Assembly: GCA_008330645.1 (NCBI GenBank)
Contig: VLTN01000045.1
Coordinates: 235,602 to 299,601 of the forward strand
Direction: 5' to 3'
DNA: 64,000 bases
DNA from: Cafeteria roenbergensis
Lineage: Eukaryota > Sar > Bigyra > Bicosoecida > Cafeteriaceae
Position numbers and translations under genes: made by a program. The notes under the pieces were generated by a model. It was not told the origin of the DNA, did not search any database, and saw only the letters and a program-made list of their open reading frames with translations. Positions 1 through 64,000 of the stretch are shown in pieces (the first letter of the stretch is position 1; each line of letters begins with the position of its first letter).

Positions 1-2410
1 GGCGCAGCGCCCTGGCCGCCGGCCACCCAGCGTCAGACGAGGGCAGCTGGCGGCGGCGAATCTCCACGGAGCGCTCGGCCATGAGCTCGCGGCGGACGAG
101 GTGCGCGCGCGCGATCCCCCAGCCTGCCGGCACCTTGTCCGGCGAGGGGACCGTGCGGGCCAGCTCCTCTGCGAGCGAGATGGACTGCTCCCACAGGTCG
201 TTGTTCAGGCCCGAGCACTGGAGCGCAACGGAGGTGAGGTTGCCGCGGGACAGGCGCGTTGCCCCTTGCGCGACCGTCTCCCGAAGCTGCTGGGCGGTGT
301 CGATGTGGGCGGGGGAAAAGGGCTTCTCGCTGCTGAAGGGGAGCGGGTTTTTGTCGAACTGCGTGATAACGGTGCAAGGGTCGATGCGCACGACGGGGAG
401 GCTTGCGGCGCCCTGGCCCCACACGAAGCGGACGGCGGCCGCGAGGCGGGACATCGTGGCGTGGCTCGCCGTGGTGCGGAACCGGTTCAAGGCCGGCACG
501 GCGACCACGCCGCTGGGCACCGCGCCCTCGAGCAGGCCGCTCGTGGCCTCGAGGGACTCAGGGGTCGCGTGCGTGAAGGACGCGGACGTCATGTTGGGCA
601 GGTTGAGGTTGGTGGCAATGTGCTGGCACGTGGAGAGTGCGGGCTGATCCGCGGCGTGGGGCGCCGTTCCTGTGATCTCCAGGCACGTGGGCGGGGCCAC
701 GCCGCGCAGCGCCGCGCTCGCCGCGCCGTAGTCGGCGGCGCGCAGCGGGTCCGGCCAGTCCGGAACGCTGAAGAGCTGGGGCTCGGACGCCGGAGGCGAG
801 GCGAAGAGCATGTGCGACGGGGTGAAGAGAGAGGGCGTCAGGGCCAGCGGGGCCAGGTGCTGAGCGGTGAGCAGCGACTCGCGGGTGGCAGCGTCGGCGA
901 AGTTCAGGACCACGAACAGGTCGTCGGTGGCGTTGTACCGCTCAGGGTCATCGGGAATGGGGAGTCTCGACAATGCCGTCAGCCATGGGACGGCCAGCAG
1001 CGACCTGCGCAGCGTGGCAAGCGCTGGGGTTGCCGCGAGCTGCCGGTAGCTCTGCCTGGCGAACGCAGCCGCGCCCGCTGGACTCGTGGCGTCCAGGGCT
1101 CCCCACTGGTCGGGCTGCACCCACGTGCCCGCATCAACGCAAGATGTGGCCACCTCGGCCGCCTGGTCCATGATGGCCTTGATGCTGACCCAGGTGGATG
1201 CAGCGTGCAGCTGCTCCAAGGAGGGCTCGGTAATCGACTGCGCTGCGAGCAGCTTCATTGCGTCGTCCGCCATCCACTGGGACAGCTCCAGCGGGTTGGA
1301 CCAGTCGTGGATCATGAAGTGCTTGAACGGAGCAACGCAGGAGACCACCTGCCAGGGGCTGCCGGGCTCCTGGGTCACGGGCGTAGCCAGCGTCGCGCTC
1401 CAGATGGAGGTGACGATCGCGGGCGCGATTGTGGCGTGGGAGCGGGACGCGCCCCCGTAGCTGAAGCTGTCGCGCACGAGCGCCTCCGCCACGGCCATGC
1501 TTACATTCCACAGCAGGCCCGACTCGGGGCTGACCTGGCCCGCCTTGGCTGGCTTGGGGGCGGTCGGGAGGGAGGGTGTCGGGTGCACCAGCACGTGCGG
1601 CACGGCCCGGAGCGGGTAGAGGGGCTGGCCAATCTGGTGGACGCACGAGTGGCCAGGGTGGCCAGGCACGGCCAGGAAGGGCGTCGTCTGGCCGGCGCTA
1701 TCGGCCAGCCACAGACGGCGGAAGAAGGCCGCGGTGACATCAGTCGTCGACCCTGCGCCGCTCCTCGTCCCGCATGTGTTGAGGGGGAAGGGCTCGACGG
1801 GCTGGCGAACCGCCACGCCCGCCGTGCCCGCCCAGCGCAGCCAGGCCATCGCCGCCCGGGCGTCCATGACATCGCCTCGCGCCAGCTGCCCAACGCTCAC
1901 GGCAACCATCCCGGACCCGGGGCTGCCCAGGTCGCCGACAGCCCCGCCGAAGGACACTCTGCCAGCGCGAGCCCCGTTTGCGAGCAAGGTCAAGGTGCGC
2001 CCCATGACAGCAGAGGACTGGGCCTCGACGGGCGTCGCAATAGGGATGGCAGTCTCTTCCGCGTGCTGCACGTAGACCATCCCCTGGCTGAACCAGCTGG
2101 TGCCAGAGCGGAAGCTCAGCGTCGAGTCGTCAAACACCGCCGAGGCAGTTGCTGACTGCTTGTGGTGCATCATGACCAGGACCAGCGACCCGTCGCGCAC
2201 GCCAGTAGCCACAGACGAGGGAAGCGTTGCGTCCACCAGGTCGTTCCACGCAGCGCCAGCGCGCTGGTCGTGCGGCTTGGCAAGCAAAGTTAGAGCAAGC
2301 GATCCCTGAGGCGAAGCGCTCGAGCCCACTTGCCGCGCAAGCTTTGCATGCGCTGCGATCGCGCCCCCGACCGCACAGAGCAGCGCCACGCGGGAGAGCC
2401 GCGCCACCAT
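1..2410 (-). CDS. Secreted or lumenal protein of unknown family, 3' end cut by window edge
   Basis: One uninterrupted frame runs from an ATG at 2410 to the left edge, giving 803 residues without a stop, so the C-terminus is missing. The first ~22 residues form a clear signal peptide: an Arg near the start, a hydrophobic core (VALLCAVGGAIAA) and an AHA cleavage site. Most of the mature part looks globular rather than low-complexity, with scattered NxS/T sites (for example WNVS, YNAT, LNLPNMT, GNLT) and several cysteines, which fits a glycosylated secretory-pathway protein. I see no transmembrane segment in the visible part and recognise no family or catalytic motif. No intron is needed to keep the frame. 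The opposite strand also holds a long open frame here, but it reads as Arg/Gly-rich shadow. Existence and start are fairly sure; function is unknown. Confidence 0.72.
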   Translation of the reverse strand, partial: MVARLSRVALLCAVGGAIAAHAKLARQVGSSASPQGSLALTLLAKPHDQRAGAAWNDLVDATLPSSVATGVRDGSLVLVMMHHKQSATASAVFDDSTLSFRSGTSWFSQGMVYVQHAEETAIPIATPVEAQSSAVMGRTLTLLANGARAGRVSFGGAVGDLGSPGSGMVAVSVGQLARGDVMDARAAMAWLRWAGTAGVAVRQPVEPFPLNTCGTRSGAGSTTDVTAAFFRRLWLADSAGQTTPFLAVPGHPGHSCVHQIGQPLYPLRAVPHVLVHPTPSLPTAPKPAKAGQVSPESGLLWNVSMAVAEALVRDSFSYGGASRSHATIAPAIVTSIWSATLATPVTQEPGSPWQVVSCVAPFKHFMIHDWSNPLELSQWMADDAMKLLAAQSITEPSLEQLHAASTWVSIKAIMDQAAEVATSCVDAGTWVQPDQWGALDATSPAGAAAFARQSYRQLAATPALATLRRSLLAVPWLTALSRLPIPDDPERYNATDDLFVVLNFADAATRESLLTAQHLAPLALTPSLFTPSHMLFASPPASEPQLFSVPDWPDPLRAADYGAASAALRGVAPPTCLEITGTAPHAADQPALSTCQHIATNLNLPNMTSASFTHATPESLEATSGLLEGAVPSGVVAVPALNRFRTTASHATMSRLAAAVRFVWGQGAASLPVVRIDPCTVITQFDKNPLPFSSEKPFSPAHIDTAQQLRETVAQGATRLSRGNLTSVALQCSGLNNDLWEQSISLAEELARTVPSPDKVPAGWGIARAHLVRRELMAERSVEIRRRQLPSSDAGWPAARALR

Positions 2411-2594
2411 CGCTGCCGCTGCGCGGACGAGCGAGTGCGTGCGCAGGGTAGTGGTCGCTCAGGCAGCAGAGCTGCGTGCTGGGATTGTTGCAGCGAGTCA
2501 ATGCGGTTCTCGGCCGAATGGGCGCCTTGCAGGCAAGCAGGTGCAGCGGACGTTGACCCAGACAAAGGCGCAGCGCCCCAGGGGGGGCTCGCTC

Positions 2595-4667
2595 TCACGC
2601 GCTGGGCGGCAGGAGCAACACGGCTGCGGCGGTGGCGCCGGCAGCAGAGGCGGCGTTGGCCAGCGCGGCCACCTGCGCGGGCCACGGCCGCTCGCCCAGC
2701 ACGGAGCGAAGCGCAAAGGCCAGGGCCTGCGCGACGACGGGAATGGTTGCCGCCTCGAGAATCGACACGGCTCCCCCCTTGACCATCGCGCGGAGCGCTG
2801 CGGCTGCGCGCGCTGCGCATGGCAGCAACACGTCAGCGCAGGCCGGGCTGGGTCCCCGGCGCCGACCCAGCCCAAGGCTCAGCGCCGCGTGCTTCAGAGC
2901 CGCCACCCCTGCTGCCACGCTGGTCGACAGCGCCGACGTAGAGGCAGCGCCGCCGGCCTGCCGCCACCGGAGGCGCGCCGTCGCGAGCTGGTCGAGCACG
3001 GACGCAGCAGCCACGGCCACAACCTCGGCGCCGCAGCATCGATACTCCCGCGCGTCGGAGTCAGCAGCGGCGACCGCTGCAGCCAGCCCCAAGAGCTGCG
3101 CCTGTCCCGACAAGCGCGCAACGTCCGTTCGCGCGCCGCTGACGTGCGAGCCGTCTGGCGGCGCCGCGCCGGATCGGTCCAGGCTGGCAACTGCTCCGCC
3201 GGCTGCCGCCCGGGCCAGCTCGCGGTGCCCGCCGGTGCTAACGGACCTGCCCCTCGCCCCCCTCCGCCGCCCTGCCCCCGCCCTGCCTCGGCCCTGCACT
3301 CTGGCGGCCCCGGCGCGAGCGCCTTGCCTGAGCCCGACAGCAGTGCCGGTGGCAACGAGGCCAGCCAGATCGCCCGCCGCGCCGCCCTCGCCCCGCTGGG
3401 CAAGCCGGGGCGTGCCCGCGGCAGCCAGCGCCGCACCCGCACCCGCACCCGCACCCGCACCCACGGCCGTGGCGCCAGCTGCCGCCGCTGCGGCCTGTCG
3501 GGCCTTGCTGGCCTCCACCGCCTCCGTCAGCGCGCGGCTCCCGACCAGCGCGGCCCGCGCTCCAGAGACCACTGCCGGTCCCGCCATCTCAGCAAGCCCC
3601 ACTGCCCATGGCCGCACCTGCGCGCGGTGAGACCCCCAGCCGGCGATTCCCACCGCGGCCACGGGCGACAGGCAGCGACCCTGCGCCACGCTGACGGCTG
3701 GCGCCTCCACCACGGCCCGCACAAGCCCGACGGCCGCCGCGACGGCCGCAGCGCCATCCGCCTCTGCCGCGGCTGCCCCGTCGCAAGCAAGCGACGCACA
3801 CCACATCGTCCCTTCCCAGCAGCGCAGCAGCATCGCTCCAGCGTCCACCAGGGCGGCCGCCTCACGGCCGCCCATCGCACTTGCCGCCTCGCCCGCTGAG
3901 CCCTCGCGCGGCGCGGCCGCCCCGGCTGCGGCCGCGCCCTGCACGCTTGCAGTGCTGCTCGGCGGGCTGCCGGGCCCGGCTGCCGCGGGCGGGTCCCAGG
4001 GTAGCCTGGCAAGGTTTGCGATCGCTCGCGCAGCCGCCGCCAGCTCCGGGGCCAGGGCGCACCCGCGGGCGTCGTCGGGCTTGTGGCACTGCCTGCTCGC
4101 AGGCGGCCCGCCTGCGCTGTGCGCCGCAGCGACGTGGTGCACAGCGTACAGCGCGCACGAGGCCACGAGGCACAGCTCCTGCACGGCCGTTCCGCGCCCA
4201 GCTTGCCCGCCCACCAGGCGAGCCCACACTGCCCATGCAGCACCATGGAGCGGTGTAGGGACACGCTCCCGACCCATGCTGCTCCCTTCCCCTGCCGCTC
4301 TCGTCGTGCGCTCCAGCAGGTGCTGGGCGAGCGGCGCCGCCATGGCGAGGCAGAGGCCCTCGCGCGCATGAGGCCAGCGCGGCTCGTCCACCACATCGGC
4401 GCAAAACGAGGACGCCAAAACCGCCCGGCACGCGCGTAGAGCCTGCCGCCACGGAGGCGGAGAGCTCGGCGAAGCCAGCAAGCCAAGAGTTGCGACAAAC
4501 TCCTCAACGACACGGGCCTCGCCAGCGCCAAACCCGCCGCCTCCGAGGTCGAGGACGAAAGTCTCGCCGCCTGCGCCCATCCCCGCGCCAAACCCCATCG
4601 CCTCCCAGGTGGGGGCTCCCGCGCTGCCCACAGGGGACGATGGCGGGAGGCCCTCGGAGCCTGCCAT
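2595..4667 (-). CDS. Ala-rich, probably all-helical protein of unknown function
   Basis: A 690-residue frame begins at the ATG at 4667 (the frame is open further upstream but has no earlier ATG close by). It starts MAGSEGLPPSS and ends VLLLPPSA. Composition is dominated by Ala, Gly and Val, with Trp and Cys scattered in a way typical of helical-repeat (ARM/HEAT-like) folds, but no repeat unit can be proved by eye. Around residues 400-415 a hexanucleotide tract (3429-3465) encodes alternating Gly-Ala. A basic stretch near residues 455-480 (QGRGRAGAGRRRGARG) is out of character and could be an unrecognised intron retained in this reading. It lies 225 bp downstream of the SerRS gene on the same strand. 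No family assigned. Confidence 0.55.
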   Translation of the reverse strand: MAGSEGLPPSSPVGSAGAPTWEAMGFGAGMGAGGETFVLDLGGGGFGAGEARVVEEFVATLGLLASPSSPPPWRQALRACRAVLASSFCADVVDEPRWPHAREGLCLAMAAPLAQHLLERTTRAAGEGSSMGRERVPTPLHGAAWAVWARLVGGQAGRGTAVQELCLVASCALYAVHHVAAAHSAGGPPASRQCHKPDDARGCALAPELAAAARAIANLARLPWDPPAAAGPGSPPSSTASVQGAAAAGAAAPREGSAGEAASAMGGREAAALVDAGAMLLRCWEGTMWCASLACDGAAAAEADGAAAVAAAVGLVRAVVEAPAVSVAQGRCLSPVAAVGIAGWGSHRAQVRPWAVGLAEMAGPAVVSGARAALVGSRALTEAVEASKARQAAAAAAGATAVGAGAGAGAGAALAAAGTPRLAQRGEGGAAGDLAGLVATGTAVGLRQGARAGAARVQGRGRAGAGRRRGARGRSVSTGGHRELARAAAGGAVASLDRSGAAPPDGSHVSGARTDVARLSGQAQLLGLAAAVAAADSDAREYRCCGAEVVAVAAASVLDQLATARLRWRQAGGAASTSALSTSVAAGVAALKHAALSLGLGRRRGPSPACADVLLPCAARAAAALRAMVKGGAVSILEAATIPVVAQALAFALRSVLGERPWPAQVAALANAASAAGATAAAVLLLPPSA
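3427..3465. repeat. Hexanucleotide microsatellite (CGCACC)n inside a coding frame
   Basis: About six uninterrupted copies of a 6-bp unit (cgcacc), which on the minus strand encode a run of alternating Gly and Ala in the Ala-rich protein. Length variation would change the protein in two-residue steps without shifting the frame. Confidence 0.8.
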
Positions 4668-4892
4668 TGCGCGTGTGCGAATCGCGCAGGCCGCGCGCAG
4701 CGCTCGGCCTGGGCTGGCGACCTGCGCCAGCACGCGGGGCCGGTGCGTGCCTTGCGTGTGGTCCAGCTACCCGACGGCGAGCGCTTTCAGCAGCTGTGTG
4801 TCGAGCGGGAGCCAAGCGAGAGCGGCGCACGCGGGCCAACAGGCGAGCTCTGCAGGGCGCGACGCCGATTGAGAGGAGGCGCGACAGCTGCC

Positions 4893-7613
4893 TCACGCAG
4901 AGAAGAGTGCCGAGGCAGCGGCGGCGGGCAGCTTGACGGCACCCGACGCGATGTGGCGGTACCAGCGCGCGGCGTGGGGGTGCTCCGCGGCCTTGGGGGC
5001 CTTGGGCAGCAAATCGAAGACTGCCGCGTCCTCGGCCCCAGCAACATGACCAGAGACGTACGTGCGCATGGCCAGGTGGGCGTTGAGCGTGTCCAGCCCT
5101 GCAGCCGTTGACAGCGAGGGCCTGCCCGCCACGGCGGGCGCCGGGGCGGCCTTGGAGGCGGCTGCCGCAGCGGCAGCCGGCTTGCCGGCCTTGGGGGCCT
5201 TGGCCTTGGGAGCCTTGGCAGGCTTGGCCTTGGGGGCCTCGGAGGACGCGGCGGCGGAGGATGCGGCGGCAGCGGCGGCGGCGGCGGGGGCGGCCTCCTT
5301 CTTGGCCGCGGCCTTCTTGGCGGCCTTGCCCGCGGCTGCCTCCTTGCCCTTGGCGGACTTCTCGGCGTTGATGTTCTTGGGCTTGGGGCGGACGAAGGGC
5401 AGGAAGGTCGTGCCGCCCATGTAGGGCACGAGGGCCTCCGGGACCTTGACGCCGTCCGGGGTCTGGTAGTTCTCGAGGATGGCGCAGATGGTGCGGGTGG
5501 TGGCGCAGAGGGTGGAGTTGAGCATGTGCGCGTAGGTCTTGACGCCGTTGTCCGCCTTGGTCTTGGCGCCGAAGCGGGTCTCCATGGCGCGGGCCTGGTA
5601 GTCGGTGCAGTTGGAGCAGGACACCAGCTCGCGGTACTCGCTGAAGCCGGGGAACCAGCCCTCCAGGTCGTACTTCTTGGCTGCCGCGTTGTTCAGCTGC
5701 GGGGGCGGGGGTGAGCGGGGGAGAGGGGTGCATGCGGGGAGGGGAGTCGGGCGGCCGGTGCCGGGCGCGCAGCACTGCGGAAGCGAGGCGCGGCGCCGCC
5801 GGCAGGCCAGCTTGCGCCTGGGCCGAGGGCGGCAGCCGCCACGCGGCTCTGACGGGCGGGGCCTTGCGGCGGCGAGCGAGCGGGCGGCGGGGGCGCCGGT
5901 GCCACGCAGCGGGCTTTGGAGCCTCGCGGCGGCGAAAGCCCTCACCTCCTTGGAAACGAGGGTGATGACGCGGTATGCGATGCCCAGGCTCTTGTAAAAC
6001 TCCTCGGCAGTGGCGATCATCTCCTCGTGAATGCGCCACGAGTCCTCCGGCGCGCAGACGACGAACTGCTCGATCTTCTCGAACTGGTGCACGCGGAAGA
6101 TGCCCCAGGTGTCGCGGCCGTGCGAGCCGGCCTCCTTGCGGAAGCAGGTGGACCAGCCGGCGTACTTGACGGGAAGGTCCTTGGGGTTGAGCCAGTCGCC
6201 GCGGTGGAAGGTGCAGAGGGGCTGCTCCGACGTGGCGATGAGGTACTTTTCGCTGTCGCCCTTCTCGCCCGACACGTGGTAGAGCTGCTCGTCGTAGTCG
6301 TCGAGCTCGGCCACGGCGCCCATGGCCTCCTTGTTGAGGAAGTAGGGCGGCTGCACGCCGCTGTAGTCCCGCTTGCGGAGGAACTCCAGGGCGTAGCTGA
6401 TGAGCGCGATGTTGAGCTGGGTGCCGGCGCCGGTGAGGAAGTAGGCGCGGTGGCCGGCCGCGGCGACTCCGCGGTCGGGCTCGTAGCCGCCGATCATCCA
6501 CAGGAGCTCGTGGTGGTGGAGGGGCTCGGAGCCGGGGGGCAGCTCCGGCGCGGGGGTGCCGCCGACCTCGCGCTCGACGCGGTTGTCGGCCTCGGTGTCG
6601 GACACGGGCACGGTGTCGTGGACCTCGTTGCCGATGCCCTCTGCGAAGATGCGGGCAGCACGGGCCGGCGGCGCGCGGCGGGCGGTGAGCGGCGGGCAGC
6701 GGGGGCGGTGAGCGGCGGGACAGAGGCAGGCGTGGCTCTCACCGAGGAGCTTGTCGCGGCCGGCGATGAGCTCAGCGAGGCGAGCCTCTGCTGCGGGAAC
6801 ACGCTCGCGCATCTCCGCGAGCTCGGCCTGGGCGGCGTCGGCGGCGGCCTTGTCCTCGGCCGACACCTCGGTGCCCTCGCGGGCGGCCTTGCTCAGCTTC
6901 TGCATGAGCGGGCCGAGCACCTGCGGCGCGAGAGCAACGCACACGCGCGTTGGGAGAGACGGGGGTGTCAGGCTTGCGGTTGCACAAAAACACACACAGA
7001 TTGTAGGGCGCGAAGCAACAGCGCTGAGCACGCCGGCTCGCTCGTGTGAAGCGGAGCGTGCCACAGACCGCCTGGCCAAACAAAGCCGCGCGCACCGCCG
7101 CGAGCTCCTGGGTGCTGCTTTCGCGCGACCCGTCGCGACCGGCCGGAGCCGCTGGCCCGCGCAGCCTGGGCGAGAACGGGAGCGCACCTTCTTCTGCTTG
7201 GTGTTCAGCTCCTTCCTGTAGTCGCGGATCCACGTGGTCAGAGCACGCCACTCCTGCACGGCACCGGCACAGACATGACAACCAACGGGGACTGGCAGGC
7301 GTGGGCGCAGGCCGGGCATTGCTGCGCAAGCGTCAAGCAGGAAAGCGCTGATCCAGCCCGGTGTGCGCCTGAAAGCCGGCCCCAGAGCCGCTCCTGTTCG
7401 GCATTCCCGGCGAAGCGCGACGAATCAGCAGGGTCCGTGGCAGTTTTTGGGACGCAAGCTGCCCCGCCACGGCTGCGGGGCGAGCCTCACAGAGTCGAGC
7501 TCCAGCACGCGGTCGACGAGGTCGGCATCCTTGAAGCGCTTGCGCTGGAACTCCCGCCAGCGCTCCGGGTCGCCACCCTGGTCTACGCGGAGCTCGCGAA
7601 TGTCGATGGGCAT
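4893..7613 (-). CDS. SARS1: Cytosolic seryl-tRNA synthetase with C-terminal eEF1B/GST-C-like domain
   Basis: Charges tRNA-Ser with serine. Five exons: 7491-7613, 7188-7253, 6743-6920, 5946-6640, 4893-5696; the phases match and give 621 residues. The start MPIDIRELRVDQGGDPE is the standard SerRS N-terminus, followed by the two-helix tRNA-binding arm (exons 2-3). The class II core has motif 2 (CFRKEAGSHGRDTWG then VHQFEKIEQF) and motif 3 ending LNSTLCATTRTICAILENYQ. After the core (about residue 430) comes a Lys/Ala/Pro linker of ~120 residues and then a ~70-residue tail (552-621). The tail reads as the GST-C-like N-terminal domain of eEF1B beta/delta: LDTLNAHLA, TYVSG, AVFDLL, ARWYRHI. Human SerRS lacks such a domain; it suggests docking to a multi-synthetase or eEF1 complex. 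Introns begin GTGAGG, GTGCGC, GTGAGA and GTGAGG and all end CAG. Confidence 0.95.
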
Positions 7614-7838
7614 CGCCGACTGTCGCGCCTGCGGGTGCCGCAACGGAGGCCGGGCCCGAAGACGGCAGCCGCGACGACCCCGATTTCCGGCTCTGCCGAG
7701 CGGGCGATTGCACCTGCCGGGCCCCAGCCGCAGTTCGCCCACGCGCAGCAGCAAACCCGCATTGCCCGGGCCGGAGCCTCCCCTGGAAGGAGGCGGAGAC
7801 GAGACGGCCGTGCACAACGCAGAGCACGGCTGGCAGCC
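7614..7838. promoter_or_regulatory. Short divergent promoter region between SerRS and Cys-motif gene
   Basis: The start codons of two divergent genes are 225 bp apart, so this segment should hold both promoters and 5' leaders. I see no convincing TATA box; the sequence is GC-rich. Position is the only support. Confidence 0.5.
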
Positions 7839-9164
7839 ATGCGGCGGCTGGGAGCGGTGCTTCTGTGGGCAGTGATCGCAGCTGCCTTGGCCACCAGCCC
7901 TCTGGAGCGCCTCCAAGGGCTCCCTGTGAGTGTGGCGTCGACGGCGCGGATGGGACAGGGCGGCACGCACCTCGGGTCGGTGCGGGTCGGCGCGGCCCTG
8001 CCACCTGTGCCCGCGCGAGCTTGGCCGGAGAGTCGAGGCTATGCGATGTCGTTCTCGGCGCCTTTTCGCTGCTCGCAGGAATCAAGGCGGCGGGCTGTGC
8101 TCGAGGCAGCGGCTGAGCTCCGCGGGCGGCGTGCCCCCGTCGGCGCGGAGCCGCAGTCCCTCAGACCAAGCAGCTTTGCGGCGGCTTGCGAGACGCACGG
8201 CGTTCACATCGACGTTGTTGGCCTGGCCGGAGCAGCAGGCGCTCCCGGCTCGAGCCCGCCAGAAGCGGGCGCGTCCGGCGCGTGGTCCCTGCTGCAGGCT
8301 GGCGCAGCATCGGGCCTGGGGCCCGTGTCCACGCGGCCGCTGGCGCAGTGCAAGTGCGAGGAGTACGCCTGCACCTGCAGCAAGGCGTGCGGCTGCAAGC
8401 TCACGGGGGACGGCGGCAGCAAGCTTGTGCACAAGCTGCGGCCCCGCATGACGGCGGAGGAGATCATGGGCGGGGGCGAGCCCCGGGGGCAGCGGCCCTC
8501 GAACGTGGACCACACGTTCCGCTGCGGCTGCGAGTTTGACGTGGCGCAGTCGCTCGCAGGCGCGCAGCCGGGCGCCGCGGGGTCGGGCCAGGGGGAGGAG
8601 GGCTTCGGGCTGGCCACCAAGGACGGCTCGCTGCGCTGCGGTTGCGGCAAGGGCGCTTGCGAGTGCCGGCGCCTCTGTAAGTGCTCCACAGCCGGCGCGG
8701 GGGCCTCGCCCTCCCTCCTGCAGACGTCGTCCGCCGGCGAGGAGGGGCAAGCCGCCGACGGGTGGGCCGGTCCGCCCAGCTCGGAGGCGCCGCTGCAAGA
8801 GGCGGGCCAGCCCTTGCAGCTGACCTCCCGGGCGCAGAGGCGAGCGACCGGCTCCAGCGTGAGGGGCGGGCGCGCGCAGCTGCCGCTGGACGCCTCCGAC
8901 GCGCGCATGGCAGAGCGCAAGGGCAAGGGCCGGCCGCGGGAGGGCCCCGAGGAGGAGGACAAGGAGGCCAGGGCGCTGCCGCCGGCGCAGCGGGACGCTG
9001 GCTGGGACACCGGACCGGGGCCGGGAGGCGCCCACGGGGGCAGCCCGCACCCGGCGGCGCCGCCCCCCGACCTGCCGCCGCGCTCCGTGAAGCGGCCGGG
9101 CAAGGGAGGCGGTGCCCAGTCCGAGGTGGAGCTGTTCCTGCCCGGCGTCGGAGCTGTGGCCTAG
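7839..9164 (+). CDS. Secreted protein with two CxCx4CxCx3CxC-type cysteine motifs
   Basis: Exons 7839-7925 and 8079-9164 give 390 residues. The intron (GTGAGT...GCTCGCAG, 153 bp) is a multiple of three with no in-frame stop, so retention would add 51 residues. The start codes for a signal peptide (MRRLGAVLLWAVIAAALA). Two dense cysteine clusters follow: CKCEEYACTCSKACGCK at about 120-136 and CGCGKGACECRRLCKC at about 216-231. Between them is a third short element, RCGCEF. The regular CxC spacing suggests metal binding or a small disulfide knot. The last 150 residues are Pro/Gly/Glu-rich and probably disordered. A 17-bp minisatellite begins directly after the TAG. I know no named family with this pattern, so function is left open. 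Confidence 0.68.
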   Translation: MRRLGAVLLWAVIAAALATSPLERLQGLPVSVASTARMGQGGTHLGSVRVGAALPPVPARAWPESRGYAMSFSAPFRCSQESRRRAVLEAAAELRGRRAPVGAEPQSLRPSSFAAACETHGVHIDVVGLAGAAGAPGSSPPEAGASGAWSLLQAGAASGLGPVSTRPLAQCKCEEYACTCSKACGCKLTGDGGSKLVHKLRPRMTAEEIMGGGEPRGQRPSNVDHTFRCGCEFDVAQSLAGAQPGAAGSGQGEEGFGLATKDGSLRCGCGKGACECRRLCKCSTAGAGASPSLLQTSSAGEEGQAADGWAGPPSSEAPLQEAGQPLQLTSRAQRRATGSSVRGGRAQLPLDASDARMAERKGKGRPREGPEEEDKEARALPPAQRDAGWDTGPGPGGAHGGSPHPAAPPPDLPPRSVKRPGKGGGAQSEVELFLPGVGAVA

Positions 9165-9166
9165 GG

Positions 9167-9598
9167 CGCGCTCCGGCGCCCCCTGCGCTCCGGCGCCCCC
9201 TGTGCTCCGGCGCCCCCTGTGCTCCGGCGCCCCCTGTGCTCCGGCGCCCCCTGTGCTCCGGCGCCCCCTGTGCTCCGGCGCCCCCTGTGCTCCGGCGCCC
9301 CCTGTGCTCCGGCGCCCCCTGTGCTCCGGCGCCCCCTGTGCTCCGGCGCCCCCTGTGCTCCGGCGCCCCCTGTGCTCAGGCGCCCCCTGTGCTCCGGCGC
9401 CCCCTGTGCTCAGGCGCCCCCTGTGCTCCGGCGCCCCCTGTGCTCCGGCGCCCCCTGTGCTCCGGCGCCCCCTGTGCTCCGGCGCCCCCTGTGCTCCGGC
9501 GCCCCCTGTGCTCAGGCGCCCCCTGTGCTCCGGCGCCCCCTGTGCTCAGGCGCCCCCTGTGCTCCGGCGCCCCCTGTGCTCCGGCGCCCCCTGCGCTG
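9167..9598. repeat. 17-bp GC-rich minisatellite, about 25 copies
   Basis: The unit ctccggcgccccctgtg (17 bp) is repeated head to tail with almost no divergence. The first and last copies carry ctgcg instead of ctgtg. Four copies have ctcagg in place of ctccgg, near 9376, 9410, 9511 and 9545. They form two pairs, each two units apart, and the pairs are about eight units apart, so a block was duplicated. Because 17 is not a multiple of three, all three forward frames stay open and read the same 17-residue repeat; this is not a gene. It starts within a few bases of the stop codon of the Cys-motif gene. Confidence 0.95.
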
Positions 9599-9866
9599 TG
9601 GCGCGGGGCGGGAGGCGAGGACGCGCGGCTGGCGCCTGGGGCGTGACGCCAGTTCGATTGTTGCCTCGGGAGAGACCACACGGCTGCGTGTGTGTGGCTG
9701 TGTGCGTGCGTGCATCCGCGCCAGTGCGTGTTTGGGCAGACCCGCAACCTGCATAGGCCAGGGCGGCGCGCTGCGGACCTCCCTCGCGCAGCTTCACACA
9801 CCCATGCGCGCGACAGCGACAGCGACAGCGACTGCGACTGCGACTGCGACCGCGGCCGGCTCGCAG
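9599..9866. other. Convergent intergenic segment with GT-rich tract and hexamer repeat
   Basis: It lies between the minisatellite and the 3' end of the glycosyltransferase gene. It holds a GT-rich run (gcgtgtgtgtggctgtgtgcg around 9683-9715) and a hexamer tract of gcgaca/gcgact units at 9808-9856. No coding sequence is supported; it probably contains both 3' UTRs. Confidence 0.6.
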
Positions 9867-11331
9867 CTACAGCGGGCGCAGCCCCTCGATACCGTCCGCC
9901 CGCGCGCGAATGGCGACACCGTCCGGGCCCCACTCCCCGGCGGGCAGCGCAAGCGAATCCGCCCAGCTCGCCGGCATCCGCAGCGCCGACGCGACCCCCT
10001 CGGCGTCGGCCGCGGACTCGTGTCCCACGAGCTTGCCGCCGCTGTAGCGCGCCCCCTGGCGCAACCTCGACCCGCGCCCGGCCGTTCCGTGGACGCGGAT
10101 GCCAAAGTGGTTGGGAACCACCACCACGGAGTCGAACCGGGGCCTGGCCGCTGGGTGAGGGTGAACGACGGGCCCCTTGTCGGGGGCCCATGCCTCGAGC
10201 GACCTCGCGGCGGCTTCTGCCTGCGAGCCGCAGAGTGTGCGCAGGCAAGAGCGGGACAGGGTGGAGTCGCAAGCGCGTCGCGGGCGGGTCGCAGCAGCAT
10301 CCGAGAGCGGAGGGGCCGACCACAAGCAGAGCCGGCCCCCCGCCGGGAGCCACCCGCCGCTGCGGCGGGCTGATCAGCTGCGGCCCCTGCAGCCGACTCA
10401 CGCCCTGGGGGTAGTTTGCCCGGTTGGACACGCTGGAGAACTTGCTGCGAAGGCTCCGACGCACGAGCGACATGTGGTGCATCTCAAGGCGAGCGCGCGG
10501 CAGGTCCAGGACGCGGGAGGCGCGCAGGAGGCGGCGCGTGGGGTCGACGAGCATCGAGGTCGGCACGCAGAGTCGGAACGGCATGTGCGGGTGGCAACGC
10601 ATCAAGGCGGCGACCCTGCTGGTGTCGTCGTGGGGCCGTAGCTCCCACGTCGGGTCCACCATGAACGTGCGCATCCGGCACGTCACGACGTCGTGGCCGC
10701 CGCGCCACATCGCCCGGGCCGCCTCGGCCAGCTGCGCCCGCGCGTAGAACTCGTCCGCGTCGATGGACATGAACGCGTGGCAGCCGCCCGCCAGGCAGCG
10801 CCTCCTCCCGATCTCGCGCTTGCTCAGCTCGTTGCAAAAGTGGTCCCCTATGTCCTCTGGAGACGCCCCTCCTGCGGCAGCCGGTCGGATTGACGCGCGG
10901 CCACGCAAGCGCACCGCCTCGGCCCCGCCTGCTCACAGCCAGCCCCGCGCGCACGAGACCCCCGAACGAGAAGCCTCACCCATGTCCGCAGGCGTGGCGT
11001 TTGGGGCCACCAGATGCCGCTTCTCGTCCCCTGTGAAGGTTCGTGGCGCGTACTCGACGAGCTCGTCAATCACGCCCCTCGCGGTCAGGGAGCGCAGCGC
11101 CTCGAGGTCCTCGGGAGCGGCTGGGGCCCCGAAATTTGAGACTCGTTGAAACACAACGCACACGAACGACACGACTGGCCGCACGCTCTGGATGCTTGCT
11201 TCGAGCAGCTCCACACCGTCAAACACATTGTACGCCGCCCCGACCCGCAACGCCCCGGGTGCGGCGACCGCGGCCACTGTGGGGGCTGCCCCGTCTCCAC
11301 CCTCGCCGACTGGCGCCGTTGCAGCTGCCAC
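9867..11331 (-). CDS. DxD glycosyltransferase, GT2-like (Glyco_tranf_2_4 type); 5' end uncertain
   Basis: Exons 10980-11331, 10402-10871 and 9867-10220 join in phase into 391 residues. Exon 1 carries the Rossmann-type start RVGAAYNVFDGVELLEASI and VVFQRVSNFG, the pattern of nucleotide-sugar glycosyltransferases that work on glycoproteins or polysaccharides. Exon 2 has the metal-binding motif DADEFY (Asp155/157 in this numbering) and a later HHMSLVRRSL segment. Exon 3 is Gly-rich (VVVVPNHFGIRVHG). The first exon has no ATG: the frame starts with GTG at 11331 and is open further upstream, so a short upstream exon coding for a membrane anchor, or a non-ATG start, must exist. That exon would have to fit close to or within the divergent gene at 11467. 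Introns begin GTGAGG and GTGAGT. Substrate unknown. Confidence 0.75.
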
Positions 11332-11466
11332 GGTGTTCCCGCCGCGGAGACGCTCTCGAGTGGCGAGCCGCAGGCCCGAAATGCTTCGCCGCAGGCTCAG
11401 TGCAGAGCAGTGCCGCCGCCGGCGCGCGGCAGCAAGCCGCTGGCTCCCGCACTCCCCGCGGTCCCG

Positions 11467-12373
11467 ATGGTCAGGGTCTTGGGCGAGGATGGGGCAGGCA
11501 TGCGCGCTTACGAGTTCGCAAAGGAGGCGGCGTCAGTGGCGCCCATCTTCCTCGTCTCGTCGGTGCTGCTCACCGGCCTGAGCAATCGGGCGAAAAGCGC
11601 CAACGCGCTGCGCAAGGCGCTTCCCGAGTTCGCCGTGCGCTTCGCGCCGGTGGCTCTGACGTTCGTGGCGCTCGCGCGTGAGTTGAGGCTCGCTCGTGGG
11701 GCTGCAGCGCGCGCCCGCGCCCCCTGCACTGCGCCCAATGCGAACCCCCCCCTCACCCAAGGAACGGCAGCTGCGCTCGGTGTTTGGCCGTGTGCCTGGT
11801 GCGACCACCGCAGCTGTCGAGTACGCCATTCGGGGGCCTCTGCGCGACATGATGCCGACTGTGGCCTTTTTCGCCGAGCCCGCGCCATCGTCAGATCGCA
11901 CGAATGTTGGACAGCGGTTGGCGCCCTGGGCAGGCGCGGGCAGCGAAACCGACGGCCAGACAACGGCCAGAGGTGGCGGCAATGGGCTCGCGGGAGTCAG
12001 CGGCGTGGAGGGCAGTGGCGATCCGTACGCGATGGAACAGCCAAGCGCGGCGCCGAGCGCGGACGGAGGCCGCGCAGGCGAACCGGATCCGGCCGACGGG
12101 GGCAGCGAGGGGGCGGAGGTCCTGGATGCGCACTTTGCCATTTCGAGCGTTGGAGACGCCGACTATTGCCCGCCGACGCGGGCGTCGCGAACGGTCAGCG
12201 GAACCCTCGCAGCGGTCGGCCTGCTGCAAGTGGGAATGACGCCTCTGCAGCTCGCCGCTGCAGGTGCCGCCGCTGTCGCCATCTCCCTGTTCATGCCAAC
12301 GTACGAGGACATGCTTGCAGCCCGCGCCCGCGCAGAGATGGCCAAGGAACGCCGTCGCACAGGGCTGGAGTGA
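11467..12373 (+). CDS. Small membrane protein of unknown function
   Basis: Exons 11467-11677 and 11814-12373 join in phase (donor GTGAGT, acceptor GACCACCGCAG) into 256 residues. The N-terminal half has hydrophobic helices (SVAPIFLVSSVLLTGL and RFAPVALTFVALA) separated by a basic segment. It is followed by VEYAIRGPLRDMMPTVAFF, then a Gly/Ser/Ala linker. A last hydrophobic helix (LAAAGAAAVAISLFMP) leads into a basic, charged tail ending RRRTGLE. This would suit a small organelle inner-membrane protein, but I recognise no family. Its stop is only 15 bp from the stop of the convergent pseudoprotease gene. The acceptor at 11813 was chosen because the nearer AG sites do not keep the frame. Confidence 0.55.
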
Positions 12374-12388
12374 GAGCCCGGGGCGGCC

Positions 12389-14256
12389 CTACACAGCGGC
12401 CAGATCGCGCCTGGCCGTGGCCCCGACGGGAGACCCCGGAGCCGCGTTGGTCAGTTTTGGGCCGGTGCCCTGATATCGGTGCTCGTTGGAGCCAGGCTGC
12501 GGCTTCTGCGCCGCCGTTGAGGCGAGCGCCTGCTGGCGGATGTGGACGACCTCCCCGTTGCCCGGCCCGCCAAAGCGGTGCATTGCGTCGCCGCCGACGC
12601 GTACATGCCGAGTGGCCTCGCCCGAAAACGCTGCAGACCGCTTCTTCATGGCCTGCATGGCCTTTTGCTTCTTGATAGCCTCGCGGTTGCCCTCCCGGCC
12701 TTTGCGCGCCTCCGCGGCCCGCACGCGCCGCTCCTCGCGAAGAATGTGTTGTGTGTCCACGTCCTCGGGGGTCGGAACTGTCTTTGGCGTGGGCACCGAG
12801 CCCGCCAGGGGCGCGCCCTCCATGCGTTTCGCGAAGGAGCGCTCGCCCAGCGCTTCGTCGATCGTGTCCTCCGCGGTCACGGCAGTCTGCTTGCCGGTCA
12901 TCACGCGATGCTTGTAGTAGAGGCCAGTCGCGCATGCTGAGCCGCACAGGCACAGCAAAATCAGCCCCAAGATGATGATGATTCCCCAGTTGATGCTCCG
13001 CTCTGGGAGCACCTGCACGATTGGGCTGGGCGTCGTCGATGGCGAGGCCGCGACGCTCGGGGACGCTGTCACCGTCGGTACGGCTGTCGACGTGGGAGTC
13101 GCGCTGGCGCAGACGATGGGCTCGAACGGGTTCCCCTTGAAGAAGTTGATGCGCTCGATGAGCCAGTTCTGCCGGTAAATTACAGAGCTCAGGTACGTGC
13201 GCACCGTGGTGCACGGGAACGTGTCCCCTTGCGCTGCAACAGCAGCCAGCTGAAACTCGTCAGAGTCTCCCACAGGGTTGCGGATCAGCAGCGCGGCGCC
13301 AAAATCTCCTGACGCCAGGCAGGTCTTGGGGAAGGTTCTCGAGTTGTAGTCCTGCAGCACCAGCGCTCCACCGTTCTTCCGAAGGAGGCAGTTGCCGGAG
13401 TAGTCAAACACCTCGGTGGCTTCAAGCAGCTCGGCTGGCCCGCTGCGGTGCACTCCCGCGTCCACGAACTGGCCCTGCCCGGTGACGAAGTTTTGGTCCG
13501 AGCCGTACCCGACGATCGCTCCCGACTCTGGCAGCACAAACGCCTCCGTGCGCAACGGAATGGGGGCGAACGAGAACTGCGGCTCCGGGTGCAGCTCAAT
13601 CGCGACAACGGCAATGTTGTCCCCGAACACGCCGGTCCGGTAGACCCACGACACGTTCGAGGCTCGTCCTACGTACTGGAGCCCACCGCCCCCAGTCCCT
13701 GCGCCGCCCCACACCGTGAGGTTGACAAACATGGTCTCCTCGGACGCCCACTCGCCGGCGACTCCAGTGTCGATCGGCTGGTCCTCGTCGTCCTCGTGCA
13801 CCACGCACCGCCCGTTGGTGACCACCACATTTTCCGCCACGAAGGTGCCGGTGCACGCGTCCACGGCGCCCCCCCTGAGCAAAACAACGCCGGGAAACGT
13901 CTGCGGCGGGGGCAGGGGCAGCGTGCGTGCGTGCCGGCAGCGCGTCGGGCCGGGGCGACCCGTTGCGTTGCGCTGGGTCCCCAGCAAGGCCGCGCGGGGC
14001 CTTGCTCATTGAGTGGCCGGCAGACCATCGGCGAGCCTGTGCGGCACGGCAGGCCGTGCGTGCAGTCGCCTCTTGGCTGCGCCGCGTGGGCGCGCAAAGC
14101 GCTGGCTTCCGAAACCCCGGCGTGCTGGCGCAAGGCCGCCGGCCGGCAGCTGCTCACCTCGGCGCTCGCCTCTCCCTCGTTCGTTGCGCCGATGAGGCCT
14201 GCGGCGGGCGAAGCAGCGGCCGCGAGCACGCCCAGCCACAGAGCTGCGCCGAGCAT
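12389..14256 (-). CDS. Membrane-anchored trypsin-fold pseudoprotease (catalytic triad lost)
   Basis: Exons 14158-14256 and 12389-13900 (donor GTGAGC, acceptor CGCCGCAG) give 536 residues. The start codes for a signal peptide (MLGAALWLGVLAAAASPAAG). The extracellular part aligns with S1 serine proteases: CTGTFVAENVVVTNGRC matches the block around His57/Cys58, and GDFGAALLI matches GDSGGPL. All three catalytic positions are changed: His57 is Arg64, Asp102 is Asn128 (GDNIAVV) and Ser195 is Phe233. A Thr/Pro/Ser-rich stalk follows, then one transmembrane helix (about 336-362, WGIIIILGLILLCLC) and a ~170-residue cytoplasmic tail that is basic and unstructured. It cannot hydrolyse by the usual mechanism. 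A binding or receptor role is inferred only from this layout. Confidence 0.8.
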
Positions 14257-14615
14257 TCCGGCCCGCCGCTGGGGCGCGCAGCGGCCCGGCCGCGCCCCGC
14301 TGTCGCCCGTCGCTTCCCGGCGCCCTCCCTTCGCCGCAGGGCAGGGACTGTCTGCGCCCAAGGCTGCGGGTGCGGGCCGCGGCCTGCCGGCCGGGGAGCG
14401 CCCGCGCGGCTGCCGGCCACGTTGGGGAGTTCTGTCGCGGCGAGCGAGGCCGGGCTTGGTCGATCGCAGGGCCGAGCGTCGCAAGGGTTGCAGTTCGCGC
14501 ACGGCCGCGCGGTGGCTCTGGAGCATCCCCTCTGCAGGCAACGCCCGCCGGGTTCCGCGAGAGCACTCCGGCCCGGAAAAGCCCCTCGATCCTTCGCTCC
14601 GCCGCCCTTGGCGTC
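14257..14615. promoter_or_regulatory. Divergent promoter region (pseudoprotease / mitochondrial carrier)
   Basis: These 359 bp separate the start codons of two divergent genes. It is GC-rich with no clear TATA element or open frame of its own. Support is positional. Confidence 0.45.
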
Positions 14616-16117
14616 ATGGCTCAAGTTGACGAGTTCCGCTCCTCCTCAGACCTGCTGACCGGCTCAGTGAGTCGCGAAGCTCGCGCAGCCCGCAAGGCGC
14701 TCCCGGCCGCTCGCGGCGCCAACGTCCCCCAGCACCGGGCGAGCCAGAATTGGCAGCGGTTCGTGGCAGGGGGCATCAGCGGCGTCGCGGAGGTGCTCGT
14801 CAGCCACCCACTCGACCTTGGTGAGCCACGGCGCGCGCCGCGCTCAGCCGTCGCGCTGTCGCGAGGCGGCGAGCGCACCGGGCTCGGCTCAACAACGATC
14901 GGGTTCGACAGGTGGCATCGCCCCCGAACAGCAAGCGCGCGCCTTGCGCGCCCCCCGCCGTCCCCCCTCCCCCGCCTCGGCCCCAAGGGCACCCGGCGCT
15001 CCCCAAGGCTTCGATCCTCGGCGGATCGGGAGCGCGGCTTGCTCGGCGCGCGGACCCGCCGACGCGGTCGTGCGACGGTCGCTTTGCTGCGCGGCCCGCC
15101 GAGGCGTTTCTTGCCCCCCACGCTCACCTCACGGCAACCTTCACAGTGCTCGGCGGCGGCTCGGGCGTTGTTGCCGGTGACCCTTGTTGCAAGCGCGCCG
15201 GCGCGCGCGCGCCTTCGGGCGCGCGTCGCTGAGGCCCGGTTGGTGTTCGAGAGCCGGAGGCCGCGGTGACCCTCCGCTTGAGCATGTGACCCAGACCCGC
15301 GCGCCGGTTGCAGCCGCCGCCCCACGCAGCCGCTCCCTCCCCCCTCCCTCCCCCCCGTGATCGCCCCCCACCGTCCGCAGTCAAGACCGTGATGCAGCAC
15401 GAGCGCGAGCTCGGGCGCCGCGCAACCCCGGTGTCCATTGCCCGCGACATTTTCGCGCGCGAAGGTGTCGTCGGCCTCTACCGCGGCATTGTGCCGCGCG
15501 TGCTGGGGGTGGCGCCCATGCGCACGGTGTTCTGGGGCTCCCAGTCGCTCTGCCACAGCATGCTTGCGGACACGCCCATGTGGGAGGGCGCCAAGCTGCT
15601 GATCGTCGGCGCTGTTGCCGGCACGGCGCAGACTGTCATCGACAACCCAATCGAGGTTCTCAAGACTCGTTCCATGGTCGAGTCCGCCGGCGGTCACGGC
15701 CCGCGCGGCGCTGCTGGCGTTCGCTCCGCGGGCGCATCCGTCTCTGCCATGAGCATGTACGGCGGCAGGTTCCCCGGCTTCTCGGCCACCCTTTCCCGGA
15801 ACGTCGCGTTTGCCGTGGTCTTCTCGTACGGCCTTTACTTCGGCGCCTCAGCCTCAGACGGGTCCGTGCAGGGCACCTTCGTGCGCGGGGCGGTCGCTGG
15901 CTTCGTGGCGTCGCTGGCAACCCAGGGCTTCGACTACTGCAAGACGGTCATGCAAGCCCCCGGCGGCGAGCGCGAGCGCCTCCTTTCCATCCTGACGAGG
16001 ACCCCCGTTCGCAAGCTGTGGGTGGGCGCCGTCCCGCGCGCCATCCTGGGCATGACAACCATGTCCGTCGGCGCATCTGTGTTCAGCGTGGTGGAGAAGG
16101 CGCTGCTGAGCAGATAG
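14616..16117 (+). CDS. Mitochondrial carrier family (SLC25) transporter
   Basis: Exons 14616-14820 and 15381-16117 join in phase 1 (donor GTGAGC, acceptor CCGTCCGCAG) into 313 residues, the normal length for a six-helix inner-membrane carrier. The splice falls inside the first signature and rebuilds HPLDLVKT (the PxDxxK motif). The second signature is NPIEVLKTR. The third is degenerate: TQGFDYCKT keeps D and K but lacks the proline. Other carrier features are GLYRGIVPRVLG after the first repeat and KLWVGAVPRAILG near the end. The 40 residues before the first helix are basic and Ser/Ala-rich. The substrate cannot be told from sequence alone; the contact-site residues do not match a class I know. 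Confidence 0.88.
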
Positions 16118-16910
16118 GCGCGGAGCGTCAACCCCCTCCCCCACCAAGAACTTCCGCCTCTTCCTCCTTCCCTCAGCGCCTCCTTCGAGACCGATACACG
16201 AGGCGCTCCAGGCCCCGCCCGTGTTGTCCCCCGCCGCCCGTCGCGGCAATCGAGCCATCGCCCTTCCGAGGACGGGCTGCCCCGCTGCGCCGCGGCGTCA
16301 GAGCCAGCGGCGCATCTGCAACGTGGACCCGCGTCCGCCGGCGTGGCGACCAGCGTCCCAACCGGGGCGGCCGGTAGCCGATGGGAGGCGCCCCCCTCCT
16401 GGTGGCACGCCTGACAGCCCTGCGTTTCAGCCCCCGACGGACGCGACCGAATGCTCCGGCCCGGAGGCGCAGCCGCATCGGCAGTCCCCGCCCCGCAACG
16501 TGGCCACCGCCGAGCGAAGGCCAGTCGGCGAGCGCCGCGCTGCGCCACACGAGCCCCGTTCCGTGTTGCAATGGTGAGTGCTGCCACCTGCTCACGGTCC
16601 CGACTGCGAGCGCCGCGGCAGCCGTTGTGCCGTGTGTGCCGCTGCATGCATCGAAACAAAGTCTCCTCCGTTTGCTTCTCGAGCCGCGCGCATGCTGGGC
16701 GTGAGCTGGAGCGCGCCCGAACCACCCAGCGCCCACGGCCCGAAGGGGGGGGTCTCGTCTGCGGCAAGCTGTGGCCGCGAACAGCAATCGCCTTTCCCGA
16801 AAAGCAACCGCCTCGGCAGAGCCTGCGTTAAAAGCAGCCGTGGCCCAGGCAATGCCTCCCCGCCGCACCGGAGCGCACGCCCGAGGCCTCTCGGCGCGGG
16901 TCTCCCAGCC
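16118..16910. other. Intergenic region, no gene recognised
   Basis: These 793 bp lie between the carrier stop and the start of the prominin-like gene. The frames here are Arg/Pro-rich and show no domain. An ATG followed directly by GTGAGT at 16570 and a CAG just before the ATG at 16911 could mark an intron in the 5' UTR of the downstream gene, but nothing proves it. Confidence 0.5.
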
Positions 16911-19900
16911 ATGCGAGTGCTTCGAACCGCCGCGATTGGACTTGCTGCGGCGGCCATGGCCTCCGCACAGTCCTGCATCTCGGCTGACAGCCCGGTCCGG
17001 TGCAGCGTGTGTGAGCAAGGCCTTCGCCAATCGCGCGAAAAGCGAGGCCGCGTCCCCGGCGCCGACTCCCGCCCCGCCCGGCCAGGGGCGGGGGTTCGGC
17101 AGTGGAGCCAGCCGAAGCCCGCTCCCGAAGGCGCTCGCCATTCCGGCGGTGCTCGCGGCCGCGCCAAGGCTGGCGCGGGAGCTGACAGCGACCCGACGTC
17201 TCGCTCGAGCGCGGCAACGGTGCACACGGCCGCCCGGGACGACCCCCGGGATGCGGCTGGTGCCCGCCCCCTCCTGCGCTACGGTCGTGGAAGCATGTGG
17301 CCATTCACGGTGTCGCGCCGGCCGTCAAAAGCCGGCATCGCCGTGCAGGACAGCAAGAAGCTTTGCCGGCCGTTTCCGGGACCAGCGGCCATGTCCGGCC
17401 GCCTTCCACCGACCGCGCTGTTGCCGCGCTCGCCCTCGGGAACGAGCGCGGCCCTCCGCGCTGCTCTCGCGGCCCTTGCGTGTGACGCTCTCGCCACATC
17501 TCGCGCTCGCCCTTTATCCCGCCCCGCTGCCGCTTCTGTGCAGGCACTGAGGACCCTTTTCGGGATGTGAACGTGATGTCTAGCTTGCCCCGGGTCACGC
17601 GCACTTTCCAGGCGACATCCTCCAACATCGCGCAGTACCAGATCTTCGACTGCCCCGACGCAACCAACCCGGACACGCCGTGCACGCTGGCGTCCGACCT
17701 GCAGAACTTCGACGTGGCGCAGCTGCAGTCGCCCCCTGAGAACTCGGTGGTGAACTACGGCGACGGCGTGCTCATGTACTCGGCCTTTGCCATCGTCTGC
17801 ACTTTACTGCTGCCGCTGCTGGCGCTGTGCTTCTGCATCTGCCGCTGCCACCTGACGTGCTGCCTGTGCGGCATGGACGGTGGCTGCTGCCTCTGCGGCC
17901 GCGGGATCCCGGAGCGCAAGGCGCCCGACTCGTGCTGCAGCTGCGGTTTCATCGAGGTTCTGGACCCGCTGTCGACGTCCCCCCCGTCGGTCCAGACTGC
18001 GGCAGAGGGCACGGGGCCAGCCTCCGCCACCAGCTCTGCCAGCGCCGCCGCCCACTCCGGCCCCAAGGCGGGCGCCAAGAGCCCGGCGCCGGCCGCCAGC
18101 GTCAGCGGCGCCCGCTTCCATTACTCCCGGTGCGACCGCTGGTCCGTGCGCGCGTGCCTGGCCGTGTACCTCCTGCTGGTCGTCATCTTCGCCGTGCTCG
18201 GCCACCAGCTCGGGTCGGTGCGTCTCACCGACGGCATGGTGCTCATGTCCAAGGCCGCGGACAGCTTCGTCCCGGTCGCCCGCGGCCTCTATTCCTCCGC
18301 CGAGTCGTACGCCATCGACCTCACGGCCGACGTGGTGGTGCCCGCCATCGGGCGGATCAACGACACGGTGCACCTGCAGTCCTCCCCGCGGCGCATCATC
18401 CGCAACACCATCTGCGTGATCGACAAGGTCGGCGAGACCGCCGACGGCATCCGCTCCATCCGGGGCAGCATCTCCTCTCTGCTCACCTCGCTCGACAACA
18501 TCTCCGCCGTCGTCGGCACTGTCGACTCGAGCGTCGTTGCGGTCAACGGCAGCCTGGAGCAGATCATCGCGGTCGGGGACACGTCCCTCAAGGCCGACCT
18601 GCAGGCCCTGGGCTCTGCCACAGACCGCACCGAGTCCGTCGCGAACCAGGTCGCCTCGGCCATCGACGGCGTGGAGACGTCGCTCGCCAAGTTCAAGAAC
18701 ACGACGTCCGGGCTGCCGGCAGTGCAGCAGCGGCTCACGTGGTACAACAACCGCCCCACCTCCGCGCAGGCCTCAGCCTCGGCCACCGACGCCCAGCAGC
18801 TCGCCGCGGGCTCCCTTGCCCGCGAGCCCAAGTCGTCCGACCGCGTGGCCGCGATCGACAGGTTCACCACGCTCCGCGACAGCGCCGTCAACCTGACCGG
18901 CGTCAGCAACCTCCCCAGCCTCCTCCGCTCGCTGAACAGCGACGTGGACGAGTTCCGCGGGCACGACAAGGCGGGCGACGTGCTCCGCGCCATCAACGCC
19001 ACGCGCGACCTCGTGGCCTCTCTGCCAAACATCACCCACATGATCCTCATCGCCAACAGCACCAGCGACGCCATCGCAGCCACCACGAGCAACCTCGCGC
19101 CGGTGCGCGCGTCCATCGTCAAGCTGCGCACCGTGGTCAACGGGCTGAGCCTCTCCTTCATCGACACCGCGGCCGCCCAGCTCGACGCCGCGGACGCCAT
19201 CGTGGCCTGCCTCAGCAACATGCAGCCGGACCTCCAGGGCATCAACGAGACCGTGGTGCAGCTTCCCGCCATCTTCTCCAGCATCCAGTCCCAGATCACC
19301 AGCGTGAACGACTCGCTGGCCTCCGCCCGCAGCGTGATCGACGACGCCTCGGCCCAGGCGGACGGCCTGCAGGCGCAGATCGACGAGCTCAACTTCACCA
19401 AGTACCTGGACGACATCGACTCGCTGCAGGGCGCCAACGCCTCCTCCTTCGGCAGCCTCTCCTCGCAGACCGGCGGCGTGTCCGGCGCCATCGACGGCCT
19501 CAACCTGGACTCGGTGTACGACAGCGTGCTCGAGGTGAACCGCACCGTCAGCCGCCCCGGCCTCACGGTGAACGAGACCACGCTCGCCCGCCTGGAGGCC
19601 GTCACGCCGCTGCTGGGCAACGTGAGCCACTACAGCAACGTGGCGCTCAGCGCGGCCACCTACTACCACGCCAAGCGCTGCTGGTCCACGGGCGCGCTCT
19701 GCACAACCAGCGCCACCTGCGGAGGCGGCGCGTGCGAGAGCGGCATCGCCAAGTGCGTACCGAGCGCCGACCCCGACGCGGGCGTCGCCGGCTCGGCGAA
19801 CTGCTCGGCGGCCGTGCCGTGCAGCGTCAGCGGGCAGGAGTGCAGCCTGCGCTACGACGACCTGTCCCAGTCGGCCGCGGCGCTCAACCTCTACGCGGCG

Positions 19901-21979
19901 GCGGACATGCCCGACATGTCCGCCGCGTCCTCCGCGGTCACGTCCCTTCGCGCGAGCGTGGACAGCGTGAGCGGCCTCTCCAGCGCCCGGTCCAGCGTGG
20001 CCGACCTCAACAGCACCCTTGGAGGCATCACCTTCAACGCCACGGCCTCGAGCGAGCAGATCGACGCCGCCCTCTCGTCGGCCAAAACCGCCCGCCCCAC
20101 CCTCAAGTCGGTGCGCACCACCATCGCCGGGGTGCAGCAGCAGCTTGGCGTGCGCTCTGAGCTGAGCAACGCCTCGTCGCTCATCGACTCAGCGAGCGAC
20201 GCTGTGGAGTCCGCCGACGGCGTCGTCAGCCCCCTCCGCGGCGCCAAGGCGGCTCTGCTTTCCTTCGAGTCGTACTGGTACGGCGCCCTGCCCGGCCTGC
20301 TCGAAAACAAGCTGTCCCGCTCCGCGCTGGAGGCCCGCGCCGCGTCCAAGGGGCTGGCCGGCGTCGCGCTGGCCGTGTCCGAGGTGCTCATTGACCTCGT
20401 GGACCAGGCGGGCGAGATCGCAGGCGCATTCTCCGCGTCCAGCTCGGCCGCCAGCGGCAACAGCTCGTCGAGCAACAGCAGCAGCAGCAGCGGCAGCGCC
20501 TTCAGCCTGCCCGTGAACATGACGGAGCTCATTCTTCGCTACTCGCCCACCATGGAGGCGCTCAGCAACCCAGACTCGGACAAGCTCGGCGGCATCCACT
20601 TTGCAATGAGCACCGCGGCGCTGCTGTCCAACGCCACCGGCATGGACCTCGGCCTGCCCGCCGCTGTGCTCCCTGACTCCAACCCCGCCGCCGCCCAGGC
20701 CGGCGCTGGCATCTTCACCGACGCCGTGGGCAACGCCTGGTCGGACGGCGCGGTTTGCGTGACGCGCAACTGCATCGACGGCACCATCAACGCGCTGAAC
20801 AAGGAGCCCCTCGGCGACGCCATCACCTCCATCAGCGTGGGCGTGAACAGCGTGTCCAGCGGCGGCCAGAGCCAGTCGGAGTCTATTTCCGTGCCGCTTC
20901 CTGTGTCGCGGGAGCTGCTCTTCTCCGCCCCCCTCGCCATCCCCATCCTCATCGCCCTCCTCGGGTTCCTGCCCGTGATTTGCTGCTGCCGCTGCAGCTG
21001 CCAGCCGTGCTGCACCCGCTGCCTCGCCTGCTGCCACCAGTTCTCGGCCTGCTGCTGCATGGCCATCCTCTTCCTCATCTTCGGCGGCCTCCTCTTCCCC
21101 ATCGTCATGGTCACCTCGGACGTCTGCGCCTCCGGCCTCAACGTGGGCTACACCTACGTCGACCGCTCCGAGGCCAGCATCTGCAGCCTGGTGTCGGGCG
21201 ACCTCCTGCAGCCAGGCCGCTGCGTGGTGTCCATCGACACCGGCACGTCGGCCGGCAACGCCGACCTGACCATCAACCTGCCCCGCCTGTACAGCAGCAT
21301 GCTCGGCGAGGACGGCTGCACCCCCGCCGGCCGCACGGAGGTGGTCAACGCGTTCACCGCCGTGGGCGCGCTCAGCGACCGCTTCTTCGAGACGAGCGTC
21401 AACACCACCGTCGTGGACGTGGCCGCCAGCGCGGACGTGCCCATCCGCGAGCCGCTGCGCATCGCGCTGCTCCTGTCGGCGCGCTCCGCCGGGTCCGCAA
21501 CCGACTCCTTCCTCTCCAGCCTGGGCTCCTCAGCGCTCTCGTGCGACAACGTCAACAGCATGGTGGGCTCCTTCACGGACGGCGTGTGCTGCGGCTTCGT
21601 CGGGCCCGTGTACTGGGTCGTGAGCAGCTGGTACCTCATCGCGTTTGCGATGTGCATCCTCGGCTGGGGCGGGTCCGTCTTTGCCTACAAGCGCCTTCCC
21701 AACGAGCTGTGGGGCGCATACTACAACGAGGCCCTGGAAATGCCGCTCGACGCCCGCCGCGCCCGCATGCAGCAGCGCGAGCTTGAGAAGCAGCAGCGGC
21801 TCACCCCGATTGAGCCGCACAGGTCCAAGGTGGCCCCCGACGCCCTCAACTCTGCCTCGTTGAACGCGGTTGACGGCGAGTCCTTTGAGGTGCGCAGCCC
21901 GGTGCGCAGGACTGGAAAGCCCAAGGCCGACCGCGCCGCGCACGTGGCGGTGGCCCAGGCCAAGCCCCGGGGCTCCTGA
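16911..21979 (+). CDS. Prominin-like five-pass membrane protein with very large first ectodomain
   Basis: Exons 16911-17010 and 17544-21979 (donor GTGAGC, acceptor CTTCTGTGCAG, phase 1) give 1511 residues. The order is: signal peptide (1-20); short ectodomain with cysteines; TM1 (~108-134); Cys-rich cytosolic loop (CRCHLTCCLCGMDGGCCLC); TM2 (~234-259); ectodomain of ~900 residues; TM3 (~1157-1182); short Cys-rich loop (CCCRCSCQPCCTRC); TM4 (~1202-1226); second ectodomain (~160 residues); TM5 (~1389-1415); basic tail. This is the prominin (CD133) topology, where such cysteines are palmitoylated and the protein marks membrane protrusions. Animal prominins are ~850 residues, so the first ectodomain is greatly enlarged. 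That loop is helical, full of NxS/T sites, and has one Cys-rich patch near 19690-19860. Identity rests on topology, not on alignment. Confidence 0.75.
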
Positions 21980-22573
21980 GCCCCCCCCCCCCCCCGCTCT
22001 CCCCCTGCCCTTGGCCCCACTGCTGGCCTCTTCTCGCCCCGACGCTGGCACGCTGCCCTGCCCGCCGGTGGGGCGTGTCGCCCACGTGGAGGGGCATGCG
22101 GGCCAGCCGCCCTTGATGCCTGCCTTGCGACGGCAACGACTGGCCCCGGATCCTGCCAGACTGCTTCGAGCTACCGCTGCGCTTTGGAGCAAGAGCCGGC
22201 TGCGGTGGCGCCCTTGTCGCCGCCGCCGCGTTGCGATAGAGTCAGCCCGCGCGTGTATCGTCTTTCGTCGGGGGCAAGCAAGCCAATTCGGCCCGGCTGC
22301 CCCCCTTTTGCACTTGACACCCAGAAGGTGTTGGATTGTGAATCGTGTCTTGAGTGTGACCGCTCGCGTGTGCCTTTGCGTGCTTCCAGCGGGCGGCCCC
22401 AACGACCCGTCCCTCGTTCATTCGCCCGCGTGTGGCCGCTGCAGCCGGAGAGAGCGAAGCGCTGCGTTGGGTCACAGGCTCTGCGCACGCGCCTGCTGGA
22501 CACACGCACACACACGCGCGCGCGCGCGAGCGCACGCGACGCTCTCACGCTACTGCGCGCGAAGCCCCGGCGC
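21980..22573. other. Convergent intergenic region with poly-C tract and CA/CG repeat
   Basis: It lies between the 3' ends of the prominin-like and carboxypeptidase genes. It opens with a run of 17 C at about 21980-21996, two bases after the stop codon. It ends with a mixed (CA)n/(CG)n stretch at about 22499-22528 that could form Z-DNA. The middle is ordinary and less GC-rich, and I see no gene in it. Confidence 0.65.
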
Positions 22574-24506
22574 TCAGTAGGGCTTGTTGTTGATGAAGCG
22601 GTCCATGAGCGCGTAGGCGGCCTCGCCCACGAACTGGGGCGCCATGTGGCCGCTGAGGGTGAGGGTGGCGAAGGCGAAGTTGTTGGGCTTGTAGGTGGTG
22701 ACGAAGCCCCCGGCCTGGTTGGCGCCGTTGATGTTGGCGAGCCAGGGGCGCCAGCTGTCGACCTTGGGGAAGCCGAGGCCAGCGGTCCACTGCTCGGAGC
22801 CCGGAGTGGGCACGCAGCCGTCGGCGTTCCCGCTGTAGATGAGCATGCGGTAGGCGTTGGCGAGGTCGCTGTAGCGGGGGAGGAGGTTGGGCTCGGAGCG
22901 CGTGTAGTTGAACGCGAAGTTGGGGACGTCCGTGCGCACGTGGATGGCCTTCTGGACGCGGGGGTCGTTGAGCCACGCGGCCATGGCGCCGTCGGCGTCG
23001 CAGTACCAGGCGCTGGTGCCCTGCTTGGCCTCCGCGGCGGCCTGCACGCCGGCCACACCCGCGGATGCGCCGAGGCGCTGGCGCACGTTGCGGAGGACGG
23101 TGTGGGTGTCGTCGGAGGTGCGCATGTCGCTGGACCACATGCGCCGGCCGGCGCCGTCGGTGGCGTGCTTGGCGTTGAAGGCGCTCACGAAGTCGCGGAG
23201 GCGGATGCCGCCGGACACGGGGTCGCGCACGAGGGCGTCGCGGGCGCTCTTGATAACGCCCTGGGAGGCGCGGCGGCCGCCCACAGAGTGGTCCGAGGGG
23301 CACGTGCTGTCGATCATGTAGATGAAGTAGTCCCCGGCCTCGGCGGTCATCTGGCTGAGCAGCTGCTCGCAGACCGCGGAGGGGGCGTCGTAGTTGACGC
23401 ACTGGCGCTCGATGCTGTCGTACAGCTCCGTGCTGATGAAGCTCTGGCCGTGGAGGAACTTGGCCAGGATGCCGGGGCCCTCGTTGGAGCAGGTGCCCAC
23501 CTCGTTGCCGATGCAGCCGTCGCCGTGGGCGACGCCCTGCAGGTTGATGACCTTGGGGTCAGCCTTCTGCTGGATCACCAGCGCGGTCATCGGGAGGTAG
23601 ATGCCGGCGTACGACTCGCCGGTGAGGAAGAAGGGGCGGCCCTGCAGCTCGGGGAACTTGACCGTGAAGAAAGCGTCGATGCAGGCATAGAGGTCGTCGG
23701 CGGCGCCCTGGTCGTCGTGCGTGCACGCCTCCGCGTCGTCGCAGTAGGAAAAGCCGACGGGGGTGGGGTGCTCGAAGTACACCATGTTCCCGATCTTGGC
23801 CCACGTGGTGGGGTTGGCGATGAGCTTGGGAAGCGAGGTGTTGGACGCCGCGATGGAGCGAGAGTCGAGCTGGAAGGTGCCGAGCTCGGTCAGCATGCCG
23901 ATCAGGGACGACGAGCCGGGGCCTGCGGGCGGGAGGGCAAGCACAGGGCGCGCTGGAAACGTGAAGGGCGCCGCCATCCGGGGGCGACGCGGTGCTCCAT
24001 CGCTGCAGCAAAGGCGCGGCGGCGGCGGCAGCGGCAGCGGCGGCGACGAGCGCTCTCACCGCCGTTGGACCAGAGGACCACGGGCTTGGTCTCCGGGCTG
24101 GTGTGGGCCTCGGTGTACCAGTAGTGCACGTGCTTCTTGCCGTTGCCGATGGTCACATAGCCGCTCCACATCTGCGGCGCAAGCGGGAGCGGGGAGCAGC
24201 GGGGCATTGCAGTTGACATGCGTCGCTTCGCCGCGGAGACAGCTCGCCGTCAGGCGCGCCCCGGAACGGCCCGATCTGCCAGTGCGAAGCGGGAGCAGCC
24301 CGTGCCCGCGAGCGGCGGGCACGCGCCAGCGCAGCCGCATGCTCGGGAAGCTCGCGTCGCCAGCGCCAGTTTGGCTCCGGGCAGGCCTGCGCGCTCACGC
24401 GGGCGGGCAGGGGGCCGTCCCAGCCGGGAAGCGAGGTGATCTCATCGGCCGTCGGGGCCGCAGCCGCGAGGGCGGCGAGGCCAAGGACCGCAGCGAGGGC
24501 GAGCAT
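22574..24506 (-). CDS. Serine carboxypeptidase (peptidase family S10)
   Basis: Removes C-terminal residues from peptides, normally in the vacuole/lysosome or outside the cell. Exons 24399-24506, 24060-24171 and 22574-23922 give 522 residues. Signal peptide MLALAAVLGLAALAAAAP is followed by the family start EITSLPGWDGPLPAR / MWSGYVTIG. The oxyanion-hole motif WSNGGPGSS is split by intron 2 and restored by splicing. The catalytic triad is complete: Ser177 in GESYAG, Asp441 in GNADGCVP and His499 in SGHMAPQ. Cysteines and NxS/T sites (ASNTS, FNYTRS) fit a secreted glycoprotein. Donors GTGAGC and GTGAGA. Length is usual for the family. The substrate-recognition motif reads WSNGG where many members have WLNGG. 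Confidence 0.95.
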
Positions 24507-24949
24507 GGATCCGCGGTTCAATGCCGCGAGTGAGGGGGCGACTCGCCCAATCTGCTGCTTTGCGTCGCGCAAGTTGAACAGCGAGTCGGCAGAGCCGCGC
24601 CCAGCTGTGGCCAGGCGCTGGCCGGGGCGCTGCCGCCCCCGCGAATTCCGGGACACCCGCCCGACGGGGCGGTGCTGCGCTCGCCCCCGACCCCCCCCGC
24701 TGCGCCCTTCACATCCCGGGCGCGTGACCCACTCGCCGGCACAGCGGAGCCTCTGCTCGTCGCTGCGCTCGCCGCACAGAGCGCGTGGAACAAACTGCGG
24801 TTGCAGAACCCTTGAGCCAGTGCCGGCGCGCGAGCCCGACAGCGCGCGGGCGGAGAGTCCGGACGGGACCACCCGTGCATCCCACGTCTTCCACAGCCCC
24901 CGACCCACCCCTCGTGGGGGTCTCCCAGGGTCCCGCAAAGCGGCCAAGA
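24507..24949. promoter_or_regulatory. Divergent promoter region (carboxypeptidase / WD40 gene)
   Basis: These 443 bp separate two divergent start codons. The WD40 reading frame is open back to about 24785 but has no ATG before 24950, so part of this is probably its 5' leader. No specific site is recognised. Confidence 0.45.
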
Positions 24950-25595
24950 ATGGCGTCGCGAATCGCGACCTCCGAAGCAGCGCCCCGTTCGGCGCACGGC
25001 GCCTCTGTTGGCGGCGCTGCTGACGCATGCGCGCGAATGGAGCTCGCAGCATCGCTGGCCGCAGCGCTGGAGGAGCTGGGCTTCGGGGACTCGGCAACGG
25101 CGCTCCGGCGCGAAAGCGGCGCGAGCGGCCAGGAGAGCGACCGCCCCGGCCGGGCCGCGAAGCGACCCCACGGCGATGCCGCGGGCGCAGAGGGTGACGG
25201 ACAGGGCCTTCGTCCCCCGTCCCCGGGTTCCTTTGCGGCTCTTGCTTCCGCGCGCGCCGCGCTGCACGCTGGCGATTGGGAGGCAGTTGCAGCTGCCACG
25301 CACGGCGACGATCCGCCGCTGACCGCGCCGCCTGGCGCCCCACTGGCGGCCGTGCGAGCCCTGCTTGCGCGAGAGCTCACCCTGTCGCTCTCCGATGCCG
25401 CAGATGGCCCGGCGCTCGAGCCCAGTCGGATGCGGTCCGTGTGCGAGTGCTGGGAGGCTGCATCGTCCGCAGCCAGGGGCGAGTGGGAGGGGAGGCGGCG
25501 ACGAGCGAGCCCCCCGCAGGAGGGTCGCACACCACCGTCGTCATCCTCCTCCTCGTCCTCGTCGTCCTCTTGCTCCTCATCGTCGGCCGTGGTCC

Positions 25596-25638
<43 letters not shown>

Positions 25639-27922
25639 GGCAGCGGCAGCGACCAGTGGCGCTTTGGCGGTTGCTGCGGCTGGCGCTGCGGGCAACTGGC
25701 TGCCCGCCGCCCCGAGCGGGGCACCGCCGGCCGTGGCTGCGTCGCTCGGGCGGAGCAACTGCGTCCGCGGGGGGGTCGCGTGGACGTCCCTCGCAACGCT
25801 GTCTGCCGAGCCGACACCGGCCGCGCTGGCTAGGGGCAATGCGTCGCTGCCGCCCCCGGACGAGCCCACACTGGCCACAGGCCGCCGCGGGTCGCAAAAT
25901 CGCCCTCAGCCCAGCGCCTGGGCGCAGCGGGCGCACGAAGCTCTGGCCGGCCTGGGCTGGAGCCCCGGCGCGGCCGCCCTGCACGAGGGCGGGGCTGCGC
26001 TGGCCGATGCTATCAGCGCGGAGCGTCGTGCTTGCGTGGTGGCGCTGGTGGGCGGCGGACGGCCCATTGCTCGCGGCGACTGCGCGAGCACGAAGCCCCG
26101 GCGTCGCGCGGTCGTAGAGGCGCTTGGAAGGATCGGGGCCTCCTTGGCAGTGAGGCCGGGAGCCGGACCGGGAGTCGGCCGCGTCGCTGTGGGCCAGGCG
26201 GCGGACGCCGTCGCTCAGGCCGCCGCTGCAAGCATCGTGCGGCCTGCTCCCGCGGGCGCTCGCGCCGGCGCGGGGCGGGCGTGGCAGCGGGCCGAGCAGC
26301 GCCCTGGCGCCGGAGCAGGCCGCGCCGCCCGAGCCGTATGGGCCCGGCCGGCGGCTACGGCGGGGGAGGACGCCGTGGACGAGGTATGGGCAGCAGTGGC
26401 CGGCCCCCAGCGAGGCGGCCACAGCGCTGACGCGTGGGTGCTGGCGGGCACTGCCTCTGGCGACCTCGTTGCCTGGGAGGTGCCTCTCGCCACAGCGGCC
26501 AGTGCCGCAGCTGGCAGCGGCGGCAGCCGCGTCGGCCCGGGCGGCGACCCCTCCGCAGTGCGTGGCCACAGCGGAGCGGTTTGCTCCTTGGATCTCGCCG
26601 ACACGGTGGCCCTGCCAGCCCCTCCCAAGGGAGGCACCGGCGCCCCCCTGATGCTGCTCTCAGGGGGCGTGGACGGGCACGTGCGCCTGTGGGCGGTGTC
26701 CCGGCGCGGAGAGGCCGGGGCGAGCGCGGCCGACACCACCCCGCACAGCAGCGGCGCGGGTCACAGCTCTGCCGCGGCGGAGCAGTCTCGGCCCGACAGC
26801 ACCAGTCCAGGCGAGCCTGCCAGCGAAGGCCCCCAGGCCGCGACAGCGGCGGCCGCTGCTGAGGGGGCGCCCAGCGGGGAGGCGGGGCCCCTCCTCACTT
26901 GCCTGGACGATGTCAGAGCGTCGCGGACGGTGTCGGCCGTCGTGGCCGTCCGGTGGCTCCCGGGGTGCCGGGCAGCCGTGTGGGCGGACGCTGGTGGAAC
27001 AGTGACGACCGCCGCCCTCGCAGCGGGCGCCGCCGGGTCCAGCTCCGGCCTGGCGAGCGTGCGGCTCGTGCCACTGCAGGCGTGGCACGTTGGGCCCTTG
27101 GAGGCCCTGTCGGTCGGGCCGCGACTCGCCGCCTCGGCTGCCTGCCTCGCCAGGCTGGGCGCGGCCGATGGAGATCCAGCCGCTGCCCTAGCGCTGTACG
27201 AGTGGCTGCGGAGCAGGCCGTCCTCGTCCGACATCGTGGCCACCGCTGCAGCGGGGCGGGTCGTCTCGGTGGTCGAGTTGGGCCCCTTGGCCGTGTGGTC
27301 GGCCCGCATGGCGCTGCAGGCCGCCGGAGCAGCCGCAGCGTCGCAAGGGGCGGCCTTACCCGACGACTGGGCCCTAGAGGCCGTGGCGTCGCTGGCTGAC
27401 GCGAGGTGTCCCGACCTGGTCCGCAGCTCCGACCTGTCAGCGGACGCGTCGAGGCCGGTGGGGCGAGCCAGCATCGTCGAAGCCACGCCCCTGCCTGTGG
27501 TGGCGGCGGATGCAGCGCCGGCGGAGACCGTGGTCCTCGTCTCGCCACAGGGCGCCGACCCCTCCGCGGTGGGACTTTGGGGCGGACCCAACGCCGGGGC
27601 GCTGGTTCCCGCCCCAGACCCGCCGGGCTCGTCGCTCCGGCAGCAGGAGCGGTCCGTCGCGCCCTCGTGCGTCGCCTGGGACGCAGGCGATGTGCTGGTG
27701 GCGTGCGCGTCCGAGTCGGGCGAAGCCGTGGCCTGGCGCGTGCCGGGGCACGATGGCTTTGCTGCAGCGTCGGCAGCTGTTCCTGTCCGCCCTGCGGCAA
27801 GCGACGGCTGGCGTCACTGGGGCCCCGTCACGACCGTTCGCTGGACGCAGTCTGGGGCGCTCGGCCCCCTGCTCGTTACAGCCGGAGATGACGGCCACGT
27901 GGCGGTCTGGGCCTGGCAGTGA
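24950..27922 (+). CDS. LisH / CTLH-like / WD40-repeat protein
   Basis: A 990-residue intronless frame starting at ATG 24950 (context AAGAATGG). Residues ~30-62 (MELAASLAAALEELGFGDSATALRRES) fit a LisH dimerisation motif. The next part (SARAALHAGDWEAV...RALLARELTLSL) resembles a CTLH segment, the layout of SMU1, WDR26/GID7 and Groucho/TOPLESS-type scaffolds. A Ser-rich and poly-Ala linker follows (about 195-235). WD repeats are visible at ~480-590 (VLAGTASGDLVAWEV, HSGAVCSLDLAD, LLSGGVDGHVRLWAV) and at the C-terminus (SCVAWDAGDVLVACASESGEAVAWRV, VTTVRWTQSG, LVTAGDDGHVAVWAWQ). The blades between these are too diverged to count. Such proteins are adaptors, for example in CTLH ubiquitin ligases or splicing, but I cannot choose between them. 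Confidence 0.82.
25596..25637. repeat. GCC trinucleotide repeat coding for poly-Ala
   Basis: About 14 copies of a CCG/GCC triplet directly follow a Ser-coding TCC/TCG run inside the WD40 gene, producing a run of alanines in the linker. It is a typical slippage-prone repeat. Confidence 0.9.
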
Positions 27923-28014
27923 GCGCGTGCGACGGCAAGTGCCGCAGTTTCAGAGCGAAGCGTGCGCTCAAATTTGTCGCGACTGGCCCACACCCGCGTT
28001 CTCAAGCAGCTCCA

Positions 28015-29389
28015 CTACGCCTTTGCCGGCGCTGCGATCACGCTCTCGGGCTCGCCGTCCCACAGCACGGCCTCGTCCTCCCCCGCCTTGAGGAGGAATT
28101 CGTACTTGAAGATGCGGCCCTTGGAGCCCAGGTCGAGCGCCGAGATGGCCGCCATCTCGTCCGCGCTCAGCTCAAAGTCCCACACGGCCCCGTTGGACTC
28201 GATCCGGGCAGGCGTCACGGACTTGGGGATGCACACCACGCCACGCTGGATGCACCACCGGATCAGCACCTGCGCCGGCGACTTGCCGTGCGCCGCGGCG
28301 GCCGCCTTGACCACGTCCTCCGCCATCGGCACCGGGTCACCCTCGGAGCGCACCATCTCGGGGCGGCCCGGGGAGCCGAGCGGCGAGTACGCCGTGACCA
28401 CAGCGCCCACAGCCGCGCAGTAGTCCACGAGCCCCTGCTGCGCCAGGCACGGGTGCATCTCCACCTGGTTCACCGACGGCGCCGACCCGCCGCCGGCCAC
28501 CAGGGCGGCCATCTTCGAGGCGGTGAAGTTGCTCACGCCGATGGAGCGGACGATGCCCTCCTCCTTGGCCTTCTCCAGAGCGCGCCACGCGGTCAGCACG
28601 TCCTCGGGCTTGTACCCGAGCTTGTCCTCGTCGGCAAGCGGCATCCCCGCGCCGTGCGCGAGGCGGAACGGGTTGTGCAAGAGGACCAGGTCCACGTACT
28701 CGAGCCCCAGCTTCTTCACGCTCTCGCGAACGGAGGGAAGGGCGTGCTCCTCGGCGTAGTTGCCGACCCACAGCTTGGTCGTCACGAACACCTCGTCACG
28801 AGTGACGACGCCGGCCTTGATGCACGCGGCGAGCGCCTCCCCGATGGGCTCCTCGTTGCCATAGCCCTGCGGGAGCAAGCGACTCGGCCAGGGCGCCAGA
28901 GCTTCAGCAGAGGCGCGCCGAAGCAGCAGCCAGCTCCGATGCAGAATTCCGTCCTTGGCGCGCGCGCGCCGGCCTCGCCTCACCTGGGCCGTGTCGATGT
29001 GCCTGTAGCCGCTGCGCAGCGCGACATCGACGGCGCGCTTGACCTCTTCCGCTGGCGAGTTCCACGTCCTGTGGGCGGCGAGGGAACGCGCGGGCGGCAG
29101 CTCTGGATCGCAACTTGCTGCTGAGGGACCTCGGGCCGCCTCCTGTTCCGCCCACTCCAACCGTTTGCCTTGATTCACGGCATGCGCACAGCAGCATCGC
29201 AGCGCGCGGGTAAGCTTGCCGTCATGTGCGCAAGCGCAATCTGCGGGACTGCAACAACAAAGAGCGCAACGATCGCGCCAGCGCGTTGTGCTCGGCGACG
29301 GCTCACCCCAGGCCCAGCAGGGGCATCTCGAAGCCAGTGTTGAGCTTGACAGACTTGCTGGCGGAAGGGGCGGGGGCAGCTGAGGCCAT
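28015..29389 (-). CDS. Aldo-keto reductase, copy 1
   Basis: NADPH-dependent carbonyl reductase of the AKR family, probably cytosolic. Exons 29307-29389, 28984-29068 and 28015-28866 give 339 residues; the first splice rebuilds GLGTW at the start of the barrel. The catalytic tetrad is present: Asp53 (HIDTA), Tyr58 (GYGNE), Lys87 (VTTKLW) and His120 (LLHNPF). Cofactor-site segments GVSNF, VNQVEMHP, AYSPLGSPG and IPKSVTPARI are intact. Residue 121 after the catalytic His is Asn, where the neighbouring copy and most of the family have Trp, which lines the substrate pocket. Its start is only 69 bp from the stop of copy 2, so its promoter must be very short or overlap that gene's 3' end; a TATATTTG-like element at about 29435 is nearby. 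Donors GTGAGC and GTGAGG. Confidence 0.93.
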
Positions 29390-29458
29390 GATGCCTGCGC
29401 TGGAGAGTGCGGCGCTGCGGTGGTACTTGTATATTTGTTTGGATCGAGCATTCGACGT

Positions 29459-30838
29459 TCACGCCTTGGGCGGCGCTGCGATCACGCTCTCGGGCTCGCC
29501 GTCCCACAGTGCCGCGATATCCTGGCCTGCCTTGGCAAAGAGGTCCCCCTTGAGCAGCCGGCCCTTGGAGCCCATGTCGAGCGCCGAGATGGCCGCCATC
29601 TCGTCAGCGCTCAGCTCAAAGTCCCACACGGCCCCGTTGGACTCGATCCGGGCAGGCGTCACGGACTTGGGGATGCACACCACGCCACGCTGGATGCACC
29701 ACCGGATCAGCACCTGCGCCGGCGACTTGCCGTGCGCCGCGGCGGCCGCCTTGACCACGTCCTCCGCCATCGGCACCGGGTCACCCTCGGAGCGCACGCG
29801 GTCAGGCCGGCCCGGGGAGCCGAGCGGCGAGTACGCCGTGACCACGGCGCCCACAACCGCGCAGTAGTCCACGAGCCCCTGCTGCGCCAGGCACGGGTGC
29901 ATCTCCACCTGGTTCACCGACGGCGCCGACCCGCCGCCGGCCACCAGGGCGGCCATCTTCGAGGCGGTGAAGTTGCTCACGCCGATGGAGCGGACAATGC
30001 CCTCCTCCTTGGCCTTCTCCAGAGCGCGCCACGCGGTCAGCACGTCCTCGGGCTTGTACCCGAGCTTGTCCTCGTCGGCCGGGGGGAAGGGCTTCCCGTG
30101 CTCCAGCCGGAACGGCCAGTGGAGGAGGACCAGGTCCACGTACTCGAGCCCCAGCTTCTTCACGCTCTCGCGAACGGAGGGAAGGGCGTGCTCCTCGGCG
30201 TAGTTGCCGACCCACAGCTTGGTCGTCACGAACACCTCGTCACGAGTGACGACGCCGGCCTTGATGCACGCGGCGAGCGCCTCCCCGATGGGCTCCTCGT
30301 TGCCATAGCCCTGCGGGAGCAAGCGACTCGGCCAGGGCGCCAGAGCTTCAGCAGAGGCGCGCCGAAGCAGCAGCCAGCTCCGAAGCCGAATTCCGGCCTT
30401 GGCGCGCGCGCCGGCCTCGCCTCACCTGGGCCGTGTCGATGTGCCTGTAGCCGCTGCGCAGCGCGACATCGACGGCGCGCTTGACCTCCTCCGCTGGCGA
30501 GTTCCACGTCCTGTGCGGGGCGCGGAGGGCGGCAAGAACACACGACGCAACAAAAGTGGCGCCGCGATGCACGCTCTCTTCGGCCGCGCCTGTGCACCAA
30601 GCTGCTCGCCGCCGAACACCGATCAACGGCGCTTTCGGGCAATGCCGCCTCTCGGGACGGGCAGGTCGGAGGGGGTGAGCTGGGCAGACTGAGATGCGAA
30701 AAGAAGATCCCGCACAGGGCAGTGGCGCGCGCCGCTCCGCTTTGCGGCGGCTCACCCCAGACCGATCAGCGGCATCTCGTAGCCGGTGTTGAGCTTGACG
30801 GTCTTGCTGGGCGCAGGTGCGGCGGAAGCGGCGGCCAT
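29459..30838 (-). CDS. Aldo-keto reductase, copy 2 (tandem duplicate)
   Basis: Same structure as its neighbour: exons 30756-30838, 30426-30510 and 29459-30310, each the same length, giving 339 residues. Tetrad Asp53, Tyr58, Lys87, His120 is complete and residue 121 is the usual Trp (LLHWPF). It differs from copy 1 mainly in two patches: the loop after His120 (RLEHGKPFPPAD against RLAHGAGMPLAD) and the C-terminal tail (LLKGDLFAKAGQDIAALW against IFKYEFLLKAGEDEAVLW). An in-frame ATG 51 bp further upstream (30889) would add MSRRRVTAATPRIVTAE; the shorter start is preferred because it matches copy 1. It is divergent from the acyl-CoA oxidase gene with 160 bp between starts. Confidence 0.93.
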
Positions 30839-30998
30839 TTCGGCAGTCACAATGCGTGGAGTGGCGGCTGTGACGCGTCGCCGGCTCATTGCTTGCTGGC
30901 GGACCAATATCCCTCGCGCCGCGCCCAACGCGTGTCGCGCAGGCGCGCACCTCCAGCGAGGTTCCGGGCTCTCCGGGGTGAAAAAGGGCAGCAGGCTC
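30839..30998. promoter_or_regulatory. Divergent promoter region (AKR copy 2 / acyl-CoA oxidase)
   Basis: Only 160 bp separate the two start codons, so both promoters must share or overlap this segment. No named element is recognised. Confidence 0.5.
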
Positions 30999-33794
30999 AT
31001 GGCAAGCTCGGCTTCGCACGCGTCAGCCCGGGCCGGAGCGGTGGCGCGGCATTTGGCGACGGTTGACGTGGGGGCGGTCAAGGGAATCCTCCTGACCGAC
31101 GACGGTCTCGCGGCCAGAACGATGAGCAACGAGCGCGCAAAAGGTGGGCCGCAGCACGGGAGCCACAGCCATGCGTGCTGCCAGCCGTGCGCCTGCCGGA
31201 GGGGGTGGGGCGCGGCACAGGCGCGCGCATCGGCGGCGTTGCACTGGCTGCGAGATCGGGCGCAAGGCACGATGCGCCCGTGACCGAGTGCGTCCGCGTC
31301 TGCCTCCAGTCGACACAAGGCCGTGGAAGCCCCATCCCAGTGCTCCGCCTGGCGCGGACACGTTGGATGTGTGGCGCGGCGGCACAAGTCGGAAGGGAGG
31401 CGTGCGGCAAGGAGGAGGGAGGCACCATGCGCGCGCGCGCGCCCCTATCACTTGCGTGCCTGACGCGTCTAGTTGCACGCTGGTTCCCCCGCAGCCTCGT
31501 TCGATGTTCGCGAGATGATGGAGTGCCTGGACGGCGACCCGGCGCTCACAGAGGCCAAGCGCGAGGTGATGGCTGTGCTGGAGGCTGCCCACCTGCCCTC
31601 CGCGACGGCGTCGGAGGCGGTCCTGCGGTGCGACGACGTTCCCGACTGGACGCGGGAGGACGCGCGGCGGCGAGTGATGCAAAAGGTTCGGCGAACCTAC
31701 CGCCTGTTCCTCGAGGCGGGGTCCGACCTGACCAAGCGGAACGCAATCCTCGAGGTGCTGGGACTCGCCGACCCGTCGTGGGCCACTCGCAACGGCGTTC
31801 ACTTTGGCCTCTTCCTCGGCGCCATCACGTCGCAAGGGGACGACGAGCAGCAGGCCGAGTGGGCCCCCCTGGCCCTGACGCTGTCCATCTTCGGCTGCTT
31901 CGCCATGACAGAGATGGGCCACGGGAGCTTTACGCGCGGCGTGGAAACGACGGCCACGTTCCTGCCGGGGGCGGGCGAGGACGGGGACGGCGAGTTCGAG
32001 ATCAACACCCCGACGGTAGCGGCGTCCAAGTGGTGGATCGGGGGCGCGGCGCACACTGCAACGCACGCGGCAGTGTACGCTCGCCTGCTGCTTCCGGCCG
32101 GGCCGAACGCGGCGACGGGAGGCGGCGCTGGCGGCGGCGGCGGGGCGGCCGGCGGGGCGGGTCTCCTCGACTACGGAGTGCACGTGTTCGTGGTGCAGCT
32201 GCGGGAGCCGGAGACCGGGGACCTCATGCCGGGCGTGCGCGCGGGGGACTGCGGCGAGAAGGTGGGCCGCCACGGCATTGACAACGGCTGGCTGCAGTTC
32301 GCGGGCGCGCGCGTGCCTCGCCGGCAGATGCTCATGCGCGTGGCAGCGGTGTCGCCCGAGGGCCACTACTCGCGGCCGGGGTCGGGCCGCGGCGGGGCCG
32401 ACGCTGCGGCCAGCGGCAAGGGCGACAAGCTGGCGTACGGCGCGCTGGTGATGGGGCGCGCCACCATGGTCAAGGACAGCGCCGACTGGCTCAAGCTCGG
32501 CCTCACCATCGCGCTCCGCTACGCGGCCGTGCGCCGCCAGGGCCAGCCGCGCGGCCGCGTCGGGGGGCCCGCGGTGCCTGCGCCGGCCAAGGGCCGCGGC
32601 GTCCCCGTGGCCACGGCAGAGCAGCGGGCCGCGCTGGCGGCGCGGTCGCCCGACGACCCGTACCTGGAGCCGCAGCTGCTCGAGTACAGCACCGTGCGGC
32701 GCCGCCTGCTGCCGCTGTGCGCTGCGGCCGTGGCCCTGCAGGTGACCGGGCAGCGGATGATGCGCATGCACGAGCAGCTGCAGCAGGCCATCGAGGACAC
32801 GGGGGACGTCTCGGACCTGCCCGCCGTGCACGCCGCCAGCGCCGGGCTCAAGGCCTTCTGCACCTGGCTCACCCACGACGCGCTGGAGGTGTGCCGCCAG
32901 CAGCTGGGCGGCCACGGCTACTCGGCGTACAACGCGCTGGGAGCGATGATCAGCGACTTCGCGGTGCAGTGCACCTGGGAGGGCGACAACACCGTCCTCG
33001 CGCTGCAGACGGCGAGGGCCCTGATGGCGGCCGTCGACGGGTCCGCCGGCGGGGACGCGGCCGCCGCGCGGGCGGCCACCAAGCGCGCCGGCGCCGTGTA
33101 CCTGGGGTCGCCGCCCGCCGGCTGCGACGCCGCGACGCAGGAGGCCGTGTCCAGCGCCGGCGCCCTGCAGGCGATGCTGGACGCGGCGGCCGTGCAGGCG
33201 TGCGAGGAGGCGGCCGCCAGGCTGCGGGCCGAGCGGGCGCGGCTGGCCGGGTCGGCGGCTGGCCGGACCGCGATGGGGCCGGGCGTGCCGGAGGCGGTGC
33301 AGTCGCGCGCGTGGGATGCGGCGAGCCCGCTGCTGGTCGAGGCGTCGCGGGCCCACGTGTGGCGCACCGTGTTCGAGTGGGCCTGCCGGGCCGCCGACGA
33401 GCGCGAGGCCGCGGAGGGCCGAGGGGAGGGCGGCGGGGCGGCCTCCGGCGTGGCCTGCACGCTGCGGCGCCTCGTAGCCCTCTTTGGGGTGTGGCGCGCG
33501 CGCGCCGCCATGGCCCCGCTCCTGCGCCGCGGGCACCTCTCGGCCCAGCAGGCGGCCTGGCTGGAGGCGGAGGAGGAGCGCCTGTGCGACGCCCTCAGAC
33601 CCGACGCAGTGGCCATGACGGACGCATTCGGGTACAGCGACGCGGTGGTGAAGGCGCCGTTCGGCCGCGCAGACGGCGACATCTATTCAGCATACATGCG
33701 GCGCGTGGCAGCGGCGCCCGGCGCCACAGACAAGCCCGCCTATCGCGACGCGGAAATCGTCCCCCTCATCGAGGGCCGCGACCTGGAGACCTGA
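30999..33794 (+). CDS. Peroxisomal acyl-CoA oxidase with PTS2-like N-terminus
   Basis: Catalyses the first, H2O2-producing step of peroxisomal fatty acid beta-oxidation. Exons 30999-31143 and 31495-33794 join in phase 1 (donor GTGGGC, acceptor CCCCGCAG) into 814 residues. Splicing creates ERAKASFDVREMMECLDGD, the normal family start. The flavin/substrate block FAMTEMGHGSFTRGVETTA, the catalytic Glu544 in TWEGDNTVLALQTAR and the C-terminal DAFGYSDAVVKAPFGRADGDIY are all present. Residues 11-19 read RAGAVARHL, an R-A-x5-H-L form of the PTS2 import signal. The C-terminus (DLET) is not a PTS1, so import would rely on PTS2. An alternative start at the second Met (31122) would remove it. Two Gly/Ala-rich insertions lengthen the protein. 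Confidence 0.93.
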
Positions 33795-33808
33795 GGGGCC
33801 GAGGGCGC

Positions 33809-33968
33809 AGCCACGGGCAGCCCGCCTGTCGGGCCAGCGCAGCCGCGGGCAGCCCGCCTGTCAGGCCAGCGCAGCCGCGGGCAGCCCGCCTGTCGGGCCA
33901 GCGCAGCCGCGGGCAGCCCGCCTGTCGGGCCAGCGCAGCCGCGGGCAGCCCGCCTGTCGGGCCGGCGA
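33809..33968. repeat. 32-bp tandem repeat, five copies, just after the acyl-CoA oxidase stop
   Basis: Copies begin at 33809, 33841, 33873, 33905 and 33937. The unit starts agccgcgggcagcccgcctg and ends ...tcgggccagcgc, with only one or two changes between copies. Each unit contains GCCCG-CCTGT-CGGGC, able to form a small hairpin. The block sits between two convergent genes and begins 15 bp after the stop codon. Confidence 0.93.
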
Positions 33969-34141
33969 GTGGTGGAGGCTTTGCGCTGTCGTGAGCTGCT
34001 GCGCCCCTCTAACGTATCGTCACTCGTATGTTTCGTCGCCGCGGGGGCTGCGCGCACAAGGCAGCGCGCCGCTCGTTTCAGGCATCCCCCCTCCCCAGGG
34101 CGTGCGCCGGTCACTCACCAAGCCGGCAAGCGCGCCTGCAA
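33969..34141. other. Short convergent intergenic segment
   Basis: These 173 bp between the 32-bp repeat and the MAT1 stop codon show nothing but a lower-GC patch around 34005-34030. They probably hold the 3' ends of both genes. Confidence 0.5.
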
Positions 34142-35236
34142 TCACGGGGCGCCAGCAGCAGCGGCCCTGGCCGCAGCAGCGAAGCCCCGCGCCCGCCTCG
34201 CTGCCTCCCCGCCGAACATTGAAACGCGGTCGCCGGGCGCGGCTTGTCCGGAGGGCGGCATGACGAACAGCGAGGCCATCGCGGCCGCCTCCCCCGCCGC
34301 CTCCGCCCGGGACCGCACCCCGGCGACACCGCGCCACGCCGCGGCCTCGGCCTTGCGTGCGTCGTGGGTGCGCGCCGGGGCGTGCCCGCGGTCAGTGGGG
34401 CGGGGCGGGGGCACCCAGGGCATTGCCGGGCGCCGCATGCGCGCGGCCGACGCTGTGGCGCTGCTCACGCCCGCCAGGGCACTGGCGGAGCCCCCTCCAG
34501 CAACCCCGGCGGCGCCCGTCAGGCCCGGCAGCCTCCTCCTCTTGCCGCTGGCAGCAGCTGCAGCGGCCGCGTCCTCCTCGTCGTCGTCGCGGCCGAGGCT
34601 CTCGTCGCCCGTGGCGCGAGCCAGCTCCCTCGCCCGCTTGGCCCTGGCCCGCGCAGTCGCCGCGCGCTCCGCCTCCGCCTCGGCTTGCGCCGCCTCGGCC
34701 GCCGCTCGCTCGTCCTCCTCCAGCGCCGCCTTTGCGCTCTCTGCCGCCTGCCGCTGCGCCGCTGCCGCGCGCTTCACCTCGCGGTCTGCAGACGCCTCAA
34801 GGGCCTTGAGCTCGCGGGCGGCGAGCTCGGCCACCGTGATGGTCTGGCCAGGCGCCATCGCGCGGTCCAGCAGCCGCATCACCAGCTCCTCCGCCTGCTC
34901 GCAATACGCGGCATACGCGGCCTCTGCCTCCTGCGGAGTGGCCGCTCGAAAGTCTGAGAGGGTCTTGGGCATCGCCTGCCGGACCCGGCTACGCGCCATA
35001 GCCTCCCGCTGCATGGCCTTGACCTCCGCGGCCTCGGCCTCGAGCGCCTCGGCTGGGCGAAAGCGCGCCCTGCAGTCAGGAACGGCGCACTCGCCGATGC
35101 CCCTCCCTTCCGATGCGCGCTTCCGCGTGCATCTGCCGCAAAGCGTGTGCTCGCAAGGCAACACGAGGACGCGGGCGTCCGCATCCAGGTTGTCCCCGAT
35201 GCGGCTGATGCACGCAGGGTCGCAGCACTGCGCCAT
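34142..35236 (-). CDS. MNAT1: MAT1-like subunit of TFIIH / CDK-activating kinase
   Basis: MAT1 assembles CDK7-cyclin H and links it to the TFIIH core in the nucleus. The 364-residue frame starts MAQCCDPAC at ATG 35236. Residues ~4-60 form a C3HC4 RING: Cys pair at the start, PCEHTLCGRC in the middle and CAVPDC at the end; the outer pairs are spaced more widely than in human MAT1. Next comes the family's helical segment (MPKTLSDFRAATPQEAEAAYAAYCEQAEELV, shown to its first part only), corresponding to the FPSLREYNDFLE region. A long Ala/Glu/Arg coiled coil follows, then a disordered Pro/Gly tail with an acidic patch (DDDEED). The gene is intronless and divergent from NDUFAF5. RING plus coiled coil supports the call, but another RING protein is possible. 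Confidence 0.72.
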   Translation of the reverse strand: MAQCCDPACISRIGDNLDADARVLVLPCEHTLCGRCTRKRASEGRGIGECAVPDCRARFRPAEALEAEAAEVKAMQREAMARSRVRQAMPKTLSDFRAATPQEAEAAYAAYCEQAEELVMRLLDRAMAPGQTITVAELAARELKALEASADREVKRAAAAQRQAAESAKAALEEDERAAAEAAQAEAEAERAATARARAKRARELARATGDESLGRDDDEEDAAAAAAASGKRRRLPGLTGAAGVAGGGSASALAGVSSATASAARMRRPAMPWVPPPRPTDRGHAPARTHDARKAEAAAWRGVAGVRSRAEAAGEAAAMASLFVMPPSGQAAPGDRVSMFGGEAARRARGFAAAARAAAAGAP

Positions 35237-35459
35237 CCCGCCCGGCCTCGAGAAGCGCGGGCCGCCCGCTTTGCAGACCCCCGACGGTGCGCTTCGCGCA
35301 GGCGCGCTGATGGAGCTGTTCGGTGGCCGCCAAGGGCGGCGCGGGTCGGTGGCCGCTCGGCAGCCCGCGCTCTGCTCGGCGACGACGACGGCGCCCAGCC
35401 GAGCTCACTTGCGACGGGCTTGCCGAGCCCGAGCACCGGCGCACCCGCTAGGTTGCGGA
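35237..35459. promoter_or_regulatory. Divergent promoter region (MAT1 / NDUFAF5)
   Basis: These 223 bp lie between divergent start codons. No specific element recognised. Confidence 0.45.
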
Positions 35460-37098
35460 ATGCTGGGACGTGTCGCGCACGGACGCCGTGCGCTGCCTCG
35501 CGCCCTTGAGGCATCCTCGGGCGCTCGACACCTTGCCGCGGCGCCTCGCGCCGTTTTCAACCGCAGTGAGCGCGGCCGCGCGCCTGCGCCCAGCGCAACA
35601 GCAGCTTCGGGGATGCATCGCCATGCGCCACGGCAGACGAGGGGCCGGCATGCGGTTTTGGGGGGGAGCATGATGCTGGCAGGCCAGGCGCGCTACCGCT
35701 GCGACGCTGCGATGGCGGCGTGCCAGTGCCTTGCTTGCTTCACCCCCCCCACCGAGGCGCGCAGAATGGAAGCGTGCGCAGCGGGAGCGAGCTGCGGCTG
35801 CCGCGGGGTGGTCCGGTGCAGACTACCTGCGAGAGGCCATGGCCCAGCAGCTGCTCGACCGGCTGGGCGAGGTGCGGACGCCCTGCCCCGTCGTGGCCGA
35901 GATCGGCTGCGGGACTGGGTCATTGCTGAACCTGTGGCGCGGCGAGGGGGGGGCCTCGACCTGGATTCAGATGGACGTCTCATCGGCTGCGCTGCGACGC
36001 GCGGCGTCGCGGCAGGAGGTCTCGGCGGCGGCCGCTGCGAGCGGGGCCGAGGCTGGCGCCGCGGACGGCAGCGCAGCGGACAGCGATGACGACGAGGATG
36101 AGGACGACGACGAGGAGCTGCTTGCCCTGATGGAGGCCGGCAGAGACGGCTCGCCCGGGGCCCGCGGCGGCGCGGCCGGCCCCTCCGTGGTGCGCGTGGT
36201 TGCGGACCCCGAGTCCCTGCCCTTGCGTCCGCACTCCGTCGACGCTGTGGTGTCGGTGCTGGACCTTCACTGGGCAAACGACGTTGAGGGCGTGCTGCGG
36301 CAGGTTCGCCGCGCGCTCAAACCCGACGGGCTGTTCCTTGCCGTGCTGCTGGGCGGCGAAACCGGCCACGAGCTGACGTCCTCGCTGGTGGCGGCAGAGC
36401 TGGAGCGTCAGGGCGGCGTCGGAACCCGCGCGAGCCCGATGATGCACGTGGCGGACGCCGGTGCGTTGCTCTCCGCAGCCGGTTTCGCCATGCCCGCCGT
36501 GGACACCGGTTTCATCCAGGTGGAGTACGATAACGCCGCCGCGGCCATGGACGCCCTCAGCGCCATGGGCGAGTCGGCGGCCCCGGCGGGGCAGGAGGGC
36601 CCCTCGCTCGGCGCGGGGGGGGGGCGGGACGCGCTGCTCGCGGCCGCTGCAGTGATGCAGTGGCGGCACGGCGACACGGCCATGACGCTGGAGGAGGCGG
36701 CCGAGGGGGCTGCGGACCCACGCACACGGCAGCCGGAGGGCCGCGGCGGGCGCGGCGCCGGCGAGAGCGGGGGGGACCCCGCTGCTGACGCCGACGCGCT
36801 TCGCAGGATGGAGGGCGGCGTGCCGGTCACGTTCCAGACTGTGTGGATGGTGGGCTTTGCGCCGGCGCAGTCGCAGCCGCAGCCCATCGAGCGCGGGTCA
36901 GTTCCCCATGGCTTCCGGATCGGCGGAGGCGACACCGCCGACGACACAGAGGCAAGCGCAGCGGCTCAGGCCGCCGACGACGGCGCGGGCGGCGGGGAGG
37001 TCGCTCCCCCGGCCGGTGCCTCGCCCGCGTACCCTGGCCTTGGGGACGTGGTGGATGCGGACGACGACGGCAGCGCCCCGTCTCGAGGCCGCAGGTGA
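35460..37098 (+). CDS. NDUFAF5: NDUFAF5, complex I assembly factor (SAM-fold arginine hydroxylase)
   Basis: In humans this matrix protein hydroxylates an arginine of NDUFS7 during complex I assembly. Exons 35460-35565 and 35765-37098 join in phase 1 into 479 residues. Exon 1 is a typical mitochondrial presequence (Arg/Ala/Leu/Ser, no acids until Glu17). The splice rebuilds VFNRKWKRAQRERAA, the conserved family start. The SAM-fold motif EIGCGTG is at 81-87, LHWANDVEGVLRQVRRALKPDGLF at about 203-226, and LLGGETGHEL, TGFIQVEYDN, MGES and VPVTFQTVWMVGF follow in family order. Unusual features are an acidic insert (DDDEDEDDDEE, about 143-153) between strands of the fold, a Gly-rich insert near 290-350, and a C-terminal extension of ~75 residues after the family end. 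Donor GTGAGC. Confidence 0.9.
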
Positions 37099-37591
37099 GC
37101 GCGGCACCAGGGAACCCGAGCAGGAGCGCGGCGGCTGAATGACGCGAGCGCCTGCCGAGCGTGCGAACCTTCGTGCGGGCGGAGCTGGCAGCCGGACGAG
37201 CAGAGGGGGGCGGGTCCCGGGTTCCGGGCAGCCGGCCGCCGAGCGGCATTGGGCGGGCGGGCGGGCGGACGGCTCTTGCGCGCTGCTGCGAGCAAATTGG
37301 CCTCGCTTGTGGTTGTTGTCTCGCCTGGGCAGGCACCGCCGCGCCGCCTGCCACTCGCTTCCCGCACAGCGGGCCTCACCTGCACGCTCGCCACCACACG
37401 GCAGGCGCGCGCCTGTCGGTGGCTCGGGCACGGCCCCGGGGCCCACACGAAAGGAAACAAGCGCGCTGGCAGGCGGCCAGCCACGCGGAGCCAGGTCTTG
37501 AGTGCCGTGCAGAGTTGCAGCAACTCCAGCAGCAAAGCGAGCTCTCGAGCGGACCACTCCGCCTGCTGCCCATTCGCGGGCCGGCGCTGGG
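37099..37591. other. Intergenic region upstream of the HAD gene
   Basis: These 493 bp between two same-strand genes hold no recognisable coding sequence. The downstream frame is open back to about 37502 without an ATG. Probably the 3' end of NDUFAF5 and the promoter of the next gene. Confidence 0.45.
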
Positions 37592-40500
37592 ATGGCGGCC
37601 CGCAGTTCCCAGCGTACAATGTTTTGGGCGAACCTCGCGGGGGTGCCTCGGCCAACCATGGAGCGCCTTGACGCAGTCCTCCTGGAGGCAGGTGCGCCGG
37701 CGCTGCTGGACGATCTGCGTCGTGAGCCCCTCGCTGCAGCCCAAGGCGGGCCGCGCGAGCCCGCTGCTGGGCCGGGCACGGACGGCAGCGAGTGCTCTAG
37801 TGGGTGTGGATCGGTGCGCGGGCGGTCGGCCTCGGCAAGCTCCCAGGCGACAGCGAGCGGCGACGCCGGCCGCAAAGGGGGGCGCGCGGCAGGCCCGACC
37901 GAGACTGCGGCCGCGCTTGGGCTTCCACTGGCAATGGTGAAGCGGATCAAGCTTGCGGCAACTCGCCTGTCAGCAGCTTCGGTTGAGACGCACCGGGCGA
38001 ACCCGGCAGCGCGGCTGGAAGCGCCGCTGCGAGCGCGAGCCGTGAACCGCGCTGCTGCGGCCGTCTTGTCCGGCGTGTGGAGGAGCGGGCTCGTGCCACA
38101 TTCGGCGCTTTGCGAGAGTTTGTGGCTGCCCCAGCTGACCTGTCTGCTGCTGGCGCACCTGACGCCTCGGCAGGCCGCAAGCGCCATCGTCGCCCTCTGG
38201 CGGCGAGCCCAGCGCGGGGACGTGCCTGTTGCGTGGACGTCGTCTGCGGCCACTGCCTACTGCGTGGCTGCGTGCGAGCTGCTGCTGGTGCGCTGCCCTG
38301 CCGCGTTGCGCGCCCTGGACGCCTGTGGCCTCGGAGGACCCTCCGCCGCGGCGCTCTGCCTGGAGCGGCTGCTGGTGGGGATCCTTCCTCTCCCAGCCTG
38401 CTTCGCGCTGGTGGACCGCATGCTGGACGAGGGCGTGGCGCCCGTGGCGGAGGCGTTCGTGGCGGTTGCGCAGAGGACGGAGGCCCGAGTGGCCGCCGCG
38501 GCGGGGGCGAGGGCGGGGGCGGGGGCGGCCCCTGGCGCAGCCCCTGTGGCTGCCACGCTGCCGGGCTCTTCCGGGGCAGGCCCCGCGGCTGCCTGGGCAG
38601 CCTTCACCGCTGGGGCCCGCTACGCGACGTCGGCTGGGGCCAGGCTCGACATCGGGTCCAGCCGGCGCCTGCGCCAGCTGCGAGCCACGCCGCATGCTGC
38701 AGTCGCTGCCGAACCAGCGGCAGATGGCGCCGCGGAGGCAGCCTTCTCGCCGCCAGTGTCGATCGACGCGTCTGTAGTAGCTGCATCGGCGGCCGGCCTG
38801 GCGCCCGCCGATGCACCGGCGGCCGGCCCGGCGCCGGCTGAACCCAGCGCCACAGCGGCATCGCCAACGCCAGCGCAGGCAAGAGCAGAGGCGGGGCCGG
38901 CGCCAGCGCAGGCAAGAGCAGAGGCGGGGCCGGCGCCAGCGCAGGCAAGAGCAGAGGCGGGGCCGGCGCCAGCGCAGGCAAGAGCAGAGGCGGGGCCGGC
39001 GCCAGCGCTCGTGCCCGCGGAGGCTGCGGCGGTGAAGCTGGTTGCCGGGACGGCTCGGCCGTGGCTGTGGCGCGTCCTGGCTCGATGCATGGCCAAGACG
39101 GCGCTGTGGGGTCGGCTGACCTGCGCGCCGCTGGCCCGGCCGCAGCGCCGCCGCGGCGCGCGGAGCCTGCTGCCCCCAGACTTCCCGGGCGCTGGCTCCG
39201 TGGCACAGGCCGCCTGCCCGCAGTGGCTGTCCGACGGCGGATGGGCGGTGCCAGCCCTCAGCAGCTACGCGTGGGTCGGATTCGACGCGGACTTCACGCT
39301 GCTGCACTATGCTCGGGACCGTCTGGACGCGCTGGTGCTGTCCGCCGCCGTGGACTGGCTGCGCGCCCCGCTGCGGGGCCAGGCCGCCCGCGCCTCTGAG
39401 GCACCCGCCAGCGGGGCGCCACCCTGCCCGCCCGCCGCCGCCTCCCGCCCGGCCCCGCTGAGCGCCAGCTGGATGGCCGAGCGACTTGTTGGCAGAGCCG
39501 TCCCTGCCGCGCACCTGGCCCGCTGCGGCACGGTGATCGACCGGGAGCTGGGCAACATCCTCCGTCTCTCAGCGGCGGGAGAGGTGATTGCCGCATGGCA
39601 CGGCTCGGCGCGGATGGGCCCAGACGACGTGGCTCGCGACTACGGACCGGGGTCGCTTGCGCGCGCCGCCGGAGGCCCCGTTCACGGCGCAGGCGCCGAC
39701 GCTAGGAGCAGGGCCGCAGCCGCTCTGGCGGGCAGCGACGCCCTCTCCGGCGCCAGCGCGGCGGCCGGCGCGGCGGCCAGCGCGGCGGCCGGCGCAGCGT
39801 GCGCTGGCGGCCGCTCGTCTTCTGCTTCCGCAGCAGACGCCGCCGCGCCGTCCCGCCGCCTGGCGGGCAGCGTCGCCCCCACGGCACCCGCCGGAGTGGC
39901 AGCCGGGCTAAGGATCTCCCCGGGATGGTCTCCCGCGCCGGGGAAGTGGGCGCTGCCACCGGCTCTGCCAAACCCCGGCACGGAAAGCCCAGTGGCCGCC
40001 AGAGGACCTGAGGGCGTGACCTCAGAGGAGCGGCCTGCGGCTTCGTCCCCTGCGTCGGCCGCACACGCCAGGCCCGGCGCGGGCTCTCGCTCTCCGCCTG
40101 CGGGGCGCGCCCGGCCGGTACTCTCGGTCCTGCACACGGGGTTCGAGGCGCCGGTGGCGGCAGTGTTCGCCATGCTCGTAGACCAGGCGGACGCCGGAAT
40201 GGGCTCCGAGTGGGCCGCCGCGACGCGCGCGCGGATCGTGTCGGCGCGCAGGGCGGCGCGGTGGGGCGGCTTCGCCGCGCTGCGGCGCCTGCCCAGCAGC
40301 ACCAGCCCTTGCAGCGGCGGGGTCGTCGCCAGTGCTGGGGACGAAGCGAGCGCGGGGGGCGGCGCGGCGCAACCGTCCTCGTACCAGCAGGTGGCCGACC
40401 TGGCCTCGTCGTCGGTGCAAGCCTTCTTCGGGGCGGAGGGCGGATTCGCCCGGGTACGGGCCGGTCCGGCCGCGTCAGGGGCCCTCGAGCACGTTGCAGG

Positions 40501-42727
40501 GCTTCGCGCGTGGCTTCTCGCTCTCCGCTGGGGCGGTGGGGCGGGCTGCGGCCGCCAGCCGCCTCGCCGGGCGCCTCGGAAACCCAGCTCTGCCGCAGTG
40601 GCCGCCGAGCAACTCCGAAGCACCTCACGCGCCACTGCGGCTCTGCCTGCCGACGGGCCGAGGCTGTTCCTGCTTAGCAACGCCTCGTGGCAAGGGGTGG
40701 AGCCGCTGCTGTCCTGGGCGCTCGGCGCGGACTGGCCTGCCCTCTTCGACCTCGTTGTGGTGGACGCCAATAAGCGGCGACTCTTCGCCCAGCCGCTGCT
40801 GGCGGCCAAGCAGTCGGCGGGGCCGGCGGACTTGCCAATTCCGCCGCCCGCGGACCGCCCGGCGTTTGACCGCGTGGACGTGGCCACCGGCAGGCGCCGC
40901 TTCGTGGACACGATCCCGAGCCTGCTACTGGCCCAGCACCAGCCGCAGGCGTGGAAAGGCGGCCGGGCGGCGTTGCGAGGCCCGGCCGGTGCGCGAGGCG
41001 GCGCTCCAGCGTCTGGAAGCAGCAGCAGTGGCAGCGGCCGCCAGCCGCCCAACGCAGCCGCAGCGACGGCCAGCGCAAGCCCCGCTCCTGCGCACGAGCA
41101 TAGCCGCCTCGCACGGGTGGCGCGCTTGCAGGGCGTGGCTGCTCCGGCGACCGCAGCGCCAGCCTCTTCCGCCGCGCCAGCCTCTTCCGGCCGCGGCTGC
41201 GCGGCGGACGGGTCGAGGTCGCACGGTGGTGCGTCCCCGAGACGGGACGACGCGTCACGTGGCGGCGGCCAGGGGGCCCTCGTGGACGAGGAGGACGACG
41301 ACGAGGAGGCCGACGGCGACGACGATGGCGACGGCGACGACGATGGCGACGGCGACGACGAGGGCGACGGCGACGACGAGGGCGACGGCGACGACGATGG
41401 CGACGGCGGCACGAGTGAGGGCGACGCAGCAGCGGCAGTGCGTCGCAGCCGCGGCGGCGACAGCACTGCAGCTGACTACCAACACCCCGTTGGGGAGCTC
41501 TCGGCAGAGGCAACCAGTCCGCCTCGGGACAGACAAGAGCTGGGCGACGATGAGGCGCAGAGGCCACCTGCTGGCTGCACGGGCGAGGGCGCTGAACCTG
41601 CAGTCGCGGCGCCGGCGCATGGGGGGAGGGAGGAGGGCGGCGAGCCGACGGCGGCACCACGGCCGGTGCAGGCGGCGGCATCCGCTGCGGGCGGCGCAGC
41701 GGCATCCGCTCCGGGGGGGCTGCGACGAGGGCGGACAGAGGAGGAGGAGGCGCCTGCCGAGGAGGAGGAGGAGGAGGCGGCAGAAGCAGCGCTGCTGGCC
41801 CCGCTGCCCCTGGCGCCTGCCGTGTTGTCGCGCGTGGAGGCCGCCGCCGCCGCCCCTGGGGCGTTGTTTCGGCTTGCCAAGCACAGCGCGGAGGGCCTTC
41901 GCGTGTGGAGCGGGGGCAACGCCTGGGACCTGCAGGCGACTCTGGCGGCCGCGGCGCCGGCGCGCCGGGCGGGCGGGCCTGGCGGAGTGCTGTACGTCGG
42001 CGACCACTGGGGCACGGACGTCGCGCAACCAGCGGCCGCGATGGGATGGGACACTGTGGCTGTGCAGCCCTCGCTGCAGCACGCGCGCCGCCGGGCGGAC
42101 TCACACGACTCCCGACGCAGGTTCGTCATCGAGGCGCGCGTGGCGGCCGGTGCCGCTCACCAGTCCTCCGCCGACCGGCCCGGCTCGCGGGCCGGCCGCG
42201 CGTCGGTGCTGCTGGCCCATCCTGAGCCGGAGGAGGACGGGGCCTCGGCCAGGCCGCTGCACGGTGCGGCGTTTGGCTGGGGGGGGCTGGAGGCCGGTGT
42301 GGAGTGGGCGCTGTGCTCAGCCCACGCCCGCATGGTCGTTCCCTCCGTGCAGTTCTGGGCCGAGCGGCTGCAGCCCGACCCGCGCGCTCCGGCAAGTCTG
42401 TCGGCCCTTCGCGCCGCCACTGGCTTGCCCCTGGACGTGACAGTGTCGATGGCCCCCGCGCTCCCATCGGTCAGCCTCCTGATGCGGGTGGCTGCGTCGT
42501 GCCTCGGGGAGGAGCGGCCCGGTCAGAGTGCTCCCCCAGCAGCGATCCTGGCAGCGGCAGGGGCTGCCGCAGGGAGAGCCCGCCCCTGCTGGTGGCCGGG
42601 CCGGAGCAACGAGCCTCAGGCTGCCGAGCAGCCTTCCAGCCTTGCAGCCGACGCGGCTGGGCACTGGCGGCTGGCGGCAGCGTCCGAAACGACCAGAGCG
42701 ATTGTGCGCGGGCTCTGCACAGCGTGA
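37592..42727 (+). CDS. Giant HAD-IG 5'-nucleotidase-like protein with N-terminal helical (TBC-like?) region
   Basis: A 1711-residue intronless frame starting at ATG 37592. The C-terminal two-thirds hold the motifs of HAD-superfamily 5'-nucleotidases (NT5C2/NT5DC type): WVGFDADFTLLHYARDR with Asp565/Asp567, FLLSNASWQG with Ser1029, LFDLVVVDANKRRLF, and VLYVGDHWGTDV with Asp1471, then GWDTVAV. The catalytic aspartates are kept, so activity on nucleoside monophosphates is possible. The core is split by very long low-complexity inserts: Ala/Pro/Gly-rich (~700-860) and an Asp/Gly acidic tract (~1230-1275). The N-terminal ~300 residues are helical; the block around 176-296 (PRQAASAIVALWRRA, then FALVDRMLDEG) recalls the C-terminal half of a RabGAP/TBC domain, but weakly. 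NT5C2-type proteins are ~560 residues, so this is about three times longer. Confidence 0.8.
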   Translation: MAARSSQRTMFWANLAGVPRPTMERLDAVLLEAGAPALLDDLRREPLAAAQGGPREPAAGPGTDGSECSSGCGSVRGRSASASSQATASGDAGRKGGRAAGPTETAAALGLPLAMVKRIKLAATRLSAASVETHRANPAARLEAPLRARAVNRAAAAVLSGVWRSGLVPHSALCESLWLPQLTCLLLAHLTPRQAASAIVALWRRAQRGDVPVAWTSSAATAYCVAACELLLVRCPAALRALDACGLGGPSAAALCLERLLVGILPLPACFALVDRMLDEGVAPVAEAFVAVAQRTEARVAAAAGARAGAGAAPGAAPVAATLPGSSGAGPAAAWAAFTAGARYATSAGARLDIGSSRRLRQLRATPHAAVAAEPAADGAAEAAFSPPVSIDASVVAASAAGLAPADAPAAGPAPAEPSATAASPTPAQARAEAGPAPAQARAEAGPAPAQARAEAGPAPAQARAEAGPAPALVPAEAAAVKLVAGTARPWLWRVLARCMAKTALWGRLTCAPLARPQRRRGARSLLPPDFPGAGSVAQAACPQWLSDGGWAVPALSSYAWVGFDADFTLLHYARDRLDALVLSAAVDWLRAPLRGQAARASEAPASGAPPCPPAAASRPAPLSASWMAERLVGRAVPAAHLARCGTVIDRELGNILRLSAAGEVIAAWHGSARMGPDDVARDYGPGSLARAAGGPVHGAGADARSRAAAALAGSDALSGASAAAGAAASAAAGAACAGGRSSSASAADAAAPSRRLAGSVAPTAPAGVAAGLRISPGWSPAPGKWALPPALPNPGTESPVAARGPEGVTSEERPAASSPASAAHARPGAGSRSPPAGRARPVLSVLHTGFEAPVAAVFAMLVDQADAGMGSEWAAATRARIVSARRAARWGGFAALRRLPSSTSPCSGGVVASAGDEASAGGGAAQPSSYQQVADLASSSVQAFFGAEGGFARVRAGPAASGALEHVAGLRAWLLALRWGGGAGCGRQPPRRAPRKPSSAAVAAEQLRSTSRATAALPADGPRLFLLSNASWQGVEPLLSWALGADWPALFDLVVVDANKRRLFAQPLLAAKQSAGPADLPIPPPADRPAFDRVDVATGRRRFVDTIPSLLLAQHQPQAWKGGRAALRGPAGARGGAPASGSSSSGSGRQPPNAAAATASASPAPAHEHSRLARVARLQGVAAPATAAPASSAAPASSGRGCAADGSRSHGGASPRRDDASRGGGQGALVDEEDDDEEADGDDDGDGDDDGDGDDEGDGDDEGDGDDDGDGGTSEGDAAAAVRRSRGGDSTAADYQHPVGELSAEATSPPRDRQELGDDEAQRPPAGCTGEGAEPAVAAPAHGGREEGGEPTAAPRPVQAAASAAGGAAASAPGGLRRGRTEEEEAPAEEEEEEAAEAALLAPLPLAPAVLSRVEAAAAAPGALFRLAKHSAEGLRVWSGGNAWDLQATLAAAAPARRAGGPGGVLYVGDHWGTDVAQPAAAMGWDTVAVQPSLQHARRRADSHDSRRRFVIEARVAAGAAHQSSADRPGSRAGRASVLLAHPEPEEDGASARPLHGAAFGWGGLEAGVEWALCSAHARMVVPSVQFWAERLQPDPRAPASLSALRAATGLPLDVTVSMAPALPSVSLLMRVAASCLGEERPGQSAPPAAILAAAGAAAGRARPCWWPGRSNEPQAAEQPSSLAADAAGHWRLAAASETTRAIVRGLCTA
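38873..39004. repeat. 33-bp coding repeat, four copies
   Basis: The four copies are essentially identical (starts 38873, 38906, 38939, 38972) and encode AQARAEAGPAP-type units in the linker of the giant HAD protein. Confidence 0.92.
41314..41408. repeat. 18-bp coding repeat for an Asp/Gly acidic tract
   Basis: About five copies of ggcgacgacgatggcgac with GAT/GAG variants, encoding DDDGDG/DDEGDG units within the HAD protein. Confidence 0.88.
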
Positions 42728-43101
42728 ACAGCTGCTGGCGCGTCGGGGGTGTGCAAGCTCTGGCAGTGTGTTCGAGTGGTAAGCAACACTCCTCGCAATG
42801 AACGCCGCTCGTGCGCGCGCCAAAGACTCGCATCGCAACCGCCCGCGCTGCCGTCCGCGCCTGTACAGCCCCCGCTCCCCATGCGCGTGGCCTCTGCCAA
42901 GGGTACGCCAAGCCGCCCTTTGGCAGGGGGGGGAGGGGGGCGGGCACAACGCAGGCAGAGCACGTGCCTCGCGCCCTTCGGCACGGAGCACTCGGGGCCT
43001 GAGCGTGCCCAAGTGGCCTAGCCCCACTCCACGCCCGCCCGTACCTGCCGCGTCGCGTTGCGAGCGGTGCGCCGGAGAGTGCCGCATTGGCAGGGGCTCC
43101 C
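42728..43101. other. Intergenic region upstream of the DnaJ gene
   Basis: These 374 bp between two same-strand genes show no supported coding sequence. A G-run is present at about 42928-42940. Confidence 0.45.
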
Positions 43102-44106
43102 ATGCAGCCGAGGCGCGCCACAACGCTCGCCGCGCTGCTTGCGCTGCTGGCCCTCTCGGGAGGGGCTCGGGCGCGACCACACTACGGCTCGTACCGTGGC
43201 GGGGGCTATGGCCAAGACCGGCAGCCTTCGCCCACGCTGCCGGAGGCGTTCGCCACCGGGCAGGCCGACCCGTACGAGCTGCTCCGGCTGAGCCGCAACG
43301 CGCGACTCGAGGAAGTCCGGCCCGCGTACCGAAGAGCCGCGATTCAGAGCCACCCGGACAAGACTGGCGACAGCGCGGCCTTTTTGCTCGTCAAGGAGGC
43401 GTTCGATGTGCTGAGCAACCCTGAGCTGCGCCGGGAGTACGACCGAATGCACCGCACCAAGGCCTTCGTCAAACGGCCGCGAGCCCGAGCTTGGTCCGCC
43501 TCCGACTGGGTGCCTGGCGCATCGTGGGAGACTGGACTCTGGACCGGGGCCGTCGCCTTGCTTGCTTTGTGGTTGGTGTGGCCGAAGGGAGCTTCGCCCG
43601 CGCGTCGGAGGGCCGCGGCTGGCAAGCAGCAGCCCATGGGGGAGCCGCCGTCGCCGCAAGTGTCCGCCTCCGTCCGACGGAGCGCCAGGCTGCTGGCCCG
43701 GTCGACATTGATGTTCGAGGACGGAATGCTCCCGGCTGCCGGGACCCCCAGCTGCCTCGGGCGGTTCGTATTGGTTGTCATGACGGAGGAGGACGCCAGC
43801 TCGGAGTGTGCCTGGGCATGGGTGCAGAAAGCGGCAGACGCCATTCGGCCGGAGATGCGCGTGGTCTGGGGCACAACCAGTCCCGCATCGTGCGGGTCCG
43901 GGCTCGTTGCAGAGCTCTCAGCGTCCCGGGGCCTGAGCCCGGGCACGCCCTACGCAATGTCCGTCCAGCTGCGGCGCGGCCAAGTCGTCACCGCCGTGAA
44001 ACCTCTCGACGCCGGTTTGCTGAACGGCCAGTGGGCTGCTGGGCCGGGGCTGCTGTCATGGTGCGAGCGCGTTGTGGGTGGCGAAGTCCGCCACCTTGCC
44101 GCGTGA
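43102..44106 (+). CDS. ER membrane J-domain co-chaperone
   Basis: A 334-residue intronless protein. The N-terminus is a signal peptide (MQPRRATTLAALLALLALSGGARA). The J-domain lies at about 55-115: DPYELLRLSRNA, YRRAAIQSHPDKTG with the HPD motif at 84-86, and FDVLSNPELRREYDR. A transmembrane helix follows (about 142-162, WTGAVALLALWLVW), then a basic segment and a ~160-residue C-terminal domain of unknown fold (CLGRFVLVVMTEEDAS). With the J-domain after the signal peptide and before the TM, it would face the ER lumen and could stimulate BiP. The C-terminal part may sit in the cytosol. I chose ATG 43102 because it starts the signal peptide directly. Confidence 0.88.
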   Translation: MQPRRATTLAALLALLALSGGARARPHYGSYRGGGYGQDRQPSPTLPEAFATGQADPYELLRLSRNARLEEVRPAYRRAAIQSHPDKTGDSAAFLLVKEAFDVLSNPELRREYDRMHRTKAFVKRPRARAWSASDWVPGASWETGLWTGAVALLALWLVWPKGASPARRRAAAGKQQPMGEPPSPQVSASVRRSARLLARSTLMFEDGMLPAAGTPSCLGRFVLVVMTEEDASSECAWAWVQKAADAIRPEMRVVWGTTSPASCGSGLVAELSASRGLSPGTPYAMSVQLRRGQVVTAVKPLDAGLLNGQWAAGPGLLSWCERVVGGEVRHLAA

Positions 44107-44343
44107 CGCGGCCTGGTTCTGTGTGACTGCTTTGCGCTTGCGTCTGTCGACTCAGCACTTGCCGAACAGCGGAGCTGGATTCAAAGCGGACGCGCGCGCG
44201 CTCCACACACACGAACACAGACACGCACAGACACACACACACACACAGTGGGCATGCTGGGCCGCGCCACACGGGTGAGGAGGAGGTGCAGTCGGCGTCG
44301 GCAGCGAGCCGGCGGCGGGCGAGGGCGCGCTGGCACTTGCGCC
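44107..44343. other. Convergent intergenic region with CA microsatellite
   Basis: It lies between the DnaJ and SPB1 stop codons. An imperfect (CA)n tract, cacacacacgaacacagaca and onward, occupies about 44203-44248. No gene seen. Confidence 0.7.
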
Positions 44344-47300
44344 TCACTTGCGGCGGTGCGAGCGAGTGGCCTTGCCGCTCTTGTGCGACTTCTTGCCGCC
44401 CTTGGCGGCGCGTGTAGCGCCCTTCTTGTCCGACTTGAGGCGGCGGTCAACCACCTTGACCTTGGCGCCGCCGCGAGGGCCTTGGGCGGACGTGCCGCTC
44501 TTGCTGGCCATGACATAGACGGAGGAGGGCTTCCGCACAGTGGCCTTGGCGAAGACGCGCTCCACGGCCTTGGCCTTGGCGCGCTCGTCCATCTCCTCCG
44601 ACTCGGCGATGGCCGCAGCGCGCTTGCGCGTCTTGTCCGCGACCTTTGTCGCGCGCATCTTCTTGCGCGCGCGAGCCTCCGCCACCTTGTGGATCGGGCG
44701 CTGAGAGATGTCGCGGAACTGCTGCTTGATCTTGTCCACGTCGTCGCGGGTAATGGGCAGCTGCGGGCGGAAATGGCGGGACTCGTCGGCCACGAACCAG
44801 GTCGGCAGCGCTGGGTCGTCGAACGCGTAGCGGTTGTACGACGCGTCCACGAGGTCCTTTGCCTTGGAATGGCGCCGCATGAGCTTGCCAAGCGCAAGGA
44901 TCTCGGCGTGGGTATCGCTGTCGTAGTCTTCCAGGCGCGGGTCGTCCTCGTCCTCGTCCGACGCGACGGCAGCCTCCTCGTCGCTCGAGTCGTCCTCGTC
45001 GCTGTCCTGGTCGCCGCCCTCCTCGTCCTCATCATCGGCCGGCACGGAGGCCGAGCGGGGCTTTGAAGCCCCTCGCATGCGCTTGGCACGCGGCGCTGCC
45101 GGTGCGGGCGCAGCAGAGTCGTCCACGACGGCCCCCATGCCGCGGCGGATGAGGTCCCGCCGGCTGATCTCGCGCTCGGACAGCTCCTCGCGGGGCTCAC
45201 CGTGGTCCTCGTCCTCGTCGTCGACCGCCGACGGAATGCCCTCAAGGCGGACGCCTGCAGCAGCCAGCGCCGCGGGCACCATCTTCAGCTCCTTCCGCTC
45301 CAGCCGCGCCGCCTTGGCGGCCTCGCGCTCGCGGTGCTTGCGGAGCCGGGCGCGGCGCTTGTCCATGTCGCTCTTTGGCAGGTCTCGCATGAAGTCGGGC
45401 AGGCCGTCGTCGCTGTCGTCGTCGCTGCTCTCTTGGCCTTCCGCGTCGGCCACCTCGCTGGCCTCGTCGCGCTGGCGCTTCTTGCGGCGCGTGTTGCCGA
45501 GGTCAGCCATGTCGACGACCTTTCCGCCCGCCTCGCGTGGCGACGGGCCAAGGCCCTCCATGACGTTCAGGCCGCCGGCCCCGAATGCCCCCGACCCGAA
45601 CCAGCGCGCCATGCGGGCCTCGGAGGTGCTCGAGCGCGGGCCGGTGTCCCCCTGCCCCATGAGCAGGCCTCCGCCGTCCGCCTTGTCGTCGTCGCTCTCC
45701 GACTCGTCGCTGTCTTCGTCGCCGCTAGACTCGGAGCTGACGTAGTCGGCGTCATCGCCCGACCGGCGCACGCGGCGCTCGCCAGGCACGTCACGAGGGC
45801 GACGGCGGCCCTCGGCGGCAGCCCTGGCACGGGAGAGCTGCTCGAGGTAGCGCTGGTGCTCGGCATCCAGCTTCCCAAGCATCTGCTTCTCGGCCACCTC
45901 GGCCATGAGGCCCAGGCGCTGCTTGCGGGAGAGGCGCACCCCCATGGAGGGGCCCTCGCCGGCCTCGGCCAGCGCCGCCATGTCGGCCTCGCGCTTTGCA
46001 CGGCGGGCCTGCAGCGACCGCCAGTCGGCGTCAAGCGCCTCCTCGAGATCAGCGACACGGGCACCGTCGTCGTCGCCGTCGTCCTCCCTGGCAAGGCCAG
46101 TGGTGCGGAACTTGCGAATGCCCGCACCATCACGGAGCCCTGCAGGCTCCTGCTCGCGCTCGACCGGAGCGGCGACGCCCGAGCGGAAGGCCGCGAGGTC
46201 GGCCTTGCTCTTGAGGGTGGCCAGCGAGAAGAGGCTGTGCTCCTGGTCGGTCATGGTAAGGTCCACTGCCTGGCCGTCGATGTGCCACGCCTTGCGCTGG
46301 AGCGCGCGCTGGCGGGCCTTGGCAGCCTTCTTCTTCTCACGCTTGGCGCGCGAGCGAGCAAAGCGTTCCGCCTCGGTCAGCGCGCCCTCCCTGCCGTCGC
46401 CTGCGTCGTCGTCGTCGTCGCTGCCGTCCTCGGCGTCGCTGTCTGGGCGGCTTGCGAACGGGTCATCGCCCTCGTCATCGCTGGCGACGGCGCCAAAGCC
46501 CTCGTCGTCAACAGCAGGAGCTGCCTCGCCGCTGGACGACGCTTGGCCAGCGGCCTCGGCCGCCTCGCGGGCAGACTCCGCCGCGAGCGCCTTGTCCTCT
46601 CGCCTCCACTTGTGGAGCACGGAGCCGCGCCACCGCAAAAGGTTGCGAAGGTCCTTGCGGCCGAGCAGCTGCAGGTCCTGGCAGAGCGCGCGCACCTCCG
46701 GCGTGGTGGCGGGGTCCGCGGCCAGACGGGCGTCCTCCGACGCGAGCAGCGCCGGGTCCACGTCCTCCTCGCCAGCGGACTCGGGCGGCGGGGCCAGCAG
46801 AAGCTCCGTCGCGTCGGCGAGGATCCCAACGGGGTCGTGGCTGCGGATGAACGCAACGGCAGGGACGACGCGCCGAAGGACCTGGCCGAGACTGGCATCG
46901 TATCCGTTGCGCTGGCGGCGACGCTCCGTCTTGGCGTCAAGGGCCTCGAAACGGGTCCGCGCCATGGTGCGGAGCTGCACGTCTGCCTGTGCCCCGCTCA
47001 GGGCCGGGGCGGCCAGCGGGTCCTCGTGCCGGCCAGACGCCACGGAGCCGCCGTGGATCGAGGCACCGGCGCCTGCGATCTTGGCTCGACGAAGTGCAGA
47101 GAGGCTCACGGCAGAGGCGCCGCCTACCGACCTGGCAGCGTCCCCCGCGGCGCCCTTGCCGTCGTCCGCAGCGTCGGGGTCGGCGGCGCCCACCTCGCGG
47201 AACACGTGCTTCGGGTCCAGCAGGCGCGGGTCCAGCTTGCGGGGGGCCTTGAAGCCCTTGCAGGCCACGAAGATCTCAGCGGAAACTGAGCGGGACGAGT

Positions 47301-48281
47301 GCGGCTTGGTGGCCGTGACACGGTCGAAGAGCAGGCCGAACACCCAGAGCAGGGCGTGGTAGTCCTGAGAGCGGAACACCTTGGTGATGAACCACCCCCC
47401 TTCGCGCAAGAACTCGGCGGCAAGCTTGAGAGACAGAAGCACGAGCTCGGATTGCGTGTAGGCGTCTTTGATCCAGTCAGCGCCAACGTTGGGCGCGCCG
47501 TCGTGAAGCACGACATCAGCCTTGCGCGGCCCAAGGTCCTTGCTCAGCAGCTGCCTGCAGCGCCCCGTCGTGATGTCTGCCTGGTGGGCGATGACGCCGC
47601 GGATGGGCTTGATCGGTGCAATGTCCACACCGATGATGGTGGAGCCCGGCGCCATGTGCTTTGCCGCAACCTGGCACCAGCCGCCCGGGGCTGCGCACAA
47701 ATCGATCAGCACTTTGGAGCCGGCAAGGAAGTCGAACTTCTTATTCAGCTGGATGAGCTTGAACGCCGAGCGTGCGCGGTATCCCTGCGGGACAGTGACG
47801 TGAGGGGAGGGGGCGGGGGAGGGAGCAAGACGAGTGCAATCGCGCCTGGGTCCCGCTTGCGCCGCAGGCCAGCCACACCAACCAAGAGCCGGCTCGACGT
47901 GCTACGGCCGCTTGGATGCTGCTGGCGCAGGTCGGAGCGTCAGCTGGCACGCGGGCGGGGGGCGCAAAGCCATCGGCACGCGAGGCGGCCAAAAGCAAAG
48001 GGTGCGGCGTGGAATGCGCGCGACCCCAAAGAGCGACCCGCAGCGCCTGGTGCGTCCGTCCGTGTCAGGGAAAGCGTCAACGCGCGGCAAGCACCCTCGC
48101 CCCTGCTCGCGCGAGGCCGGCCTTCGCCAAGCTATGGGCCGGACCGCTCTTCAGAAGGTCGCCCGCCTTCGCGAAGCGAGCGCGATTGGGCAGAGCCAGC
48201 GGAGGTGCTGCGGCTCACCTGCTCCTTGGCCAGCTGGAAGTATTTGTCCCGGCGGCGGGTCTTGGCATTGGTCTTGCCCAT
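44344..48281 (-). CDS. SPB1: SPB1/FTSJ3-type rRNA 2'-O-methyltransferase and 60S assembly factor
   Basis: Nucleolar enzyme that methylates 25S/28S rRNA and is needed for 60S subunit assembly. Exons 48219-48281 and 44344-47784 (donor GTGAGC, acceptor GTCCCGCAG) give 1167 residues. The start [21 protein letters not shown] joined to [16 protein letters not shown] is diagnostic. The FtsJ fold has DLCAAPGGW as the SAM motif and the K-D-K-E tetrad at Lys30, Asp116 (LHDGAPN), Lys156 (FITKVF) and Glu191 (SAEIFVA). A central charged part with several Asp/Glu/Ser-rich acidic stretches and coiled coil follows. The Spb1 C-terminal domain is clear ([33 protein letters not shown]), ending in a Lys/Arg tail like a nucleolar targeting signal. 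Yeast Spb1 is 841 residues; the extra length is in the acidic linkers. Confidence 0.96.
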
Positions 48282-48589
48282 GGTGGCCGGCCGCGTGAAG
48301 GCCCGGACTCGCAACCGCTCAGGCGCGGCAGAGAGTGCCCGCTGGGGCTTTGTCTCGAGACGCTGCTGCAGAGCCGCAAGGCTGAGGCCTGTTGTTGTTG
48401 CTGGGCAGCCAGCGGCGAGCTCGCAAGGAGCACCAACCACAGCAACCGCGAGTGAGAGTCGTCCTTTGGCGAATAAATGGCAGCGCCTGCTCGCCGTGCC
48501 CCCTTCCCTCGGATTGCCAATCGCCCTCCGTGGGCGAACGGGGACGCAACACGACGGTGATTCATGGCGCTTGGCAACCGCGGCGCGCG

Positions 48590-48821
48590 ATGAGCACGAG
48601 CCGAAGCGCTCTCAAGCAGGCTGCAATCAACAGAGCGGTGAGGGAGAAGCGGACAACATGCAATGCACAGCACAAGGACGCGAGAGACGCGCGAGGCGGA
48701 TCCGCGTGCAGCCGGCGCGGACTCGCAGCGCCTGGAAGGGGAGGCTGGGGAGAAGGCCCACTTCGGCAACGCGAGCCAGGCGGCGGCCGTCAAGAAGGAG
48801 GGCCAGGCGGCGGCGTGTTGA
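48590..48821 (+). CDS. Candidate very small spliced gene (46 residues)
   Basis: Exon 48590-48637 begins ATGAGCACGAGCCG and ends before GTGAGG; exon 48729-48821 follows GGACTCGCAG and ends TGA. Both splice sites fit the pattern of the other genes in the window, the phases match, and the join gives a compact, charged, probably helical peptide (start MSTSRSALKQAAIN, end KKEGQAAAC). It is divergent from SPB1 and convergent to the F-box gene, which would fill an otherwise empty 736-bp gap. No family is recognised and a short frame can arise by chance. Confidence 0.4.
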
Positions 48822-49017
48822 CGGCCAGCAAGCGACGCCATGCAGCAGCAGTGAGGGCTGCTCACAGACGCGCAGAAGTCGTGCGAGGAAGCAACATCGC
48901 AAGTTTGGCGCAGGGAGCCAGCTCACGCAGGACGCACAGTGAGACAAACAGCGCAGTCGTTGTGCCCTCCCGGCGGGCGTGCCCGGCGCTAGCTGGGCAA
49001 AGGCATGCCCGCTTGGC

Positions 49018-49824
49018 TCAGGACAGCGCCGACCAAGGTGCAGAGCCCTGGCGGAGGCGCAGCTGCCCGGTGTGGCTTCCGGAGAGCTCGTTGTGGTCGT
49101 CGGCCCCCCTTGAGGAGTGCGAGGCCGCTAGCCCGGCCCCGCCCACCTCACCCAGCAAGGCGACGCGAGCTGCCTCTTGCGCGCAAGCCGCAGCCGCGGC
49201 TGCTTCCTCCCGCGCGGCGGCGCTTGCGCGCTGCTCCTCGCGCCAGCGCGCCATGCGCTCCTCCAGCGCAGCAGACGTCCCGCTGTCGCACAGAGAGTAG
49301 ACATCCACGCAAGGCTCGGCCAGGGGCGTCGGGGGAGCAAGCCTGCGCCCCAGAGACCCGAGCGTCATGTCTCGCTGGTACGCCGCCTGTCTCGCCGCGA
49401 TAATGCACTGCCAGTGGTACTCCCGCTTCCAGTGGCCGTCCTTGGGAGGCTTGGCATGCGGAAAGCGCGCCAGCACCAGGCGCTGCCACAGGGCCCAGTG
49501 GGACGGTGCGAACCGCAGCGCCGAGCAAGTCCTGGACAGCCGACAGAGGTCTGCGCTGTCCAGGAAGCTCATCACCTCGACGAGTGAGCCGGGCTCCAGC
49601 CGCAGCAAAGGTGGGGCGCGCTCCATGTCGCAGGGATCGGTGCTGCCAGCCCTGAGTGCTCCCCATTTTGCGCGGGCGCGGGCGCTGCTTGCTGACGTCA
49701 TCGGCTGCCAACGTTCCATTGACGGCTCAGTTGGCTCCAAGCCCAGAAGTTGCGGGGCACGCATTCTTGCGCTGATTGATGGCAACGGACAGCTGATAGC
49801 TGGCTCATACCTCAGCCCAGGCAT
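49018..49824 (-). CDS. F-box protein
   Basis: F-box proteins recruit substrates to SCF ubiquitin ligases through SKP1. The frame from ATG 49824 codes for 268 residues; a later Met (MERAPPLLRLEPG) just before the domain is an alternative start. The F-box covers about 40 residues near 72-112: LRLEPGSLVEVMSFLDSADL, then CRLSRTCSALRFAPSHWALWQRLV. A Trp/His-rich block follows (HWKREYHWQCIIAARQA), then a conserved-looking loop (VDVYSLCDSGTSAALEERM) and an Ala/Glu coiled coil. No LRR, Kelch or WD substrate domain is present. No intron seen. The neighbours give no hint of the substrate. Confidence 0.75.
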   Translation of the reverse strand: MPGLRYEPAISCPLPSISARMRAPQLLGLEPTEPSMERWQPMTSASSARARAKWGALRAGSTDPCDMERAPPLLRLEPGSLVEVMSFLDSADLCRLSRTCSALRFAPSHWALWQRLVLARFPHAKPPKDGHWKREYHWQCIIAARQAAYQRDMTLGSLGRRLAPPTPLAEPCVDVYSLCDSGTSAALEERMARWREEQRASAAAREEAAAAAACAQEAARVALLGEVGGAGLAASHSSRGADDHNELSGSHTGQLRLRQGSAPWSALS

Positions 49825-50416
49825 GTGCAACTGTGCGCGATGACCAGGGGCTGGTTGCTTTGACTGCCTGCGGCCGAAGAAAGTCGCCTGCCGGCCTGGC
49901 TGGCACGTTTAGGGGAGGAGGGCGCGTGCGGGTGAAGGCCCTATGCTTGCCTAAATGGCGCAGGTTCAGCAAGGCGAGAGCTCCACGCTGTCGCCCGAGG
50001 GACAGGGAGGGAGGGGTCACGCGATCGAATCGGGCTCACAAATCGCCCTGGGCGAGTGCGTGCGTGCGTGCGGCGGGTTGGGGGAGCGGCCGGTGAGCCC
50101 CACACGGACTCGGACCCGTGTGCTCGTCCAGCAGGGCGGGTTCGCGAGCGCGTCGGACTGCCCGTGCTTGCTGTGAGGCAGAGGGGGCCGGCGTTGTTGC
50201 CGGAACGAGCGGCGGCGGCCGCTCAACTCGAGGGGACAGCAGCAGCAGATTTCCATCCCAAACAGAGGCAGAACCTCCCCTCCCTTGCACGGGCTGACAT
50301 CATTTGTGTTTTCGTCGACGTTCACATCGCAGCCCTCGAGCAGTGGAGCGCGCGCCAAGGTCATGGCCTCGACGCCAGGGTTCCGCCCCGTCATTGCCCG
50401 TTCAGTCCCCTAGCAG
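49825..50416. other. Intergenic region, drop in GC begins
   Basis: These 592 bp lie between the F-box start and the ankyrin stop. No frame with a domain is seen. From here rightward the sequence is visibly less GC-rich than the preceding 50 kb. Confidence 0.5.
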
Positions 50417-52066
50417 TCACGCCACGGCGCACTCGCCGGACGAGACGCTCTCATGAGCCTCAGCGGAGAAAGCACGTGCACCGTCACGCCTGCAGCTTTG
50501 GGCGCTCGTCCGCCAGGCCAGGAGCCGAAACCGTCGCTCCCAAGGTGTCGGTGTTGTAAGCGCCTCGAGTAAGTCCGTGTGGCCAGAGAGCCGCAGCATC
50601 GCGAGGTTTGCCCAAACGGAGACACCAGACGACGGCACGGGCGCGCCGGCTTTCCGCAGCAGCCGAACTATCACGGTACTGCAACTCTGGAACGCCGCCA
50701 CGTCAAGCGGTGACTTGCCTTGCCTGTCAGGGATGCACGGGTCGGCGCCGGCGGAGAGCAGAAGGCGCAGGAGTTCGGTGTCTGGCTTGCGGCATGCGAT
50801 CAAGAGAGGCGTCGCGCCATTGTCCGTCCTGGCCTTGTTCACATCCGCCCCAGCCTCCACAAGCTGCCGCGCCACCGCGTCGTGGCCGTTCTCGCATGCG
50901 ATGAACAGGGGCGTCGCGCCATCGTATGTCGTGGACTTGCTCACATCCGCCCCAGCCTCCACAAGCAGCCGCGCCACCGCATCATGACCGTTCTCGCAAG
51001 CGATGAAAAGAGGCGTGGCGCCGTCGTCCGTCGTGGCCTTGTTCACGTCCGCCCCGGCCTCCACAAGCAGCCGCACCACCGCCTCGTGACCCTTCTGGCA
51101 TGCAGTGTAGAGAGGCGTCGCGCCGTTGTCTGGCGTGGCCTTGTTCACATCCGCCCCAGCTTCCACAAGCAGCTGCACCACCGCATCGTGACCGTTGTGG
51201 CAGGCGATGAGCAGAGGCGTCACGCCGTCGTCCGTCCTGGCCTTGTTCACATCCGCCCCAGCCTCCACAAGCAGCCGTGCCACCGCGTCGTGGCCCTTCT
51301 GGCATGCCCTGTAGAGAGGCGTCGCGCCGTCGCTCGTCCTGGCCTTGTTCACATCCGCCCCAGCCTCCACAAGCAGCCGCACCACCGCGTCGTGGCCGTT
51401 CTGGCATGCCCTGTAGAGAGGCGTCGCGCCGTCGCTCGTCCTGGCCTTGTTCACATCCGCACCAGCCTTCACAAGCAGCCGCACCACCGCATTGTGGCCG
51501 TTCCAGCATGCAGTGTAGAGAGGCGTCGTGCCGTCATCCGTCGTGGCCTTGTTCACATCCGCCCCAGCCACCACAAGCAGCTGCGCCACCGCATCGTGAC
51601 CGTTGTGGCATGCCATGAAAAGTGGCGTCGCGCCGTCGTTCGTCCTGGCCTTGTTCACATCCGCCCCAGCCTCCACAAGCAGCCGCACCACCGCATCGTG
51701 ACCGTCCTCGCATGCGATGAACAGGGGCGTCGCGCCACCGTCCGTCGTGGCCTTGTTCACATCCGCACCAGCCTCCACGAGCAGTCGCGCCACCGCATCG
51801 TGGCCGTTCCAGCATGCGTTGTAGAGAGGCGTCACGCCGATGTCCGTCGTGGCCTTGTTCACATCCGCCCCAGCCTCCACAAGCAGCCGCACCACCGCCT
51901 CGTGGCCGTCCTTGCATGCCAGCAAGAGAGGCGTCCGCCCCCGCCCGTCACAAGCGACATTAAGGCCTTGCTCAGCAGCAACGAGAGCTCCGAGCCGCAC
52001 AGCATCGCCGCGCCGCGCGGCCTCAAGCATTTCGCGCCCGAGTCCTGCGCCGTCACAGCAACGCAT
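50417..52066 (-). CDS. Ankyrin-repeat protein with 13 near-identical repeats
   Basis: A 549-residue intronless frame from ATG 52066. After a short start (MRCCDGAGLGREMLEAARRGD) come 13 ankyrin repeats of about 34 residues, each like DGATPLYTACQNGHDAVVRL followed by LVEAGADVNKA. The first eleven are nearly identical; the last two are diverged and cap the array. The C-terminal ~90 residues lack repeats (VSVWANLAMLRLSGHTDLLEALTT). It is a protein-binding scaffold; partner unknown. Because the repeats are almost identical in DNA, copy number is likely variable. An upstream segment (around 52080-52170) could code for ACPLCVQSLPQFDELELL, a possible Cys-containing first exon, but no good splice joins it. 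Confidence 0.85.
   Translation of the reverse strand: MRCCDGAGLGREMLEAARRGDAVRLGALVAAEQGLNVACDGRGRTPLLLACKDGHEAVVRLLVEAGADVNKATTDIGVTPLYNACWNGHDAVARLLVEAGADVNKATTDGGATPLFIACEDGHDAVVRLLVEAGADVNKARTNDGATPLFMACHNGHDAVAQLLVVAGADVNKATTDDGTTPLYTACWNGHNAVVRLLVKAGADVNKARTSDGATPLYRACQNGHDAVVRLLVEAGADVNKARTSDGATPLYRACQKGHDAVARLLVEAGADVNKARTDDGVTPLLIACHNGHDAVVQLLVEAGADVNKATPDNGATPLYTACQKGHEAVVRLLVEAGADVNKATTDDGATPLFIACENGHDAVARLLVEAGADVSKSTTYDGATPLFIACENGHDAVARQLVEAGADVNKARTDNGATPLLIACRKPDTELLRLLLSAGADPCIPDRQGKSPLDVAAFQSCSTVIVRLLRKAGAPVPSSGVSVWANLAMLRLSGHTDLLEALTTPTPWERRFRLLAWRTSAQSCRRDGARAFSAEAHESVSSGECAVA
50800..51945. repeat. 102-bp tandem coding repeat (ankyrin units)
   Basis: About eleven head-to-tail copies of a 102-bp unit with few substitutions; on the plus strand each contains a segment like cttgttcacatccgccccag. 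The similarity extends to third codon positions, pointing to recent unit duplication or homogenisation. Confidence 0.92.
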
Positions 52067-53168
52067 GGCCGTCGAGCTTGCTTGCCGCCCCTAGCCCCTG
52101 CCACAAGCAGCTCAAGCTCATCGAATTGCGGCAGGCTCTGGACACAGAGCGGGCATGCGCGAGCCATGCTGACAAACGCGGGCTGCGGCGGCATTGAAAG
52201 CCCAAACGGCATGGCAGTCTGCCGCCTCCCTGGCCAATGCTGCCTGGGCACCGCAGCAAGCCTCACCTGTCGGGTCTGCCATGCGATGGGGCTTCCAAGT
52301 GCCGAGGAGCTGCAGGGACGCGCTTGCGCTGGAGTGTCGTGTTCCGCGCTGTGAAGCAGCGGAGAGCAACTGTGAACGCTGGCAGAGCCGCCCGAAAATG
52401 CTTCCGACGAGCCCTGCTGAGCGTGATCGTCGGGAATTGTAGTCATGCACCTAGCAGTGGTCAAAGGGGCACCTGCTCGGTGCCCGGCGCCAGCGGGCGA
52501 GGAGTGGCAGTGCCTTGCTCGGAGACTGCTTCCACAGGGGCACTAACACCTCTCAAGCCACCTCCCAGCCTACCGCGGGATGGGCGGGCGGGTCACGCAT
52601 GCGGCTTCGCTCTCTCGCACAACCTCAAAGTCGACCGCAACGGGCCCTGGCGTGCTGTGCGAACGTTCGCACGGCACGGAAGGCAAAGCGAAGCGCACGC
52701 TGCGCGCGCCTTGCCGAAGAGCTGCTTGTCTTGGCCGCCAACGTAGGCGGGCACACTAGAGTTCGGGACCCGCTGGGTCACGCCGGTGGGAACCCCCATC
52801 ACGCTGTGGGGAGGCCGCATGGCCCAAGAGAGCGCCCAGACGATGCTGGGTGGCACATCTGTTCTTGCCAGGGAAGAATCTACGTGTGCGAACAAATATG
52901 AGCCCGTGTGGTCGTTACAGACTGCCTCCACGCTCCCCTCGCAGCCTGCAAAGAGCCGCATCCAGCTCCGTGCCGATCGCCAAAATATGTCTGAATCAGT
53001 GCTTGCTGCCGCATGGTTGTGCTTCGGGCAGCGGCGACTGAGCTCGCCAGACCAACGCAGAGCGGCTGGAGCCACGTAAATGGCAACGGCAGCAGCAAAC
53101 GCAAAACTGGGCTGAACCTCTTGGCTCGCCTCACTCGCACCCGCTTGCCGCCCTTCGCAACCGAGGAC
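52067..53168. other. Region of 1.1 kb without a supported gene
   Basis: It lies between two ankyrin genes that point away from each other. It should contain both promoters. Frames here are short or lack recognisable domains. GC is lower than in the left part of the window. Confidence 0.5.
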
Positions 53169-53299
53169 ATGGCCGCTCCTGCAGATGATGCAGAGGCAAT
53201 GGGAGCTGCCCTTTGGGAGGCGGCGAAGGAGGGGAACACCGCACAAGCCAGCAGGCTGCTCAATGAGGGCGCGCCGGTTGACTGGAAAAACGAATTGTC
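53169..53299 (+). pseudogene. First exon of an ankyrin gene, interrupted by a retrotransposon fragment
   Basis: ATG 53169 opens MAAPADDAEAMGAALWEAAK and runs to GAPVDWKNEL, the first ankyrin repeat. The exon ends before GTGAGC at 53300; without splicing an in-frame TGA follows at once. The next good acceptor (CTCCCTTCAG at 53379-53388) is followed by only 24 bases before retrotransposon copy A starts at 53413. No further ankyrin repeat occurs downstream in the window, so the gene appears beheaded after its first exon. A longer, spliced-over gene beyond the element cannot be excluded. Confidence 0.6.
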
Positions 53300-53412
53300 G
53301 TGAGCGCGAAGACCGACGGCGCGCTCCCCGCTCACTGACGAGGGGGTGAGGTACACGACAACCAGCCTGGTGCCTTTCTCCCTTCAGGTGGGCCGGCGCA
53401 CCACGACAGCAG

Positions 53413-54247
53413 ATGAACATCGTTGGGGGGGGTCGAAAACTCGCGTCACCATACCACACACTCGATTCACAGACTCACCAATCACCAATCCAGCAACTCC
53501 ATCACCGATGAGTCACAAACCGCGCCAAACCCACAATCCCAAGTCTCAAATCCCAGATCCCTGCCATCACACTGCCTCGAGTCGCCACTCAGCCGCCCCT
53601 GCTCACCGCATACGCTCCACCTGCTGTCGCAGGTACTGCGTCTGCCCGATCAGCTGGGTCGCCAGTCCCTTGGCGATGACCTCGTTCAGCCTCGACAGCC
53701 AGCGGAAGGCCCAGCGCGCACGCTCCCTCGGCCGGTCGCCGAAGGCCGTGTCCGCCACCTTCTTGAGGAAGGCGAAGGCCGCCGGTCCCATGCGTCCCGT
53801 GGTCGTGATGACGAAGGGCACAATGGAGCTCAAGTTGTCCTTTGTAGCTGAGCTCTTCTTGTACTCCCTCATCTTGTCATTCTCACGGCGCTCGAGAAAG
53901 GCGTCCATGCTCTGCAGGCCCTGCGTCACGTAGGACTTGCTCACCGCCGAGGTGATCTGCACGTCGACGAGACAGGTGGTCTCGAAGTCGACGTGCACCC
54001 GCAGGTCCGGTCGCTTGCGCGCGGCCTCGCTGGACCCCGGCTGGGACCCGAAGCGCGTCTGCCCGTCCTGCCAGCTGGAGGGCTCCACCACCGACTGTAG
54101 TCCCGCCGAGCGCACCGCCGCGTGCAGTACGTCGCGGACGTCGTTGTGCGCCCGGATGGTGGAGCCCTTGCCGCAGCGGCAGCGCGCCAGGTGGTGTGCC
54201 ACGCCGAGACCCCGCCGATGTGGACGGTGCCGCTCGCGGTGGCGTCC
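53413..54247 (-). mobile_element. 5'-truncated copy A of an R2-like (RLE) non-LTR retrotransposon
   Basis: On the minus strand this is the last ~835 bp of the element whose long copy occupies 58915-64000. The 3' terminus on the plus strand reads atgaacatcgttgggg, shared with the other copies. It carries the end of the endonuclease ORF (53603 to about 54247), including the Zn-binding CRCGKGSTIRAHND and the RPDL...VDVQIT nuclease core, down to the same C-terminus QYLRQQVERMR. Homology stops abruptly at about 54247. Compared with the long copy it has a one-base deletion near 54200 (cacgccgagacc for cacgcccgagacc) plus a few substitutions. It is a dead-on-arrival insertion. Confidence 0.9.
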
Positions 54248-54873
54248 AGAACCAGCAGCCTCGCAGCGTTCAGCCCCGCGCCCTCGGGAGGGTTGAGCCC
54301 TGCGCCCCGGGACATGTTTGTGTGGCGCCGCACCCACGCCATGCGTCAAGCATCGGTGCCTGGCCTGCGTGTGGCGGCCCTAGCGCGTCTCGCTCAAGGC
54401 CCTGCCAGCGAGAGCTCTGCCGCGTGCAAGGGCTCTGCCGATTTTCGCGACTGCCAAGACGAATGCACTCTCTCGCGCGCCCGAGAGAGCAGCAAGGCGG
54501 CCGCCCGCTGCCCCGCACAGCTCCCCGCTCCTTCTTCCCGAGCTTGCTGCGCCCGTCTTGGGGCTGGTGCTGCTCGGCCCCGTGGATCGTGAGCTGCGGC
54601 GGAGGCGGCCGTTCCGTTTTGCAGGTCGCTCTCGCTGCCGCGGCGCCCGACGCAGCGCTGGCACCCGCCCTCGCAGTGCCTTCACGGCATGGTCGCAGCG
54701 TGCACGTTGCCGGCCATTTTGCTGGGCGGGGGTGACGCTGAGGGACGGCTGCAGCGTGCTCGCGCGCCGTGGTTTGTCGAAGACCGTTTGCTCTGCGTCC
54801 CATTGCGCCCCGCTCGCTGCCGCCCCTCCGCCGCAGAGCGCAGCGCCTGAGGCCACTGCCCACTCCCGCGACC
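54248..54873. other. Segment between retrotransposon copy A and the NTPase-nuclease gene
   Basis: These 626 bp hold no recognisable domain. The frame of the following gene is open from about 54769 but its first ATG, in a good context (ACCATGGC), is at 54874. Probably the promoter of that gene. Confidence 0.5.
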
Positions 54874-57800
54874 ATGGCAGACCACCCCCCGTCGTCTTCG
54901 TCATCGTCTTCATCCTCGTCCTCGTCTTCGTCGTTGCAAGTTTGGCAAAGCGGCCTGCGCGCCGCCAAGCGCGAGCGCGAGGGCGAGGGCGGTGTTGGCG
55001 GCGATGCCCCGGCTGGCAAGCGATCCCACCGAGAGGGAGTTGACAATGCCTCTGACTCTTCTGCCCAGCCCGCTGCGGAGAAGGGCCAGAGTCGAGCTGG
55101 AGCAGCGGATGAGCATCGTCCGGCAGAGCGCAAAGAGCACCAGGAGCGCAGCACGGAGGCGAGCATTGGCACCTATCACCGACTTGGAAGAAGCAGCGAT
55201 GCTGGGGCCGGTGGGCTTGCTGCAGCCGTACACGCAGGTGCCGGGGCAGCGGCGGCTTCCTCAGCCGCGACAGCTTCTCGTGGTATAGGCTCTGACAGTC
55301 TCTGTTCGGCTTGCGGCGGCACGGGTTCTCGCTCTGGTTCTCCCTCTGGCAATTCCTCCTCCAGTGCTGCTGCCGCCGCTGCCAGTGTAGCAGCTCCGCC
55401 CCGCAGTGCCGTGGCCCGTGGAGCAGGGGTTGGATTCCGCTCCGAGCCCGCTCTGCAAGCTGCAGAAGAGCAGGACGCACCCCCACTGTCAAGGAAAGAG
55501 GCTGGGCGTGACGTGATTGGCCTGATGTCCGACGCCCTGGATCTCAGCGAAGCCCCGCCTGCAGCGGCCAAAACCCGGGTGGTGAGAGCCAAACAAGCAA
55601 TTCAGTTCTTCCAAGAGCTTCGTGTCGCCGACGGGCTCAAGTCAACCGGCGAGCACAAGGACTTCTACGCTCTCCTGGGCCAGCTTGGCACCGCAAGCGG
55701 TAATATCAAGGCCGATGCCCCCATCGAAGTCGTGCTGAGAAAGGCTGAGGTGGCGCTGGAAGAGACAGTCGACGTAGATCAGCTGACCAAGTGGCACCGT
55801 CTTGGACACCTCCGGGGCGTCGCTGGAAAAGCGGCAACGAACCTGGCTGAGCCGTCCACCATGAAAACAGTGAGGAACCTCGCCAAGCATCTGCTTGAGG
55901 AGGCCGAGGAGCAGGAGAAAAAGGCCAAGCGCGAGGCCGAGGAGCAGGAGAAAAAGGCCAAGCGCGAGGCCGAGGAGCAGGAGGCGCTTCGAAGCCAGAT
56001 GCTCAAGACACTGGCAAATGTGGACTCGTCCATTTCTGCGATTCCTTCGGACTCCCTGTCCAAGGCCGCGGCTACGATGCACAAGTACACTCCGGACAAG
56101 GCAGCTGAACTCGACGCCGAGGCAGGCCTGACTGCTCTGGCCAATACCAAGGCCTGTGAAGCCTTTGCAGATCGCATCTGCAACATCATGCGCAGCGAAC
56201 ATGGCGTCGGGCCGGCGCTCGAGGCGGCTGGACTGAATCCAGAGATGATGTCTTTTGCCGCGCAGGCAGTCAAGGAGCCGCGATGGCTGCTCTGGGAGGG
56301 CTCACCCAACCGCTTGGACTTGGCGAGGTGGCTTGCCCTCGACATCGCAGCCCTCGCTCTCACTGGCGAAGGTGGGCCGCTCAATGGCCGGTGCGTCTTT
56401 GGTCCGCGAGGAGTTGGCAAGTCTTCTCTTCTGGTTGCGGGCTGTGTCGCTGCAGGAGTGTTCTCAAGGATCAAGTCGCTTCCAGCCGCCGGCCGGCCAG
56501 TGGTCCCGGTGTACGTTGACATGCTGCTAGCAACGTGGCTCTATGAGTTGTGTGCGGCCGACAGCGAGCACGCGTGGCTTAAACCGTCATCGCCACTCCC
56601 TTGCCTGCTGGACAGGGCTCTTCAGCTCGCAGGCCACAGACCTCGAGTCGAGGCAGAGCCGGATCTCTCCAGGTGGAAGCTTTATCCGTGGTTCGCGAAC
56701 CCGCAGCAAGTTTGCGAGTTCCTTGAAGCCAACAAGCTGAACATGCTGCTGGTCATGGACGAGGCAGACGAGCCCTACAAGAAGTTTGGCCAAATCATCG
56801 CGCGAGAGCTCGATCAACTGAGGGGCCGCTCGCCCCAGATGATCTACTACGTCTCTGGAAGCGCTGCGGCGATGCGCAACATTCTCTTCAACCCTGACCG
56901 TGTGGACACGGGGGTCTACGACGTCGAGAAGTTTTGGTCCAAGAAAAACCACGACGAAAAGCTCGTTCCTCTCGCGCCCCTTGAGCCCCTGTCGTCTCTC
57001 GAGGACCATGCAAAGGCCATCGTTGCGGCAGGGTCTGCGTTCTCGAACTTCTATTCCGATGCAACAAGGTTCCTCGCCAACAGCACGGTCGCGGAGGAGC
57101 GAGCGCGCTTCGGAAAGACAGTTCTCCGCGTCGGAGGTGTGCTTCGCGCCCTCCTCGTCAAGCCTGGGCACGCCCCCGAGAAGCCGCCGTTGGGATTTGA
57201 CAAGATGCGTGGTGACATCATTGCTACTGGGCATGGCCGGCAGCTTGCGTCGGTCTTTGCAGCCCACTTCAAGTCAGTTATCACGGGCTTGTGCCCCGAG
57301 ACGGTGCTGGACCAACTTGTGTCGCCATCAGTGGGCTTTCCAGCCCTCGGTCTTGACATTGGCAAGTTGTCGGCAAGGTTGTCGGAGGACAGCGGTGCGG
57401 CTGTTGCGGCAGAGGCTCTGATGCCCCCGTTGAGCATCCTCTCCGACTGTGGCGTGCTTACGCTAGCTGATGCCAAGTGGCAACCCGTCTCTTGGACCGC
57501 CGTTCTTTCAATCTTGCTTGTGGACGAGGGCGGTTGTTCACTGCCGTTCGAGGCGCGCGATGACCTCAGCCATGCCACAGTTGGTGCCACGACCACCGAG
57601 CCTGTTCTCGCTCAGGCCTTTTGCAAGAGCGCTGCCAAGTCTGCCCACTTTGTTGGAGCGGCAACTGAGGGTCAACGAAAGAGCCTGCTGAAGAGCCTTG
57701 AGCGGCTGTCGCTGGTTGATGACGCCGCCGTTGCGAAGGTTGCCGATCTCAAGTGGGACGATTTGCGGGAAGACTCTTCGGTGCTTCGAGAGGGGATGCT

Positions 57801-58353
57801 GTACAAGCCGTCTCCGGACAAGGGCGTGGACATCGTGCTTCTGGTTCGCGACCCCGGGTCCCGGCTCGTCCACCTTTTGCTGCTTCAAGCCAAAGCAACT
57901 TCATCCGGCGCAGCAGATGCAGACAAATCAACCGACGTATCCCTCACTGGCTGGAATACGATCGTCCCGGGATTCACGGCTCAGGCAAAGAGTTGGGGTG
58001 ACTTCCACCCCGTGTCGCTCTCTCTCCTGAGAGACGGCGAGTCCCTCGTGGTTTGGAACGTGGTGGTCACGAACAAGGACGTCACCAAGAGAGCATTGCA
58101 CGGCAGGGTGCCAGCTGAAATCGCCAAGCACGAGGGTGCTCTCAGAATGGCAATGTTCGGCGGTGTGGACGGAGCAGCAACGTCATCTTGCGGAAGAATC
58201 CACGGCCCGCACTGGGTTGTCGCTAATGGCGATCACCTGCTCAGTGGACTGCCGCCTGCTGTCCTTGACTGGGCCAGAAAGGTGAAGCGGCAAGCATGGG
58301 GCGGACACACAGCCGCAGAGGCAGACGGGGCCGCGGACCAGGCCGAAGCTTAA
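54874..58353 (+). CDS. P-loop NTPase with C-terminal PD-(D/E)XK-like nuclease domain (Crinkler/RHS-like)
   Basis: A 1159-residue intronless protein. Residues 1-20 hold poly-Ser; up to ~220 it is low-complexity. A helical part follows with a Glu/Lys coiled coil built of a repeated EEQEKKAKREA unit (about 345-375). The NTPase core has Walker A GPRGVGKS (510-517), a PVVPVYVDM strand and Walker B LLVMDEAD (Asp629/Glu630). The C-terminus has Glu in LREGMLY, Asp986 in KGVDIVLLV and LLLLQAKAT (Gln1005-Lys1007), the E...D...QxK order of restriction-like nucleases. This NTPase-nuclease layout is that of Crinkler/RHS-type proteins, whose trypanosome members are retrotransposon insertion hot spots. Here retrotransposon fragments flank it on both sides, the nearest 17 bp after the stop. 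The family call is inference; the NTPase is sure. Function (genome defence, transposon passenger or effector) is unknown. Confidence 0.75.
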   Translation: MADHPPSSSSSSSSSSSSSSLQVWQSGLRAAKREREGEGGVGGDAPAGKRSHREGVDNASDSSAQPAAEKGQSRAGAADEHRPAERKEHQERSTEASIGTYHRLGRSSDAGAGGLAAAVHAGAGAAAASSAATASRGIGSDSLCSACGGTGSRSGSPSGNSSSSAAAAAASVAAPPRSAVARGAGVGFRSEPALQAAEEQDAPPLSRKEAGRDVIGLMSDALDLSEAPPAAAKTRVVRAKQAIQFFQELRVADGLKSTGEHKDFYALLGQLGTASGNIKADAPIEVVLRKAEVALEETVDVDQLTKWHRLGHLRGVAGKAATNLAEPSTMKTVRNLAKHLLEEAEEQEKKAKREAEEQEKKAKREAEEQEALRSQMLKTLANVDSSISAIPSDSLSKAAATMHKYTPDKAAELDAEAGLTALANTKACEAFADRICNIMRSEHGVGPALEAAGLNPEMMSFAAQAVKEPRWLLWEGSPNRLDLARWLALDIAALALTGEGGPLNGRCVFGPRGVGKSSLLVAGCVAAGVFSRIKSLPAAGRPVVPVYVDMLLATWLYELCAADSEHAWLKPSSPLPCLLDRALQLAGHRPRVEAEPDLSRWKLYPWFANPQQVCEFLEANKLNMLLVMDEADEPYKKFGQIIARELDQLRGRSPQMIYYVSGSAAAMRNILFNPDRVDTGVYDVEKFWSKKNHDEKLVPLAPLEPLSSLEDHAKAIVAAGSAFSNFYSDATRFLANSTVAEERARFGKTVLRVGGVLRALLVKPGHAPEKPPLGFDKMRGDIIATGHGRQLASVFAAHFKSVITGLCPETVLDQLVSPSVGFPALGLDIGKLSARLSEDSGAAVAAEALMPPLSILSDCGVLTLADAKWQPVSWTAVLSILLVDEGGCSLPFEARDDLSHATVGATTTEPVLAQAFCKSAAKSAHFVGAATEGQRKSLLKSLERLSLVDDAAVAKVADLKWDDLREDSSVLREGMLYKPSPDKGVDIVLLVRDPGSRLVHLLLLQAKATSSGAADADKSTDVSLTGWNTIVPGFTAQAKSWGDFHPVSLSLLRDGESLVVWNVVVTNKDVTKRALHGRVPAEIAKHEGALRMAMFGGVDGAATSSCGRIHGPHWVVANGDHLLSGLPPAVLDWARKVKRQAWGGHTAAEADGAADQAEA

Positions 58354-58370
58354 AGTGTGACTGGTGTGAA

Positions 58371-58458
58371 TGAACATCGTTGGGGAGGGGCGAAAGCTCG
58401 CGTAGCCATACCACACACTCGATCCACAGACTCATCAAACTCCAAATCCAGCAGCTTG
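58371..58458 (-). mobile_element. Copy B: short, old 3' fragment of the same retrotransposon
   Basis: About 88 bp matching the 3' UTR end of the element (tgaacatcgttggggagggg then cgaaagctcgcg). It is the most diverged of the five copies. It starts 17 bp after the stop codon of the NTPase-nuclease gene. Confidence 0.75.
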
Positions 58459-58811
58459 ATAAACATCGTTGGGGGGGGGGTCAAGAACTCGCGTCACCAT
58501 GCCACACACTCGAGTCACAGACTCATCAAGCACAAATCCAGCAGCTCCATCACCGATGAATCACCAACCGCGCCAAACCCACAATCCCAAGTCTCAAGTC
58601 CCAGATCCCTGCCATCACACTGCCACGAGTCGCCACTCAGCCGACCCTGCTCATCGCATGGGCTCCACCTGCTGTCGCAGGTACTGCGTCTGCCCGATCA
58701 GCTGGGTCGCCAGTCCCTTGGCGATGACCTCGTTCAGCCTCGACAGCCAGCGGAAGGCCCAGCGCGCACGCTCCCTCGGCCGGTCGCCAAAGGCCATGTC
58801 CGCCACCTTCT
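58459..58811 (-). mobile_element. Copy C: 353-bp 3' fragment of the same retrotransposon
   Basis: Begins aaacatcgttgggg and includes the 3' UTR plus the last ~60 codons of the endonuclease ORF on the minus strand (GDRPRERARWAFRW, then LNEVIAKGLATQLIGQ). It stops at about 58811 in the codons for KVAD, directly followed by the next copy. Confidence 0.88.
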
Positions 58812-58813
58812 AA

Positions 58814-58914
58814 CGTGAACATCGTTGGGGGGGGGTCAAGAACTCGCGTCACCATACCACACACTCGATTCACAGACTCACCAATCACCAATCCAGCAAC
58901 TCCATCACCGATGA
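58814..58914 (-). mobile_element. Copy D: ~100-bp 3' fragment of the same retrotransposon
   Basis: Contains only the terminal UTR (gtgaacatcgttgggg to caccgatga) and is immediately followed by the long copy E. Sequence is closer to copies A and E than to B. Confidence 0.85.
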
Positions 58915-59104
58915 ATGAACATCGTTGGGGGGGGTCGAAAACTCGCGTAACCATACCACACACTCGATTCACAGACTCACCAATCACCAATCCAGCAACT
59001 CCATCACCGATGAGTCACAAACCGCGCCAAACCCACAATCCCAAGTCTCAAGTCCCAGATCACTCCCATCACACTGCCACGAGTCGCCACTCAGCCGCCC
59101 CTGC

Positions 59105-62100
59105 TCACCGCATACGCTCCACCTGCTGTCGCAGGTACTGCGTCTGCCCGATCAGCTGGGTCGCCAGTCCCTTGGCGATGACCTCGTTCAGCCTCGACAG
59201 CCAGCGAAAGGCCCAGCGCGCACGCTCCCTCGGCCGGTCACCAAAGGCCGTGTCCGCCACCTTCTTGAGGAAGGCGAAGGCCGCCGGTCCCATGCGTCCC
59301 GTGGTCGTGATGACGAAGGGCACAATGGAGCTCAAGTTGTCCTTTGTAGCTGAGCTCTTCTTGTACTCCCTCATCTTGTCATTCTCACGGCGCTCGAGAA
59401 AGGCGTCCATGTTCTGCAGGCCCTGCGTCACGTAGGACTTGCTCACCGCCGAGGTGATCTGCACGTCGACGAGACGGGTGGTCTCGAAGTCGACGTGCTC
59501 CCGCAGGTCCGGTCGCTTGCGCGCGGCCTCGCTGGACCCCGGCTGGGACCCGAAGCGCGCCTGCCCGTCCTGCCAGCTGGAGGGCTCCACCACCGACTGC
59601 AGTCCCGCCGAGCGCACCGCCGCGTGCAGGACGTCGCGGACGTCGTTGTGCGCCCGGATGGTGGAGCCCTTGCCGCAGCGGCAGCGCGCCAGGTGATGTG
59701 CCACGCCCGAGACCCCGCCGATGTGGACGGTGCCTCTCGCGGTGGTGTCCCGCTGCACGCACGCGCAGTTGATCGACACGCCGTCCGGCACCACGTGGTC
59801 GGCCTCGGAGGCTCCGATGCGGTAGCGGGTGACCACCGCGAACTCCTCGTCTGTGAGCCCGCGGGGCCCCATCATCGTGTTGCGGAGCCAGTAGTGCGTT
59901 CCCGGCACGCACGCCTCTCGGAACGCGACCAGGTCGCTCATGACGCGCAGCATGGCCGGGTTGTCGATGTTGGCGACACGCTTCTCCGGCGTGCCCTTGG
60001 CCAGCGCCTCGGCCCTGCAGCGTGCTGTGCAGGCCCTGCGCGCCTTGGCCAGACGGCGCAGGAAGACACACTCGTGCTTGATGCGCAGCATGTCGTCGTG
60101 GTGCAGCATCAACTTGCGCTGCCAGGGCGCCTCGGTCTGCTCGTTCGCCCGCGCCGTCACCCCGTCGCCGTACAGGCACTTCCGGAGCTTGGCCTTCAGC
60201 TCGCCCGGCAGCTTACCCAGGGTGTCGGGCAAGAAGCCCTCGAACCCTGTCGCTGCGGCCAGGCAGCGGGCTCCCTTGCAGGCCCTGATGAACTCCTCCA
60301 CCAGGTTTGCAGTTGCCTCCATGTCAACCGAGAACTCGTCGTCAGATCCGAGCTCCATCATCACCTCCAGCGCCAGCTCCTCGATCTCGGCGCGCAGCTC
60401 TTCCAGGCCCTCGACAGCCCCCGCGATGTCCGACCTCCACACGTGCGCCAGCTGGTAGCGCTTCTTCACCCTGGCGGCATGAAGGTCGGCCTCCTTGCCC
60501 ACGACGCAGTCCTTGTCCGGCCTGAAGTACCGTGCCTCGGTGCAGGCGTCCTTGTACTCCTTGCTGTCCCGCTCGTAGTCCCGGTAGGCTCCCTTGGCGA
60601 CCTCCTCGCATCGCAGCAGGATGTCGCCCACCTCCTTGGTCGCATCGCTGCGGTCTGAGCGCTTCAGCGCCCGCATCACGAGTTTCTTGAGCGAGATGCC
60701 CTTCCAATTGGGGTCGTTGCCATCCGCGTCCGCGTCGGGTCCGTCCCTGGCCAACCCGATCGCCGGTGTTCGCCTGACCGAGTAGACCTGTGCCGCATCC
60801 GCTCTCGGCTGTGCGGCATCAGATGTCTCTTGGCCGGTTGGAGCGCCAGCCGCACTAGCTGCCGCTGCGCCGCCGCCGCTCGTCGTCATCTCGGTCGCCG
60901 CTCCCGCCGCGCTGGCGGCAGCCGCACCTCCACCGCCCGTCTGGCCTCCGCCTGTCGGTGTTGGCTGATGCTCCGGTTCAGCCGCTCCCCCCGTACCGCT
61001 GACGAGCCAGCCGTCCAGCGTACCTGCAAGCTGTTGCCCGTGCGCCGGCCCCTCCTCGCAGTCCTCCTTGGACTCGCTCTCTCCGACCGCCGGGTGGTCC
61101 ACCCACGGCGTGCCGCCCGCTGCAGCAGCCGCCGCACCTGACTCATCCTCCGCTTCCGCCTCGCCGGCGTTGGCTGGTCCCGCTCCGGCACCACTCCCCG
61201 ACGCCGGCTCTCCTTCGCCTCCACCAGTGTCGGCCCCGTCAAGGGCCTCCTCCGGCGGTGGTGCCATCTCGAACCGCCCTTTCCGCATGTCCCGAACGGC
61301 CTCGATGAAGCCCGCTGTCGCCTCGAAGCGGAACTGCGCCACGCCAGGCAGGCCCATGCCGCCGGCTTTGCAGCCCTTGCTCAGCATCTTTGCCAGCCTC
61401 ATCTGAGCGTAGCCTCCCTTCTTCAAGGCCGGGTTGGACGCTGCCGATGCGAGCCGAGTCACACCGTCGGCTTCCCGGCCCAGGAGCGCCCACCACGCCT
61501 CCCGCCTTGCGTGCTCGTCCGGCAGCCCCCGAACAAGCGCCTCGATGGCCTTGGACATGGCCTCACGGAAGCCGTCCTCGGTCACCGTGCACATCTCGTC
61601 CGAGAGCGCGTGGCCGATCGCATCCAGCTCCGTCTTGTGCGCCACTGCCGACAGGTTGGCCAGCAGCGCCGCGTGGAACACCGCCAGCTCCTGGCCCGCC
61701 GCCGCACCCGCTGCTCTGTGCAGGTAGCTGAACTTCTGGCCCACCACTGACAGCAGCAGGTGGTGCGCCCGCTTGAGCCCGCAGACCTCGATGCCCGCGA
61801 GCAGGCGCTCCGCCGCCGGCCCGAACTCCTTCTCTAGTCGCTTCATCGAGTGCTCAAGTGCCACCTCCGGCGGGAGTTCCTCCCCCACAGGACACTGCAG
61901 CACCGCCACGCTCCGTTCGGTGAGGTGGCACCCCTCCAGCACCGAGGGTGGGGACCCTGGATCGTCCCTACTCCGCTTCATCACCCGCTGAATTCTGGCC
62001 TTCGTTTCCTCGCGCTGTCCACGTTTGCACAGCACCTGGGTCTTGCTGGTGTTCATCCGCAGCCCCACCGTGCTGAGCCGCTCGGCCAGCATCTGGGCTG

Positions 62101-63130
62101 CCTTGAAGGCGCTCCTCCTCGGGCCCACTAGCGTCGTGTCGTCGGCCATCTGCAAGATGAGCACATCTGGGAAGGCGCGCCTCACCTCGTCCACCAGGGG
62201 GTGCACTGCGATCGCAAACAGTGCGCCCGCTGCCGGGTCACCTTGACGCACGCCCCTGTTGGACTTCAGCTCAAAGACCTCGCCCTCGTCCGTGGCAAAG
62301 AAGAGCGGGCTGGACGAGCCGTACAGCGCCAGCACCGCCGGCACGAGCTTCTCGTCCAACCGCCGCACCTCCTCGATCATCGCGCGTCTGGAGACGGAGT
62401 TGTAGGCGTTGGCCATGTCCAACGCTACCACCACCGTTTTGGCTCCTCCCTCCTCGAACGCGGTGCGGACAGCATGGACCAGCCTGCACGACCCGTCTCG
62501 GCAGCCCAGGAACTGGAAGCGCAGCTGGTCCAGCAGTCCGTGCTTTCCCAGGATGGTGTTCACCACCTTGCCCACCAGCTTGCCCAGGCCCGATACCATG
62601 GCCACCGGCCTGATCTTGCCGTTGCCCTTGGGAATCGCCATCAGGGTTGACGACCCGAGGACCCTGCGCTCCTCGGCAGAGAGGTCGTTCCTCAACGCCC
62701 TTCGGACAAATGACACGAGCGCATCCAGGTCCTTCTCGGCGATGTTCTCCAGCTGCTTCGCGACCATGCCGTCCGGGCCCACGGCCTTCTTGTGCGGCAT
62801 CGACTGAATCGCCGCCGACACCATTTCCCGAAGCTCGGAGTCGGTGAGGTCCGGCGCTTCTCCCTCCACTGTGCCGTCGACCACCTCCTCCTCGCTCGGG
62901 TGCAGGCTCATCAACGCTTCCAGCGTCTCCATGTCCTGCGCGACGGTGCCCGCCGATGCCATGCTCTTCGCCAGGTCCTTGGCGGAAGTGCCGTTTTGAC
63001 GCCGCAGATACGCCTTCAGGGCCGCTACCGTGGTGAACTGCACCCTTATTCCCGCCGCTTGCTCGACGGTCGGGTGGCCCTCCGCGTTGCCTCTGCGCCC
63101 AGCACCCGCCAGGGACGCCGCCGCTGCCAT
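59105..63130 (-). CDS. Retrotransposon ORF2: reverse transcriptase with C-terminal restriction-like endonuclease
   Basis: A 1341-residue intact ORF from ATG 63130 (the frame is open back to 63361). RT motifs run in order: GKIRPVAMVSGLGKLVGKVV, LRFQFLGCRDG, VVVALDMANAYNSVSRRAM, VRQGDPAAGALFAIA and the catalytic ILQMADDTTL (Asp330/331). A Gly/Ala-rich linker follows (about 690-790). The C-terminal part has a long helical region, then VPDGVSINCACVQ, the Zn-type HHLARCRCGKGSTIRAHND and the nuclease core RPDL...RLVDVQIT. This is the domain order of target-primed retrotransposons such as R2, which nick DNA with the RLE and prime cDNA synthesis there. RLE elements often insert site-specifically, which may explain the stack at 58371-58915. 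It overlaps the end of ORF1 only as open frame; the ATG lies 47 bp after the ORF1 stop. Confidence 0.92.
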   Translation of the reverse strand: MAAAASLAGAGRRGNAEGHPTVEQAAGIRVQFTTVAALKAYLRRQNGTSAKDLAKSMASAGTVAQDMETLEALMSLHPSEEEVVDGTVEGEAPDLTDSELREMVSAAIQSMPHKKAVGPDGMVAKQLENIAEKDLDALVSFVRRALRNDLSAEERRVLGSSTLMAIPKGNGKIRPVAMVSGLGKLVGKVVNTILGKHGLLDQLRFQFLGCRDGSCRLVHAVRTAFEEGGAKTVVVALDMANAYNSVSRRAMIEEVRRLDEKLVPAVLALYGSSSPLFFATDEGEVFELKSNRGVRQGDPAAGALFAIAVHPLVDEVRRAFPDVLILQMADDTTLVGPRRSAFKAAQMLAERLSTVGLRMNTSKTQVLCKRGQREETKARIQRVMKRSRDDPGSPPSVLEGCHLTERSVAVLQCPVGEELPPEVALEHSMKRLEKEFGPAAERLLAGIEVCGLKRAHHLLLSVVGQKFSYLHRAAGAAAGQELAVFHAALLANLSAVAHKTELDAIGHALSDEMCTVTEDGFREAMSKAIEALVRGLPDEHARREAWWALLGREADGVTRLASAASNPALKKGGYAQMRLAKMLSKGCKAGGMGLPGVAQFRFEATAGFIEAVRDMRKGRFEMAPPPEEALDGADTGGGEGEPASGSGAGAGPANAGEAEAEDESGAAAAAAGGTPWVDHPAVGESESKEDCEEGPAHGQQLAGTLDGWLVSGTGGAAEPEHQPTPTGGGQTGGGGAAAASAAGAATEMTTSGGGAAAASAAGAPTGQETSDAAQPRADAAQVYSVRRTPAIGLARDGPDADADGNDPNWKGISLKKLVMRALKRSDRSDATKEVGDILLRCEEVAKGAYRDYERDSKEYKDACTEARYFRPDKDCVVGKEADLHAARVKKRYQLAHVWRSDIAGAVEGLEELRAEIEELALEVMMELGSDDEFSVDMEATANLVEEFIRACKGARCLAAATGFEGFLPDTLGKLPGELKAKLRKCLYGDGVTARANEQTEAPWQRKLMLHHDDMLRIKHECVFLRRLAKARRACTARCRAEALAKGTPEKRVANIDNPAMLRVMSDLVAFREACVPGTHYWLRNTMMGPRGLTDEEFAVVTRYRIGASEADHVVPDGVSINCACVQRDTTARGTVHIGGVSGVAHHLARCRCGKGSTIRAHNDVRDVLHAAVRSAGLQSVVEPSSWQDGQARFGSQPGSSEAARKRPDLREHVDFETTRLVDVQITSAVSKSYVTQGLQNMDAFLERRENDKMREYKKSSATKDNLSSIVPFVITTTGRMGPAAFAFLKKVADTAFGDRPRERARWAFRWLSRLNEVIAKGLATQLIGQTQYLRQQVERMR

Positions 63131-63177
63131 GGTGCCATGCTGTAAGGTGGGCTCGAGCGCCACCGGCACGTGCTCGC

Positions 63178-64000
63178 TCACCGCCTTGCGCTGCCGCAGT
63201 TGTCCGCGGCAAAGGCCTCGCCGAAGGTGCACTGCCGGAGCAGCGCCTTGATGTACCACTGCACCCACTTCTTGGAGGGACATCCGTGTCTCAGAAAGGC
63301 TCCCTTGGCGAGGCTGTCCGGAGAGCTGGTGGAGCACCGCTTGCACCGCCCGTCCCCACACGCCCTCTCTCCGTCGGAGAGTGGCGTCTCGTTGCCTCCT
63401 GCTTCCGCCATCGCTCCCGTCACGTCCTCCGCGTCATCTCCCTCCAATCCGTGGCTTGCATCCATGCCACCCTCCTCGCCCGTCGGTGGCTCCGCTGTCC
63501 GGTTCGCTCCGGCCAACTGCCCTGCGACTCCTGCCGCCGCCGGCACCTCCACCTCGAGCTGCGGCATGGTGCTGTGAACCTGTCCTACACTCGGGTCCAC
63601 CGCCACGTTTGCAGCCGATGGGCCCAGCTCTCCACCAGTTGCGCCCGCCTCCTCCGTCGACTCGTCCTCCTCCCTACTCGCCTCCTCATCATCCGCCGCC
63701 GGGTCATCCTCCACCTCCCCCGATTCACCACTGTCCACCGTCGACCCCTCTAGCCCCGCACTGGCTGCGCTGTCGCCCGCCAGCGACCCGTCCTCCTCCT
63801 CGTCCGAGGCACCATCATCCTCTGGCGTCTCGCTCCTCGGACTCCATCCTCCGTCGTCCATTGTCTCCTCGACTTGGTCCTGGCTGGCTGCGCTGTCGCC
63901 CGACATCTGCCAGTCCTCCTCCTCATTCGCCTCGCCGTCGTCCTCCGACCCCTCGTCACTGGCCTCGTCCGTTGTGCCATAGTCCACGGAGCCTCTGGTC
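63178..64000 (-). CDS. Retrotransposon ORF1 (acidic, with C-terminal Cys cluster), 5' end outside window
   Basis: The frame is open from the right edge to a stop at 63178-63180. The visible ~275 residues are extremely acidic and contain a duplicated block (about 60 residues) marked by GDSAAS, seen as SGDSAASQDQVEE and AGDSAASAGLEG. The end has a Cys/His cluster, ACGDGRCKRC followed by FLRHGCPSKKWVQWYIKALL, possibly zinc-binding. No standard ORF1 RNA-binding (RRM or CCHC gag-like) domain is seen. The ORF2 frame overlaps it for 184 bp in a different frame, so ORF2 may be made by reinitiation or frameshifting. Confidence 0.7.
   Translation of the reverse strand, partial: TRGSVDYGTTDEASDEGSEDDGEANEEEDWQMSGDSAASQDQVEETMDDGGWSPRSETPEDDGASDEEEDGSLAGDSAASAGLEGSTVDSGESGEVEDDPAADDEEASREEDESTEEAGATGGELGPSAANVAVDPSVGQVHSTMPQLEVEVPAAAGVAGQLAGANRTAEPPTGEEGGMDASHGLEGDDAEDVTGAMAEAGGNETPLSDGERACGDGRCKRCSTSSPDSLAKGAFLRHGCPSKKWVQWYIKALLRQCTFGEAFAADNCGSARR

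Follow-up and report, generated by a model that had tools for sequence, protein, structure and literature searches.

Organization of the locus

The window, a 64-kb stretch of DNA whose final base is the end of contig C45 (299601 bases), contains a NTPase gene with a putative nuclease-like C-terminus lying among copies of a LINE retrotransposon. The features of the locus are given below, where E denotes positions in the element and cargo denotes the sequence, NTPase gene included, that adjoins a LINE tail.

53413..54247, minus strand: LINE copy A, the 3' 835 nt of the element (E4251-5086); cargo junction at 54247/54248
54248..54873, no strand given: cargo region upstream of the NTPase ORF, adjoining the LINE tail, as does the homologous region at C12, C82 and C13
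54874-58353, plus strand: NTPase ORF, 1159 aa, with a putative nuclease-like C-terminus
55444..55917, plus strand: conserved N-terminal domain of the NTPase, with 46 matching places in the genome
56401..56424, plus strand: Walker A motif GPRGVGKS, in the NTPase ORF
57829..57894, plus strand: D...QxK nuclease-like motif (D...LLLLQAK), fold putative
58370..58453, minus strand: LINE copy B, 3' end only (E5004-5086), of a GGGGAGG sub-lineage
58459..58811, minus strand: LINE copy C (E4736-5086)
58816..58914, minus strand: LINE copy D (E4988-5085)
58915..64000, minus strand: LINE copy E (E1-5086), running off the contig end
59108..63361, minus strand: reverse transcriptase ORF of copy E, 1418 aa (RVT_1, E 3.4e-21)
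62015..62635, minus strand: RVT_1 domain of the copy E ORF, residues 243-449

The arrangement agrees with the initial annotation, in which the NTPase gene was flanked by minus-strand copies of one element family, copy A on the left and copies B-E on the right. The distance from the stop codon to the first right-hand copy, previously given as 17 bp, measured about 13-17 nt, depending on whether an AATGA tail is counted. Copy E is incomplete because the window stops at the contig end. The breakpoint between copy A and the cargo, E4251, was also found at C12 and C13, with a breakpoint at E4253 on C82; this recurrence at other contig ends indicates that the gene does not simply lie between two independent insertions. 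The host, earlier supposed to be an alga, is almost certainly the marine heterotrophic flagellate Cafeteria burkhardae, strain BVI, and no Chloroa_b-bind match was found.

Position and orientation of the retrotransposon

Both the RVT_1 match and the PDB matches of the LINE reverse transcriptase, the best of which were to the R2 retrotransposon protein (E 8.9e-05) and then to LINE-1 ORF2 (E 1.2e-04), identify it as the non-LTR type. The C-terminal 431 aa, examined for a restriction-like endonuclease domain, gave no Pfam match; an RPD...D motif was seen by eye. Folding of the 191-nt 3' region of the element was no better than that of shuffled sequences (z 1.18).

The assembly contains 268 element 3' tags, and analysis of the first 100 of these listed revealed a strong bias in both position and orientation. 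Ninety were within 30 kb of a contig end and ten were internal; at the ends, the 5' end of the element pointed outward for 88 of the 90 tags, leaving two that faced the wrong way. Across contigs C1-C36, nearly all occupied ends (32 of 33) were consistent in orientation, and nine contigs carried the element at both ends. The copies formed head-to-tail arrays that were truncated at the 5' end and had their 3' ends inward, and nine of the 14 contig ends with a known last base fell inside the element. The best explanation of this pattern is that the element is a chromosome-end non-LTR retrotransposon, with contig ends, which may not be true chromosome ends, standing in for them as a proxy.

Telomere-like bits resembling TTAGG were present at 14 of 79 element junctions with the G strand outward and at none of the 79 in the reverse orientation, compared to 1.3% of random 40-mers. 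Longer tracts were absent from the assembly: TTAGGGTTAGGG was not found anywhere, nor was a two-unit TTAGGG tract, nor a four-unit tract of either repeat type searched (TTAGGG and TTTAGGG). A TERT gene is nevertheless present, as one ORF with two Telomerase_RBD pieces in the correct order, which singly scored 21.5 and 19 bits (below the cut-off) and together reached 33.9 bits against a cut-off of 25.

The NTPase-nuclease-like gene family

The genes matching the N-terminal domain were also oriented relative to contig ends. For the 35 family places on contigs of known length, the 3' end of the gene pointed to the nearer end in 30 cases and inward in five, and 15 of the 35 lay more than 30 kb from a contig end (16 of 35 if C59, at 29.3 kb and facing inward, is set aside). 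Since the genome is diploid, some family places may be alleles. Walker A and the C-terminal D...QxK motif recurred in three divergent classes of the family, the third of which (C55) was recognized by eye after being missed by the motif pattern search; Walker B likewise recurred across the family. The ratio dN/dS was 0.33-0.52 among five paralogues, indicating selection on the protein, which argues against a dead passenger.

AAA_16 matched the NTPase proteins under its cut-off (E 4.4e-05 at best), and a Pfam search with three family proteins, extended to E 10, returned neither RHSP nor Crinkler families; the proposed membership in the RHS family was thus not borne out. The NTPase proteins likewise matched no helicase family in Pfam, including the RecQ type of telomere-linked helicases (TLHs). 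Searches of the family against PDB profiles had no hit with an E value below 0.4. In NCBIfam the window protein had only weak matches (best E 0.00092, 17.8 bits against a cut-off of 150) and the L013 protein had none; PADLOC gave no match for either protein. Pattern searches for relatives of the NTPase core elsewhere yielded 39 matches in viral contigs and 589 in genome contigs, none of which was confirmed. We infer that the protein is probably a NTPase-gated nuclease acting on nucleic acid, with a fold that is putative; its beneficiary may be the cell, as in defense against invading DNA, or else the chromosome-end element.

Association of the gene family with the LINE

Comparison with random placement, using a distance of 4.5 kb or less, supported the proposed enrichment of the retrotransposon near paralogues. 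On contigs C1-C35, 10 of 18 family places had a same-strand element 3' tag within 4.5 kb downstream, compared to an average of 0.1 (never more than 2) over 2000 trials of random placement, and an average of 2.2 (never more than 6) when placement was matched for distance from the contig end. Some of the 18 places are copies of each other and are thus not independent events. The earlier proposal of a NTPase-nuclease gene linked to a retrotransposon stands in part: the link extends across the genome and the motifs across three divergent classes, whereas the RHS-type system is not supported.

The junctions between cargo and LINE were found at recurrent positions. The cargo meets the LINE tail at E3788 in seven loci, at E4251 in three and at E4253 in a fourth, and the inner flanks differed among all six cargo tails whose 3' end is visible. 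Breakpoints at E3923, E4602, E4945 and E4988 each recurred in two loci without the gene, and a copy on C25 was broken at E4249 next to sequence without a match to cargo. At the other end of the gene, the LINE junction coincided with or followed the stop codon in 12 gene ends carrying an element, as well as in C55; no element was found in the 735 nt read at C34. Five contigs (C45, C11, C53, C82 and C4) had a common attachment point for the next copy, with three kinds of attached copy among them. The genes of C12 and C13 were truncated at points beyond the ATP motif and followed by a new element 3' end, the cut in C12 being equivalent to position 57598 of the window.

Comparison of the tails with the cargo revealed that their histories disagree. 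In a tree of 48 tails, drawn without support values, the seven cargo tails did not group, except for L048 with L049. Tails of the E3788 type matched ordinary copies at 0.915 and 0.952 in two cargo-adjacent intervals, compared to 0.972 and 0.974 for ordinary copies among themselves, and were level with ordinary copies further from the cargo. This age gradient was clear for the E3788 type only, being slight for the E4251 type (0.955 versus 0.964), and the cargo tails resembled one another no more closely than they resembled ordinary copies. For the pair L013 and L017, cargo identity was 97.5% over the distal 3.0 kb and 90.9% over the 1.9 kb adjoining the tail, and tail identity was 85% in the first 150 nt and 95-99% beyond. 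Both in this pair and in the pair formed by the window and C12, the change in identity lay partly within the cargo, indicating that LINE tails are not the sole site of exchange. The disagreement between tail and cargo histories suggests that recombination between ends, perhaps by break-induced replication, best explains the spread.

Proposed spread between chromosome ends and alternative explanations

We propose, with a probability of roughly 0.7, that an end-healing LINE and the NTPase-nuclease-like genes spread between chromosome ends by recombination. On an eroded chromosome, the LINE would be added to the exposed 3' end by reverse transcription, sometimes after telomerase has first attached a fraction of a TTAGGG-like unit there, so that the LINE would heal and extend ends alongside telomerase. 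Recombination, both within LINE tails and within cargo, would also exchange sequence between ends: where erosion leaves an end finishing in a LINE tail, that end could invade the homologous tail of a different one, and everything outward of this point, the gene included, would be copied by break-induced replication or gene conversion. Such copying would carry the gene from one end to another and reshuffle its modules.

Several features of the loci could also arise if the cargo unit were a non-autonomous retroelement similar to MoTeR2, in which a LINE 3' tail and an antisense NTPase gene would be mobilized in trans by the LINE reverse transcriptase, with the 5' end just past the stop codon. Breakpoints E3788 and E4251 common to several loci, the different inner flanks of six cargo tails, cargo copies that are truncated and then continue into a new LINE 3' end, and the single attachment point with its three kinds of attached copy on five contigs are all consistent with such a unit. 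However, the cargo tails form no clade in the tree drawn without support values, and E3788 tails are older beside the cargo than further in, which is unexpected for one RNA lineage unless later conversion of tails or template switching occurred. We consider this explanation unlikely, and the tail tree and the tail ages speak against retrotransposition of a single chimeric unit as the only mode of spread. A RHS-like hot spot, with preferential insertion of the LINE next to or into NTPase genes, would explain why downstream tags exceed end-matched placement. Against this, there are 268 tags but 46 gene places, many arrays lack the gene, and the gene-LINE junctions are common to paralogues and thus inherited. 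Moreover, the hot spot in T. brucei RHS genes falls within the coding sequence, immediately following the ATP/GTP motif (PMC7563717), whereas the gene ends read in this genome had the element at the stop codon or beyond it, and the members read (a minority of the 46) had no insertion just after the P-loop. The hot spot is accordingly very improbable as an explanation, and a shared chromosome-end location combined with recombination explains the gene-LINE link better.

Because contigs break at repeats, any repeat may appear at contig ends, and the contig ends that finish inside the element are in keeping with such an assembly effect. Breaks at internal repeats should, however, give both orientations, in contrast to the one orientation at 32 of 33 occupied ends, and the telomere-like bits are strand-specific; we regard an assembly effect as highly unlikely. 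An accessory role for the gene is compatible with spread by recombination between ends. The NTPase-nuclease might aid end maintenance or LINE spread, as suggested for fungal TLHs, forming a two-part end system in which the LINE has the task of healing and extending ends, and the linked putative nuclease that of promoting end-to-end copying or of defending the ends, making the gene a co-selected accessory and not a passenger. The outward orientation, co-localization and purifying selection point in this direction, although no helicase family is among the Pfam matches, and we offer this role as a tentative and rather doubtful possibility.

Comparison with known systems

Few lineages have been listed as carrying telomere-associated retrotransposons, namely green algae, Giardia, fungi, insects, rotifers and a lizard (PMC10088271). 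Two genome papers on the flagellate studied here have no word beginning with "telomer" in their main text (the full file of PMC8547959 contains two), and no paper on Cafeteria telomeres was found among the titles and abstract openings surveyed. Ends built from a retrotransposon, along with a telomerase gene and a coupled gene family, would make this bicosoecid stramenopile an additional lineage on the list.

The nearest parallels are MoTeR, FoTeR with its telomere-linked helicases, and the Terminons. Like the LINE described here, MoTeR1 and MoTeR2 of Magnaporthe oryzae are non-LTR elements whose 5' ends lie closest to the chromosome end and which form head-to-tail arrays with 5' truncations (PMC7367193). 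In MoTeR arrays the copies are separated by TTAGGG remnants of half a unit or more, compared to only fragments of TTAGGG here; break-induced replication, proposed here, is described for MoTeR; and the second MoTeR element has only terminal sequence in common with the reverse transcriptase element, whereas the shared part here is a long 3' tail of 0.8-1.3 kb (PMC7367193). In further contrast to MoTeR (PMC7367193), the LINE is partnered by antisense genes of a family with 46 matching places, in a stramenopile host. FoTeR of Fusarium oxysporum is likewise a telomeric non-LTR element co-located with a chromosome-end gene family, with upstream VNTRs as a further listed similarity, but its partners are telomere-linked helicases (PMC12857005), whereas the LINE tails here adjoin, at recurrent breakpoints, the gene for a NTPase with a nuclease-like C-terminus. 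The Terminons of bdelloid rotifers also have 5' truncation by short telomeric repeats, head-to-tail arrays and host genes often captured between copies; they are, however, Penelope-like and endonuclease-deficient (PMC6431247), whereas the reverse transcriptase here best matches R2 and LINE-1 proteins.

The gene family itself resembles Crinkler/CR proteins in having a shared N-terminal part and varied NTPase and nuclease-like C-termini (PMC5289972); the Pfam matches up to E 10 included no Crinkler family, header included. Similarly, trypanosome RHS genes are an ATP-binding-motif family that is partly subtelomeric, with recombination mosaics and a LINE link (PMC7563717), differing from the family described here in the RHSP match and in the position of the LINE junction relative to the stop codon. 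Since common location at ends and exchange there make an insertion preference unnecessary, a general reason for finding NTPase-nuclease families near retrotransposons would be that both reside at chromosome ends and are exchanged there.

The window locus and its host

In the initial annotation, an NTPase gene was flanked by minus-strand copies of a single retrotransposon. This arrangement proved correct, with copy A on one side of the gene and copies B-E on the other:

53413-54247, minus strand: retrotransposon copy A
54874-58353, plus strand: NTPase gene, between copy A and copies B-E
from 58370, minus strand: retrotransposon copies B-E

Copy E of this non-LTR element (LINE) contains a reverse-transcriptase ORF (RVT_1, E 3.4e-21). 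Among the facts that change the reading of the sandwiched gene is that the contig, C45, ends at the window's final base. Just inside the gene-LINE region lies an ankyrin-repeat ORF of 549 aa (50417-52066, minus strand) containing a 102-bp DNA repeat (11.3 copies, ~85%). A second repeated stretch (52586-52905) is 86% identical to L027 3316-3631, read from the C11 end, and similar stretches were seen by eye downstream of genes at C59 (L042) and C55 (L045).

The host is a heterotrophic bicosoecid and not, as had been supposed, an alga, because the chlorophyll a/b-binding family had 0 matches in the whole genome, in a search positive in 1 of 14 control genomes (Synechococcus), and because a contig-end locus on C55 (L020 7067-9634) contains an RT-RNaseH ORF (RT_RNaseH_2 and RVT_1 matches, both below cut-off) similar to the Ngaro elements that PMC8547959 describes for Cafeteria.

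The element at contig ends

The assembly (36,303,456 bases, 167 contigs) contained 268 occurrences of a 17-base tag from the element's 3' end (152 forward, 116 reverse) and 0 of its reversed control. Tag positions were taken from 100 matches listed of the 268, in contig order C1-C36. Among these listed matches, 90 of 100 tags lay less than 30 kb from a contig end, the remaining 10 being internal, and the element's 5' end pointed outward in 88 of the 90; the sole two wrong-way end tags listed were at the left end of C10 (11392 and 12030, plus strand). On C1-C36, again among the matches listed, 32 of 33 occupied ends were consistent in orientation, 39 of the 72 ends lacked a tag, with C36 possibly covered incompletely, and at least nine contigs were tagged at both ends. 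Breakage at internal repeats is an unlikely source of this location, as it would yield both orientations, whereas nearly all of these occupied ends show one. In the contig-end loci read, 5'-truncated copies are arrayed head-to-tail, and most have 95-98% identity to copy E. At C99 (L016 4807-5621), one LINE tail of ~261 nt occurs in three tandem copies with 16-bp spacers, a local duplication.

TTAGG-like words were found within 40 nt of 14 of 79 distinct junctions (two of them, L012 and the first of L018, weak), on the strand with the G-rich end outward, compared with 0 of 79 on the opposite strand and 1.3% of random 40-mers from the same loci. TGA or ATGA units, one or a few in number, terminate most junctions, and 3 of 79 lack them. 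TTAGGGTTAGGG was absent from the whole assembly, as was any four-unit TTAGGG or TTTAGGG tract with at most one mismatch. A TERT gene lies on C17 (L028, C17:528088-531237), its open frame of 1916 aa containing two Telomerase_RBD pieces in order, although no telomere tract is assembled.

Association of the gene family with the element

Genome searches gave 29 matches to the core protein of the window NTPase and 46 to its N-terminal domain; some of these matches may be alleles, or a single gene counted in two pieces. At 30 of 35 places on contigs of known length, the gene's 3' end faced the nearer contig end, and the five inward-facing places were all 29 kb or more from an end; the other 11 of the 46 are on contigs of unknown length. 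The proposed association with the retrotransposon held genome-wide: a same-strand element tag lay at most 4.5 kb downstream at 10 of 18 family places on C1-C35, compared with a mean of 0.1 and a maximum of 2 for random placement and a mean of 2.2 and a maximum of 6 for end-matched outward placement. The link therefore exceeds what common end location alone predicts, in counts that treat mutual copies as separate places. A same-strand tag on either side was found at 12 of the 18 places and an opposite-strand tag at none.

C27 has an internal cluster at 227-249 kb (L037, L038), more than 200 kb from a contig end, in which two LINE tags accompany five domain matches and near-identical gene-LINE junctions lie 13.1 kb apart. 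At 189-201 kb of C46, three family members about 100 kb inside point away from the nearer end; the options are former ends, fusions or misassembly.

Gene-tail breakpoints and probable exchange between ends

Among 83 copies whose 5' end lies inside a locus read, there were 59 distinct breakpoints (element coordinates E1-E5086, copy E as reference). The cargo, that is, the NTPase gene and its upstream region attached to a LINE tail, starts exactly at E3788 at seven loci. In the window, C12 and C13 its start is E4251, and at C82 it is E4253. Other breakpoints recurred two or three times, mostly inside single loci, four of them (E3923, E4602, E4945 and E4988) across two loci; the sixfold recurrence of E1 is an artefact of copy E being cut there. 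One copy on C25 breaks at E4249 and adjoins sequence without a match to the cargo.

If one chimeric RNA of LINE tail plus cargo had spread, tails and cargo should have a common history. C45, C11, C53, C82 and C4 have a common attachment point for the next element, and the copies attached there are of three kinds; this is compatible with such a retrotransposed unit or with recombination. The tails speak against the unit as the sole mode of spread: in a tree without support values, seven cargo tails were scattered among 48 tails, save L048 with L049, and cargo tails were no closer to one another than to ordinary copies. In two cargo-adjacent windows, identity of E3788-type tails to ordinary copies was 0.915 and 0.952, compared with 0.972 and 0.974 among ordinary copies, the E3788 tails being level further in; for E4251-type tails the effect was slight (0.955 versus 0.964).

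Recombination between ends, the likelier mode, fits the distribution of identity around the fusion point. The cargos of L013 and L017 are 97.5% identical over the distal 2989 nt and 90.9% over the tail-adjacent 1.9 kb; their tails start at 85% identity over 150 nt and then reach 95-99%. Between the window and C12, identity is ~97% in the gene and 90% in the tail-adjacent cargo. Identity being lowest around the fusion point, this stretch appears to be the oldest, with the outer gene and inner tail both exchanged. The inner flank is different for each of the six cargo tails whose 3' end is visible. Break-induced replication, documented for MoTeR arrays (PMC7367193), or gene conversion between ends would generate both an old fusion point and varied inner flanks. 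The C11 protein, whose N-terminus resembles the C30/C76 class and whose C-terminus belongs with the window class, suggests that gene modules were shuffled as well.

Two cargo copies, at C12 (at the equivalent of window 57598) and C13, lack the gene end and continue into a new element 3' end. The stop codon of the C27 gene lies inside the AATGA tail of the element that abuts it, and at this position C30 and C76 retain AATGAACATC. Such junctions are the pattern expected from chromosome-end erosion followed by capping by the element.

The encoded proteins and comparison with known systems

The P-loop and C-terminal motif first noticed in the window gene recur among divergent members: proteins that are 26-30% identical all retain Walker A GPRG(V/A)GK, Walker B DE and a C-terminal D...QxK, a putative PD-(D/E)XK motif. 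The first D is invariant in one alignment (A1) and missing from the invariant list of another (A2); GVD...Q(A/S)K was read directly in the alignment rows of both classes. A third class at C55 shows, by eye, GPRGSGKT and an ADAVAV...VQVK end. Pfam gave AAA matches alone, all below cut-off (best AAA_16, E 4.4e-05); by Pfam, the suggested RHS or Crinkler identity is not supported, RHSP and Crinkler being the names of the families there. A putative nuclease fold of the C-terminus is plausible, and PDB profile searches with the family yielded nothing. Core dN/dS was 0.33-0.52 in all ten pairs among five paralogues, a figure made rough by exchange between copies, suggesting purifying, if relaxed, selection.

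MoTeR1/2, FoTeR with TLH, and Terminons resemble the present system in their end arrays of truncated, head-to-tail copies and in having partner or captured genes; the scraps of telomere repeat at their junctions have a possible counterpart here in the TTAGG-like words. Unlike in those systems, the host here is a stramenopile, the partner belongs to a gene family (46 matches) that adjoins long LINE tails at recurring breakpoints, and this partner looks like a putative NTPase-nuclease. Long LINE copies contain a 72-bp tandem repeat in their 5' portion (L023 1596-2990, 19.3 copies; L026 1-530, 7.4 copies), which recalls the VNTRs reported for FoTeR.
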